DNA of 44,122 nucleotides from Pyrinomonadaceae bacterium. Lineage in GTDB: Bacteria > Acidobacteriota > Blastocatellia > Pyrinomonadales > Pyrinomonadaceae. The stretch covers positions 1 through 44,122 of the forward strand of contig JACCSP010000014.1 in NCBI GenBank assembly GCA_013812905.1, read 5' to 3'. The translations under genes were made by a program, and so were the position numbers. A model generated the notes under the pieces. That model was not told the origin of the DNA, did not search any database, and saw only the letters and a program-made list of their open reading frames with translations. This document shows positions 1 through 44,122 of the stretch, piece after piece. Each line of letters opens with the position of its first letter. Positions within the stretch are counted from its first letter, which is position 1.

Positions 1-71
1 AAGCCATCGGCGCGGACTAGTAGCTTCGCTGGGTGTCAAAAAAGTTAGAATGCATTCGAGGGCACATCGTT

Positions 72-389
72 ATGATTAACGAAGAAATGCAAAAGACGAT
101 GCAGTTCATCCTTGAACAGCAAGCACAATTTGCAACAAATATGCAAAGATTCGAGGAGCGGCAAGTGAAGGCCGAGGAACGCGTGAGTGGTGTCGAAGAA
201 CGAATGACGAAGATCGAGAACGTAATGCTCCGCCTTGTTAATGTTCAAGTTGAGTCAAAAGATCGCCTTAACGGCGTCGAGGAAACCATGCGCAAGATCG
301 CCATCGTGCAGGCGGAAACCACCGAACGTCTGAATATCCTCGTCAACACCGTGGAACGCTACATAACTGAACGCCGCAATGGCTCATAG
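72..389 (+). CDS. small coiled-coil protein of unknown function
   Basis: Short acidic/basic protein of about 105 residues that is almost entirely predicted coiled coil. It has no signal peptide, no membrane segment and no cysteine apart from one upstream of the chosen start. Two related segments of about 28 residues, beginning RVSGVEERM and RLNGVEETM, look like an internal duplication. The frame is open from a GTG at 33, but I prefer the ATG at 72 because GAGGG lies about 10 bases upstream and the region from MINEEMQKTM onward looks like a natural N-terminus. Function is not recognisable; such proteins usually act as oligomeric scaffolds, which is only an inference here. It stands alone before the dinG-type gene on the same strand. 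Confidence 0.6.
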   Translation: MINEEMQKTMQFILEQQAQFATNMQRFEERQVKAEERVSGVEERMTKIENVMLRLVNVQVESKDRLNGVEETMRKIAIVQAETTERLNILVNTVERYITERRNGS

Positions 390-481
390 ATTTGATCCGA
401 CGCACTCACAAAACCGCTTTACAGCAATCAAAAGTTGAGTATGTGCTCGCACCCCAACCAAACGTTGGGGCAACACGATTT

Positions 482-511
482 ACGAAATGGCACGAAATGG
501 CATGAAATGAC
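482..511 (+). repeat. three 10-bp tandem repeats
   Basis: ACGAAATGGC occurs twice in perfect tandem (482-491, 492-501) and is followed by a degenerate third copy, ATGAAATGAC (502-511). The array lies about 48 bases before the helicase start. It could bind a regulator at helical spacing, or be simple slippage; the sequence does not decide. Confidence 0.75.
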
Positions 512-558
512 ATCAACAGGTATTTCGGTGGATCGTGAGTTAAATCAAGTGGTTGACA

Positions 559-2550
559 ATGCAAGAAATCTTCGGACCAGACGGTCTAATCGCCAACGCT
601 CATCCTGATTATGAATATCGACCAGGCCAGATCCAGATGGCCCGGGCGGTGATGCGTGCCTTCGAAGATAGACACCATTTAATCGTGGAGGCTGGAACGG
701 GAACAGGGAAAACTCTAGCTTACCTTGTTCCTGCGGTGGCCGCGGCGCTCGGGGGGCGAGGACGGGTGATTATTTCTACCGGCACAAAGAATCTTCAGGA
801 ACAACTAATGGAGAAGGACATTCCCTTCCTCCAGAGCGTATTGCCCAAGAAGTTCACGGCCGCTTACATGAAAGGTCGAAATAACTACCTCTGTTTACAG
901 CGACTCAATCGTGCGCAGAGCTCTCCGGTGCTAGATGGGCTTGGTGAAGTTGATTACTTTGAGGATGTTACCCATTGGTCGAGAGAGTCGCCCACGGGTG
1001 ACCGCGCAGAATTGGCAAATCTTCCCGAGCATCTTTCCTTCTGGCGCCACATAGACGCACGTTCGGAAACTTGTATCGGTCAGAAGTGCCCGGACTTCGA
1101 TCCCTGCTTCATTACCCGGATGCGAAATCGCGCTCAGGATGCGGACATCGTAGTGGTCAATCATCATTTGTTCTTTGCCGACCTGGCGCTCAGAAACAGC
1201 GCCTATGGCAATGTGTTGCCTGACTATTCCGCAGTTATTCTTGATGAAGCGCATCTGATTGAGGATGTAGTCTCAGAATACTTTGGCGCGCAGGTCTCGA
1301 ATTACCAGGTGGAAGACTTGGGGCGCGATATTAGCGCCGTATCGATCGAAAATGCCGGGGTGGATCGGGAGGTAACTAAAACCTGCGCGCGTGTGGAGCG
1401 CTTCGCGGATAACTTTTGGATGGCCTTCCGCGTCGGGCGTGGTGAAGAAGGGCGTTACCCCGTCGTCCCGGGTACGTTCGCCACCAGGAGTAGTAACGGA
1501 GAAATAAACCCGACTCCAGTCGGAGATCTCTACATGTCCCTCGATGGGGCCCTCGCGCGACTTGAGACAACTCTGGATGCGCTCAAGGATAAACCGACTG
1601 AGGTCGAGAATCTCGTGCGGCGGATTAGACAGGTTCGCTTTGATCTTCAGTTCATCGTTACTGGAGCCGATAAGAAGTTTGTTTATTGGACTGAACGCAG
1701 AGGCCGTGGCTTCTTCCTCCGCGCCTCACCAATAGACGTTTCCGGGCTGCTGGAAGACAAACTCTTCGGCGAGGTGGAAACTGTAGTCTTGACCTCAGCA
1801 ACGCTTTCCAGCGCGGGTAATTTTGCATTCATTCGCGAGCGGCTGGGGCTCGACAAGGCTGAGGACTTGATTGCGGAATCAACTTTCGATTTCCAGAAAC
1901 AGGCCCTCCTTTACCTGCCGTCCAGGATGCCCGATCCGCGTTCCTCTGACTGGGCCCGGGCCGCAGCCGCCGAGGTCGTCAAGATTGTGAACGCCACCGA
2001 TGGTCGCGCATTTGTCCTCTCAACAAGTCTTGCGGGAATGCAGTCGCTATACGATCTGGTAATGCCAGAGCTGGACTATCCCTGTTTCCTGCAAGGCAGT
2101 GCAGCAAAGGGCAGGCTGCTGACGAGATTCAGGGAAACCCCGAATGCCGTGCTCTTTGCGACTTCGAGTTTCTGGCAGGGTGTGGATGTGCGCGGTGAGC
2201 AACTGTCATGTGTGATTATAGACAAACTGCCTTTTGCTGTACCGACCGATCCGATTGTCGCGGCGCGTCAGCGTTACATTGAAGACGAGGGCGGGTCGAG
2301 TTTTTTTGAGTACAGCGTGCCCCAGGCGATCATCAGCTTGAAGCAGGGACTGGGTCGGCTGATACGCAGTACTACTGACCGCGGCGTCCTTGCTGTGCTC
2401 GACCCCCGTCTGCTCACCAAAGCTTACGGGCGAACCTTTCTGAAGAGCCTGCCACCGTGTCGAGTGACCTCCCGCATTGATGAGCTGGCGAAGATTTTTG
2501 AAACCGAATCCAAGGTCCCAGGTCCAATGTCCAATGTCAGTTTGGTATGA
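559..2550 (+). CDS. dinG: DinG-family ATP-dependent DNA helicase with Fe-S cluster
   Basis: Superfamily 2 helicase of the XPD/DinG group, which unwinds DNA 5'-3' and acts in repair of replication blocks and R-loops. In the numbering from the TTG at 553, Walker A is GTGTGKT at residues 48-54 and the DEAH box is at 231-234. Four cysteines (114, 174, 179, 185) have the C-x4-C-x5-C spacing of the DinG 4Fe-4S domain. The C-terminal helicase domain carries the usual SFWQGVDV and QGLGRLIRS motifs. There is no extra exonuclease domain, and the length of about 663 residues fits the family. ATG 559 and TTG 553 are both possible starts; neither has a clear ribosome site. The last dozen or so residues (KVPGPMSNVSLV) are encoded by a 7-bp repeat array and are probably not conserved. 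Confidence 0.92.
   Translation: MQEIFGPDGLIANAHPDYEYRPGQIQMARAVMRAFEDRHHLIVEAGTGTGKTLAYLVPAVAAALGGRGRVIISTGTKNLQEQLMEKDIPFLQSVLPKKFTAAYMKGRNNYLCLQRLNRAQSSPVLDGLGEVDYFEDVTHWSRESPTGDRAELANLPEHLSFWRHIDARSETCIGQKCPDFDPCFITRMRNRAQDADIVVVNHHLFFADLALRNSAYGNVLPDYSAVILDEAHLIEDVVSEYFGAQVSNYQVEDLGRDISAVSIENAGVDREVTKTCARVERFADNFWMAFRVGRGEEGRYPVVPGTFATRSSNGEINPTPVGDLYMSLDGALARLETTLDALKDKPTEVENLVRRIRQVRFDLQFIVTGADKKFVYWTERRGRGFFLRASPIDVSGLLEDKLFGEVETVVLTSATLSSAGNFAFIRERLGLDKAEDLIAESTFDFQKQALLYLPSRMPDPRSSDWARAAAAEVVKIVNATDGRAFVLSTSLAGMQSLYDLVMPELDYPCFLQGSAAKGRLLTRFRETPNAVLFATSSFWQGVDVRGEQLSCVIIDKLPFAVPTDPIVAARQRYIEDEGGSSFFEYSVPQAIISLKQGLGRLIRSTTDRGVLAVLDPRLLTKAYGRTFLKSLPPCRVTSRIDELAKIFETESKVPGPMSNVSLV
2515..2542 (+). 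repeat. heptamer array, left arm of pair A (GTCCAAT units)
   Basis: Consecutive 7-bp units GTCCCAG (2515), GTCCAAT (2522), GTCCAAT (2529) and GTCAGTT (2536). They overlap the last codons of the helicase gene. On the minus strand the unit reads ATTGGAC, so this array faces the TTGGACT array at 2742-2776 and could pair with it. Confidence 0.8.
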
Positions 2551-2668
2551 TCTTTTAAAAATGAAGGCTACGTTGTTATTTGCTAATCTACCCTGACAGA
2601 GGCTCGGCCGAGGAGCGAGGGCGGTCCAGCTTAACAATTCGTGAAACTCGCTGACGAGATCGACTGAT

Positions 2669-2701
2669 CCAGCCTGAAAGTCTTTCAATAAATCAGGCTG
2701 G
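2669..2701. repeat. hairpin between helicase gene and queD
   Basis: CCAGCCTGA (2669-2677) and TCAGGCTGG (2693-2701) are perfect 9-bp inverted arms around a 15-base loop. No T-run follows, so it is only a possible terminator for the helicase gene. It lies inside the segment bounded by the two facing heptamer arrays. Confidence 0.55.
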
Positions 2702-2741
2702 AATCGGCTCGGCGTCAGGAAGGTGGGCTTTAACCCGCTCG

Positions 2742-2776
2742 TTGGACTTTGGACATGGGACGTTGGACTTTGGACT
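2742..2776 (+). repeat. heptamer array, right arm of pair A (TTGGACT units)
   Basis: Five consecutive 7-bp units: TTGGACT, TTGGACA, TGGGACG, TTGGACT, TTGGACT. The array ends 7 bases before the preferred queD start and contains an in-frame TTG (2742) that would add a repeat-derived peptide to QueD. It is complementary to the array at 2515-2542. Confidence 0.85.
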
Positions 2777-2783
2777 TTGCAGC

Positions 2784-3179
2784 ATGCCAAACTTCACTAT
2801 GCCAGGACAATTTGAAGTCATGATTGAACGCAACTTCTCTAGCGCGCACCAACTGCGCGGTTACAAAGGGAAGTGTGAAAACTTACACGGTCACAACTAC
2901 AGAATCGAAATCTACGCTCGCGGCCGCGAGTTAGATAACATTGGACTGTTGGTTGATTTTGTTGAGTTAAAGGCTGCCGCTGACGAAGTGGTCCAATATT
3001 TGGACCATCAGAACATAAACGAGCTAGCTCCCTTTCATGTGTTGCAGCCCTCGGCTGAGAATCTCGCAAAACATATTCTGGAGCAAGTAAGTTCGAAGGT
3101 CGGTGACAAACGCGTGCAGATCTTCAAGGTGCGATGTTTCGAGACACCGACGAGCGTAGCGACCTACCGGGTGGATTAA
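2784..3179 (+). CDS. queD: 6-carboxy-5,6,7,8-tetrahydropterin synthase QueD
   Basis: Converts 7,8-dihydroneopterin triphosphate to 6-carboxytetrahydropterin, the first committed step toward preQ0 and queuosine in tRNA. Counting from ATG 2784 (131 residues, usual family size), zinc-binding His are H22, H35 and H37 (SSAHQL and LHGHNY), the catalytic Cys is C31, and the DHQNIN (H75) and FETPTS (E120) motifs are present. The frame is open upstream to a TTG at 2742, but that part is made of 7-bp repeats, so ATG 2784 (or ATG 2799) is the likelier start. The partners QueE and QueC are encoded about 21 kb away on the other strand. Confidence 0.92.
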   Translation: MPNFTMPGQFEVMIERNFSSAHQLRGYKGKCENLHGHNYRIEIYARGRELDNIGLLVDFVELKAAADEVVQYLDHQNINELAPFHVLQPSAENLAKHILEQVSSKVGDKRVQIFKVRCFETPTSVATYRVD

Positions 3180-3272
3180 ATCAAATGAGGCAGGAAACAG
3201 ACGGCAGGCTCTGTTCTATATTGCGGGTTCCGCGTTCATCTTGTCTTCCTCATGTAAAGGTGTCAGGTGAAG

Positions 3273-4661
3273 TCAGGCTGAAAGAAGAGAGTTAACGTCA
3301 ATATTGTACTTTCTTATTTTACTGTAAAGCCGCGGGCGGTAAATTCCCAACAAATTCGCCGCCGCCTGCTTGTTGCCCCCGGTGCGTTGTAGCGTTCTTT
3401 CGATCACCAGACGCTCAATATCTTCGAGCGTCATGTTGGGTGGGACATCCCATCCCGGAGAGGCGGACCCCGATTCCGGCAGCGATCCGTTATCGAAGGG
3501 CAAGTCCACGGGTTCAATCCGGGTCCCTTTGGCTAGCAGCACTGCGCGCTCGATGACGTTTTGCAACTCACGAACGTTGCCGGGCCAAATATGACCAAAA
3601 AGTCGCTGATAAGCCGCCTGCGAGACACCGCCGATTGGGCGCTCATACTTTTGAGCATACATGTGCAGAAAATGCTCTGTCAGCAGTTGAATATCTTCGT
3701 TGCGCTCGCGCAAAGGCGGAACGTGAATGGTAATTGTAGAAATGCGATAAAAGAGATCATCGCGCAGCAGGCCATCACGAATCGCGTCAGCGGGTGGCCG
3801 GTTGGTCGAGGAAATAAGGCGAAAATCGACGGCGAAGGTCTTCTCGGAGCCGATCTTTCGATAGCTTCTTTCTTGCAATACCCGCAGCAGCTTGGGTTGC
3901 AGTTCCACCGGCATCTCAGCAATTTCGTCGAGCATCAAGGATCCTCCGGCTGCGTGCTGAACCAGTCCCTCCTTATCCGCGTGAGCGCCTGTGAAAGCGC
4001 CTTTGGTATGGCCAAAGAGTTCCGATTCAATTAGTTCCTTTGGCAGCGCCGCGCAATTGACCTTGATGAATGCTTTCTTGGAGCGCAGTGAGTTGTAATG
4101 GATCGCGTTGGCTATTAACTCTTTCCCCGTTCCTGACTCGCCGACGATGAGAACGTTCGCGTCTGATTTGGCGACCGATTCAATAGTCTCGTAAATCGCT
4201 TGCATCGGCTTGGCGGATCCAATGATGTTGAAATACTCCGAGCGAGTGGAGAGTTGCCGACGCATGCTTGTCGTTTCGGCAACCAGCTCGCGACGTTCGA
4301 GGGCTTTTTCCACGAGGGGCTGAATTTCTTCAAAGTCGAAAGGTTTTTCTACAAAGTAAAAAGCGCCTGCCTTGGTGGCGTCCACTGCACGGGCAACAGA
4401 ACCGTAACCAGTGACGACAATTACTTCGGTTGTCGGTCGTGCGTCTTTTAGGTGACGCATAACCTCGAGACCATCCATGTCCGGGAGTTGCAGATCGCAG
4501 ATGGCAAGATGATGCCCACCTTGGTCGAAGAGCTCGATAGCTTCCGCCCCTGTTGCTGCGGTGTCAACTGAAAAGCCTTCCTCCATAAGATTTTGTTTCA
4601 GCGAATCCGCCATCATCGGTTCGTCATCGACAACCAGAATCCGCACGTTTTTGTTCTCCAC
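3273..4661 (-). CDS. NtrC-family sigma-54-dependent response regulator
   Basis: Transcription activator of 462 residues with the three usual domains. An N-terminal receiver has the phospho-acceptor D56 in AICDLQLPD and K106 in EKPF. The central AAA+ domain has Walker A GESGTGKE at 174-181 and the sigma-54-contacting GAFTGA loop at 221-226. A Fis-type helix-turn-helix closes the protein (QAAANLLGIYRPRLYSKI). It should drive promoters of the -24/-12 type; its targets are not evident. It follows, 73 bases downstream and on the same strand, a degenerate histidine-kinase-like gene, so the two are probably co-transcribed and partners. Its DNA-binding helix differs from that of the PilR-like protein at 13.3-14.8 kb, so it is a separate regulator. 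Confidence 0.93.
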   Translation of the reverse strand: MENKNVRILVVDDEPMMADSLKQNLMEEGFSVDTAATGAEAIELFDQGGHHLAICDLQLPDMDGLEVMRHLKDARPTTEVIVVTGYGSVARAVDATKAGAFYFVEKPFDFEEIQPLVEKALERRELVAETTSMRRQLSTRSEYFNIIGSAKPMQAIYETIESVAKSDANVLIVGESGTGKELIANAIHYNSLRSKKAFIKVNCAALPKELIESELFGHTKGAFTGAHADKEGLVQHAAGGSLMLDEIAEMPVELQPKLLRVLQERSYRKIGSEKTFAVDFRLISSTNRPPADAIRDGLLRDDLFYRISTITIHVPPLRERNEDIQLLTEHFLHMYAQKYERPIGGVSQAAYQRLFGHIWPGNVRELQNVIERAVLLAKGTRIEPVDLPFDNGSLPESGSASPGWDVPPNMTLEDIERLVIERTLQRTGGNKQAAANLLGIYRPRLYSKIRKYNIDVNSLLSA

Positions 4662-4734
4662 CCTTTTATTCTCCTTGAAAGTAACTATGGCCGTTGAGTC
4701 ATCTCCAGATAGTCCCAGTAGCTCGATTATTCTT

Positions 4735-5442
4735 TCACGACCTTAGCGGAAGACGAACGCTCAAGCTTTCTTTGCGCTGCTCTGCTGAACCGCCGTGAGC
4801 CTCGATGATCTTAGCAGCCAATGACATTCGGATCTCATCGCCGCCGGCGAATGAGCGGAACGGATCGTGATCCAAGTTATTCAACTCTTGCCATTCAATA
4901 ACTGCGGTATCGTTTGCGCTCTTCTCTCGGCGCAGGCTGACCCTTAGCGTTCGGTTTTGATCATCGCCACGCATTTTCATGGCCCCCACGGAGATTGACT
5001 TGAGCGCATCAGCTAAAATTGTGGGATCAAACTCGCCTGTCAGGGGAAGCGGCTCCGCGTCGATGATCATGGCTGGAGTCAAAGAACCGGTGGCCCGCGA
5101 AGGCTGCGAGAAAGTCACAGCAACCGTTCGCATTATCTTCTGCAGGTCGACGCCGATCTGTTTCCGCAGTTCAATTGGCCGGCCATACTGTACTAGCGTC
5201 GACAAATCACTCGCGGCGCGATCCAATCCGGCAATGAGTTTGTTGATAGTTTCCATCTCATCTTCCGGCCTGGCGCTCTTCTCCAATCGCTTGCGCAGAA
5301 ACGTGGCATACAGTTTGAGACCATTTAACTGATTTTTGAGATCATGAACGATCTGGACGGACGCTCGCCCTAGAGTTTGAAGAGAGTTGCTATCCTGTGG
5401 CTTCAACAATAATGGCTTCATCGATAGGTTTTGTGCTTCCAA
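4735..5442 (-). CDS. degenerate histidine-kinase-like phosphotransfer protein
   Basis: Soluble protein of 235 residues with no sensor or membrane segment. A DHp-type helix carries the H-box IVHDLKNQLNG (H33), followed by a long second helix. The remainder aligns in order with a HATPase domain but lacks its motifs: the N-box position reads ALKSISVGAMKM with no Asn, there is no DxGxG box, and the G2 region reads RMSLAAKIIEAHGGS with no glycine lid. ATP binding is therefore doubtful. The layout recalls ChpT-type phosphotransfer proteins, which keep the His but not catalysis. It is encoded upstream of the NtrC-type regulator and divergently from a CheY-like gene, so a phosphorelay among the three is a reasonable inference. 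The frame is intact, so it is not an obvious pseudogene. Confidence 0.75.
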   Translation of the reverse strand: MEAQNLSMKPLLLKPQDSNSLQTLGRASVQIVHDLKNQLNGLKLYATFLRKRLEKSARPEDEMETINKLIAGLDRAASDLSTLVQYGRPIELRKQIGVDLQKIMRTVAVTFSQPSRATGSLTPAMIIDAEPLPLTGEFDPTILADALKSISVGAMKMRGDDQNRTLRVSLRREKSANDTAVIEWQELNNLDHDPFRSFAGGDEIRMSLAAKIIEAHGGSAEQRKESLSVRLPLRS

Positions 5443-5601
5443 GCATTACGCTTGAAGGCAGGGAAGAGCAATTTGGGTGAAGGCCCTGTGTATGAATTGT
5501 CCCCGAAACGCCGAATTTGATCTGTCGTATTTCGATGCGGCATCTTATCAAAAAGCCTCTACGTATCCTACTGATACAGTGAAGTCAACAACTTAGGGGT
5601 G

Positions 5602-6033
5602 ATGGTGGATTTGATTGTGGAAATGAAATCGAGCAAAAGCACGGACGTGCAACTAAATGAGGTTAGCGTATTGCTCGTCGAGGACACCGAAGATAATCGG
5701 ATGATGATGCGTCGACTCCTTGAACTGAGCGGCTACCGAGTCTCAGAGGCCGCTAACGGCGTTGAGGCAGTGAAGGCGGCGCAGCGGGAGACGCCCAACA
5801 TCATTCTCATGGACTTGAGCCTGCCAATCATCGATGGATTGGCGGCGACCCGTCGAATTCGCCAATTGCCGGATTTGGCAAGCGTTCCCATCATCGCGGT
5901 TTCAGCTCACGACACAGCCGACTTCCATGCCGAGGCGCTAGCCGCCGGATGCGACGCGTACATAACCAAGCCTATTGATTATACCGAACTTGAAGATCTA
6001 ATCACTGACCTTACCGCAAAGCAGGAGGGATAG
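5602..6033 (+). CDS. single-domain (CheY-like) response regulator
   Basis: About 143 residues consisting of one receiver domain with no output domain. The acidic pocket is LLVEDTEDN near the N-terminus, the phospho-acceptor Asp is in ILMDLSLP, the conserved Ser is in AVSAHD, and Lys is in ITKPIDY. It would relay phosphate or act by protein contact. The frame opens at GTG 5599; ATG 5602 and ATG 5623 are alternatives, and TAGGGG just upstream fits a start slightly further in. It is divergent from the degenerate kinase gene, with 159 bases between them, which suggests a shared control region and a shared pathway. Confidence 0.88.
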   Translation: MVDLIVEMKSSKSTDVQLNEVSVLLVEDTEDNRMMMRRLLELSGYRVSEAANGVEAVKAAQRETPNIILMDLSLPIIDGLAATRRIRQLPDLASVPIIAVSAHDTADFHAEALAAGCDAYITKPIDYTELEDLITDLTAKQEG

Positions 6034-6141
6034 AGGATCCCATTTCAGAACGCGCCAGGGGACATCCTTGAGATGAAGCGTCTAACTGGATCCGGGCGAT
6101 TGCAAAACCGATCCCGGAATTCTACAATTCGGCGCACAAGC

Positions 6142-6654
6142 ATGGCAGCCACAGTAAAACATTTGGATACCTCGGATGATTCGCGGCGAAAGCTGATAAT
6201 TGTGGTGGCGATTATTGCCGCTTTGGTCATAGCTGTATTTTTCTATTTCCTTTTGCGAGCCAGCAGCACTGGCGGTAGTGTCGATCCGGTCTTGGAAGGG
6301 GCCCTCCGAGCGGGTTCGCAAGATTGGGAGCAGTATCAGTCCAAAATCGTCCTCGACAAACCGGAGGCCGACGAAGCAAAACGAGCATTGGGCGACATCG
6401 TGATGAATCTGCAAACGACTATTCGCAACTTCACCGGACGAACGCTCAACGGGCTCGAAATTCGAGGGGCCGTTGTCGATCATCAGGGTAAGCCGGTGAA
6501 GGAACGAACGTTGGTAGTGATTCCTACGACCAGACAACCTGAGCTGGAAACGAATCGAACGATGGTGGTTGCGGTGAGGCTCGAAGGAATGAAGGATTCC
6601 GACGACCGTGCGAACATCCAGATGGAAGTTACCGGAATTAAGTTCAAGCAGTAA
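6142..6654 (+). CDS. single-pass membrane protein of unknown function
   Basis: About 170 residues from ATG 6142; the frame opens earlier at 6073 but that part is basic and uncharacteristic. A short cytoplasmic N-terminus is followed by one strong membrane helix (IIVVAIIAALVIAVFFYFLL) and an extracytoplasmic domain. The domain contains a beta-rich segment (TLNGLEIRGAVVDHQGKPV) of the kind seen in proteins with an FxxG/Ig-like fold. I do not recognise a named family. It follows the CheY-like gene by about 108 bases and may be expressed with it. Confidence 0.7.
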   Translation: MAATVKHLDTSDDSRRKLIIVVAIIAALVIAVFFYFLLRASSTGGSVDPVLEGALRAGSQDWEQYQSKIVLDKPEADEAKRALGDIVMNLQTTIRNFTGRTLNGLEIRGAVVDHQGKPVKERTLVVIPTTRQPELETNRTMVVAVRLEGMKDSDDRANIQMEVTGIKFKQ

Positions 6655-6761
6655 GAAATTCCCACTAAACCCATGATTGCCTCATAACGATGCAAACTAA
6701 AGACAAAGGATATCAAAATTCCTCGCGACTATGCTGAAGCGCCTGCCGACCGGTTATTTGC

Positions 6762-7715
6762 TCATGGACCAATAACGGGGTCCCGATCACAAAGGAATAA
6801 TTCTTCCAGCGACTGCCGGACGGGTTGAACCGAGACCAGTTGGCCTCCGGTTCTCCTCAAAGCCCTGATCACTTCATCTATATCCTTCTCGTCTGGCACT
6901 TCGATTCTCAATCCGCTCGCTGTGGACGTCAGTTGATAATAATCGCTTTCGGGCAAGTGAAACCTCAGAGTGTCCGCATTACTGCCGGTGGCCACGATCT
7001 CGACGCGATTCCGATCGCCGGCCTGCCGACGCAGTTCGTCGAGATTGCCTACATGGGCTAGTCGCCCGCGTTTTAGAATCGCTACTTGATCGCAGAGCAC
7101 TTCGATATCGGAAAGAATGTGTGAACACATAAAGATTGTCTTGCCTTCCTGTCGCAGCCCGGCGATCAGATCACGCACTTCGCGGCGGCCGACAGGATCT
7201 AGTCCGCTCATTGGCTCGTCGAGAAAAACTATCTCTGGATCATTGATGAGAGCCTGGGCCAACCCAAGGCGCTGCAACATTCCTTTGGAAAACTTTCTAA
7301 CCTGAATGTCCCACCATCTCTCATCCAGGCTCACGCGGCTCAAAAGGTCGGCCGCGCGTTTGCTGCGCTCAATCGGTCCCTGGCCGAAGAGTTCACTGCA
7401 AAATTCCAGGAACTCGCGGGCGGTGAGGTAATCGTAGAAGTAAGGATTCTCCGGCAGGTAGCCAATCCGATTGTGCATCGAGATGTCGGCAATGTCGCGG
7501 CCGAGAATTCGTGCGGTCCCGGCGCTGGGGAAAATCAGCCTCATCAAGAGTTTTAGAGTGGTCGTCTTGCCGGCGCCGTTGGCGCCAAGAAAACCAAAGA
7601 TCTCGGCTCGGTTTACCGTAAGCGAAAGATCGTCCAGCGCCCGCACTTTTCGCTTGCGCCAGAATCCTACGTCGTAGTCCTTCGTTAGATTGTTTATCTC
7701 AATTACCGTGGTCAC
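6762..7715 (-). CDS. ABC-2 type exporter, ATP-binding subunit
   Basis: ATPase of an ABC-2 export system. It has Walker [11 protein letters not shown]-loop region [10 protein letters not shown], signature [16 protein letters not shown], Walker [14 protein letters not shown] and the switch His in MCSHILSD. The C-terminal extension of about 80 residues, typical of CcmA/DrrA-like ATPases, follows. The substrate is unknown. The frame can start at GTG 7724, directly after the stop of the TPR gene (TGAGTG), but GTG 7715 has AAGGTGAG at a better spacing. It is the last gene of a minus-strand operon of permease, TPR protein and ATPase. Confidence 0.92.
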
Positions 7716-7724
7716 GAATTGCAC

Positions 7725-8639
7725 TCACCTTAAGGGCACTTCAGATTTTTCACCAAGGTTAACGTCACATTTGTCCTTCACGAGCTGATATGGAGTCCCT
7801 CCCGGATCGAGCGGGGCGCCGGAAGAATCTACCCGCACCGGGAGAGCCCGCAGAAGAACTTCGATCTCTCGCCACGATTCTGGGCAACGACCTGTCCTGG
7901 ATTTGTCCGCGGCCAGCAACCGTCGGAGCGCATTTTGCTCATCCATCGAATTCACCTGCAGCAAGCGTTTGCGAGCCATGTTTCTTACCTGATTGTCCGT
8001 CGCTTCTTCGTACAGACGTTGATAAATCTCGCGAGCTGTATTGCGGCTGCCTCCTTCGCTGGCCATTCTGCCCGTCATTGCCCTCATCCATTCTGGCGCC
8101 CCTGGAACCTTCGCTCCCTGCTCGTATGCTTCTTCCGCTTTTGCGAAGTCTCGTTGCTGCCAGTAGATAAAACCGAGATGGTGGTAGGGCCGCCATTCTA
8201 AAGGGTTTGCAGTAACACCCTTCTTAACAATCCGAATTGCCTCCTGCACATTGAGATCGGGGAGCACCACCGCTGCGTATTGATAGGGTTCCATGAATTG
8301 TGGGTCAAGCGTCGTAGTCGCATCGAGAAGCGGAGCCAGAAGTTTAAGATTGAGCTGGCCCAGATGGTCCAATTGAACGTGCGCGGGAAGCTTAATAATC
8401 TTGCCTCCGACATACTGCAGCGAGCGCATCCAGTACCAGTCTGCCGCCAGTCCGTTGAAGCCAAGGCTCAAACGCTTCACGGTGGTGGCGTTGAGATAGA
8501 GTTCCTCTTCTTCAATACTCGGGTTTGCAGACGGTCGGTGCGTATCGATCCACCGCGAGAGCGAATAGACGCCGAATAGTCCAATCAGAACCGTCAGCAG
8601 CAGCGTTCCATCGCTTCTTGTAAACTTGCCCCGTATCAT
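7725..8639 (-). CDS. membrane-anchored TPR protein of the ABC-2 operon
   Basis: About 304 residues from ATG 8639; the frame opens at 8678 with a poor N-terminus. A membrane segment near the N-terminus (TLLLTVLIGLFGVYSL) is followed by a predicted periplasmic part with tetratricopeptide-like helical pairs, for example WRPYHHLGFIYWQQRDFAKAEEAYEQGA. The sequence GLAADWYWMRSLQYVG before the repeats looks conserved in type. Its stop touches the ATPase start, which implies translational coupling and a structural role in the exporter. The function is not established. Confidence 0.78.
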   Translation of the reverse strand: MIRGKFTRSDGTLLLTVLIGLFGVYSLSRWIDTHRPSANPSIEEEELYLNATTVKRLSLGFNGLAADWYWMRSLQYVGGKIIKLPAHVQLDHLGQLNLKLLAPLLDATTTLDPQFMEPYQYAAVVLPDLNVQEAIRIVKKGVTANPLEWRPYHHLGFIYWQQRDFAKAEEAYEQGAKVPGAPEWMRAMTGRMASEGGSRNTAREIYQRLYEEATDNQVRNMARKRLLQVNSMDEQNALRRLLAADKSRTGRCPESWREIEVLLRALPVRVDSSGAPLDPGGTPYQLVKDKCDVNLGEKSEVPLR

Positions 8640-8817
8640 TACTCGTGTCCCCCACGTTTTAGCGAAGCATTGATTCAAGGTTGTGTAACTTTGGAGCCTC
8701 CTTGGTTAGGCGTCCGGCAGCAGGTCGGCGATCTTTCGTCCGCAACGTTTCATCAAGGATGTCTCTTTTTGTAAACGCCGCCACCCGCTTCGCGGGCTTT
8801 AAATCCGTGGTGCGCAG

Positions 8818-9654
8818 TCATTTGAAATTCCGGCGTCCAAAAATCAGCGTCGTCACAGACAAAATTACGAGAATGTAAATCAAGGAGTAGAGCACCGCCG
8901 CCGCAAGATGCGGAACGTTCGGTAACCGGCCATGAGCTGCAGGCGTTATGTAGCTAAGGTTCGCAAGATTTGGCAGCAGGTAGTAAAGCCCACCAAAGAG
9001 CCAGCGAGCGCCAGGGCTTCCCATCGACGTGGCCAGGCCCTTCAGGTCGGCGCTGAAGTGCCCGATGATAAAGATGAAGAAAGTGAGCAAGGCTGACAGC
9101 GCCGGGGAAGAGAAGGAAGAGAAAAGAAGCGCGACACCAGTCAGGACCATTAGCTCTAGGTAGATGAGCAGTATCGCGGGCCAAATGCTGATGGCCAGTG
9201 GATGCCAACCACGATTCACATAAATCAGGGCTAAGGATACGCCCGTGCCCATCACCATGACATTGACCAGCAAGGTCAGGCAGAGTCCGATATATTTCCC
9301 AACAATGAATTCACCGCGCGAGACGGGTTTTGCAAATATTGTATAGATCGTCCGTCGCTCAATCTCCTTGAAAACCAGCCCCACGCCGACGAAAATTGCG
9401 ATAAAGACCCCAAACAACAGCATTGCGCTGAGGCCGAGATCCACTATTATTTTTTTTTCCTGCCCGGCTGAGAGTTGGCCGATGAAGATTGCGGCGCCGG
9501 TTAGCAGTAACACGAAAAGAACCAGATTGTAGAGGACTCGGTCGCGTATCGCTTCGCGAAAGGCGTTGCGTGCGATGGCTATAATGCGCCAGACTGTGCC
9601 GCGCTCGGTCGCCGCAAAGCTCTTTCGGATTTTCGTTGCTTGGGTGGTGGCCAA
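8818..9654 (-). CDS. ABC-2 type exporter, permease subunit
   Basis: Integral membrane protein of 278 residues with about six helices and no periplasmic domain. The N-terminal AIARNAFREAIRDRVLYN followed by VFKEIERRTIYTIFAKPVSRGEFIVGKY is typical of ABC-2 (NosY/GldF-like) permeases. It is the first gene of the operon that continues with the TPR protein and the ATPase. The 178-base gap to the next gene holds no other reading frame I can support. Confidence 0.9.
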   Translation of the reverse strand: MATTQATKIRKSFAATERGTVWRIIAIARNAFREAIRDRVLYNLVLFVLLLTGAAIFIGQLSAGQEKKIIVDLGLSAMLLFGVFIAIFVGVGLVFKEIERRTIYTIFAKPVSRGEFIVGKYIGLCLTLLVNVMVMGTGVSLALIYVNRGWHPLAISIWPAILLIYLELMVLTGVALLFSSFSSPALSALLTFFIFIIGHFSADLKGLATSMGSPGARWLFGGLYYLLPNLANLSYITPAAHGRLPNVPHLAAAVLYSLIYILVILSVTTLIFGRRNFK

Positions 9655-10016
9655 CAGTAATCGGCGGTCTATCTTATGATCAGATGTTGTTAACTACTCT
9701 ATCCCAGTCGCGGAAATTTCGGAACTGCATGATCCCTTCTGGTGGTGTCATATTTGGTTTTCTTTAAGACTACGCCGCCTTGGTTCGCATAAGAACGATT
9801 GGTTTTTGTAGCTTAGCAAAGACGCCACATTGGGGCAGAAGCGCGCTGTGCTTGCCCTCCTTCCTTCCTTACCTGCAAAGTCGTCATCTTGAGGTTAGTT
9901 CAAGATTGAGTGCCAAAGCGTCTGAGTTTCTAGGCCCGGTTAGTCGTCTCCGAGCCGATTGCCTACGTAGTTTTATCTCTGATTTCATAGCAGTGCTGCG
10001 TGACCGTCCTCTGTCT
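9655..10016. other. intergenic region, ligase gene to ABC operon
   Basis: This 362-base stretch holds no credible gene. It contains a weak hairpin, ATCTTGA (9886-9892) and TCAAGAT (9900-9906), lying downstream of the minus-strand ligase gene. It presumably also holds the promoter of the ABC operon near 9660-9750, which I cannot place. Confidence 0.5.
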
Positions 10017-12047
10017 TCATTTCGATTGCTGTCCGCGCATGCGCGCACGCCATCCGGCATGGGCCGCCTCAGGGAAGCGTTGCTCATTCTCCTGTAGCAC
10101 TTGAAAAACCGCAGCTTCGGGAGCGAGTTCGCCGGGCAGCGCGATGTTTCGATCATGCTTGGCGGCAACATAAGCGGCATCAATATCTTTATCGATTAAC
10201 TGCCTCCAACCGCGGGCTGCGCGAGAGTCCAGCGAAAGGGCCCTGAAAAATACTTCCTTCGACTCGGTAGCTCGACCGTTGCGCGCCAGTGCGGCAGCAT
10301 GACGAACGAGCAAAAAGACGGAAGCGGGATAAACGCGGACCGCAGTGGCAAGGGTTCGCTCGGCTTCGTTCAAGTCTCCGGCAGATCCCTGCGCGCCGGC
10401 GAGGTAGCTATAACAAATTGAACTGTTGAATCCTCGTTCTACCGCGTGACGCAAGTAAGGCACGCTCTCGGTCGAGCGCCCCTCGCTGTAGAGCCACAGG
10501 CCATAGCCGAGTTCGGCGCCGGTGTTAGCAGGGTATACGTGCAACGATGCCCGGTAATAGTGTTCGGTCGTCGCAGCGTCCGCACCGCCCTCGGCCACGC
10601 TCTGCAACATTGACCCGGCTGCCTGAGCGGCGAACACACCTGCACTGAGAGCCATCAACGCGCAAAAGCTAAGGCCAATCAACCGCAACGTGTTTATGGG
10701 AAAAAAGACGACCTTCCGCGATTCGTAAACCGATCGGTTCACTTTGTTAGCACTACGGCAGACGAGTGCCGCTGCGAAGAAGAAAATCAGACCGCCGCCC
10801 AGACTTCTAAATGAGGAAGCGCTGGCGCCTGAGCTAATCCCAAAAGCCAACATCGCACCGCCAGCGCCCAGAACCGGAAGGGTCTGGCCTCTATCTCTCA
10901 ATGCCCGGGCAAAGTTGGTCACTAAAGCGAGGCTAAATAGGGCGAATAGTAACAATCCAATGATCCCAAGTTCAGCAGCCATCTGCACATACTCGTTATG
11001 CGCGTAAAGCGTCAGCAGATGATCATTCATGGCCACCAGTGGGCTGTTCGGGTACCGAGCTGAGAATTGTGCCCGTCCCTCGCCATACTTGATCTGGTAG
11101 TTGTTGGCGCCGACACCAAGTAGCGGGTGGGAGCGCACCATTTCCAGACCAACTCCCCAGAATAGAATGCGCACACTAGTATTCGCATCAGTGCTTAGAT
11201 CTTGTTGCAGACGGGTGAAGGTAGAGACATCGTGATTCGTCAACCGCGATGGCATTGCCTGTATCAACAGTACTAAGACAAATGCGGCAGTCAGGGATCC
11301 CAGGCGCCAAAACAGTCGCTTTGATGGCCTGATGAAGGCGCCTGTGAATAACAACAGAAGTCCGACGCAGGCCCCGATAAGGGGCGCGCGCTCAAGCGAC
11401 TGGAGCGTCGCCAGCCATCCCGCTACCGCTGTTGCCCCACACATAAGAGCCGCACGACCACGGTGAAGATGAAGCGTAAAGGCGGCGAATAAGATGCAAG
11501 CTGCGCCTGTGATTTCTCCTAGCGCGCTAGAGCCGCGCAAGAGAGGCTTGACATCCATCCGCAGGCTGCCGTCGGTGAGTGGGGCTCCAAACCAGGATTC
11601 GATAGCGCAGGCGATAGCCAGCACCCACACAACGAGTATCAGCGTAATGAAGGAGGCCCGAATCACCTTTGCCCCGGCCCCGAAAGTCATAAGACCGAAA
11701 AAGATCAGGTAGCTGAGCCATTGCAAACCCAGATGCAGGGCCTGATAACGATCTGTCGCCCAGGTAATTGAAACGAAAACCCAACTGACAAACAGTGCCG
11801 CCAGCGTGAGCGGTATAAAGGTATTTCGTGTAGTGCTAACCCCTCGTACAGTACCCCTTTCTTTAACAAGAATAAATCCGAGCGTCAGAATCAGCAGGAA
11901 GTTTAACGCCAATTCCTGACGCCAGGGCAAGAGATTCACTGAAGCTCTCGGGATGCCGGGGAGGTGAACCGTGAGAAGCACGAGCGGCCACGTCGCTCCA
12001 ATCATCCACATCGGCTTGCGCGTCAGGCGTTGAAAGCAAGAAGTCAT
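10017..12047 (-). CDS. O-antigen ligase-like (Wzy_C) membrane protein with TPR tail
   Basis: Protein of 676 residues. The first roughly 450 form about eleven to twelve membrane helices with a Wzy_C/O-antigen ligase signature in the large loop, including the run RSHPLLGVGANNY and LYAHNEYVQMAAELGIIG. The last roughly 200 form TPR-like repeats (AELGYGLWLYSEGRSTESVPYLRHAVERGF and following). Members of this superfamily move lipid-linked glycans to lipid A or, as PglL/TfpO/PilO, to pilin serine or threonine. It lies directly downstream of pilA on the same strand, so a pilin O-oligosaccharyltransferase is a reasonable inference. A general O-antigen or polysaccharide ligase is the alternative. Confidence 0.85.
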   Translation of the reverse strand: MTSCFQRLTRKPMWMIGATWPLVLLTVHLPGIPRASVNLLPWRQELALNFLLILTLGFILVKERGTVRGVSTTRNTFIPLTLAALFVSWVFVSITWATDRYQALHLGLQWLSYLIFFGLMTFGAGAKVIRASFITLILVVWVLAIACAIESWFGAPLTDGSLRMDVKPLLRGSSALGEITGAACILFAAFTLHLHRGRAALMCGATAVAGWLATLQSLERAPLIGACVGLLLLFTGAFIRPSKRLFWRLGSLTAAFVLVLLIQAMPSRLTNHDVSTFTRLQQDLSTDANTSVRILFWGVGLEMVRSHPLLGVGANNYQIKYGEGRAQFSARYPNSPLVAMNDHLLTLYAHNEYVQMAAELGIIGLLLFALFSLALVTNFARALRDRGQTLPVLGAGGAMLAFGISSGASASSFRSLGGGLIFFFAAALVCRSANKVNRSVYESRKVVFFPINTLRLIGLSFCALMALSAGVFAAQAAGSMLQSVAEGGADAATTEHYYRASLHVYPANTGAELGYGLWLYSEGRSTESVPYLRHAVERGFNSSICYSYLAGAQGSAGDLNEAERTLATAVRVYPASVFLLVRHAAALARNGRATESKEVFFRALSLDSRAARGWRQLIDKDIDAAYVAAKHDRNIALPGELAPEAAVFQVLQENEQRFPEAAHAGWRARMRGQQSK

Positions 12048-12254
12048 GTTGGTCTTGAGTGGGCCGCTACTGAGACGGTGTGAAAACGAAAGCCAACGCA
12101 GACGAACTTGATGGGAACTACTAATCGGAACTGGGAAGCGGTCCTACCGGCGGGTTCGAGCAACACGGTTTCCCAACTTTGTGGATTGCCGATCGCCGAG
12201 AATAGTTAGGGGGGGAACCTATCGCGCCTCTACCGCAAACCGATGCTCCAAACG

Positions 12255-12300
12255 TCAAGCACAGCGGGCTTCTCCTATAAGAAGTCGACGCTGTGCTTGA
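12255..12300 (-). terminator. strong hairpin after pilA
   Basis: TCAAGCACAGCG (12255-12266) and CGCTGTGCTTGA (12289-12300) are perfect 12-bp arms. A second short stem, CTTCT/AGAAG, lies in the loop. It sits 24 bases past the pilA stop. The T-run on the minus strand is weak (CGTTTGG), so it may be a partial terminator or an mRNA-stabilising hairpin that leaves pilin mRNA more abundant than the ligase message. Confidence 0.75.
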
Positions 12301-12323
12301 GGGATGAAGCCTGGAAGGGAAGA

Positions 12324-12797
12324 CTAGTTTCCGATCGGCGTGCTGGCGCTGGCTGCGGTCATGGCTGTCGTGCTCGCCGTACCGTAGCGAATCACGCCTG
12401 ATTCGTCAGAAATAAAGTTGCGCGTTCCAGTGGCGGTTACGCCGCTGGCGACAGTCGTCGATGCAGTCGACACGTAGCTGGCTGGTGTTGAGCTGGCAGC
12501 GTCGGTTTCGGCAATGTCGTAAGTGTAGCCGCTCTTCGTACCGGCGGCTAAGACACTGTCGATCAGTCCCTGACCGTTTAGCTCGCTGAGGCTCCCGAAA
12601 TTGCCGGCGCCGGCGGTCGCTTGGTAGGTTGCTTCGGCTCCTGTCAACGTGCGCATGGTGGCCTGCGCCGAACCTTCATTGGCAGCGCGCTTCGAAGCGA
12701 GAAGATTCGGGATGGCAATCGCGGCGATAATACCGATAATCGCGACCACGATTAAAAGCTCAATTAGTGAGAAGCCCTGTTGGCCTTTCGTATTCAT
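12324..12797 (-). CDS. pilA: type IV major pilin PilA
   Basis: Prepilin of 157 residues with a short 8-residue leader ending in Gly. The cleavage site is G8/F9, followed by FSLIELLIVVAIIGIIAAIA with Glu at mature position 5, as required for assembly. The mature subunit of 149 residues has no cysteine, so it lacks the usual disulphide-bonded D-region. The C-terminal third is very rich in Ser, Thr and Ala (for example STASTTVASGVTATGTR), which suits O-glycosylation. The gene is preceded by a candidate sigma-54 promoter and followed by a hairpin and a Wzy_C ligase gene. AAGGAG lies about 15 bases before the ATG. Confidence 0.95.
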   Translation of the reverse strand: MNTKGQQGFSLIELLIVVAIIGIIAAIAIPNLLASKRAANEGSAQATMRTLTGAEATYQATAGAGNFGSLSELNGQGLIDSVLAAGTKSGYTYDIAETDAASSTPASYVSTASTTVASGVTATGTRNFISDESGVIRYGTASTTAMTAASASTPIGN

Positions 12798-12904
12798 TTT
12801 CTTTATTCGTGCTCCTTAGAGAAAGTAGTTAATGTTTCTCGCGCCAACGGCTCTCGCTACTAACGATCTTTGCCGCGCAGAGCGCGATGTATCGTAGGAC
12901 CCGC

Positions 12905-12921
12905 TAACAAGGGTCGTGCCA
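12905..12921 (-). promoter_or_regulatory. candidate sigma-54 promoter of pilA
   Basis: On the minus strand the sequence reads TGGCACGACCCTTGTTA. This matches the -24 element TGGCACG exactly, with correct four-base spacing to a -12 element of TTGT instead of TTGC. Transcription would begin near 12893, giving a leader of about 95 bases before the pilA ATG. pilA genes are classic PilR/sigma-54 targets, and a PilR-type activator gene lies just upstream. Confidence 0.6.
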
Positions 12922-13280
12922 CTGAGGGTTTCCCAGGAATTGCCAGAAAGACTAAAGAAGTGGGGGGCTCGGCGAGTGGCCAACCAGCCTTCCGGCGGTC
13001 ACTGACAAATTTCGGCAGGCGGCAAATGACGGTTTTCGTCAATGGCAGTAGCAGGCAGGCGGAGTCAGGCGCATGAGGCAGCAGCTAAAGGGGGCCGCAG
13101 GGGACAGCAGCCAGGAACCAGTTGCAAGCATCGGGTCGCGGCTCTGCCTGGGCAGAGTAGCCCCGGGGCTGAAGTGACTGTTAAGGAGGGCCCTAGAGGC
13201 ACCTCAGACTCTCAAACCGCGAACATCAACTGGCCACCGGTGCACCTTGCGGAGCCCCTCTTATCAGTCGGGCTTCTGCT

Positions 13281-13300
13281 CCGGCTTAGTGCGAAGCCGG
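13281..13300. terminator. small hairpin after pilR
   Basis: CCGGCTT (13281-13287) and AAGCCGG (13294-13300) form a 7-bp stem with a 6-base loop, 8 bases past the pilR stop. No T-run follows on the minus strand, so terminator function is only possible. Confidence 0.4.
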
Positions 13301-13307
13301 TCTGCTC

Positions 13308-14825
13308 CTAACTTTCACCGGTAGCGCCGGCGGCGAATTCTGGTTCGTCCTCAACTCTGCGACGAGGCTCCGGATCAGTCGCACGGCGGCGAGGAGACGA
13401 GTCGGCACTGCGACGTTCATCCCGCATGTGGGCTGTCAGGCCGCGCACCCCGTGCTTGTCCAGCAGATGCCGAAGCGAACGTACGGAAAGTCGAAGTAGT
13501 TCAGCGGCGTTTGTCTGGTTGCCGCCGGACCTGTGAAGAGCCTCGAGAAGGTAGATCTTTTCCAATTGATCCAGATGTGCAGTGATGTTGAAACCCTCAT
13601 CCGGAAAATCGAAGGAGCTGGCAAGCCGGTGCGGACTGTAGCTGGTAATCTTGTCCGGCAGTCTTTCGGGTTGGATCGAATCCGTTGTTTCCAGGGCGAC
13701 GGCTCGCTCAATGGTGTGTTCGAGCTCACGCACATTGCCGGGCCAGGAGTAGTTTTCCAATAACCTCATCGCGTTTTCGTTGATGGTTAGTGTGCGGCCT
13801 GACTGAGTACAAAACCGGTTGGCGAAATGCTCAGCCAGCTCAGCCACGTCTTCCAGCCTATCACGCAGAGCCGGCAGCTCGATCGGTATAACCGAGATCC
13901 GATAAAACAGATCCTCGCGAAATGTTCCGTCCTTAACCATGGACGCTAGGTCTCGATTCGTAGCCGCTATAACGCGAGTGTCTACAACTGTTTCTTCGGT
14001 AGCGCCAACCGGCCGTAATTTTCGTTCCTGAAGGACGCGCAGTAGTTTGACCTGCATGGCGGGAGACATTTCTCCGATCTCATCGAGAAAGATGGTGCCG
14101 CTATTTGCCGCTTCAAACAGTCCCTTACGATTCGAGGTTGCTCCGGTGAATGAGCCTTTCACATAACCGAAAAGCTCCGACTCCAACAAAGTTTCAGTAA
14201 ATGCACCGCAGTTGATCGAAACGAAAGGCCGTTCAGCGCGGGGTCCTAAATCGTGGATGGCCCGGGCGACGAGCTCTTTACCCGTGCCGGATTCTCCCGT
14301 GACCAGCACTGTTGCCTGCACCTGCGCCACAGTTTCAATCATTTGATAGAGCGCCTGCATACTCGCAGATTTGCCAATGATGTTCCCCATCTGCCCGCGC
14401 TTTCGCTGACCTTGGATCAAAACCTTGTTCTGTTCGAGCAGCGCTTCCTTTTCTTTGACAAGAGAAATCTTTTCCAGGGAGCGGGCAACGATCTCCTTGA
14501 GCAGATCATTGTCGAAGGGTTTCTGGATAAAGTCGTATGCTCCGAGCAGGAATGCCTCGCGGGCCGTCTCTACATTCGCGAAAGCCGTCATCATCACGAC
14601 TTCCACGCCAGGCAATAGTTCCCGGGCGGCTCGCAAAAGCTCAATGCCACCCATGTCGGGCATTCTGACATCTGAAATAACCAAGTCTGCCGCTTCTTCG
14701 CGCAGCAGTTCCATTGCTCTCTGGCCACTTTCTGCAACTCTAACGGTGTGGCCCTCGCGCTGTAACAAGTGCGTCAGAAACTGACGCATGCCTAATTCGT
14801 CATCAACGATGAGTATGTTCGACAT
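13308..14825 (-). CDS. pilR: PilR-like sigma-54-dependent response regulator
   Basis: Activator of 505 residues. The receiver domain has the phospho-acceptor D52 in VISDVRMPD and K102 in QKPF. The AAA+ domain has Walker A GESGTGKE at 177-184 and a GSFTGA loop at 224-229, a common variant of GAFTGA. A Fis-type helix-turn-helix ([22 protein letters not shown]) follows. A C-terminal tail of about 50 residues rich in Arg, Asp and Glu is unusual and looks disordered. It sits between the pilS-like and pilA genes on one strand, so it most likely activates pilA with sigma-54. Confidence 0.92.
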
Positions 14826-15207
14826 AAATCAGAAGGCAGCAAGATAGGTTGGTAACGACATTGGTCTAGGTGTTGACTCTAAAGTTCTTGAACAAATAGC
14901 AAGTTTCTTGCTGCTCTAGACGATGCGTAAGACCGGTGGTACCAAGAAACTTCACAGCTCGAAGGTGCGAGATACATCGCTTGGTAGGCTACTTCCTGGC
15001 CTCGACGAATTTGTCGGCGCACCTTAAAGTCCGGACATTAGTTTAGGTGTTTCTCGATTGAACTTTAACGGCTTCGTTTCGTGCTCTTTTCGTGGATCGA
15101 GTTTTTGGCATCCGGAAGCGATCCACGAAATCGCTCGAAATCACTAAAACTCAAAGCGCCTTTCTCTCGAAAATACGTCCTGGAATTCTTTTCAACGTGA
15201 GATCCCC
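14826..15207. other. intergenic region between pilS and pilR
   Basis: There are 382 bases without a supported gene, which is long for a sensor-regulator pair and suggests that pilR has its own promoter. The main structure is the 12-bp inverted repeat at 15088-15130, listed separately. Confidence 0.5.
15088..15130. repeat. 12-bp inverted repeat between pilS and pilR
   Basis: TTTCGTGGATCG (15088-15099) and CGATCCACGAAA (15119-15130) are perfect inverted arms around a 19-base loop. It lies about 80 bases past the pilS stop and about 260 bases before pilR. It may be a terminator-like hairpin or an operator. Confidence 0.65.
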
Positions 15208-16932
15208 TTAAGAGCTAATTTGTGAGGTTTGTTTCTGCGCTGCAACCCCGCGGCCTTCTGATTCCTGACTCGTGCTTTCGCCCCTTTCGCGTGGCAACTC
15301 AATAGTAATCGTCGTTCCCTGGCCCTCGCGGCTGCGAACATTAATTGTACCACCATGCTCGCGAATGATTTGATAAACAATTGAAAGCCCTAAACCCGTG
15401 CCACCGGTAGTAGAAGAGAAAGGTTCGAACAGATGCTCCACCTGCGCAGGGGACATTCCCCGACCGGTATCGGAAAACGTGATGCGAAGCCGGTTTTTGG
15501 AGTTGCGGGACACCTGCGCGCGAAGGGACCCGCCCTCGGGCATTGACTGCAGCGCGTTACGGGCCAGGTTCCAGAAGACCTGCTGCAATTGCTCTGCATC
15601 GGCATCAGCGATCATAGGCCCACCAATTACCTCATCTTCCACTGCCTGGTGTTCCGTTATCTCCGGACTGTAGCGAAGCAGCGTGAAGGTTTCATGTAAA
15701 AGCTCGCCAATATCAACCTTGGCGTGACTGGCTGAACGCGGCCGGGCGTAGTTTAGAAAGTCGGTAATGATTCTATTCAATCGATCCGATTCACGAAGAA
15801 TAATTTCCATCAATTCCGTCTGCGGGGCTTCGCCCTGCATCTCGTGGCGAAGCATTTGGATCGATCCGCGCATGGCCGCCAACGGGTTTCGGATTTCGTG
15901 GGCAATCGACGCGGCCATTCGTCCGATCGCGGCCAGTTGATCCTGCCGTCTCGATGTTTCCTCGAGGGCGCGAATATGCGTGAGGTCCTGGAAAGTAATG
16001 ACCATTCCCGTAGTCTCGCCGGTCTCCGAAGATAAGGGTGAAATACTGAAACCTAGTCGGAGCCGCATTCCTTCGGCCGTCAGGCAATCAGCTTCGAAGC
16101 GGGGGCTAGTGGCCCGCGTCTTCGAGGCGCGGGCTGAATTGGTAATATAGTCAGTCAACTCGCCAAAGAAGACCGATGCCGCCTGACCACGAACATCTTT
16201 CTCCTGGTAACCCGTGATTTCCTCGGCTGCGGCATTGAGTGTGAATATGCGTCCATCAAGGTCGGTGGTAACTACTCCTGACCTGATCGACTCGACGATC
16301 CTTTCGTGAAGGGCGCGAAGATTCGCCAGAGACTGAGTGGCAGCTCTCAAGCGCACGTCGGAGCCGGATTGTTGTTCTGCCAAACGCGCGGAGAGCAAGC
16401 CGACCACCAAGAAGGAGATATTGAAGAGGCCGACGGTTTGGATTGGTAGCGATAGCGAGCCCGCGAGCAAGTACTGCGTTGGGTGATCCCCTAGTCCGGT
16501 CAAGGCTGCCAGCGCGCAGCCAGTGAATGCGACGGCACAGCCCGCCGAGGTGATAACTGCTCCGCGCGGTCCCAGAAACAAACTCGACGTGGAAATGACG
16601 ACGATATAGAGTGCGGTATATGGCGAGTGAAAAACATCAGAAGTCCAGACGAGCCAGGTGACCAGTAATATGTCAATGGCAAATTGAAGTCGAGCCTGAA
16701 AGAGCAGGGCTCTCGTAAAGCGGTGGGCGAGCGAATAGACGAGGGTGAGGAAAAGGACAACCAGGAGCACTGGAAGTGTCTGGCTTGAAGCTTCCGGATC
16801 GGTACTGTTTCGGCCCCAGATTGCGCTGAAGAACAGCAGGATCAGTACGGCTCCGAGTCTGCCAAGAATCAATCCCCAGAGCTTTCGCCCCAGCGGAGAG
16901 CTAAGTTCCAGTCTCTCTTCCGACGCGGCCAT
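15208..16932 (-). CDS. pilS: PilS-like membrane sensor histidine kinase
   Basis: Sensor kinase of 574-580 residues. Six membrane helices near the N-terminus resemble PilS and are followed by a PAS domain (SIRSGVVTTDLDGRIFTLNAAAEEITGY). The HisKA H-box is IAHEIRNPLAAMRGS. The HATPase domain has all boxes: N-box WNLARNALQSM, G1 SDTGRGM and G2 GTGLGLSIV. It would phosphorylate the PilR-like regulator encoded downstream. In Pseudomonas, PilS senses pilin in the inner membrane and controls pilA; the same loop is inferred here. The frame opens at GTG 16950; ATG 16932 is my preferred start. Confidence 0.92.
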   Translation of the reverse strand: MAASEERLELSSPLGRKLWGLILGRLGAVLILLFFSAIWGRNSTDPEASSQTLPVLLVVLFLTLVYSLAHRFTRALLFQARLQFAIDILLVTWLVWTSDVFHSPYTALYIVVISTSSLFLGPRGAVITSAGCAVAFTGCALAALTGLGDHPTQYLLAGSLSLPIQTVGLFNISFLVVGLLSARLAEQQSGSDVRLRAATQSLANLRALHERIVESIRSGVVTTDLDGRIFTLNAAAEEITGYQEKDVRGQAASVFFGELTDYITNSARASKTRATSPRFEADCLTAEGMRLRLGFSISPLSSETGETTGMVITFQDLTHIRALEETSRRQDQLAAIGRMAASIAHEIRNPLAAMRGSIQMLRHEMQGEAPQTELMEIILRESDRLNRIITDFLNYARPRSASHAKVDIGELLHETFTLLRYSPEITEHQAVEDEVIGGPMIADADAEQLQQVFWNLARNALQSMPEGGSLRAQVSRNSKNRLRITFSDTGRGMSPAQVEHLFEPFSSTTGGTGLGLSIVYQIIREHGGTINVRSREGQGTTITIELPRERGESTSQESEGRGVAAQKQTSQISS

Positions 16933-16950
16933 AGAATTCAAGCCTATCAC

Positions 16951-17471
16951 AGAGCACTTCCGCCGCAGCAGTGATCGTAGTTCTCGTGCTTATGCCGGGC
17001 TGGTTCGCAGATCTCGGATCAGTGATGTAGAGCGCGTGTGAACACGCAAAAGGCGTCGGGGCTTGAGCGTCCTTATGGTCGCAGTTTTGATACAATCGCT
17101 GCCGGTCACCAGTTTGGTATTGGACAACAGCTCTCAGACTTTACCCTGGCCTTTTCCTTATCTAAGAAGTAAGCGATGTCTCAAACCCAACACGTGGAGG
17201 GCTATCAAGAGGAATAGACGAGAGTCCGCTAGCCTTCTGCTGCCAATTGATCGTTGGGAAGGATATCAAGCACCGATAAAGGTCTCGCTAACGCCCCATT
17301 GTTGAAGGGAGATTAAAGTGTGTTCAGCTGGTGGGGGAACGGTTGAGAAAACAGCCAAACGCCGGTAAGTCGATATATACATCAGCTTATAAGCGTTGGA
17401 AGTTCCGGTTATCGCAAAGGTAGAAAATCCCGATTGGCAAGATCGATTTATTCTCACCATCCCTTTTGAGA
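16951..17471. other. intergenic region between pilC and pilS
   Basis: There are 521 bases between two minus-strand pilus genes. Short open frames occur on both strands (for example 17063-17305 plus and 17266-17460 minus), but none has recognisable protein character. I see no strong hairpin, tRNA or repeat. The gap probably holds the end of the pilBTC message and the pilS promoter. Confidence 0.45.
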
Positions 17472-18701
17472 TTAGTGTACCTGCGAGAGTTTGCCGATCA
17501 ATGTGAACAGAGGCATGTACATTGCAATGACGATTGAGCCAATGGTCACGCCCAGGAAACCGATCAAGAGGGGTTCCATCATTGTCAGCAGGTTGGCGAT
17601 CGCCGAATCAACTTCCTGCTCGTAGAAATCTGCAATCTTCCCAAGCATTGCGTCGAGTGCGCCGGTTTGTTCGCCGATACCTATCATCTGTGCCACCATG
17701 TGTGGAAATACCGCGGTCGCCTTCAGTGGTTCAACGAAGCTTTCGCCGCGCTCGACTCCGGTACGCACTTTCAGGATCGCTTCTTCAATGATTACGTTAC
17801 CCGAAGTTTTGGCCGTGATTTCGAGTGACTGCAGAATTGGTACGCCCGAGGAGAGCAGTGTGGACAGGGTGCGGGAGAACCTTGCGACTGCCACCTTGCG
17901 CAGTATGTCTCCCAGGACCGGAATCCTCAATAATAGTCGGTCGATGTTTTTTCTTCCCTCCGGGGTCTTTTTGTAGAATCTAATTGCCACCACGGTACAG
18001 ATGATCACAGCCAGGATCACCAGGCCGCCCCATCCTGCCAGGAAGTTGCTTATACCTACCACTATCCGTGTGGGCAGAGGCAATTGCTCGCCGGGACCAA
18101 GGAGCCCAAGAAATATCTGTTGGAATTGCGGGATCACGACGACCATGATCACCGCGATCGCGGCAATTGCCATTCCTATGACCGCAGCCGGATAGATCAT
18201 TGCGGAAATCACATCACGCTTCAGCTTGACGATCTTTTCAATGAAGGTTGAAAGCCGCTGCAGGATTAGATCAAGAATACCGCCCGCTTCTCCGGCTTCC
18301 ACCATGTTCGAATAGAGTTGGTCGAAAACTTTCGGATGCCGGGCCATCGCGCCCGCAAGAGTTGAACCCTCCTCCACGTCCTGGCGCACTTGCAGCAGGG
18401 TCTGCTGGAAGTATTTATTTTCCTGTTGCTGAGCGAGAATCTCCAGACATTGGACCAGAGGCAGACCAGCATCAATCATCACCGAGAACTGACGAGTGAA
18501 GATCGCCAGTGCCTTGGCCTTGACCTTCTTGCGGCCGCCCAGTTTGGGGATCCCGATTTCGCGTCCCTTTTCCTTAACGGAGGTCAACGTCACCTGCTCC
18601 TTGCGAAGAATTTGTCGCAAGGCGTCGCGGTTGTCGGCAACGCGTTCGCCGACAACTGTTTCATTAAGTCTGTTGCGGCCTTTAAAGACGTAAGTGGGCA
18701 T
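17472..18701 (-). CDS. pilC: type IV pilus inner-membrane platform protein PilC
   Basis: Platform protein of 409 residues with two GspF/T2SSF domains, each beginning FTRQFSVMIDAGLPLVQCLEIL and FSRTLSTLLSSGVPILQSLEI, and with paired membrane helices. It forms the inner-membrane base on which the PilB and PilT motors turn. The length and the N-terminal MPTYVFKGRN are typical of PilC. It lies 31 bases after pilT. Confidence 0.95.
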   Translation of the reverse strand: MPTYVFKGRNRLNETVVGERVADNRDALRQILRKEQVTLTSVKEKGREIGIPKLGGRKKVKAKALAIFTRQFSVMIDAGLPLVQCLEILAQQQENKYFQQTLLQVRQDVEEGSTLAGAMARHPKVFDQLYSNMVEAGEAGGILDLILQRLSTFIEKIVKLKRDVISAMIYPAAVIGMAIAAIAVIMVVVIPQFQQIFLGLLGPGEQLPLPTRIVVGISNFLAGWGGLVILAVIICTVVAIRFYKKTPEGRKNIDRLLLRIPVLGDILRKVAVARFSRTLSTLLSSGVPILQSLEITAKTSGNVIIEEAILKVRTGVERGESFVEPLKATAVFPHMVAQMIGIGEQTGALDAMLGKIADFYEQEVDSAIANLLTMMEPLLIGFLGVTIGSIVIAMYMPLFTLIGKLSQVH

Positions 18702-18732
18702 GTCTACAACTCCGAGGTGTGAAGTCTAAAAG

Positions 18733-19911
18733 CTATCTGCTCGTGATGGTGGGGCGTGCGCCGACCGGTCGACCCTTGGCATAGGGGCTTGGGTGGTTGC
18801 TGTTGCCGGTATTCAACCCTGCGCCGCGCTCCATCAGTTCCTTCAGCTCATCGACATTTGAGGAACGCTGCAAAGCGGTTTCCGAGGTTATGAGGCGCTT
18901 GTGATAGAGCGTGGCCAAAGCCTGATTGAAGGTCTGCATCCCGTACTTGTCTTGACCGGTCTGCATCATCGAATAGATCTGGTGAACCTTGTCTTCGCGG
19001 ATTAGGTTTCTGATGGCAGCGTTGGGGACGAGAACCTCCAGGGCCATCACCCGCCCTTTTCCTTCAGCCCGCGGGAGCAGTGCCTGACACATGATTCCTT
19101 CGAGTACGAGAGAAAGTTGCGCTCGTATCTGGGCCTGCTGGTCAGAAGGGAACACGTCGATGATGCGATTGATGGTTGACGCGGCCGAGTTCGTGTGCAA
19201 GGTCGCAAAAGTGAGGTGGCCCGTTTCGGCAATGCGCAACGCGGATTCGATAGTCTCCAGATCGCGCATTTCGCCTACCAGTACCACGTCGGGGTCCTGG
19301 CGCAGCGCAGTCCGCAACGCTTCCGCAAATCCGTGAGTGTCGGCGTTAACTTCTCTTTGATTGACTAGGCAGTTCTTGTGATTGTGTAAGAATTCGATCG
19401 GGTCTTCGATGGTCAGGATATGTTCCCGGCGATCCCTGTTTATCTTGTCAACCATCGAGGCCAGCGTGGTTGATTTGCCCGAGCCTGTGGGGCCCGTAAC
19501 CAGAATCAAGCCGCGCGGCTTATCGCACATCTGTTTAACTACCGCGGGCAGCCCTAGTTCCTCAAAGGCCTTGATCTCGTATGGGATTGCACGAAATACA
19601 GCTCCCACGGCGCCTCGCTGGTTGAAAAGGTTGGCCCGAAAGCGAGAGAGGCCCTTGACGCCAAACGAAAAGTCGAGTTCCAGACTCTCTTCAAACCGGT
19701 GCTTCTGAGCGTCAGTCAGGACTGAGTAAGCCAGTTGTTTAGTGTCGGCCGAGGTTAGCATTCGGTAACCATCGAGCGGACTCAGATGGCCATCGACACG
19801 GATCTGGGGGGCGGACCCTGTTGTGATGTGAAGGTCAGAGCCGCGAAGCTCTGAAAGCTTCCTCAGCAGTTCGGATAGGGAGATTTGCGGAACGCTCTCA
19901 TTCAGCGGCAT
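18733..19911 (-). CDS. pilT: type IV pilus retraction ATPase PilT
   Basis: Hexameric retraction motor of 392 residues. Walker A is GPTGSGKST at 140-148, the Asp box contains LTIEDPIEF, and Walker B is DVVLVGEMRD. The His box contains TGHLTFATLHT. The C-terminal retraction motif AIRNLIRE is present at 299-306, which distinguishes PilT from the assembly ATPase PilB. The tail after about residue 365 is variable and rich in Gly, Pro and Arg. It lies between the secreted unknown gene and pilC in one operon. Confidence 0.96.
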   Translation of the reverse strand: MPLNESVPQISLSELLRKLSELRGSDLHITTGSAPQIRVDGHLSPLDGYRMLTSADTKQLAYSVLTDAQKHRFEESLELDFSFGVKGLSRFRANLFNQRGAVGAVFRAIPYEIKAFEELGLPAVVKQMCDKPRGLILVTGPTGSGKSTTLASMVDKINRDRREHILTIEDPIEFLHNHKNCLVNQREVNADTHGFAEALRTALRQDPDVVLVGEMRDLETIESALRIAETGHLTFATLHTNSAASTINRIIDVFPSDQQAQIRAQLSLVLEGIMCQALLPRAEGKGRVMALEVLVPNAAIRNLIREDKVHQIYSMMQTGQDKYGMQTFNQALATLYHKRLITSETALQRSSNVDELKELMERGAGLNTGNSNHPSPYAKGRPVGARPTITSR

Positions 19912-19985
19912 CGAGTGTTTTCCTCGGGGTTAAAGGGTTAACAGTTTTGCTTCGAGAATTGGGGCTGCTCAGGCGAGGAATAGCT

Positions 19986-20720
19986 TCAATTCCGGGCCGT
20001 GTGTAAAGAACTAATAAACTTTTCGGCATCTGCAGCCATGCGGTCAGAAAACTGCCGCGGGGTGTTGGTCGTAAGGCTGTAGATTCGCCCATTGAGCTCG
20101 GTGAAGTAGAAATTCCAGGATTTCTCGGGGGAGCGAGGATCGCCTGGAGTTTGAGCGGTAACGACGAAGACTCGGCAGCCAGCCATGTCGCGCTGGTAAT
20201 CGTTGACTACCCACCCACCGGCAGTAATCATCTTGTCGATCACTATGCGCCTGAGGTCCGCAACGGCAGTTCCCGCAAGCATTCTTCGTTCTTCGCGCCG
20301 GGTGAGGTAGCCGGGAGTTGGTCTGCTTTGAGCTACTACGGCAAGCATAGCCTCTCCAGGAACACTTCCGCTCACCGTGCCCGTGCGGAATCTCATTTCC
20401 GTGCTGTCTCCCGTAGTTTCGCCGTTCCACCCGATTGGCAGGTTGGTGCTCAGTGTTGCTGACGGGGGTCTCGTAGCTTTAAACTGCGGTAGCTTTGGCG
20501 CAAGAAAAACCCTGCGGTGAGCCATGGCTACGGCACCCTTTCTTCTTAAACGAGCGCGATAGCGACGCCACCAGGGACCAGAATGGCGCCCATAGTAGCT
20601 CCGGACCCGGCCCTGAGAAACTGAATTTTGCACAAGACCATGTGCTGTCGATGGGTCAAACGGAAGCAGTAAGGGGACCATAACCAGCATAAACAGTGAT
20701 AGTGTAGTTGCACGCAACAT
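19986..20720 (-). CDS. secreted protein of unknown function in the pil operon
   Basis: Protein of 244 residues with an N-terminal signal sequence (LSLFMLVMVPLLLPF) and a basic region (WWRRYRARLRRKG). The C-terminal domain of about 130 residues begins near YLTRREERRMLAG and contains one cysteine. I do not recognise a family; the domain has mixed alpha/beta character and ends in a likely amphipathic helix (MAADAEKFISSLH). It starts 16 bases after pilB and ends 74 bases before pilT, so it is embedded in the motor operon. A role in pilus assembly or anchoring is inferred from position only. Confidence 0.75.
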   Translation of the reverse strand: MLRATTLSLFMLVMVPLLLPFDPSTAHGLVQNSVSQGRVRSYYGRHSGPWWRRYRARLRRKGAVAMAHRRVFLAPKLPQFKATRPPSATLSTNLPIGWNGETTGDSTEMRFRTGTVSGSVPGEAMLAVVAQSRPTPGYLTRREERRMLAGTAVADLRRIVIDKMITAGGWVVNDYQRDMAGCRVFVVTAQTPGDPRSPEKSWNFYFTELNGRIYSLTTNTPRQFSDRMAADAEKFISSLHTARN

Positions 20721-20736
20721 CGTATTTTATCTTTTG

Positions 20737-22542
20737 CTATGCCACCGTTTCGCGAACAACTTCTTCGAGGGTGGTCAGTCCGTCGCGAATCTTTTGCAAT
20801 CCCGATTCGCGGAGCGTGATCATCCCGTCCTCGATGGCCTTCTTTCTCAACTCGAGAGCCGACGCACCAATTAAGATCAGTTCGCGGACCTCATCGTTAA
20901 CTTCCATTACTTCGTAAAGTCCGATTCTTGCCTTGTACCCCGTGTTGTTGCACGTCGAGCAACCCCGGCCCTTGTATGTCTTGAGCTTTTTCGCGTCCTC
21001 TGCCGAGAAACCGACTTCCATGAGTGCCTCGGGAGGCATGCTGTGCTCACTCTTGCAGTCCTTGCATACTCTTCGAATCAAGCGCTGGGCCTGAATCAAA
21101 TTGACACTCGTAGCCACGAGAAAGGGTTCGATACCCATATTCATTAGCCGGGAGATTGTTGAGGGAGCGTCGTTTGTGTGAAGCGTGGAGAGAACCAAGT
21201 GACCGGTTAATGCGGCCTTGATGGCGATTTCTGCTGTTTCGAAATCGCGGATTTCACCTACCAGGACAATATTGGGATCCTGACGGAGGAAGGCTCTTAA
21301 GGCTGCGGCAAAGTTTAGACCAATCTGCTCTTTCATTTGGACCTGGTTGATGCCCATGAGGTTGAACTCAACCGGATCCTCGGCTGTCATGATGTTCGTT
21401 TGGACCGTATTCAACGACTGCAGCGCAGAATAGAGAGTGTTGGTTTTACCACTTCCCGTTGGACCAGTCACCAGAACCATTCCATAGGGCTTTGTAATGT
21501 TTCGCTGAAACTTGACCAGCGACTCAGGCTCGAAGCCAAGCTTGGTCATGTCGAGCATCAGGTTTTCCTTGTCCAGCAAGCGGAGCACGACTTTTTCGCC
21601 GAAGAGCGTTGGTAGGGTGGAGACGCGAAAGTCGAGCTCACGCGAGCGAGCGTCGATTTTTACTTTGATCTTGATACGTCCATCCTGCGGCAATCTCTTT
21701 TCAGAAATGTCCAGCTTCGACATGATCTTCACGCGCGAGATTAATGCGTCGCGTAGTTTTAAGGGAGGATGCATTACGTCATAAAGCACCCCATCGATAC
21801 GGAAGCGAATGCGAAGTTCCTTTTCATAAGGCTCAATGTGGATATCCGAAGCGCCGCGTCTGAGCGCATCCACCAGGAGCACGTTGACCAGTCGTACGAC
21901 CGGTGCGTCCTCGCTCATTCGCGAAAGCGTGGACAGGTCGATCTCTTCGTTGTCTTCGACGACCTCGACGTCTTCAATGCGCCCGTGATCAAAGTCGATG
22001 CTGTCTAGCGACACCAAGTCGGCGTGAGTAATAGTGCCGGCGCCATTGGGGCCCTTTCCATTGCTCCGTTTGTAAGCTGGCGCACCCATCGAAATTGGGG
22101 CCAGCTCGATCTCCTTAGAAGTTCCGTAATACTTGGCTATCGAGTGTTGAATGCTTAGCTCGGCGACGATAACGGGCTCAACATTGAGGCCCGTCATGAA
22201 CTTTATGTCGTCCATTGCGAAGACATTGGTGGGATCCACCATAGCGAGAGTAAGGGTGGCGCCTACCCGGGATAAGGGGATCACCGAGTATTTTTGCGCC
22301 ACTTCCTGGGGAATGAGGCGGAGAACAGATTCGTCTATCTGGAAAAGGTCGAGGTTAACGGAGGGAATACCATACTGCCGTGAGAGCACGGCCGTGATCA
22401 TCTCGTCCGTCACCAGTCCCAGCTTGACTAGGTTATAGCCTAGTCGGCCGCCGTGTTCGCGCTGGTGGTCTAGCGCTTCACGCAAGTGCTGAGCACTTAT
22501 AACGTTCTCACGGACGAGAATTTCACCTAATTTGACTGACAT
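20737..22542 (-). CDS. pilB: type IV pilus assembly ATPase PilB
   Basis: Extension motor of 601 residues. An N-terminal MshEN/T2SSE_N region (KLGEILVRENVISAQHL) precedes the motor core. Walker A is GPTGSGKT at 360-367, the Asp box contains TAEDPVEF, and Walker B is NIVLVGEIRD. A zinc-binding tetracysteine motif lies at C493, C496, C528 and C531, as in PilB/GspE. AGGAAGAA precedes the ATG. It is the first gene of the pilB-x-pilT-pilC run. Confidence 0.96.
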   Translation of the reverse strand: MSVKLGEILVRENVISAQHLREALDHQREHGGRLGYNLVKLGLVTDEMITAVLSRQYGIPSVNLDLFQIDESVLRLIPQEVAQKYSVIPLSRVGATLTLAMVDPTNVFAMDDIKFMTGLNVEPVIVAELSIQHSIAKYYGTSKEIELAPISMGAPAYKRSNGKGPNGAGTITHADLVSLDSIDFDHGRIEDVEVVEDNEEIDLSTLSRMSEDAPVVRLVNVLLVDALRRGASDIHIEPYEKELRIRFRIDGVLYDVMHPPLKLRDALISRVKIMSKLDISEKRLPQDGRIKIKVKIDARSRELDFRVSTLPTLFGEKVVLRLLDKENLMLDMTKLGFEPESLVKFQRNITKPYGMVLVTGPTGSGKTNTLYSALQSLNTVQTNIMTAEDPVEFNLMGINQVQMKEQIGLNFAAALRAFLRQDPNIVLVGEIRDFETAEIAIKAALTGHLVLSTLHTNDAPSTISRLMNMGIEPFLVATSVNLIQAQRLIRRVCKDCKSEHSMPPEALMEVGFSAEDAKKLKTYKGRGCSTCNNTGYKARIGLYEVMEVNDEVRELILIGASALELRKKAIEDGMITLRESGLQKIRDGLTTLEEVVRETVA

Positions 22543-22653
22543 TTCTTCCTGACGTTATAGGGGAAAGAGATTGGTCCATTGGGGTGGGGTTACGGAGACT
22601 GGCTTATTGGCAGGCAATGAGGCATAAAGCTAGGTGCCCAACACCGTTGCGTG

Positions 22654-22668
22654 AACATGATACATGTT
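22654..22668. promoter_or_regulatory. possible operator palindrome upstream of pilB
   Basis: AACATG (22654-22659) and CATGTT (22663-22668) flank a 3-base centre. It lies about 110 bases before the pilB start. Palindromes of this size suit a dimeric regulator, but none is identified. Confidence 0.35.
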
Positions 22669-22834
22669 GAACATCCAATGTGTCAAGACTGTATTCGGGC
22701 GGAAATAGGCGAAAAATCGAGCAATCCGAGTAGCTTTGGCGGCGAAAAACGCCCCAGTTGCCTGTGGGGTTCGGCGCTTTGCTCGACAATGTGTGGGTGG
22801 TGAGGAGTTGCGGGTCAAAAGGCCGAAGCCACCG

Positions 22835-22869
22835 AAAGCCGCACGCCAGTTAGAGCCGCGTGCGGCTTT
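22835..22869. terminator. bidirectional-type terminator hairpin
   Basis: AAAGCCGCACGC (22835-22846) and GCGTGCGGCTTT (22858-22869) form a perfect 12-bp GC-rich stem with an 11-base loop. It is flanked by A-rich and T-rich ends. It lies 19 bases past the stop of the secreted TPR gene (minus strand) and would end that transcript before the pil operon. Confidence 0.8.
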
Positions 22870-22887
22870 TAGTATATTGCGGGTCGT

Positions 22888-24201
22888 CTAAGGCCGGCGG
22901 CGGCGCGCTGGCGTGGAGGTGGCCTTCTCAGCTTTTACGTTTTGCTGATTCTTAAGCTCTTCCAGGATCGCTTTTGCGTCAGCTTTGAGCTTGTCAGTGT
23001 CAGGAGCTTTATCGACAAACCGCTGGAGGAAATTGGCAGCCTCCTGATACTTTGTCTTATCGTTGTCCACTGCCCCAATGTTAAACAAAAGCATGCCGGA
23101 TTTGACCATCGCGTCAGTATCTTCGGGGTTGGTAGCCAGAATCTTCTGGTATTCGGCCAGTGCTTTGTCGAAGGAGTTTGCATCGAAGAGCATCTGTGCC
23201 AGACCTCTTTGGGCCGCTAGTTTCCTTGCCGGATCTGTCTCAGCCGCTACATATTCTTCATACGCTTTCTGGCCGGCCTCAACTTGGGACTGATCAACTT
23301 TGGTCACGAACAAACGCATGGCTTCAGCCCTGGTGCTGAGCGCGGCGATCTTGTTTGCGTTGAACCGAGTCTGTTCTTGAGGATCCGCGGGTACTGTTTG
23401 CGCGTTGAGTGCGTCGAGGGCCTGCTTGATAGCCTCGGCCGAGGCGCGGAAGTCGTTCTTCGCTGCCTCAATACCCGGCGCCTTAGTTGCTTCGTCCTTA
23501 GATGTGATGGCTGCGTTATAACGATCTACCCCGCGTCCTTTCAGAGCCATGGCCTTTTGCGTTAACAATGCAGGCTGGCTGGGATCCGCCGCTATTCCTT
23601 CATCGTAGTTTTTAATTGCTTCATCGTAGTTCTTGGCTTCCAGGGCGGTGTTGCCCGCAGTGAACGTTCGGGCGACAATTGCGTTTGATTCCTCAATCTT
23701 TTTGTTCTTGAGCTCAATCTCAGCATTTTTACGGATCATTTCTTCCCGTTTTGCCTTATCGGCTGCGCCTTCACGTGATGGCGTGCCTGACGACGCAGCG
23801 CTGCCCGCGCCCTGTTTGTCTGCCGCTTTGATCTCCTCAAGCGTGAGACGCTTGCCGTCACCGGGCGATAGCGTGATTTCGTAGTCCGTGCCTCTCCCGG
23901 CTTTTACATTAGGTACCCACGTCGGGCTTGCTGCAGGATGACTGGCAGCCACGGTGTAAGTGCCAACCAAGGGCAGCCCTGCGAAAACGAACTCACCCTT
24001 CTTGTTAGTTTTGGTATTGTATTTGCCCGAGATGTCGGTCCGGTAAACGTCGATAGCCACATCACTCGCGGGAGCCTTGGTCCCATCGGCCTGATTCATG
24101 GTCACCCGTCCGCGAAGTTCTGCTGTTTGGCCCGACGCGAGCGGCGCCGTCGAGAGCAGCGCTACCACAGCGAAGATTGCAAAGAAAAATTTACGAAGCA
24201 T
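22888..24201 (-). CDS. secreted TPR protein with carboxypeptidase-regulatory-like domain
   Basis: Protein of 437 residues. A cleavable signal peptide (FFFAIFAVVALLSTAPLASG) is followed by an Ig-like carboxypeptidase-regulatory domain (AELRGRVTMNQADG to about residue 110), a charged coiled linker, and TPR repeats. Recognisable repeats are AGNTALEAKNYDEAIKNYDEGIAADPS and NSFDKALAEYQKILATNPEDTDA. It ends in a basic RRRRP tail. GGAGG sits 6 bases before the ATG, a strong ribosome site that implies high expression. Likely an envelope or periplasmic scaffold; function unknown. A strong terminator follows it. Confidence 0.82.
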   Translation of the reverse strand: MLRKFFFAIFAVVALLSTAPLASGQTAELRGRVTMNQADGTKAPASDVAIDVYRTDISGKYNTKTNKKGEFVFAGLPLVGTYTVAASHPAASPTWVPNVKAGRGTDYEITLSPGDGKRLTLEEIKAADKQGAGSAASSGTPSREGAADKAKREEMIRKNAEIELKNKKIEESNAIVARTFTAGNTALEAKNYDEAIKNYDEGIAADPSQPALLTQKAMALKGRGVDRYNAAITSKDEATKAPGIEAAKNDFRASAEAIKQALDALNAQTVPADPQEQTRFNANKIAALSTRAEAMRLFVTKVDQSQVEAGQKAYEEYVAAETDPARKLAAQRGLAQMLFDANSFDKALAEYQKILATNPEDTDAMVKSGMLLFNIGAVDNDKTKYQEAANFLQRFVDKAPDTDKLKADAKAILEELKNQQNVKAEKATSTPARRRRP

Positions 24202-24309
24202 GAGATTCCTCCACGCGCAGCGTCATGTCATTTCGATTTATCACGGAGAGTCCTTAAGATGCATCGACGCTGGGATCAGTTGTAATTAAAGACTGAGAAG
24301 CACCTTACG

Positions 24310-25059
24310 TTAATAAGCAAAACGCTTGCTGTCAAGCGAATACGAAATTGGATCAGTGATCCCCGCATCGTGAAAAGCACGTAACCGCAGGGCGCAGGAA
24401 TCGCACACTCCACAGGCCTGCTCGGATTCCTGATAACACGACCAAGTAAGCTCGAGTGGCGCTCCAAGCGACTGCGCCCGAAGCACGATTTCACGCTTCT
24501 TCATGGCGATTACCGGGGTCCTAATCTCGAGTGCGGTTTGAGGTCTTGTTCCGAGGTCTATTACCTTTTGAAATGCGGCGTAAAACTCCGGGCGGCAATC
24601 CGGATAGCCCGAAGAATCCTCAGCGACCGCGCCAATATAAATGCGACAAGCCTGAATCATTTCAGCCCAACTTGTAGCAATCGACAGGAAGTGTGCGTTG
24701 CGAAAAGGAACGTAGCTCGAGGGTATTCCTGGAGCCCCAAGGTTCGCCCTGGTTACTGGAATCTGGGGGTCGGTTAGCGACGAACCACCTATCCTGCTCA
24801 AGTGCTCAATCGAAACAGTCAGGCGGAGGTTTGTCTGATAGTAATCGGCGATCTCCTCGAAAGCTTGCCGCTCTCGCTCTTCAGTGCGCTGGCCATAGGA
24901 GATGTGCAGCAACCCAAGTTCATCATTCTCGGCACGGGCAATCGCGGCTGTAACACAGGAATCCATGCCACCTGAGACAAGGCAAACAGCAAGGGAGGAT
25001 TCCGAATCCCTTGATTCGGATTCAGAGGGTTCGTATGACTCGTCGTCATGGCCGCCCAT
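24310..25059 (-). CDS. queC: 7-cyano-7-deazaguanine synthase QueC
   Basis: ATP-dependent enzyme that converts 7-carboxy-7-deazaguanine to preQ0. The PP-loop is SGGMDS at 29-34 of the 249-residue product, and a zinc site of clustered cysteines (SCYQESEQACGVCDSCALR) lies near the C-terminus. ATG 25059 overlaps the queE stop by one base (TGATG), so translation is coupled; the frame is open further upstream but that part is antiparallel to queE. The first 22 residues are an unusual Ser/Glu/Asp-rich extension (SYEPSESESRDSESS) encoded partly by an inverted repeat. Confidence 0.94.
   Translation of the reverse strand: MGGHDDESYEPSESESRDSESSLAVCLVSGGMDSCVTAAIARAENDELGLLHISYGQRTEERERQAFEEIADYYQTNLRLTVSIEHLSRIGGSSLTDPQIPVTRANLGAPGIPSSYVPFRNAHFLSIATSWAEMIQACRIYIGAVAEDSSGYPDCRPEFYAAFQKVIDLGTRPQTALEIRTPVIAMKKREIVLRAQSLGAPLELTWSCYQESEQACGVCDSCALRLRAFHDAGITDPISYSLDSKRFAY
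24998..25023. repeat. GATTCSGAWTC palindrome pair inside queC
   Basis: GATTCCGAATC (24998-25008) and GATTCGGATTC (25013-25023) are near-perfect inverted arms separated by 4 bases. They encode the Ser/Glu-rich N-terminal extension of QueC. Related sequence occurs in the sigma-factor gene at 26051-26062 (GGATTCGGATTC). Confidence 0.6.
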
Positions 25060-25709
25060 CAAACACCTCGTGCCTCGGGCCCCCAGATGTGCTTGTGCAT
25101 TTGTAATTGCATCCGCACGTTGAGCCCGCTGCTCGTTATCCAACTCGCAACCTCCTGCAAGTCCACGCCGTTCCAGATTGGAGATATTAAGACCGCCTTA
25201 GCGCGCTTCTCCAAATCGAAGCTCTCGATGATGTTGCGGGCAAAATCCCAGTCGCTGCGATTGGCAATCACAAATTTGACTTCATCTTTGTCCGCGCGTA
25301 GCGCGTCGAGGTTGGGCCAGTGGTTGCGAGCATCCTCGCCTGAACCGGGACACTTCACATCTAGGATAATTTTGGCCCGCGGATCGACGGCCTCGGTTGA
25401 AACATAGCCTCCAGTCTCCACCAGAACTTCGTATTCTTCTTCGCACAGCTTATGTATCAGCGTAAACGCTTGTGGCTGCGCTAGTGGCTCGCCTCCGGTG
25501 ACTTCTACCAGGTTGCATCCGATCGCGCGCACTGTCGCTAATACTTCGTCGATTGAAAGATGGTCCCCGCCCGTGAATGTATACTCGCTGTCACACCATA
25601 CGCATCGCATCGGACACCCGGTAAGGCGCACAAATGCGCAAGGCCTGCCGGCGTGAGTAGACTCACCCTGGATGGAGTGAAAAATCTCGGTGACTCGAAG
25701 TATGGACAC
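25059..25709 (-). CDS. queE: 7-carboxy-7-deazaguanine synthase QueE
   Basis: Radical SAM enzyme that converts 6-carboxytetrahydropterin (the QueD product) to 7-carboxy-7-deazaguanine. The 4Fe-4S cysteines C32, C36 and C39 are in GCPMRCVWCD with the canonical C-x3-C-x2-C spacing. The N-terminal VTEIFHSIQGES and the later EVTGGEPL motif are typical. It starts at GTG 25709 with a weak ribosome site and ends inside the first base of queC. It is divergent from the sigma-factor gene. Confidence 0.95.
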   Translation of the reverse strand: MSILRVTEIFHSIQGESTHAGRPCAFVRLTGCPMRCVWCDSEYTFTGGDHLSIDEVLATVRAIGCNLVEVTGGEPLAQPQAFTLIHKLCEEEYEVLVETGGYVSTEAVDPRAKIILDVKCPGSGEDARNHWPNLDALRADKDEVKFVIANRSDWDFARNIIESFDLEKRAKAVLISPIWNGVDLQEVASWITSSGLNVRMQLQMHKHIWGPEARGV

Positions 25710-25964
25710 GGGTAATCTTAAACTATCTTCACACGCCGCTTTCGAGCGCGGCTTGGAAATATCGTTCGAAACATGGTTTCGTGACTGTACAATCGAATCT
25801 AGCTTAGGCGCCTTTACGTGTCAAAGTAATGCCGCATCAGGTCATCCTGCGGCCCTCGCGGCAACGTGGTGGCGAATAAGTCATCAAAGGATCTGATCGG
25901 ACCGCCGCATGCCTCGCAGCGTGTTAGCATAAAGTCATCGAAAGCTTGGTTGAGTTATTGCCGG

Positions 25965-26918
25965 GTGAGCGAAAGAAGCAAGCAAATCCAGAATCTTTTA
26001 GGGGCGGGGGCAAAGCGGCTGCTCGCACGCGCTACCGAGTCCCGCTCGTTGGATTCGGATTCTTTGGTGCCGCGTATCAAATCGTCAGTCGATAAGTACT
26101 TGTTGAAGGAGGACGAGAACGCCTCGGACCAGTCTATCGCCGAGTTCATAGATGAGCTTCAAGCTGACGAATTATGTCTGATAGTGGCTTGCGAACGAGG
26201 TGACGAAAGCGCCTGGAGCGAGCTCGTCGAGCGTTTCACGCCAACGGTACGCTCAGCGGCCCGGTCGGCGAGCTCTAATGAAGACGCCGCTCAAGATGTG
26301 ACACAATCGATCTGGGCAGAGCTTTATGGGCTGCGACGCAGCGCAGACGGAAACCCGGCTAGCAAACTTGCCTATTATTCCGGACGCGGCTCGTTGGCAG
26401 GTTGGCTGCGGGCAGTGGTGGCTCAGCTTGCTATTGATCAACATCGCAAGCAATCACGCACGGTCCAAACTGAAGATGACGCGGACTTCGACCGCCTGGC
26501 GCGAGGGGGTGACGATGGCAAGGAGGTGTTCCTTGCGACACGGGCGCTCAATCCAGAGGAGGCGATTTCTGAGAAGTTAGCGGGAGCCCGAATGCAAAGT
26601 GCGCTCGAGCGTTCTATAAAAGAACTCTCCGACGAAGATCGGCTATTGCTGAAGCTCTACTACTTTGACGGTCTTCGTTTGCGGGAGGCCGGCGGGGTCC
26701 TGGGTGTGCATGAGGCAACCGCGAGCCGGCGGCTGACAAGAATTCACGGAGAACTGCGAGAGCGGGTGGAGAGTATTTTGATTACTGATTTAGGTTGGAC
26801 GAAGACGGAAACAGAAAGCGCCTTTGCTCAGGTAGCCTTACATCTGGATGCCGATCTTGAACCGCTGCTGGCGGCGCGCAGGGACGTTAGCGGGGCTAAA
26901 CTAGAGACCCCAAAGTAA
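25965..26918 (+). CDS. ECF-like RNA polymerase sigma factor
   Basis: Sigma-70 family protein. Region 2 is around ESAWSELVERFTPTVRSAARSASSNEDAAQDVTQSIWAEL and region 4 is around LSDEDRLLLKLYYFDGLRLREAGGVLGVHEATASRRLTR. There is no region 3 domain. About 50 residues follow region 4, longer than a standard ECF factor, and the N-terminal part is Ser/Asp-rich. The start is uncertain because no ATG lies before the sigma core: GTG 25866, GTG 25965 and a TTG near 26101 are all in frame. The next gene encodes a zinc-finger anti-sigma-like membrane protein, so the pair is probably a signalling unit. Confidence 0.85.
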   Translation: MSERSKQIQNLLGAGAKRLLARATESRSLDSDSLVPRIKSSVDKYLLKEDENASDQSIAEFIDELQADELCLIVACERGDESAWSELVERFTPTVRSAARSASSNEDAAQDVTQSIWAELYGLRRSADGNPASKLAYYSGRGSLAGWLRAVVAQLAIDQHRKQSRTVQTEDDADFDRLARGGDDGKEVFLATRALNPEEAISEKLAGARMQSALERSIKELSDEDRLLLKLYYFDGLRLREAGGVLGVHEATASRRLTRIHGELRERVESILITDLGWTKTETESAFAQVALHLDADLEPLLAARRDVSGAKLETPK

Positions 26919-27006
26919 CTTCAGTTGTGAGTTGTTACGCAAAGCCCCCGGCTGCAAGCTACACGAGGATATTGCGTTCTAATGATGGCATTAATAAGAG
27001 CATTAA

Positions 27007-28185
27007 ATGAAGCAGACTGAAAATAACGAAATCGATCTTCTGTTGCGCGGCCTGGCACGGCGCGAGGATGCCCGCTCCGTTGCGGCTGGAGGCGGCTCAG
27101 CGAAGCACCTGGATGCTGATGAGTTAAACTCATACGCCGAACAAGTCTTGCCGGCAGCAGCGCGCGCGCGTTACACCTCGCATTTGGCCGAATGTGCGAG
27201 CTGCCGCAAGATTGTTTCAAAGTTAACGTCAGCATCTGGTGCCAACATCAGCGAACATTCGGTCGCGCAAAAAACTACCGCACGTCTTCGGCAAAAGTTC
27301 GGCGCCCTGTTTTCTCCCGGCCTCTTGCGTTACGCGGTGCCCGCACTCGCCCTCTTTGCATTTATCGCGGTTGGTTTGATTGCACTTAGAAAACAGCCAC
27401 AGCCTGATTTGGTGGCCCAGAATCAGCCGGCCGCTTTACCTGATCCCACAATTGAAACAAAGCAAGTCAGCTCACCCGGAGACCCGGGAAACTCTGCTGC
27501 CGCAATTGAAGAACGGCGGTCCTCCGAATACCGGACTAGTGCCGGTAAAGGTGATGTCAACCAAGCCAAGACAGGTGAAAAAAAAGAGACTTCAAACATC
27601 GCGACGGCCACGGATTCTGTGACTGTCACTTCAGATAAGGACGCGGGAAAAGCTGCCGGCGCCGCAGCTTCACCGTCATATGCTCCCGAGCCAGTGGCAC
27701 CTCCCCCTCCGAAACCCCCAACAACAACACATACCGAGGGACGAGCTGAAGTTGCCACCCGTCAAAAGGAAGAAGCTGACAAGAAAAAAGACGAACCGGC
27801 GCGAGAGCAAGAAGGAGCTCGCGCGCGAACAGGTGAGAGCCAGAATCAGGTTGCTGCCGCGTCGGCCCGAAAGGCCGGACGACCGACGGGTCAGAGCCAG
27901 GAAAGAATGCGCACTCCTGGGGCAACACTGGGAAGCGGCGCGGGAGCAAAGGCAAACGACGACGAAGCTAACACTCGCACTGTTTCCGGCCGGCGGTTTC
28001 ACCGGCAGGGAGGGGTTTGGATGGACGCTGCTTTCCAATCATCTACGGCGACGACCACCTTGGCCCGAGGCTCGGAACAATTTCGCGCTCTCGTCGCGGA
28101 CGAGCCCGGGATCCGCGCCGTCGCAGCCCAACTACCTGGTGAAGTTGTTGTGGTCTGGAAGGGTCGAGCCTACCGAATTCGCTGA
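27007..28185 (+). CDS. zinc-finger anti-sigma-like membrane protein
   Basis: Protein of 392 residues. A cytoplasmic N-terminal domain has the ZAS zinc motif H-x3-C-x2-C (H59, C63, C66 in SHLAECASCRK), as in RseA/ChrR-type anti-sigma factors. One membrane helix lies at about 107-127 (LLRYAVPALALFAFIAVGLIAL). A long low-complexity periplasmic linker rich in Pro, Lys, Glu and Ala follows. The final 75 residues form a folded-looking module (VSGRRFHRQGGVWMDAAFQ to KGRAYRIR). It follows the sigma gene by 88 bases and likely restrains that factor until an envelope signal reaches the C-terminal module. Confidence 0.83.
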   Translation: MKQTENNEIDLLLRGLARREDARSVAAGGGSAKHLDADELNSYAEQVLPAAARARYTSHLAECASCRKIVSKLTSASGANISEHSVAQKTTARLRQKFGALFSPGLLRYAVPALALFAFIAVGLIALRKQPQPDLVAQNQPAALPDPTIETKQVSSPGDPGNSAAAIEERRSSEYRTSAGKGDVNQAKTGEKKETSNIATATDSVTVTSDKDAGKAAGAAASPSYAPEPVAPPPPKPPTTTHTEGRAEVATRQKEEADKKKDEPAREQEGARARTGESQNQVAAASARKAGRPTGQSQERMRTPGATLGSGAGAKANDDEANTRTVSGRRFHRQGGVWMDAAFQSSTATTTLARGSEQFRALVADEPGIRAVAAQLPGEVVVVWKGRAYRIR

Positions 28186-28296
28186 CTTTCTACCAGGGCT
28201 TATTCCTATCCTAATCTCGTGGTGGTACATTAGCAGCACGATTCAAACGACTGCCACTCCTTTCTCGGAAGCGTCGAGCTTTGACTGGAGGTATTA

Positions 28297-28773
28297 ATGT
28301 ATTGCCCCACCTGTGGCAACGAGATCACCGTCGAGTTGAAGTATTGCAATCGGTGCGGCGCAAACCTGGCGTTGCCACCGAGTAGCCTGCCAGCTCCGGT
28401 GACGGCACCGGTCAGCCTAACGGCCCCCACAGTAGTCATCGGCTTGACCATCACCGGCGGTCTCGGGATCATATTTGGCGGGGCCACGGAACTGGCTGAG
28501 ATGCACGTTCATCCAGCCGCAATCACCTGGATGGTTCTCTTCAGCATGGCAACGCTATTCGGCTGTTCGGCTATGCTGATCCGCTTCTGGTCGAAAATGG
28601 TAGGCGTGCAACGGCAACCCTTGGCGCCTCAGCAGAACATCCGGCCCGCATTTGAAAGATCTGCGCCACAACAACTGCCTCCGCGTTTTGAGCCCGTTCC
28701 GAGTGTTACCGAACATACAACGCGCACTTTCTCTCCCGCGTATCGTGAACCATCTGAACGTGGCCAGGGATAA
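28297..28773 (+). CDS. zinc-ribbon membrane protein of unknown function
   Basis: Protein of 158 residues. An N-terminal zinc ribbon has C3, C6, C17 and C20 (CPTCGN and CNRCGAN). A Pro-rich linker is followed by two membrane helices (VVIGLTITGGLGIIFGG and ITWMVLFSMATLFGCSAMLI) and a Pro/Arg/Gln-rich cytoplasmic tail. This layout is common in Acidobacteria, but no function is known to me. It lies between the anti-sigma gene and the M28 peptidase gene on the same strand and may belong to the same unit. TGGAGG occurs 11 bases before the ATG. Confidence 0.75.
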   Translation: MYCPTCGNEITVELKYCNRCGANLALPPSSLPAPVTAPVSLTAPTVVIGLTITGGLGIIFGGATELAEMHVHPAAITWMVLFSMATLFGCSAMLIRFWSKMVGVQRQPLAPQQNIRPAFERSAPQQLPPRFEPVPSVTEHTTRTFSPAYREPSERGQG

Positions 28774-28803
28774 AGAACACTCCATTGAAGAAATCGTGAT
28801 CCG

Positions 28804-30288
28804 ATGAACATACCTGGCCCATACTCTTGTCCGCAAAGGCCAACTCTTTCGTTTTGTTGTTTGGTATTGAGCGTTTTCTTGCCCGGGTTGCAGTTGGCGG
28901 CAAAGGAGATGAGACAGGCTAAACTTAGAACCGCGGCCGAGTTCAAAGTGAGGGTCACCCGTAATCAAGACATCGCGCGGATTGTTCAGGAGATCGACGC
29001 ACGTAACATAGAGCGCACGATTCGCAAGCTGGTTTCATTTGGCACACGCAACACGCTCTCTACACAAGACGATCCTAACCGCGGAATCGGCGCCGCTCGC
29101 GATTGGCTTTATAGCGAGTTCTTGAAGGCAGCAGAAAACTCGGGTGGGCGTATGACCGTCGAGAAGCAGGCTTACGAGCAACCGAAGGCTGCGCGCATTC
29201 CCACGCCGACAGTGATTACAAATGTGGTCGCCACGTTAAAGGGTACCCAACCGGAATCCGAGAATCGGATTTACGTTGTCAGTGGGCATTACGATTCGAT
29301 GTGCGGTAGCCCAACTGATGGGAAATGCGATGCCCCCGGGGCGAATGACGACGCTTCCGGTACGGCAGCAGTTTTAGAGATGGCGCGGGTAATGGCCAAA
29401 TACAAGTTTGATGCGACCGTTGTTTTCATGGCCGTTGCCGGGGAAGAGCAGAGTCTTCTGGGTTCGACTTACTTTGCGGAACAAGCAAAGCAGAAGGGCG
29501 TACTCATTGAAGCGATGTTTACCAACGACATCGTAGGAAACACGTTGGGCGGAAACGGCGTGCGCGACCGTCGTACGGTGCGTGTCTTTTCGGAAGGCGT
29601 ACCGTCCAGTGAGACTCCGGAAGAAGCGAATGTTCGTCGCAGCTTCGGAGGAGAGAACGACTCCGCTTCGCGGCAGCTAGCCCGATTCATTAAAGAGACC
29701 GGCGAACGCTACGTACCTTACATGAAGGTAATGATGGTGTATCGCCGGGACCGCTACGGCCGCGGCGGCGATCACATTCCTTTTCTCGAGCGAGGCTTTG
29801 CCGCCCTGCGCTTTACGGAGCCAAACGAAGACTACCGTCATCAACACCAAAACATACGCACGGAGAATGGAATAAAGTATGGTGACCTGCCCGAGTTTGT
29901 TGACTATCCCTACGTAGCCAATCTGGCGCGCCTGAATGCTGCCAATCTGGCAATGCTGGCGCTCGCCCCGGCTACACCCAGGAGCGTCGCTATCCTGACG
30001 GCCCGTTTGTCCAACGATACGGACATGAAATGGGAGGCGAACAAGGAACCCGATCTGGCGGGCTACGAAATTCTCTGGCGTGACACTGCCGCGGCTGTCT
30101 GGACAAACTCCCGCTGGGTTGGCAACGTGACGAGCTACACGATGAAAGGACTATCCAAAGACAACTTCTTTTTCGGGGTACGCTCGATTGACAAGCAAGG
30201 CAACCGAAGTCCAGTAAGTTTTCCTCGTCCGCTTGGCAGGACCGCGCCCGCTGCCCGCCCCGCGGCCCAAAGCCAACCACCCCCCTAG
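28804..30288 (+). CDS. secreted M28-family metallopeptidase
   Basis: Zinc aminopeptidase-like enzyme of 494 residues with an N-terminal signal sequence (LSFCCLVLSVFLPGLQLAA). Metal and catalytic motifs are SGHYDSM (H162), PGANDDASGTAAVLEMAR (D182), VAGEEQSLLGS (E214/E215), FTNDIVG (D242) and RGGDHIPFLERG (His near residue 327). These are the two-zinc ligands of M28 peptidases. The last roughly 100 residues look like a fibronectin type III domain (WEANKEPDLAGYEILWRD), followed by a Pro/Ala-rich tail. It lies 30 bases after the zinc-ribbon gene. The likely role is extracellular peptide degradation. Confidence 0.93.
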   Translation: MNIPGPYSCPQRPTLSFCCLVLSVFLPGLQLAAKEMRQAKLRTAAEFKVRVTRNQDIARIVQEIDARNIERTIRKLVSFGTRNTLSTQDDPNRGIGAARDWLYSEFLKAAENSGGRMTVEKQAYEQPKAARIPTPTVITNVVATLKGTQPESENRIYVVSGHYDSMCGSPTDGKCDAPGANDDASGTAAVLEMARVMAKYKFDATVVFMAVAGEEQSLLGSTYFAEQAKQKGVLIEAMFTNDIVGNTLGGNGVRDRRTVRVFSEGVPSSETPEEANVRRSFGGENDSASRQLARFIKETGERYVPYMKVMMVYRRDRYGRGGDHIPFLERGFAALRFTEPNEDYRHQHQNIRTENGIKYGDLPEFVDYPYVANLARLNAANLAMLALAPATPRSVAILTARLSNDTDMKWEANKEPDLAGYEILWRDTAAAVWTNSRWVGNVTSYTMKGLSKDNFFFGVRSIDKQGNRSPVSFPRPLGRTAPAARPAAQSQPPP

Positions 30289-30629
30289 AGAACTAGCACC
30301 AGCTCCAGAAGGAGTGAAATGTGCAGGCGATGCGTCAATTGAAGCGCGACCGTGCAAGCTGCAAATTGGGAGCCTGACTAGGAACAATCCACGAAATTGC
30401 ATGACGCGGCATCGAACAGGGCCCTTCGAGTAATTTCCTGTGCTTTAGTGGATCGTCTTGTTTTACCTCTAAATGGGTTACACCATTCAGCCGGCCTGCT
30501 GTGCGGTATCATTGAGTTAGTCAGTTTCTTCAACCGTTAACCTTGTTTGCGCGTCTAACGTGGTGTAGGGGATTCGCCTTAATTTCAGGAAAACTATGTC
30601 GCCTCAGGGATCGTAAAAAGGGTGTCTAT
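30289..30629. other. intergenic region before the DUF1800 gene
   Basis: There are 341 bases with no supported gene. Just before the DUF1800 ATG, AAGGG at about 30617-30621 makes a plausible ribosome site. I see no clear terminator, and TTGTTT near 30449 with CACCAT about 17 bases later is too weak to call a promoter. Confidence 0.4.
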
Positions 30630-32753
30630 ATGAGAATCTTCAAACAAAACTTCACTGCCGCAGTCCAGGTCGCTCGACGTGCCTTGGCCCTGGTGTCTAT
30701 CGCCGCGGTATTCGCCACCCCGCTTTCGATTGATGTTGGTGCTCAGGAGAAGACAAAGTCAAAAGCGAGTCGCCTTAGCGATGCGCAGCGCATTCTCCAT
30801 CTGCTAAACCGCCTAGGGTTCGGCGCGCGTCCCGGAGACGTAGAGCGCGTGAAAGCGATGGGCGTTGAGCGTTACATTGAACAACAACTCAATCCCGGGA
30901 AAATATCAGACGCGCTCGCAGAATCAAAAGTGAAGGACCTTTCTACGCTTTCCATGAGTACAGCACAGTTGTATGAGAAATATCCTCAGCCCGGTCAACT
31001 GATCCGTCAGCTTCAACGGCGTGGCGATCTACCAGATGACCTGGCTGTCGCACGGCAGAACAGAGGCAAGGCCTCTGAATCACAAACTCCGGGGCAGCCG
31101 GCTTCCGGAGCATCGATGATGCCGGAGGCGATGCCCAGGACGGCTACTGAATCTAATGTTAGTCGGGCCGATTCTGTTGGGGCGGGGAGGAACAATGAAG
31201 AGTATCGTCGCATTATTCGCGACTACTACTTGCAGAATGGATTGCAACAGCCGCAAAGGATTACGGCGGAGCTTCAGGCGTCGCGCATCTTGCGAGCCGT
31301 TTACAGCGAGCGCCAGCTGCAGGAGGTCTTAGTCGATTTCTGGACCAACCACTTCAACGTTTTTGCCGGCAAGGGCGCTGATCGTTGGCTGTTGACATCC
31401 TATGATCGCGACACCATTCGCCCGAATACAATGGGCAAGTTTCATGATTTGTTGCTGGCCACCGCGCAGAGTCCCGCGATGCTTTTCTATCTCGACAACT
31501 TTCAGAGTGCCAGTCCGAACGCACCGGTCGGAGGCAACCGGCGGAATCGCGCGCGTGCCCGGGGCGAATCAGTTTTGGATAGTTTGAGTGGAGGTCGGCG
31601 ACAGGAACGGAGGATGAATCGTTATCCGGAAATGAGGCCGGCGCAGGACCCCAACATGCCGCAGGCACCGGCTCAGCCACCCAGGCGGCCGCGGGGTATC
31701 AACGAAAACTACGCGTGTGAGCTGATGGAGCTGCACACGCTTGGTGTCGACGGTGGTTACACCCAAAAGGATGTGCAGGAAGTGGCGCGGTGCTTTACAG
31801 GTTGGACCATCTTTGCACCGCGCGGGGGGGGCGCGGCCGCGATGACCCTTATGGGAAAGGGTGCACGCGAGAATGCGGGCAAGTTTTATTTCAATGCTCG
31901 CATGCACGACGAAGGGGAAAAGACAGTGCTTGGCCAGAAGATTCCCGCCGGGGGCGGAATGAAGGATGGGCTACTGGTGCTGGATATTCTTGCCCGTCAT
32001 CCATCAACGGCCAATTTTATAGCGAAAAAAATTACACGCTACTTTGTGCAGGATAACCCTCCGTCCGCCCTCATCGATCGCGTTGCCGCTCAGTTTTCAA
32101 AAAGTAATGGTGATATTCGCGAAACACTGAGGGCAGTCTTCCTTTCGCCAGAGTTCGACTCTCCAGAAGCATACCGGGCAAAAGTTAAGCGGCCTTTTGA
32201 GTTGGCAATTAGCGCAATTCGAACGCTGGGCGCTGAAACCAATGGCGGCCCGCAACTGCATCAATGGATTGCCAGGATGGGCGAACCGCTCTATCTCTAC
32301 CAAACGCCAAACGGTTATTCAGACACCGCGGAAAGCTGGGTCAACACCGGCGGACTGTTGGAGCGCTTGAATTTTGGTTTAACCCTGGCCAGCAATCGCA
32401 TCCCCGGCACACGTGTCGACCTCAAGAGCTTGGCTGGCGCAGTCGCAAACGGGCAGGCTGTCGACAAAGCCAGCATCATGGATCGTTTCCTTAACTTGAT
32501 TGTCGCCGGGGAGATTTCTCCCAGGACGCGAGAGACGCTCTTGAAGCAACTGGATCAGGAGGTTGGACCGCCGATTCAGCCAGTCGCCGTTGAGCCGGCA
32601 AGCCGGGCGGATAATATGGCGGGCAACAACGGTAATAACATTCAGCCTCGCCAGCGTCGGCAGCAATTTGTTCGGGCTGACGCTAACATTACAGATCCGG
32701 TAACCAGAATTGTGGGTCTGATATTGGGATCACCGGAGTTTCAGAGACAGTAA
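30630..32753 (+). CDS. secreted DUF1800 protein
   Basis: About 707 residues from ATG 30630; the frame opens earlier at 30543 but that part is not signal-peptide-like, while the chosen start gives a clear signal sequence (ALALVSIAAVFATPLSIDVGAQ). Family blocks include HLLNRLGFGARPGDVERVKAMGVERYIEQQL, VDFWTNHFNVFAGKGADRWL, NYACELMELHTLGVDGGYTQKDVQEVARCFTGW and NGYSDTAESWVNTGGLLERLNF. A low-complexity Arg/Pro/Met insert lies before the NYACEL block. The biochemical function of DUF1800 is not known. It nearly always pairs with a DUF1501 gene, as it does here. Confidence 0.9.
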   Translation: MRIFKQNFTAAVQVARRALALVSIAAVFATPLSIDVGAQEKTKSKASRLSDAQRILHLLNRLGFGARPGDVERVKAMGVERYIEQQLNPGKISDALAESKVKDLSTLSMSTAQLYEKYPQPGQLIRQLQRRGDLPDDLAVARQNRGKASESQTPGQPASGASMMPEAMPRTATESNVSRADSVGAGRNNEEYRRIIRDYYLQNGLQQPQRITAELQASRILRAVYSERQLQEVLVDFWTNHFNVFAGKGADRWLLTSYDRDTIRPNTMGKFHDLLLATAQSPAMLFYLDNFQSASPNAPVGGNRRNRARARGESVLDSLSGGRRQERRMNRYPEMRPAQDPNMPQAPAQPPRRPRGINENYACELMELHTLGVDGGYTQKDVQEVARCFTGWTIFAPRGGGAAAMTLMGKGARENAGKFYFNARMHDEGEKTVLGQKIPAGGGMKDGLLVLDILARHPSTANFIAKKITRYFVQDNPPSALIDRVAAQFSKSNGDIRETLRAVFLSPEFDSPEAYRAKVKRPFELAISAIRTLGAETNGGPQLHQWIARMGEPLYLYQTPNGYSDTAESWVNTGGLLERLNFGLTLASNRIPGTRVDLKSLAGAVANGQAVDKASIMDRFLNLIVAGEISPRTRETLLKQLDQEVGPPIQPVAVEPASRADNMAGNNGNNIQPRQRRQQFVRADANITDPVTRIVGLILGSPEFQRQ

Positions 32754-32765
32754 AAGAAAGTATCG

Positions 32766-32859
32766 GGGTGCTGGGTTTCAGGTGTCGGGAAAAGAGAAGC
32801 ACATCATCCTCAGCAGCCCGGTGTCAAAATTAAGGACCGGCACCTGGCACCCGACACCC
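32766..32859. repeat. facing heptamer arrays, pair C (GGGTGYC units)
   Basis: The left array at 32766-32790 reads as units GGGTGCT, GGGTTTC, AGGTGTC. The right array at 32835-32859 reads on the minus strand as GGGTGTC, GGGTGCC, AGGTGCC. The two form an imperfect 25-bp inverted repeat with a 44-base spacer. It lies wholly between the DUF1800 and DUF1501 genes and ends 17 bases before the DUF1501 start. Confidence 0.8.
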
Positions 32860-32876
32860 ATCATGAGAGGTACACC

Positions 32877-34145
32877 ATGAATCGTAGATTCTTTTTAAGG
32901 TCGGGCGGTATTGCACTCGCCAGCATCGGAGTATCACTCTCTGCCCCATCGTTTCTCGAACGGGCGTTGCTTGCACAGACTTCTGACCGACTGACGGGTG
33001 GGCGCCGCAAGACTTTGATCGCGATTTTTCAACGGGGCGCTGTCGATGGTCTCAATATGGTGGTTCCACACGGCGAACGAGCGTATTACGATTTGCGCCC
33101 GGCAATCGCGATTCCCAAGCCACAACCTGGGAACGCAGAAGCAGCGCTCAATCTGGACAGCTTCTTTGGTTTGCATCCAGTCCTTACGCCCTTCAAGTCG
33201 CTGTGGGATTCCAAGCGACTTGCCATTGTCAATGCGGTCGGTTCGCCGGACAACACACGGTCTCATTTCGACGCACAGGACTATATGGAATCGGCCACAC
33301 CGGGTCGGAAGGGAACTCCGGATGGATGGCTCAATCGTTACCTGCAAAGCAAAACTGATCCGACTCGGTCGCTGTTTCGCGCGGTTTCACTGACTCAGAC
33401 CATGCCACGCATACTGCAGGGCAGTGCCACCACCCTGACAATCTCCAACCTCGCCGATTTCACGATTCGCGCGGGCCGATCCTCATCGAGTGTGCAAGGT
33501 GGATTTGAAGAGATCTACGACCAAAGCGTCAACGACGTCCTCAGCGGAACCGGAAAGGAAACGTTCGAAGCAGTAAATTTCTTGAAGAAAGCCAATCCTG
33601 GCCAGTACCAGCCGGAGAATGGCGCGCAGTATCCGCGTTCCCCTTTTGGCAATTCACTTTTCCAGATCGCCCAGCTCATCAAGGCGGGCGTGGGCCTGGA
33701 AGTAGCATTCACCGATGTTGGCGGCTGGGACACTCACGTGAACCAGGGAAACTCGCGCGGCCAGTTAGCAAACCGATTGCTGGATTTTAGTGGCGGCATC
33801 GGCGCTCTGACCACGGATTTGGGTAAGCTCATGGATGATGTGGTGATCTTGACGATGTCAGAATTCGGACGCACGGTGCGTCAAAATGGCAATCGCGGAA
33901 CTGACCACGGTCACGCTAACGCAATGTTTGTGATCGGAAACAATGTTCGGGGCGGCAAAGTCTACGGCCGCTGGCCCGGGTTGAAGAGTGAGCAGTTGTA
34001 TGAAGGCCGTGACCTCGCGCTGACGACCGACTTCCGCGACGTATTCGGCGAAGTCTCCCGGAAGCACCTTGGGACTCCCAACGTGCAAGCGGTTTTTCCA
34101 GGCTACAATTCAAGCGAGTCAAAGTTCCTAAACTTTCTCAGCTAA
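32877..34145 (+). CDS. Tat-exported DUF1501 protein
   Basis: Protein of 422 residues with a twin-arginine signal (NRRFFLRSGGIALASIG). It has the alkaline-phosphatase-like fold motifs of DUF1501: IFQRGAVDGLNMVVPHGERAYYDLRP, DAQDYMESATPG, FTDVGGWDTHVNQG and MSEFGRTVRQNGN followed by GTDHGHANAMFVIG. The conserved His and Asp residues suggest a metal-dependent sulfatase- or phosphatase-like site, but the substrate is unknown. GAGAGG precedes the ATG. It likely forms an exported pair with the DUF1800 protein, and a terminator follows. Confidence 0.92.
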   Translation: MNRRFFLRSGGIALASIGVSLSAPSFLERALLAQTSDRLTGGRRKTLIAIFQRGAVDGLNMVVPHGERAYYDLRPAIAIPKPQPGNAEAALNLDSFFGLHPVLTPFKSLWDSKRLAIVNAVGSPDNTRSHFDAQDYMESATPGRKGTPDGWLNRYLQSKTDPTRSLFRAVSLTQTMPRILQGSATTLTISNLADFTIRAGRSSSSVQGGFEEIYDQSVNDVLSGTGKETFEAVNFLKKANPGQYQPENGAQYPRSPFGNSLFQIAQLIKAGVGLEVAFTDVGGWDTHVNQGNSRGQLANRLLDFSGGIGALTTDLGKLMDDVVILTMSEFGRTVRQNGNRGTDHGHANAMFVIGNNVRGGKVYGRWPGLKSEQLYEGRDLALTTDFRDVFGEVSRKHLGTPNVQAVFPGYNSSESKFLNFLS

Positions 34146-34169
34146 CGAAAGAATCAAATTAACTGCTTG

Positions 34170-34200
34170 CGCCGCGGCCTCTCTTTGGACGCGGCGTTTT
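34170..34200 (+). terminator. rho-independent terminator after DUF1501 gene
   Basis: CGCCGCG (34170-34176) and CGCGGCG (34190-34196) form a GC-rich stem with a 13-base loop, followed by TTTT. It lies 25 bases past the stop codon. Confidence 0.85.
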
Positions 34201-34320
34201 GCCGTCGCGGAACCGGGAACGGCAGCGATTGCGTTGATCGGTGATTTGAAACCTGCACCAGTACCAGAATTCGCTTGACGTTCAATGCCGGGAAGGTCAA
34301 ATTACGGTTAAGCTGTCCGC

Positions 34321-35235
34321 ATGCTGCCACTTGAAATCAACGCGATAGTCGACTCCTTGAACACCACTCAAAACAACAGCTGGAAGTTTTACCTCCGGAT
34401 TTTGCTGCTCTTCCTCCTGCTGCTCGTCGCCCTCGCGGCTTACTATTATCACCTTCAAAAGGCAGTTCGCTTCGAGGTTGTGCAGTTCAAGAGCAACCTT
34501 GTTGGCGAGCTCCTGCCTTACGGCGTCGTGCTACCTCCGGGTTATCGTTTGATCACGTCGGGCCGCCTCAATTATCCAGTGCTATACCTACTGCACGGCT
34601 GGAACGGCGACCACAACTCGTGGGCAAAGCAGACAGCGCTGATCCAGTATGCCGCCGAATACCAGATGATTATCATTACGCCTGAGGGCGGCAATGGCTG
34701 GTACACCGACAGCGCTACTGTCCCCTCAGATCAGTACGAGGCCTATTTTCTGCGTGAACTGATCCCGGATGTTGATAGTCGCTTTCGAACGATTGCCGAC
34801 CGCCGGGGACGCAGCGTTGCTGGCGTTTCGATGGGGGGCTATGGAGCTCTGAAGCTTGGCTTCAAACATCCGGAGAAGTTTTCCTTCGCGGCCTCTATAA
34901 GTGGCGCTCTTGACGCCACCGCACGTACTGACGACGCCTCGATCATGCAGTCGTTCGGCGAGCCCGAGAGCCCCGTTCGCAAAAGTAATGATCTGCCCCG
35001 GCTGGCGCGCGAGTTTCCGGCGGATCGTGAGGCCTTGCTGCCATATTTGTATTTGGACTGTGGCACAGAGGATCTCTGGTTGGAGTCCAATCGCGACTTC
35101 TCACGGGTTCTCATAGAACGCAGGATAGTTCACGAGTATCGCCAGCTTCCCGGGAATCACGCCTGGACCTACTGGGATCGGCAAGTGCGCGAGGTTATGC
35201 GCATCGCCGCCGAGAGAATGGTCGCGGCAGAGTAG
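34321..35235 (+). CDS. membrane-anchored esterase (alpha/beta hydrolase, esterase-D type)
   Basis: Protein of 304 residues. A single N-terminal membrane helix (ILLLFLLLLVALAAYYY) anchors an extracytoplasmic putative-esterase (PF00756-like) domain. The catalytic triad is visible: S170 in GVSMGGYGA, D251 in DCGTEDLW and H280 in LPGNHAW. LLHGWNGDHNSW is the oxyanion region. Relatives include S-formylglutathione hydrolase, feruloyl esterases and mycolyltransferases; the substrate here is not evident. It converges on modB with only 2 bases between the stop codons. Confidence 0.9.
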   Translation: MLPLEINAIVDSLNTTQNNSWKFYLRILLLFLLLLVALAAYYYHLQKAVRFEVVQFKSNLVGELLPYGVVLPPGYRLITSGRLNYPVLYLLHGWNGDHNSWAKQTALIQYAAEYQMIIITPEGGNGWYTDSATVPSDQYEAYFLRELIPDVDSRFRTIADRRGRSVAGVSMGGYGALKLGFKHPEKFSFAASISGALDATARTDDASIMQSFGEPESPVRKSNDLPRLAREFPADREALLPYLYLDCGTEDLWLESNRDFSRVLIERRIVHEYRQLPGNHAWTYWDRQVREVMRIAAERMVAAE

Positions 35236-35237
35236 AG

Positions 35238-35897
35238 CTACCACCGCAATCGACCGAAGCGGTTGATGAAATAGAGCATGACCACAGCAATGAGAGATAC
35301 GATGATCGCCAGGGTAAATGCCTCGTTGTCCCGGCCCGCCTGCACCGCGTCATAAATAGCTACCGAAGCCGTTTGAGTTTTGCCCGGAATGTTGCCGGCG
35401 ATCATGATCGTTACGCCGAAGTCGCCCAGTGCGCGCGCGAAAGCCAGGGCTGTCGCTGCCAGTACACCGCGAGAGGCGAGCGGTAAGGTGACGCGAAAGA
35501 AAATCAGACGGTTGCTTAGTCCCAGGGTTCGCGCCGCAGCTTCAAGCTCCACACTCACTCCTTCAAACGCAGCGCGCAGACTCTTCGTGACCAGAGGTAA
35601 AGCGTGAATCGTAGCCGCGATGATCGCTGCTGTTACTGTGAACGTAAGCCGAATGCCGAAGCGGTTGTAAAGAAAACCACCTAATGAAGATCGGGTGCCG
35701 AGCAGAACGAGCAGGTAATAGCCGAGCACGGTTGGTGGCAGGACGAGCGGCAATGTAATCAAGGCATCGACCAGATTGCGCCCGGGAAAACGTTTGCGCG
35801 CCAGCAACCAGGCCAACGCCGAGCCTGCGATGAGCGCAATCAAAGTCGCTGCAGTCGCCACGGCGAATGATAATCGGATGGGAAACCAATCAATCAT
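35238..35897 (-). CDS. modB: molybdate ABC transporter permease ModB
   Basis: Inner-membrane permease of about 219 residues with five to six helices. The binding-protein-dependent transport signature (EAARTLGLSNRLIFFRVTLPLA) and LGDFGVTIMIAGNIPGKTQT are typical of ModB. It starts at ATG 35897; an upstream TTG at 35912 is also in frame. ModA and ModC are not adjacent, so they must be encoded elsewhere or this permease uses other partners. It follows the cyclase-family gene by 18 bases (or 3 with TTG) in an apparent operon. Confidence 0.92.
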   Translation of the reverse strand: MIDWFPIRLSFAVATAATLIALIAGSALAWLLARKRFPGRNLVDALITLPLVLPPTVLGYYLLVLLGTRSSLGGFLYNRFGIRLTFTVTAAIIAATIHALPLVTKSLRAAFEGVSVELEAAARTLGLSNRLIFFRVTLPLASRGVLAATALAFARALGDFGVTIMIAGNIPGKTQTASVAIYDAVQAGRDNEAFTLAIIVSLIAVVMLYFINRFGRLRW

Positions 35898-35915
35898 CCC
35901 GAAATAGTCCAAAGG

Positions 35916-36710
35916 CTAAGCCAAGATCGCAAGAATCCGCAGCGGCGCGCCGCTTCCGCCTTTGATTTTCATCGGTAGCGCGATTACCGAGAATCCCTTA
36001 GGCGGCAACCTGTCCAGGTTCGCGACGTTTTCGAAGGCGGGAATATTCTTGTCAAAGAGAATGCGATGGCTTTCGAAGAGGGTCGATTGTCCGTAGTCGA
36101 TGCTGGCTGTATCCAATCCGATGGCTTTGATCGATCGGTTAGCAGTTAGCCAACGAGCTGCCTCGGGGTGAAGCCCGGGAAAGTGAAGCCCCGCCACTGC
36201 TTCTGGACCACGTCCCTCCGTTCCCAAGTACCTCATGCGGTCTGGGTAGAACCTTCCGAAGCCGGTGCGCAACAGAAGAATAGAGCCTGTCGCCATTTTC
36301 CCATGCTTCTTTTCCCACGCCAGAAAGTCTCCAGTGGTGACCTGATAGTCAGAATTGTTTTCGCACTGCTTTGTGACGTCAACGAGAATGCCAGATCCCA
36401 TCAATTGTTCGAGCGGTATCTGATCGACCGTGTGGTGACCTTGAGAAAAATGAACCGGAGCGTCGAGGTGTGTCCCGCCATGCTCGGCGGCGGAATATTT
36501 GTACGCGGAATAGTAAAACCCTTTCCCAGTCACCCCTTCGAAGTCTTTCTCCAGATGAAAAGCTTCAGCCGTGGGCCAATAGACGGTTTCTGAATCAAAC
36601 GGGTACGATAGATCGACGATCGTGCCTGGTGGGAAACCGGCGCCGCGCCTTTGACCGACTGCAGCGGCAGTGACCAGGGTGAATGAAAGTATAAACGTGA
36701 GAGTTTTCAT
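35916..36710 (-). CDS. exported cyclase-family (kynurenine formamidase-like) hydrolase
   Basis: Protein of 264 residues with an N-terminal signal peptide (TFILSFTLVTAAAVG). The metal-binding motif HGGTHLDAPVHF at 77-88 matches the HxGTHxDxPxH of the cyclase family, which includes metal-dependent kynurenine formamidase. Other family blocks are VDLSYPFDSETVYWP, LLLRTGFG and GLDTASIDYGQ. Export to the periplasm makes a classical kynurenine role less likely. It is directly upstream of modB. Confidence 0.87.
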   Translation of the reverse strand: MKTLTFILSFTLVTAAAVGQRRGAGFPPGTIVDLSYPFDSETVYWPTAEAFHLEKDFEGVTGKGFYYSAYKYSAAEHGGTHLDAPVHFSQGHHTVDQIPLEQLMGSGILVDVTKQCENNSDYQVTTGDFLAWEKKHGKMATGSILLLRTGFGRFYPDRMRYLGTEGRGPEAVAGLHFPGLHPEAARWLTANRSIKAIGLDTASIDYGQSTLFESHRILFDKNIPAFENVANLDRLPPKGFSVIALPMKIKGGSGAPLRILAILA

Positions 36711-37101
36711 CTGCGATTCCCCTTAAGCGACAGCGTGTAGTTAGTGCTCAGGCATGTTAGCGCAGAGTGTGTATTGCGTGCATGCAAATTTCTTGAACCA
36801 TCATGTCTCACGACACCAGAAAGTTGGTGCTCGTATTACAGACCCGATCGCAAAAGTAGGGCTCCAGCCTCGCTAATTTCCAAATTACCGGAGGCCACTT
36901 TTTGGGGTTTTCATGAGATTCTCTATCGCTTCTCGGTCTGAATCGGGCGGGAGGCGAGGCGTCCTAACCAGACTGCATAAGTACCGAAAGATTGAGTGGT
37001 CTGGTTAACCCGCCCTCTTACAGCTACAATCGCCTGCCACAATTGTCCATGATAGCTCCGCGGTCTGTGTATCTTACCGAACCAGACTGCAAAAGGACCC
37101 T
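36711..37101. other. divergent control region, cyclase gene / acyl-CoA dehydrogenase gene
   Basis: This 391-base stretch has no gene. Its main feature is a set of AACCAGACTGCA repeats close to the dehydrogenase start, listed separately. The remainder should hold the promoter of the cyclase-modB operon. Confidence 0.5.
36965..37091. promoter_or_regulatory. repeated AACCAGACTGCA motif, possible operator
   Basis: AACCAGACTGCA occurs at 36966-36977 and again at 37080-37091, 10 bases before the acyl-CoA dehydrogenase ATG. TAACCAGAC (36965-36973) is also repeated in inverted form as GTCTGGTTA (36999-37007). Two direct copies plus one inverted half fit a regulator that loops or covers the promoter. 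The regulator is not in the window. Confidence 0.6.
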
Positions 37102-38286
37102 ATGATCGATTTCAGCGTTCCGTCCGAACTGGAAACGACGCGCGATCGCGTCGCCGACTTCATGCAACAGCATGTCTATCCCAACGAAAGCAAAATGGTT
37201 GAGCATGAAGGTCTGCCGGTCGATTTAGAAAGTGAATTGCAATGTAAAGTGAAAGCAGAGCGTCTGTGGGCGCCAAATCTGCCGGGAGAGTGGGGCGGGA
37301 TGGGAATCGGTTTTATAGGGCAGGCCCTGGTCAATGAGATTATCGGCAGGTCGGTCATCGCTCCGCGTATTTTTGGTTCCGCGGCGCCGGATGCCGGGAA
37401 TGCCGAGTTGTTACTGCTCGCCGCAACTCCTGAACAGAAAGAGCGCTTCCTGCGCCCTCTGGCCTCTGGTGAAGTACGCTCGTGCTTTGCCATGACTGAA
37501 CCTGAGGTGGCGGGCTCGGATCCCACCGGGCTGCGCACTACGGCCCTGCGCGACGGGGATGAGTGGGTTATTGACGGGCACAAGTGGTTTATCAGTGGCG
37601 CTATCGGGTCTGCATTTGCAATCGTCATGGCCGTGACCGATAGGACTGCGGATTCACACAGCCGCGCCAGCATGATTCTTGTCCCCACAGAAACACCGGG
37701 TTTTAAGATTGTCCGGGCTGTGCCCGTGATGGGGTCAGGGGGCGTCGGCGGCCACTGCGAGATTCGCTTCGAAAACTGTCGTGTTCCGATGAGCAATCTC
37801 CTTGGCGAAATCGGACAAGGTTTTAAATTGGCGCAGGCGCGCCTGGGTCCGGGACGAATTCAGCACTGCATGCGCTGGGTTGGTGCCGCCCAACGCAGTC
37901 TGGAGATGATGTGCCGCTATGCTCTTAAGCGGCAATCGTTCGGCGAACCCCTGGCGAAAAAAGGGACGGTACAAAACTGGATTGCTGACTCGACTGCAGA
38001 GATCACTGCCTTTCGTTTGATGACGCTGAAGGCTGCCTGGATGTTAGATCGCGGCGAGGATGCGCGAATCGAGATTTCGCTGATCAAGTTTTTTGGAGCC
38101 CGCGTGCTGCACGACGTCATTGACAGGGCAATCCAGGTCCATGGCGCACTCGGCTACTCCAAAGACACGCCCCTCGAGATGTTCTATCGCGATGCCCGGG
38201 CCACCAGAATTTACGATGGCCCCGACGAAGTTCACCGGCAAGTGGTGGCGCAGCGCATACTCAAAACTTTCAAGCGCGAGGCTTAG
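37102..38286 (+). CDS. acyl-CoA dehydrogenase, ACAD10/11-LvaC type
   Basis: FAD-dependent dehydrogenase of 394 residues. Typical blocks are [21 protein letters not shown] (FAD and acyl site), [20 protein letters not shown] and [38 protein letters not shown]. In classical enzymes the catalytic base is the Glu of I-Y-E-G; here the position reads IYDGPDEVH, with Asp at 372. This DGPDEVH ending is the one found in ACAD10/ACAD11-like enzymes, which act on 4-phosphorylated acyl-CoA instead of plain acyl-CoA. The APH-like kinase encoded 11 bases downstream supports that assignment. Confidence 0.9.
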
Positions 38287-38297
38287 TTCGACCGTAC

Positions 38298-39389
38298 ATG
38301 ACCGCGAGAAATGACAGCGTTGCCGTAAGAGCCGGCGAGGAATTGGATGTCGCAGCTTTGGCTGCTTACTTGCGAGATCAGCTTGCCGAACAATTGTCAG
38401 GAGTTGATCCGGATGCAACATTCGAAATTGAACAGTTTCCCGGTGGACATTCAAATCTCACTTACCTGATTCGTTACGGCGATCAGGAGTTTGTGCTGCG
38501 CCGCCCTCCGGTTGGGCCTGTGGCGCCGACAGCGCACGACATGCCGCGCGAGTACAAATTTCTCTCTGTAGTTAATCCTCATTTTCCCCTCGCACCTAAA
38601 CCCATCTTACTCTGCGAAGACACATCCATCATCGGTGTGCCATTTTATCTCATGGAACGACGACGGGGATTCATTGTCCGCTCCAGCGTCCCGAACGAAA
38701 TTAGTGAGAATCTCGCGTTGCGCAGGCATCTAAGTAGGGCAGTAGTCGATACTCTGGTGGCGCTTCACGCGGTGGACATTCACTCTGCACGTATCGTAGA
38801 CCTTGGGAAGCCAGAGGGTTTTGTCGCTCGCCAGATTCGTGGGTGGGCTGACCGCTGGGAGCGTTCAAAGACCGGTGAACTGGCGGAGATGGATAGGGTG
38901 CTCAGTTGGCTGCGCGAGCGGGTTCCCCCCGGCGTTGAGGCCGGTGCTCAGCACGCCACGATCGTGCACAACGACTTCAAACTGGACAACTTAATGTTCG
39001 ATGAGCGAGATCCCTCGCGGATAGTCGCTGTGCTTGACTGGGAGATGTGTACGGTGGGCGATCCTCTTGTAGATCTGGGACTCGCCCTCAGCTACTGGAC
39101 AATGCTAGGAGGTGACCGCAAGAGTTCACTGCGCGCTGTAACGAATGGTCCGGGTTGGATGACGCGCGAAGAGATTATTGAGCGCTATGAGACGATGACA
39201 GGCCGGGATCTCTCTCGAATTGCTTTCTATGAAACTTTCGCCCACTTTAAGGTCGCAGTAGTGATTCAGCAAATCTACTTTCGTTACGTGCAGGGTCAGA
39301 CGCATGACAAGCGCTTTCGCAACTTCGACAGTCTGGTGCGTGAACTAGTAAGTGAAGCATTGGAGTTGGCTAAACGTTCGGGAATTTGA
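38298..39389 (+). CDS. APH-like kinase, ACAD10/11-LvaA type
   Basis: Aminoglycoside-phosphotransferase-fold kinase of 363 residues. The catalytic loop is HNDFKLDN at 224-231 and the metal-binding motif is DWEM at 247-250. The N-terminal region reads [14 protein letters not shown], the nucleotide-binding glycine loop of this subfamily. It is encoded immediately after an ACAD10/11-like dehydrogenase. In mammalian ACAD10/11 the two are fused, and in Pseudomonas LvaA they are separate; LvaA phosphorylates the 4-hydroxyl of 4-hydroxyacyl-CoA. Antibiotic resistance is therefore an unlikely role. The assignment is based on motif and context. Confidence 0.9.
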
Positions 39390-39436
39390 GTTTTTCGAGC
39401 GTAGAGTTTTGTAAAAACCTAAAAGGGCCCACGCTA

Positions 39437-39539
39437 ATTCGCAGGGCGCGAAGGGGGCAAAACGGAGCGCCACCCGCTGAAGCTGCAAATGGGGCTTGAG
39501 TAACTGCGAATCCTGAGCGGGGCGCAGTCCGCTTTGCCC
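39437..39539. repeat. interleaved inverted repeats before birA
   Basis: A 24-base left arm at 39455-39478 and a right arm at 39516-39539 form an imperfect inverted repeat, with cores GGGCAAA/TTTGCCC, CGGA/TCCG and CCGCT/AGCGG, around a 37-base loop. A second pair, ATTCGCAG (39437-39444) and CTGCGAAT (39504-39511), crosses the first. The crossing order is that of a pseudoknot or of two alternative hairpins. It lies 48 bases past the kinase stop and 62 before birA. Confidence 0.65.
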
Positions 39540-39600
39540 GTTCCTTACCTGCAAGTTAACTGGGGTTGCGCCGTTACTTCCAGGGTTCTAACAACGATCG

Positions 39601-40368
39601 ATGTCAGAGCTTGCCCTACAAATCCTACGCTTCGATTCGTTGCCTTCGACAAATCTTGAGGCCGCCCGGCGGGCCATTGACGGCGCTGCGGAAGGTCTTT
39701 GCGTTGTAGCGAGTGAGCAGACTGCGGGCCGCGGCCGATTGCATCGGCTCTGGGTCTCGCCGAAGGGCGCGGGTTTGTATTTTAGTATTGTCTTGAGGCC
39801 GCGAATCCCTCAAAGCAGTTGGCCGTTGATACCTCTGACTGCCGCCCTCGCTGTGCATGATGTTCTGCTTGAAGGGTATTCACTGAAGGCAGACATCAAG
39901 TGGCCCAACGACATCCTCTCAAGCAATCGCAAACTTTGCGGGATACTGGCGGAGACTGTGGACACAACGATAGGGCGTGCCCTCGTGCTAGGGATCGGTA
40001 TTAATCTCACGAGCTCAGCATTTCCCCCTGAACTGCACGAGATTGCTACTTCGGTGCAATTAGAGACAGGCAAGGTTCCGGGCTTAGAAAATGTCTTGCA
40101 AAATCTGCTGCTTGCGTTCCAGCAGCGTTATGAGATGTTGCAGTCGCTGCGTGGTGGAGAAGAGATCCTTCTTGAATGGTCGGTTCGATCCTCCTATGCG
40201 AGCGGAAAAAGAATACGAGTGGTCAACGGGCAGGCAGTCCTCGAAGGGATGACGCGAGGGCTTGAGAGCGATGGCGCGCTGCGAGTGGAAACCGATAAGG
40301 GCGAGATCGAGATTGTTCGAGCCGGAGATGTTACCGAACTGCGCCCACTCGATGTATCTCGGGACTAG
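39601..40368 (+). CDS. birA: biotin--[acetyl-CoA-carboxylase] ligase BirA
   Basis: Biotin protein ligase of 255 residues that adenylates biotin and attaches it to carboxylase carrier domains. The biotin/AMP loop is TAGRGRLHRLWVS at 41-53, and KWPND is at 100-104. The GILAET and LGIGIN motifs follow. The N-terminal DNA-binding domain of bifunctional BirA is absent, so it is a catalytic-only ligase. The small C-terminal domain is present. It sits upstream of coaX, a frequent neighbour, with a glycosyltransferase gene between. Confidence 0.94.
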   Translation: MSELALQILRFDSLPSTNLEAARRAIDGAAEGLCVVASEQTAGRGRLHRLWVSPKGAGLYFSIVLRPRIPQSSWPLIPLTAALAVHDVLLEGYSLKADIKWPNDILSSNRKLCGILAETVDTTIGRALVLGIGINLTSSAFPPELHEIATSVQLETGKVPGLENVLQNLLLAFQQRYEMLQSLRGGEEILLEWSVRSSYASGKRIRVVNGQAVLEGMTRGLESDGALRVETDKGEIEIVRAGDVTELRPLDVSRD

Positions 40369-40578
40369 CTTCGTAGGGACCAAATGTTTAATGAAAACGG
40401 TCTTTTAGGACATTTCTCAGCTCCCTAAGAGCGCAATGTTCTTCTCAACAGGCCATCATGGGCAGGGACCTTTGGCTTCTAACGGAGGCTGGTCGTTGAG
40501 TCGACAGCCACTTCTATTAACGTTGAGCTCCTCTGGAACTAGGTCAACCTAAGTCTCAAGGAACTATTAGGAGAAGCC

Positions 40579-41904
40579 ATGCGCCGCAGCAAACGCATCG
40601 TGTTATCAACCTTCGGTTCGCTTGGTGACATCCATCCGTACATGGCGATTGCCCTCGAACTCCAGGCGCGGGGCCATGACCCCGTGATCGCCACCAGCAG
40701 CCTGTATCGGGAAAAGATTGAAGGCGCGGGACTGAGTTTCGCGGCGATGCGACCTGATCTGCCACCGCCCAGGGAACAAGATCAGGAGATGATGGACAGA
40801 ATCATGGAGCCTAAGTCTGGTCCGAAATATTTAATGGAAGAACTTATTTTCCCTTACGTGCGCGAGGGCTATGCCGACCTGATGCAAGCCTCCGAGGGAG
40901 CTGATCTGCTGGTAACTCATCCAATCACGTTCGCTGGGCCGCTCGTGGCGCGAACGACGGGAATACCCTGGATTTCTACCGTACTCGCTCCGCTCTCGTT
41001 TTTCTCAGCTTACGATCCACCCATGCCCCCATTTTGGCCATGGTTGAATAAACTCCGGCTGCTGGGCCCGCGTTTTATGAAATCGTTTATGGATTTAGTA
41101 AAGCGGAATTATCGTGCAAAGCCGGTAGATGAACTTCGAAAGGAGTTGGGCATTCCCGATTTTGGAAATCCAGCTTTTGATGGGCAACACTCGCCTGGGC
41201 TCGTGCTTGCCCTCTTTTCTAAACACTTCGCCGGCCCGCAGGCTGATTGGCCGCGGCAAACTCAGATTACCGGTTTTCCCTTCTACGATGGGCAGCACGA
41301 GAATGTCATGCCTCCGGAGTTGTTCGAGTTCCTCAACTCAGGTGCGGCGCCTATCGTGTTCACCCTCGGGTCGTCGGCTGTCTGGGTGGCGCGGGATTTC
41401 TTCCATGAGAGTATTGCCGCGGCGAAAAAGCTGGGACATCGGCGCGCTGTCTTGTTGATCGGCGACGAGCGCAACCGTCCCCAGGAGCCTTTGCCCCCGG
41501 AGATGATTGCCGTCGATTATGCTCCGTTTGAATCACTCCTTGATCGCGGGTGCGTCATTGTCCACCATGGCGGAGTGGGTACCACCTCCCAGGGACTTCG
41601 TGCCGGTATTCCCACGTTGATCGTGCCCTTTGCTTTCGATCAGTCTGACAATGCGGCGCACGCTGCCCGACTCGGAACTAGCCGTACTCTTTACCGGAGT
41701 GTCTACAAGGCCGAACGGGTGGCGAAAGAACTCGACAACTTGCTGAGCAAGCCTCAGTATGCGGTGAAAGCCAGGGAAGTCGGTGCATGCCTGCGCAGCG
41801 AAAATGGAGCGGCCACCGCGTCGGACTTGATAGAGGAGTTCTTGAGCGGCTGGCGGAGAAAAAAAACGGCAACCGAAGATCTCACCTATGCTTCTCGTAA
41901 TTGA
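40579..41904 (+). CDS. UGT-type (GT1-like) glycosyltransferase
   Basis: Protein of 441 residues with a GT-B fold. The N-terminal block STFGSLGDIHPYMAIALELQARGHDP is typical of macrolide/sterol-glycosyltransferase relatives. The nucleotide-sugar donor motif near the C-terminus is VHHGGVGTTSQGLRAGIPTLIVPFAFDQSDNA, with the HHGG and DQ residues of family GT1. Likely acceptors are lipids, sterol-like molecules or secondary metabolites; the sequence does not decide. AGGAG lies 5 bases before the ATG. Its end overlaps the coaX start by 17 bases, so the two are translationally coupled. Confidence 0.9.
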   Translation: MRRSKRIVLSTFGSLGDIHPYMAIALELQARGHDPVIATSSLYREKIEGAGLSFAAMRPDLPPPREQDQEMMDRIMEPKSGPKYLMEELIFPYVREGYADLMQASEGADLLVTHPITFAGPLVARTTGIPWISTVLAPLSFFSAYDPPMPPFWPWLNKLRLLGPRFMKSFMDLVKRNYRAKPVDELRKELGIPDFGNPAFDGQHSPGLVLALFSKHFAGPQADWPRQTQITGFPFYDGQHENVMPPELFEFLNSGAAPIVFTLGSSAVWVARDFFHESIAAAKKLGHRRAVLLIGDERNRPQEPLPPEMIAVDYAPFESLLDRGCVIVHHGGVGTTSQGLRAGIPTLIVPFAFDQSDNAAHAARLGTSRTLYRSVYKAERVAKELDNLLSKPQYAVKAREVGACLRSENGAATASDLIEEFLSGWRRKKTATEDLTYASRN

Positions 41905-42691
41905 CGTTGGAAATACCAATACTTCTTTGGGCGTCTACCGTGGTTCCGAGCTGGTAGCCCATTGGCGCCTGACCACAAATCGCGCACGAACCGTTGATGA
42001 GTATGGTGTTCACGCGCGCAACCTGTTTGAGCTGGCCAGCCTCGACTTCAAAGCCATCGACGCTATCGCAATCGCCTCGGTAGTACCGCCGTTAAACTAC
42101 ACATTGAAGACGATGGCCGAGACCTACTTCCACTTAACGCCATTCTTCGTGGACAACACGGTCGACTCCGGAGTCCAAATTCTTTACGAACCAGCGGCGG
42201 ATGTGGGTGCCGACAGAATTGTAGATGCGGCCGCTGCCATCCATAAGTATGGCTCGCCCTGTATCGTCGTCGACTTTGGCACCGCCACCACTTTCAATGC
42301 AATCAACGCGCGAGGCGAATACCTTGGCGGTGTTATTACTCCGGGAATCATGATTTCGTCCGACGCGTTATTTGATCGGACGGCGAAGCTGCCGCGCGTG
42401 GACATCAAGCGACCGCAGAAAGTTATCGGGTCATCAACAATAAGCGCGATGCAGTCAGGGCTCTATCATGGCTACGTGGGGCTGGTTGATGGTGTCCTGC
42501 GCAAGATGATCGAGGAAATGGGTGGTAAGGCCCGAGTGATTGCTACTGGTGGACTGGCCCCTTTGATTGCCACCGGTTCGGAGTTTATTGAGCTGGTTGA
42601 TGACACCCTGACGTTGGAGGGGCTGAGACTGGTGTATGAACGGAATGCTAAGTCAGTGTCCAATGTCCAACGTCCAATGTCCAAAGTCTAG
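41888..42691 (+). CDS. coaX: type III pantothenate kinase CoaX
   Basis: First step of coenzyme A synthesis: phosphorylation of pantothenate. The ASKHA-fold motifs are DVGNTNT at 6-12, GADRIVDA and DFGTATTFN, together with GGVITPGI. The length of 267 residues fits the family, except that the last roughly 10 residues (SNVQRPMSKV) are encoded by a 7-bp repeat array and probably replace or extend the natural end. The start overlaps the upstream glycosyltransferase gene by 17 bases. Confidence 0.95.
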   Translation: MLLVIDVGNTNTSLGVYRGSELVAHWRLTTNRARTVDEYGVHARNLFELASLDFKAIDAIAIASVVPPLNYTLKTMAETYFHLTPFFVDNTVDSGVQILYEPAADVGADRIVDAAAAIHKYGSPCIVVDFGTATTFNAINARGEYLGGVITPGIMISSDALFDRTAKLPRVDIKRPQKVIGSSTISAMQSGLYHGYVGLVDGVLRKMIEEMGGKARVIATGGLAPLIATGSEFIELVDDTLTLEGLRLVYERNAKSVSNVQRPMSKV

Positions 42692-42699
42692 AATCCAGA
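42658..42699 (+). repeat. heptamer array, left arm of pair B (GTCCAAT units)
   Basis: Units in register: GTCCAAT, GTCCAAC, GTCCAAT, GTCCAAA, GTCTAGA, ATCCAGA. The first four are near-identical and the last two decayed. They encode the final residues and the stop codon (TAG within GTCTAGA) of coaX. The array faces the TTGGACT array 32 bases downstream. Confidence 0.9.
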
Positions 42700-42731
42700 G
42701 TCGAAGAGTTTAATCGGCTTGTAGTGTGACA

Positions 42732-42780
42732 TTGGACTTTGGACTTTGGACCTTGGACCTTTGACCTTTGACCTTGGACT
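42732..42780 (+). repeat. heptamer array, right arm of pair B (TTGGACT units)
   Basis: Seven consecutive 7-bp units: TTGGACT, TTGGACT, TTGGACC, TTGGACC, TTTGACC, TTTGACC, TTGGACT. It is complementary to the array at 42658-42699 and could form a long hairpin with it. The in-frame TTG codons at 42768, 42774 and 42780 are the only nearby starts for the following gene. Confidence 0.92.
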
Positions 42781-43508
42781 TGAATTACTTCAATTACTTC
42801 ACCGAAATCGAAGACGCCTTTATTCGTCGCCGCGGTAAGCATCTGCTACTCAGCCCAATGGACTGGGCCCTGATCGAGAGTTGGAAGGCGATCAACGTCC
42901 CGCTGCATGTCGCTTTGCGCGGGATCGAGAGGGCTTTCGACTCATGGGAAGCAAAGTCCAGGAAGCGTAGCGTCAAGTCCCTTCTTTATTGCCAGGAAGA
43001 AGTCGAGGCTCAGTACGCCGAGTGGTTGGAGTCTCGCGTGGGAGCCGAAGCGGGTGGTGACAATGAGCCGGCCGCCGCCGGAAATGAGGATGATGGTTTG
43101 CCATTTCCTCGGCAGACAATTCTGGAACACTTGCGGCGAGGAAGGTCAGCTCTGGTGCAGACGTTCGGAGAACGAAAACAACTGCACGAAAATGACTTCA
43201 CCGACGCGCTGATGCGGGCTGCCAGTCTGCTGGAAGTGTTGGAGTGCGACTTCAAGCAGTCAGCCACGGCGGATGCGCAAAAACTCGAAGTCTCACTTAC
43301 CGGGCTGGAGCGAATGTTGAGCGATGCAATTCGTTCGGTTGTTACGCCAACGCAACTCGAGGCAGTTACGAGAGAAGTCAAAGATCAGTTGCGGCCATAT
43401 CGCAAGCACATGGACGCTACCGTCTATGAACAGACTTTCGATAACTTGCTGCTAAAGCGTCTGCGGGAGCAGTTTGCAGTGCCGCGGCTTAGTCTGTTTT
43501 ATATTTAG
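42768..43508 (+). CDS. conserved protein of unknown function
   Basis: Soluble protein of about 246 residues, mostly helical. It has no signal or membrane segment. An N-terminal helical region (NYFNYFTEIEDAFIRRRGKHLLLSPMDWALIESW and after) precedes a Glu/Ala/Gly linker near residue 95 and a second helical domain. I do not recognise a family. No ATG occurs before residue 30, so the start must be one of the TTG codons inside the heptamer array (42768, 42774, 42780) or further in. It is followed 61 bases later by an RNA methyltransferase gene on the same strand. Confidence 0.7.
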   Translation: MTLDLNYFNYFTEIEDAFIRRRGKHLLLSPMDWALIESWKAINVPLHVALRGIERAFDSWEAKSRKRSVKSLLYCQEEVEAQYAEWLESRVGAEAGGDNEPAAAGNEDDGLPFPRQTILEHLRRGRSALVQTFGERKQLHENDFTDALMRAASLLEVLECDFKQSATADAQKLEVSLTGLERMLSDAIRSVVTPTQLEAVTREVKDQLRPYRKHMDATVYEQTFDNLLLKRLREQFAVPRLSLFYI

Positions 43509-43569
43509 GCACTCAGAGTTCGCTGAGCGCCACGTCCGTTGGTTCGCGTTACACTGTTAGGCAAAAAAA

Positions 43570-44122
43570 ATGAATTCAGCTCAAGGCCTAGAGCAACCAT
43601 TACCAACCTTTGAAGTGGAAGTTGAACGCCTTCTGCCGGGCGGCTTGGGGTTGGCGCACGCCGAAGGACTGACGGTATTGGTGTCACTCGCAGCGCCTGG
43701 TGACATAGTGCGCGTTCAAATTGGTCGCCTCCGGGACAAGCTGGCATTTGCTTCGGTCCTCGAGGTTATCAAACCCTCGCCAGTTCGCGTTGAGCCTCCC
43801 TGTCCCTACTTCGGTCGCTGTGGCGGCTGCGATTTCCAGCAGTTGAATTATGAAACGCAGCTTCAGGCGAAAGTAGATATTATTCGCGATTGCTTCCACC
43901 GCATTGCCAACATCGCAGACCTCCCTGAGATCGCGATTCATCCCTCGCTAAAAAAGTGGCAATACCGCGCTCGTGCGAACTGGCAATTTGATCCGCAAAC
44001 AAGACACTTGGGATATTTCGAGGCTGGTTCGCATCGTGTATGTGATGTGGAGGTATGTGCGGTCCTGGTTCCCGATTTACAGAATACTCTGGAAGATCTG
44101 CGCGCACAGATCCGAAACGACT
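43570..44122 (+). CDS. 23S rRNA (uracil-5-)-methyltransferase, RlmD/RumA type (cut by window end)
   Basis: The first 184 residues are present and the gene runs off the window. An N-terminal TRAM-like domain (VEVERLLPGGLGLAHAEG to about 70) is followed by cysteines C78, C84 and C87 with C-x5-C-x2-C spacing (PCPYFGRCGGCDFQQ) and C163. These match the 4Fe-4S ligands of RumA. The SAM-binding and catalytic part lies outside. It starts at ATG 43570 after an A-run. RlmC/RlmD and TrmA-like relatives cannot be separated from this fragment. Confidence 0.9.
   Translation, partial: MNSAQGLEQPLPTFEVEVERLLPGGLGLAHAEGLTVLVSLAAPGDIVRVQIGRLRDKLAFASVLEVIKPSPVRVEPPCPYFGRCGGCDFQQLNYETQLQAKVDIIRDCFHRIANIADLPEIAIHPSLKKWQYRARANWQFDPQTRHLGYFEAGSHRVCDVEVCAVLVPDLQNTLEDLRAQIRND

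Follow-up and report, generated by a model that had tools for sequence, protein, structure and literature searches.

Repeats with a 7-nt unit have been described from several groups of bacteria, and a unit length of 7 is favoured in many bacteria (Mrazek et al. 2007, cited in PMC4679880; Subirana and Messeguer 2019, PMC6749651). GGGNATC heptamers of Xanthomonas and Nostoc follow stop codons where they lie on the coding strand and precede start codons where they lie on the non-coding strand (Rehm et al. 2015, PMC4692102). The P6b stem of the Nostoc tRNA-Leu intron is a hairpin built of degenerate heptanucleotide repeats (PMC3488679), and TAACTGA repeats are found in Beggiatoaceae, cyanobacteria and Bacteroidetes (MacGregor 2015, PMC4679880). 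REP elements are predominantly located downstream of genes, with several families per genome (Di Nocera et al. 2013, PMC3733652).

The arrays described here, from an uncultured Pyrinomonadaceae bacterium and its relatives, also consist of 7-nt units, and they come as facing pairs between genes, dozens of them in this bacterium. They form a class that changes fast. Two facing arrays would be the arms of a single palindromic intergenic element, each arm a run of units with about six fairly constant bases and one or two free ones, the two arms being reverse complementary. The preferred reading, to which we give a probability of about one half, is a dispersed palindromic intergenic "heptad-stem hairpin" that turns over in place and has a REP-like effect on RNA.

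Facing arrays at the dinG-queD and coaX junctions

In the window (the whole 44,122-nt stretch analysed, contig JACCSP010000014.1), a dinG-like helicase gene with Helicase_C_2, DEAD and DEAD_2 domains (553..2550, + strand) is followed by a queD-like gene of the PTPS family (2799..3179, + strand). The initial annotation placed facing 7-nt arrays at this boundary, and they are present as four GTCCAAN units against five TTGGACN units. The left arm (2507..2538, with (GTCCAAN)4 at 2507-2534) lies within the last dinG codons; it carries TTGGACN on the - strand, where its units read TTGGACA TTGGACC TGGGACC TTGGATT. The right arm (2742..2779, + strand; units at 2742-2776) stands directly before queD and reads TTGGACT TTGGACA TGGGACG TTGGACT TTGGACT, one unit of the five being a variant (TGGGACG). 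Its array ends 7 nt from an ATG at 2784 and 22 nt from the conserved QueD start at 2799. The long loop (2539..2741) contains the small hairpin that had been proposed between the arrays (2668-2702, with 2668-2677 paired to 2693-2702), and in RNA folding the arms also pair together (MFE -108.7 kcal/mol, z -5.8).

No intrinsic terminator (a short G+C-rich stem, then a T run) was found within 2400-2900, and no Rfam family at or above its gathering score was matched anywhere in the window. The sequence AGGAAGGTGGGCTT... at 2717-2738 in the loop is likely a relic of a second dispersed palindromic repeat, GCGGGGGCAAGCCCGCCTTCC ... GGAAGGTGGGCTTGCCCCCGC, which shares junctions with heptad elements and is found too in two G011 junctions (L342 at ~13854 and L346 at ~10397). 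Upstream of dinG, a 10-nt tandem repeat, ACGAAATGGC, is present in 2.8 copies (482-509). The que pathway is split within the contig; queC-like and queE-like ORFs, judged by sequence, are adjacent on the - strand at 24310-25709, far from queD at 2799.

The inverted geometry recurs in the window, as had been claimed, at the junction of coaX with the gene that follows it. The coaX gene, for a type III pantothenate kinase (41888..42691, + strand), ends in the left arm (42657-42688, - strand), whose GTCCAAN units give the tail SVSNVQRPMSKV. The right arm (42728-42780, + strand) has seven TTGGACN-like units and extends into the TTG start codon of the following gene. RNA folding of the coaX copy gives a hairpin with a z of -5.9.

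At dinG the left arm encodes the C-terminal end of the protein, ...SKVPGPMSNVSLV (tail KVPGPMSNVSLV), just as first described; three units make 21 nt, or seven codons. Comparison of DinG homologues upheld the array-encoded end but not the array as the origin of the tail, since the close relative G002 has a tail without the left array. The tails at this place are PEPIANIEFV in G002 and PGPMSNVSLV in G000, and the sequence beyond the last conserved helicase residues is freely variable among lineages of the genus. At dinG-queD of G004 there are four units per side, which likewise encode the DinG tail of that genome. No peptide function is implied; comparison of the homologues indicates that the DinG tail is a by-product, the array having rewritten a tail that could already vary. 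DinG and CoaX are examples of conserved proteins whose C-termini intergenic repeats can rewrite in this way.

Arm order in the genome and in the family

A genome-wide search for TTGGACN gave 116 matches to TTGGACNTTGGAC (62 + 54) and none to the reversed control. In the window, the 14-mer with up to three mismatches matched 22 times, against a mean of 3.2 and a maximum of 6 in shuffled sequence. When 60 genomes of the family were searched with the pattern GTCCAANGTCCAA-(10 to 40)-TTGGACNTTGGAC, the facing order, GTCCAA left and TTGGAC right, was found in 13 genomes and the opposite order in none; matches per strand were 30 in G004, 12 in G000 and 11 in G065. The genome counts and the order test in the 60 genomes support the proposal that the element is genome-wide and its facing geometry constant. 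Of 58 neighbouring pairs, 51 have a - strand array on the left and a + strand array on the right. Either arm order would fold into a hairpin; thus, the fixed order is a real property of the element.

The reversed control did match in G049 (11), G066 (3) and G079 (3), where the matches are facing arrays of another word, AACCTGN. Facing TTGGAC elements were also seen on four IMG/VR contigs (L414-L417), which may be host DNA or proviruses.

Many words in one geometry

A word-independent search for period-k tracts was applied to 194 kb of G000, from loci picked for TTGGAC, and to unbiased DNA samples of two genus relatives, 476 kb from G004 and 320 kb from G014. In all three samples, tandem units of exactly 7 nt are above chance: 46 period-7 tracts in G000, with almost none of other periods save the harmonic 14, and 66 in G004 and 34 in G014, with almost none of most other periods. 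The G004 and G014 arrays are made of more than 20 heptamer words, for example AAACTCG, ACTCAGC, AAATCCG, AAATGGT, AATCGGC and AAGACAG. Among neighbouring arrays of all words, 58 are inverted partners, 4 direct and 33 unrelated, when random pairing would give ~5% inverted and ~5% direct; the repeats on the two sides are thus complementary and able to pair. Polarity is fixed per word in 78 of the 81 pairs of words seen in several pairs, and the three exceptions all belong to one cluster, seemingly a merger of two similar words. RNA folding of 20 elements gives a mean z of -7.5 relative to dinucleotide shuffles. A single TTGGAC-specific element is ruled out by the more than 20 words that share the geometry; what defines the element is its geometry and the length of its unit, and not the word TTGGACN.

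Variation within the unit is concentrated. For words other than TTGGAC it is mostly at one position (mean deviation by ranked position 0.35, 0.13, 0.03 and less), and in arrays with at least three deviations the commonest phase carries 0.55 of them versus 0.41 expected. In TTGGACN the share of deviating units, counted outside the search seeds (exact hexamers), is 0.29-0.39 at position 7, 0.12-0.19 at positions 1-3 and 0-0.09 at positions 4-6. Constant positions 4-6 beside a free position 7, even 7-nt spacing and fixed polarity might be expected if the units were sites bound by a regulator of DNA or RNA, arrayed as two facing clusters per junction. This would be a very improbable explanation, because more than 20 words in one genus, switched at orthologous junctions, would demand as many regulators, and the genes beside the arrays in the window (dinG, queD and coaX) are functionally unrelated.

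Position relative to genes

By our own ORF and codon-usage gene calls, which are approximate, 76 of 100 arrays are intergenic; most of the 24 "coding" arrays lie in array-rich stretches and may be in miscalled genes. The elements are, in the sense used for REP, dispersed extragenic palindromes. Array junctions are codirectional in 42 cases, convergent in 6 and divergent in 4 (52 in all), and the junctions of at least 60 nt as a whole comprise 271 codirectional, 45 convergent and 58 divergent; the depletion of divergent array junctions is not significant (p = 0.10). A bidirectional terminator for convergent genes was considered and rejected, convergent junctions not being enriched (6/52 versus 45/374). 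A stop codon lies 10 nt or less from the outer array edge in 27 of 58 cases; random placement gives 17.0, and at most 26 in 2000 draws. Nearness to start codons (21/52 versus 18.3 expected) is not significant.

Change at orthologous junctions

Syntenic stretches of G004 and G011 have 86% nucleotide identity, and at this distance gain, loss, unit change and word switching become countable at orthologous junctions. About 24 array junctions were compared and classified by reading. About half have the same word with the unit number or loop altered, about seven have an element in one genome only, and at four or five the word is switched, for example TTGGAC in G004 versus TTTCGAG or GGTGTCG in G011. 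The two junctions of the window change likewise. Close relatives (G000, G001, G002, G007, G012) have whole or partial elements at the coaX junction whose units, loops and nested repeats are not the same, and G004, G006 and G011 have no element there and almost no intergenic DNA. Just two right-hand units are present at dinG-queD in G002 and G009; in G003, G005 and G010 there are no units and the spacer is almost nil. The initial annotation had set a genome-wide element against slippage. The genome-wide element stands; the exclusion of slippage is only partly right, since the arms of orthologues differ by whole 7-nt units.

Other palindromic repeats occupy junctions of heptad elements or are nested inside their loops. 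A third such repeat, AAGCAGTTCAGAGTACAAGCTT ... TCTAAACTGCTTG, either lies within a heptad loop or takes the place of the element (L342 9657-9822, L344 10720-10925).

Pairing is retained where the word differs at the same junction, folding is strong and the arrays are close to stop codons, as would be the case if the junction needed a hairpin, as an mRNA end or an insulator, and selection kept the pairing while the word drifted. We consider this unlikely. Pairing alone permits both arm orders, yet TTGGAC...GTCCAA is absent, several orthologous junctions have no element at all, and core variants are not significantly mirrored between arms (4/58 over 51 arm pairs, p = 0.15).

Dispersal, the free base and origin

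Nine closely similar copies of an element are found in G065, of genus g25 in the same family. They have a common core and a largely common order of free bases, the loop is common to at least four, and several have exact mirror arms. The similarity of these copies indicates that whole elements disperse; with the fixed polarity, it favours copying of whole elements, then local change. A few loops in G004 resemble one another more than shuffled ones do (0.70 versus 0.44), and hardly any G000 loops are alike, most being unrelated to one another. Mobility may be the general route by which heptad-stem hairpins reach their sites.

In a pooled set, mostly G000 and relatives, the free base shows no mirroring between the two arms (0.350 versus 0.338, p = 0.36), which would not be expected if the arms simply descended from a single palindrome. 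Adjacent units have the free base in common slightly more often than by chance (0.36 versus 0.27 in G000, p = 0.02). The TGGGAC variant present in both dinG arms was considered as a compensatory change and set aside as an anecdote, given the frequency of mirrored core variants and the unmirrored free base.

An account without mobility or function, in which 7-nt replication slippage in place and fold-back copying of one arm fill tolerant junctions, would explain the whole-unit changes between orthologous arms, the slight likeness of adjacent units, the words that grade into one another inside composite arrays, and many-word heptamer arrays in unrelated bacteria. It is nevertheless rather unlikely. 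Plain slippage or fold-back copying predicts otherwise than an unmirrored free base with weak sharing between neighbours, and slippage does not account for word polarity that is constant over many sites or for near-identical whole elements at nine G065 sites.

Dispersed extragenic palindromes could also be REP elements mobilised by RAYT (Y1) transposases, whose genes are common in the family (5 matches in G000, 15 in G004). This is highly improbable here: none of 30 Y1 loci examined has a heptamer array adjoining the gene, and gene and element counts are unlinked (2 genes and 11 elements in G065, 11 genes and 0 elements in G022). A constant end tag of the GTAG/CGTC type was not evident in the individual elements viewed, in an unsystematic look.

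A model for the heptad-stem hairpin

According to the preferred reading, whole elements would disperse into gene junctions and then evolve in place, where units may be gained or lost whole, loops may diverge or be invaded by other repeats, and an element may be replaced by one with another heptamer word. Elements would tend toward the upstream stop codon, the site of least harmful insertion, and an arm extending into the 3' end of a gene would rewrite the last codons or the stop, as at dinG and coaX. If transcribed, the element should fold stably into a stem-loop that stands between two cistrons. REP hairpins influence mRNA ends and the expression of nearby genes, and on this basis an RNA-level effect is inferred; a REP-like role is probable, in which mRNA ends would be protected or trimmed and neighbouring genes uncoupled.

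The finding also poses a testable question, namely what sets the 7-nt unit. Speculatively, a polymerase might recopy a 6-nt template and add one untemplated base per cycle, acting on both 3' ends of a break before joining. Such 6+1 copying, if true, would produce arms that face each other, a unit of 6+1, a free base without mirroring and words that differ between lineages. It is quite unlikely that the heptamer repeats of cyanobacteria, Xanthomonas, Beggiatoa and the present genomes belong to a single class of facing heptad palindromes, spread over the bacteria and generated by a dedicated process with a 7-nt ruler.

Spread beyond the family and comparison with known repeats

Heptamer arrays of several words are also present in samples of G022 (same family) and G025 (same class); none were found in samples of G003, G027, G030 and G049. 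Among the matches listed, the named MAGs with TTGGACN arrays include Verrucomicrobiota, Lentisphaerae, Phycisphaerae, Bacteroidota and others; facing pairs prevail in the acidobacterial loci and occur in Verrucomicrobiota. Several Saprospiraceae loci (L109, L113, L128, L130) have TTGGAC arrays in the opposite order (+ then -), and these arrays often have mixed 7-/8-nt spacing (15-nt units). Many heptamer arrays are found on L078, L136, L138 and L144, filed as Klebsiella pneumoniae (TH-08apr19-175) and probably misnamed MAG contigs.

The GGGNATC repeats resemble the present elements in that units of 7 nt, one base of each being free, are dispersed between aligned ORFs, and their strand placement at stops and starts implies the same facing layout. 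They have been explained by G-quadruplexes, and the facing hairpin is not the reading of that paper (PMC4692102). The words found here (TTGGAC, ACTCAG, AAATGG) are not G-rich, unlike GGGNATC; the four G-tracts of a quadruplex are lacking, and TTGGAC and most other words are without a three-G run. Words without G-runs that are laid out alike argue against G-quadruplexes as a general explanation.

The Nostoc P6b stem also varies in copy number and has other sequences inserted. It is one intron locus with two repeat classes, whereas the present elements are genome-wide and of many words; they are intergenic, not located in a group I intron, in keeping with the lack of Rfam matches in the window. 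The TAACTGA repeats are likewise intergenic heptamer arrays spread over distant phyla; unlike the elements here they are direct, placed before start codons, of one word and without predicted structure (PMC4679880). In the parts available, the accounts of heptanucleotide repeats and satellites (PMC4679880, PMC6749651) leave facing pairs, fixed polarity and orthologous word switching unmentioned. REP elements are, as here, dispersed extragenic palindromes; unlike them, the present elements have stems of tandem heptads that change by whole units, and no adjoining RAYT (PMC3733652).

No description of facing heptamer arrays in Acidobacteriota was found in the literature searched, and the form seen here, a facing hairpin that is genome-wide and uses many words, appears to be undescribed so far. 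The elements extend the known heptanucleotide repeats, and through them the scattered reports of heptamer repeats are tied to one word-independent layout.

Follow-up and report, generated by a model that had tools for sequence, protein, structure and literature searches.

The inverted heptanucleotide arrays between coaX and the gene downstream of it are one of many heptad-repeat hairpins in Pyrinomonadaceae genomes that are built by common rules, and the element belongs to a widespread, rule-bound class of repeat hairpins lying just after stop codons. In the window, the whole stretch of 44,122 nucleotides of a soil acidobacterium that was analysed, the relevant features are the following.

41888 to 42691, plus strand: coaX, type III pantothenate kinase (Pfam PF03309, E 3.8e-75)
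42658 to 42688, plus strand: 5′ arm, GTCCAAT GTCCAAC GTCCAAT GTCCAAA GTC (four units plus GTC, 31 nt)
42689 to 42691, plus strand: coaX stop codon TAG, the next codon after the 5′ arm
42689 to 42727, plus strand: loop between the arms, 39 nt, opening with the coaX TAG and continuing for 36 nt
42728 to 42779, plus strand: 3′ arm, GAC plus seven NTTGGAC-type units (52 nt, 7 × 7 + 3)
42648 to 42777, plus strand: predicted RNA hairpin spanning the junction (minimum free energy fold)
42780 to 43508, plus strand: downstream gene, encoding a conserved protein of 242 amino acids from TTG 42780, with orthologues in relatives
2508 to 2779, plus strand: a second pair of inverted GTCCAA/TTGGAC arrays, between two co-directional genes

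The 5′ arm is read in the coaX frame and encodes the last codons of the gene. NCBIfam profile matches to coaX stop at about residue 250-256, which puts the tail coded by the array beyond the conserved fold. An earlier note on this DNA had four to six GTCCAAT-type units closing coaX, stop included; four units and a GTC do close the gene, and the TAG adjoins the arm instead of falling within a unit. Its count of seven TTGGACT-type units on the other side is borne out by the seven NTTGGAC units and GAC of the 3′ arm, which run in the order ATTGGAC, TTTGGAC, TTTGGAC, CTTGGAC, CTTTGAC, CTTTGAC and CTTGGAC, two of the seven being TTTGAC variants. The last base of this arm directly precedes TTG 42780, the gene begins with TTG AAT TAC, and there are no spare bases from 42658 to 42788. 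The spacing of 32 bases given earlier for the arms is replaced by the measured 39 nt. The long hairpin that had been expected from the inverted arrays is supported by the arms themselves and by the fold of the junction RNA (42640-42800, 161 nt), which has a minimum free energy of -57.4 kcal/mol and a z of -5.0 against 200 dinucleotide shuffles. Mismatches in the predicted stem fall mostly at the variable seventh base of the units, and the stem reaches about base 42777, covering the region upstream of TTG 42780 and agreeing with the proposal that it overlies the downstream initiation region. A search against Rfam gave no family above the gathering threshold, the only hit being a chance match that scored 21 bits where the cut-off was 101.7. 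In the second pair of the window the arms lie at about 2509-2538 and 2742-2779, some 200 nt apart.

Comparison of orthologous loci indicates that TTG 42780 is the ancestral, conserved start of the downstream gene. The first ATG of the open reading frame is residue 31, which agrees with the earlier statement that none occurs before residue 30, and in-frame TTG codons are found at 42768, 42774 and 42780. Orthologues of the protein turned up in 54 of the 59 relatives; the majority of matches begin at residue 5 of the frame opened at 42768 or close to it, and the orthologous N-terminus (L/M-NYFNYF) corresponds to TTG 42780, at the array's outer edge, a codon that the earlier note did not single out. 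In five array-less relatives (L125, L126, L127, L132 and L133) the coaX stop overlaps the same TTG by four bases, as TTGA, and other relatives have ATG or GTG at this position. The start is thus older than the array, and the idea that the repeat supplied the only start codons of the gene is rejected by the comparison of relatives with and without arrays that had been proposed along with it. The locus is a caution against taking repeat-born TTG codons for starts. The protein itself (MNYFNYFTEIEDAF...) has no match in Pfam, NCBIfam or PDB; it occurs throughout the class, and Granulicella has it with lower identity. Its nearest named relatives are from Pyrinomonadaceae metagenome-assembled genomes (Acidobacteriota, Blastocatellia), with 80-88% identity.

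The junction is occupied differently from one relative to the next. The window genome and its four closest relatives (L121-L124), all carrying GTCCAA-type units, group together in an unrooted tree of both proteins with a split support of 100, and the array appears most simply to have been inserted in this lineage where relatives have the 4-base TTGA overlap. One of the four, L123, carries the 5′ arm only and retains a GTGA overlap, so the two arms can occur separately; in the other three (L121, L122 and L124) other heptamers are nested within TTGGAC remnants. At the coaX junction of other lineages the inverted layout is the same and the heptamers are others, among them GTCAGGA and the units below.

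L128: GTTCCAA
L131: GTGATAA
L137 and L141: GTTTCAG/GTTTCAA
L138: AGTCTGG
L143 and L146: GTCCGTN/GTCAGTT
L148: GTGACNA, with a nested ATCGTGA pair
L150 and L153: GTCAGNA

In L141 each arm is an exact inverted copy of the other, down to the variant unit. Among relatives the junction changes quickly in arm length and in unit type, and several of them have no hairpin there at all. Of the 37 coaX junctions, 18 give an RNA fold with z at or below -3, a few of these carrying palindromes that are not built of heptamers (L135, L149). The L134 and L135 junctions carry REP-like palindromes of the GTAGGAGCG / GCTCCGTAGGAGC type, with an RNA z of -8.4 in L135.

The same architecture recurs genome-wide, as judged from sampled genome stretches of about 558, 557 and 365 kb on which the gene-context counts are based. 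Counts in 558 kb of the window genome put the arrays far beyond chance: 46 segments have period 7, each other period from 4 to 13 has 0-2, and shuffled sequence has none (hits at period 14 are the period-7 arrays again). Part of this sample was chosen for arrays, which biases the density and leaves the contrast between periods unbiased; a random 119-kb subset holds five period-7 segments and none at periods 5, 6, 8, 10 or 11. A second genome (G004) has 61 period-7 segments in 400 kb against 1-4 at other periods, where one hit per period is a masked run of N. The units are diverse in sequence, with many families per genome, and what they have in common is the period. TTGGACN arrays occur only in the window's own family within the sample of its class, and other families of the class have other heptamers. 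The variable positions of 5′ arms are mostly A/G, that is, transitions, in AGTRCTG, CGTRAAT, ATTKCCR and GTTTCRA units from G000, G004 and G014. On contig C15 of G004, long direct heptamer arrays come in succession in the space of a few hundred bases (L089, L095 and L098, at 170223-170414, 285327-285578 and 352706-353000) with changing units, namely GTCAGTT in 12 copies, TTGGTCT in 6-11 copies, AATCTGG and AGATCTC.

Among pairs of neighbouring arrays no more than 250 nt apart, 62 are inverted, 7 direct and 14 unrelated, and the order of the two arms is fixed. The order GTCCAA..TTGGAC gives 191 matches, overlapping ones included, and the reverse order none (24 of 99 genomes with matches), while ATTKCC..GGMAAT gives 92 and none (8 of 60 genomes with matches). 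An apparent order-breaking pair in the GTCCAA family, produced by automatic clustering, proved to consist of another unit, GGTCTTT. A possible exception is formed by ATTTACC and GGTAAAT, mutual reverse complements that both serve as 5′ units at different loci; they are counted as separate families, since the positions that vary are not the same in the two. Arm length is likewise constrained, with an overall peak near 31 nt, or about four units and a three-base core. Exactly four units are present in 26 of the 46 GTCCAAN arms, and GTC stands at the inner edge of 29 of the 46; in the other families the most frequent arm length is 29-33 nt, though arms from 17 nt are detectable. The apparent mirroring of arms through the variable base (p 0.014 with free register) falls to p 0.15 and 0.32 in fixed registers and is not claimed.

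The pairs are also restricted in their position relative to genes. None of the 58 pairs with both neighbours in view lies within a gene; 48 are between co-directional, 6 between convergent and 4 between divergent genes, where background junctions number 839, 141 and 134, respectively. The 48 co-directional pairs begin a median of 3 nt after the upstream stop and end 12 nt before the downstream start, and they lie nearer the stop than under uniform placement (0 of 5000 simulations as close). These distances come from simple gene calls of our own, which are rough for starts and exact for stops of correctly called frames. Comparison of the 48 loops gave no match at E 0.01 or better, which argues against a shared mobile core or MITE-like element.

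At the coaX junction itself, the reading that we favour, at somewhat short of even odds, is that of an intercistronic RNA hairpin over the downstream initiation region that is opened by ribosomes finishing coaX. If coaX and the downstream gene are co-transcribed, the arms would pair in the mRNA and the stem would lie over roughly 35-50 nt upstream of TTG 42780, where ribosomes land. Ribosomes finishing coaX would open this stem, since they read the entire 5′ arm up to the adjacent stop, and downstream translation would remain tied to that of coaX, replacing the lost TTGA overlap. This reading is favoured by the exact abutment of the arrays to stop and start, the stable fold, the ancestral TTGA overlap, the grouping of the five array genomes in the tree, the other heptamer hairpins that fill this junction in other lineages and the genome-wide rules of period, pairing, order, length and place. 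Against it stand the rapid change of arm length and units among relatives, which is expected of a neutral repeat too, the relatives that have no hairpin at this junction, and pairing at the variable seventh base that is not maintained. Since the last 12 or so bases ahead of the start are free in most other pairs, gating is put forward for the tight coaX junction only and is not supported as a general role of the class. A hairpin that hides or exposes the downstream start, as the earlier note suggested, may apply here, but pairs elsewhere are not generally laid out in this way.

A heptanucleotide repeat that is passive or selfish and does nothing at the junction is a serious competitor, if a slightly doubtful one; it is nearly as good an account as gating at coaX and nearly as likely for the class as a whole. 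Here arrays would grow by 7-nt slippage, the second arm would arise by hairpin-templated (quasi-palindrome) copying, and the repeats would survive after stops, where they do least harm. The bias towards stops needs no function, because the region before starts is constrained. Consistent with such an origin are the diversity of units that share only a period, the fast turnover at a single coaX junction, the lack of any two like loops among the 48, and the identical arms of L141 with their variant units, as templated correction would yield; the heptamers of Xanthomonas are likewise without a detectable regulatory role (PMC4692102). Simple slippage, however, predicts a falling length distribution, whereas arm lengths have their maximum at four units and three bases, and the never-reversed arm order in the 99 and 60 genomes finds no explanation in it. 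A fixed order and a four-unit length in the absence of a shared core are not explained by simple slippage. Under the favoured reading, the element class itself probably spreads and turns over mainly by repeat generation, through slippage and hairpin-templated copying, with the region after stop codons the most tolerant. A more speculative and rather unlikely proposal is that a cellular process builds or copies these hairpins in a fixed 7-nt register, with four units and a three-base core, in one order, with any unit and seeded at stop codons. If this were true, the hairpins would form a distinct propagating class with its own machinery, of which the Xanthomonas GGGAATC repeats would be one case, and the four-unit length would be unrelated to G-quadruplexes.

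A transcription terminator or attenuator between the two genes is improbable. A long stem directly after a stop codon would suit one, and a related hairpin on contig C152 of the window genome (6421-6468), kept in three relatives, is flanked like a bidirectional intrinsic terminator. That GTCCAA/TTGGAC hairpin is bordered by AAAAAA and TTTTT (L067:6415-6475), its arms and position are conserved in G009, G001 and G012, and a search for compensatory change among its orthologues found single-sided changes only. At the coaX junction the stem is followed by TTGAATTACTTC, with no U-tract, which rules out an intrinsic (Rho-independent) terminator; no terminator-like site was called there, nor any promoter-like site between the stem and the downstream gene, which starts one base further on. 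Of the 48 co-directional pairs, only 6 have at least five T among the 8 bases that follow the stem. The earlier suggestion that the hairpin may stop transcription is therefore not supported.

Mobilization of a REP/REPIN-like palindrome by RAYT (Y1) transposases is very improbable. Inverted pairs at gene ends do resemble REPINs, and genes for Y1 transposases are frequent in the group, with five matches in the window genome. Period-7 arrays are nevertheless present in two genomes without a Y1 (PF01797) match, G010 and G015 (assemblies 87% and 83% complete), the former with 19 ordered ATTKCC-pattern matches, which argues against RAYT/REP mobility; nor is there a common head tetranucleotide or shared loop, and unit sequences differ among families. 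These two genomes, of the same genus (L197-L206), have no TTGGAC arrays and carry other heptamers. Least credible of all are operator-like arrays, to which a ribbon-helix-helix or similar protein would bind in the manner of the parS heptad repeats of pSM19035: unspaced 7-bp units in direct and inverted orientation are a known protein-binding layout, but many unrelated units occur within one genome and their location is tied to stop codons, not promoters.

To our knowledge, the excess of heptamers in bacteria, noted since 2007, has no accepted cause. Among described systems, the TAACTGA heptamers of Beggiatoaceae, Cyanobacteria and some Bacteroidetes are found genome-wide in 2-6 copies at gene junctions (PMC4679880). 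They consist of one unit in direct repetition just upstream of starts, with no predicted secondary structure, whereas the arrays described here are inverted pairs forming a hairpin, which rules out this identity. The long simple sequence repeats of prokaryotes share the excess of a 7-nt unit (Mrazek et al. 2007, cited in PMC4679880 and PMC4692102) and are described in those citing papers as tandem arrays, with no paired, ordered hairpins mentioned there. REP, BIME and REPIN elements are likewise hairpins between genes and at gene ends, many per genome, but they are not tandem heptamers and are linked to RAYT transposases, which the present elements do not require.

The closest counterpart is found in the GGGAATC / (GGGANTN)n repeats of Xanthomonas, which form 70-75 convergent inverted pairs per genome, mostly of four units, a number tied by the authors to the minimum for a G-quadruplex, and for which no regulatory role was found (Rehm et al. 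2015, PMC4692102). Common to both are 7-nt tandem units with degenerate positions (here GTCCAAN), a four-unit majority among arms (with four units in the 5′ and seven in the 3′ arm at coaX), inverted pairs in one orientation (counted here against the reverse order, unlike in the Xanthomonas study), an intergenic location nearer the upstream ORF with mostly co-directional neighbours and rare divergent junctions, and variation from species to species at the same gene pair. The Xanthomonas repeats have one G-rich unit per genus, explained by G-quadruplex formation, whereas many units are present here, in another phylum, and none of 124 arms has the four runs of three G or C that a G-quadruplex needs. 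The coaX element thus shares every tested feature of the wider class of convergent heptamer repeats and is not a G-quadruplex repeat. As the same four-unit preference is seen in units without G-runs, G-quadruplexes are not its general cause, and the one published explanation for it is thereby removed. Taken together, the data extend the stop-proximal architecture of convergent four-unit arms to another phylum, where the units are many, unrelated and unable to form G-quadruplexes, and the strict order and the repeated filling of one junction by different units set concrete constraints on how such repeats originate.
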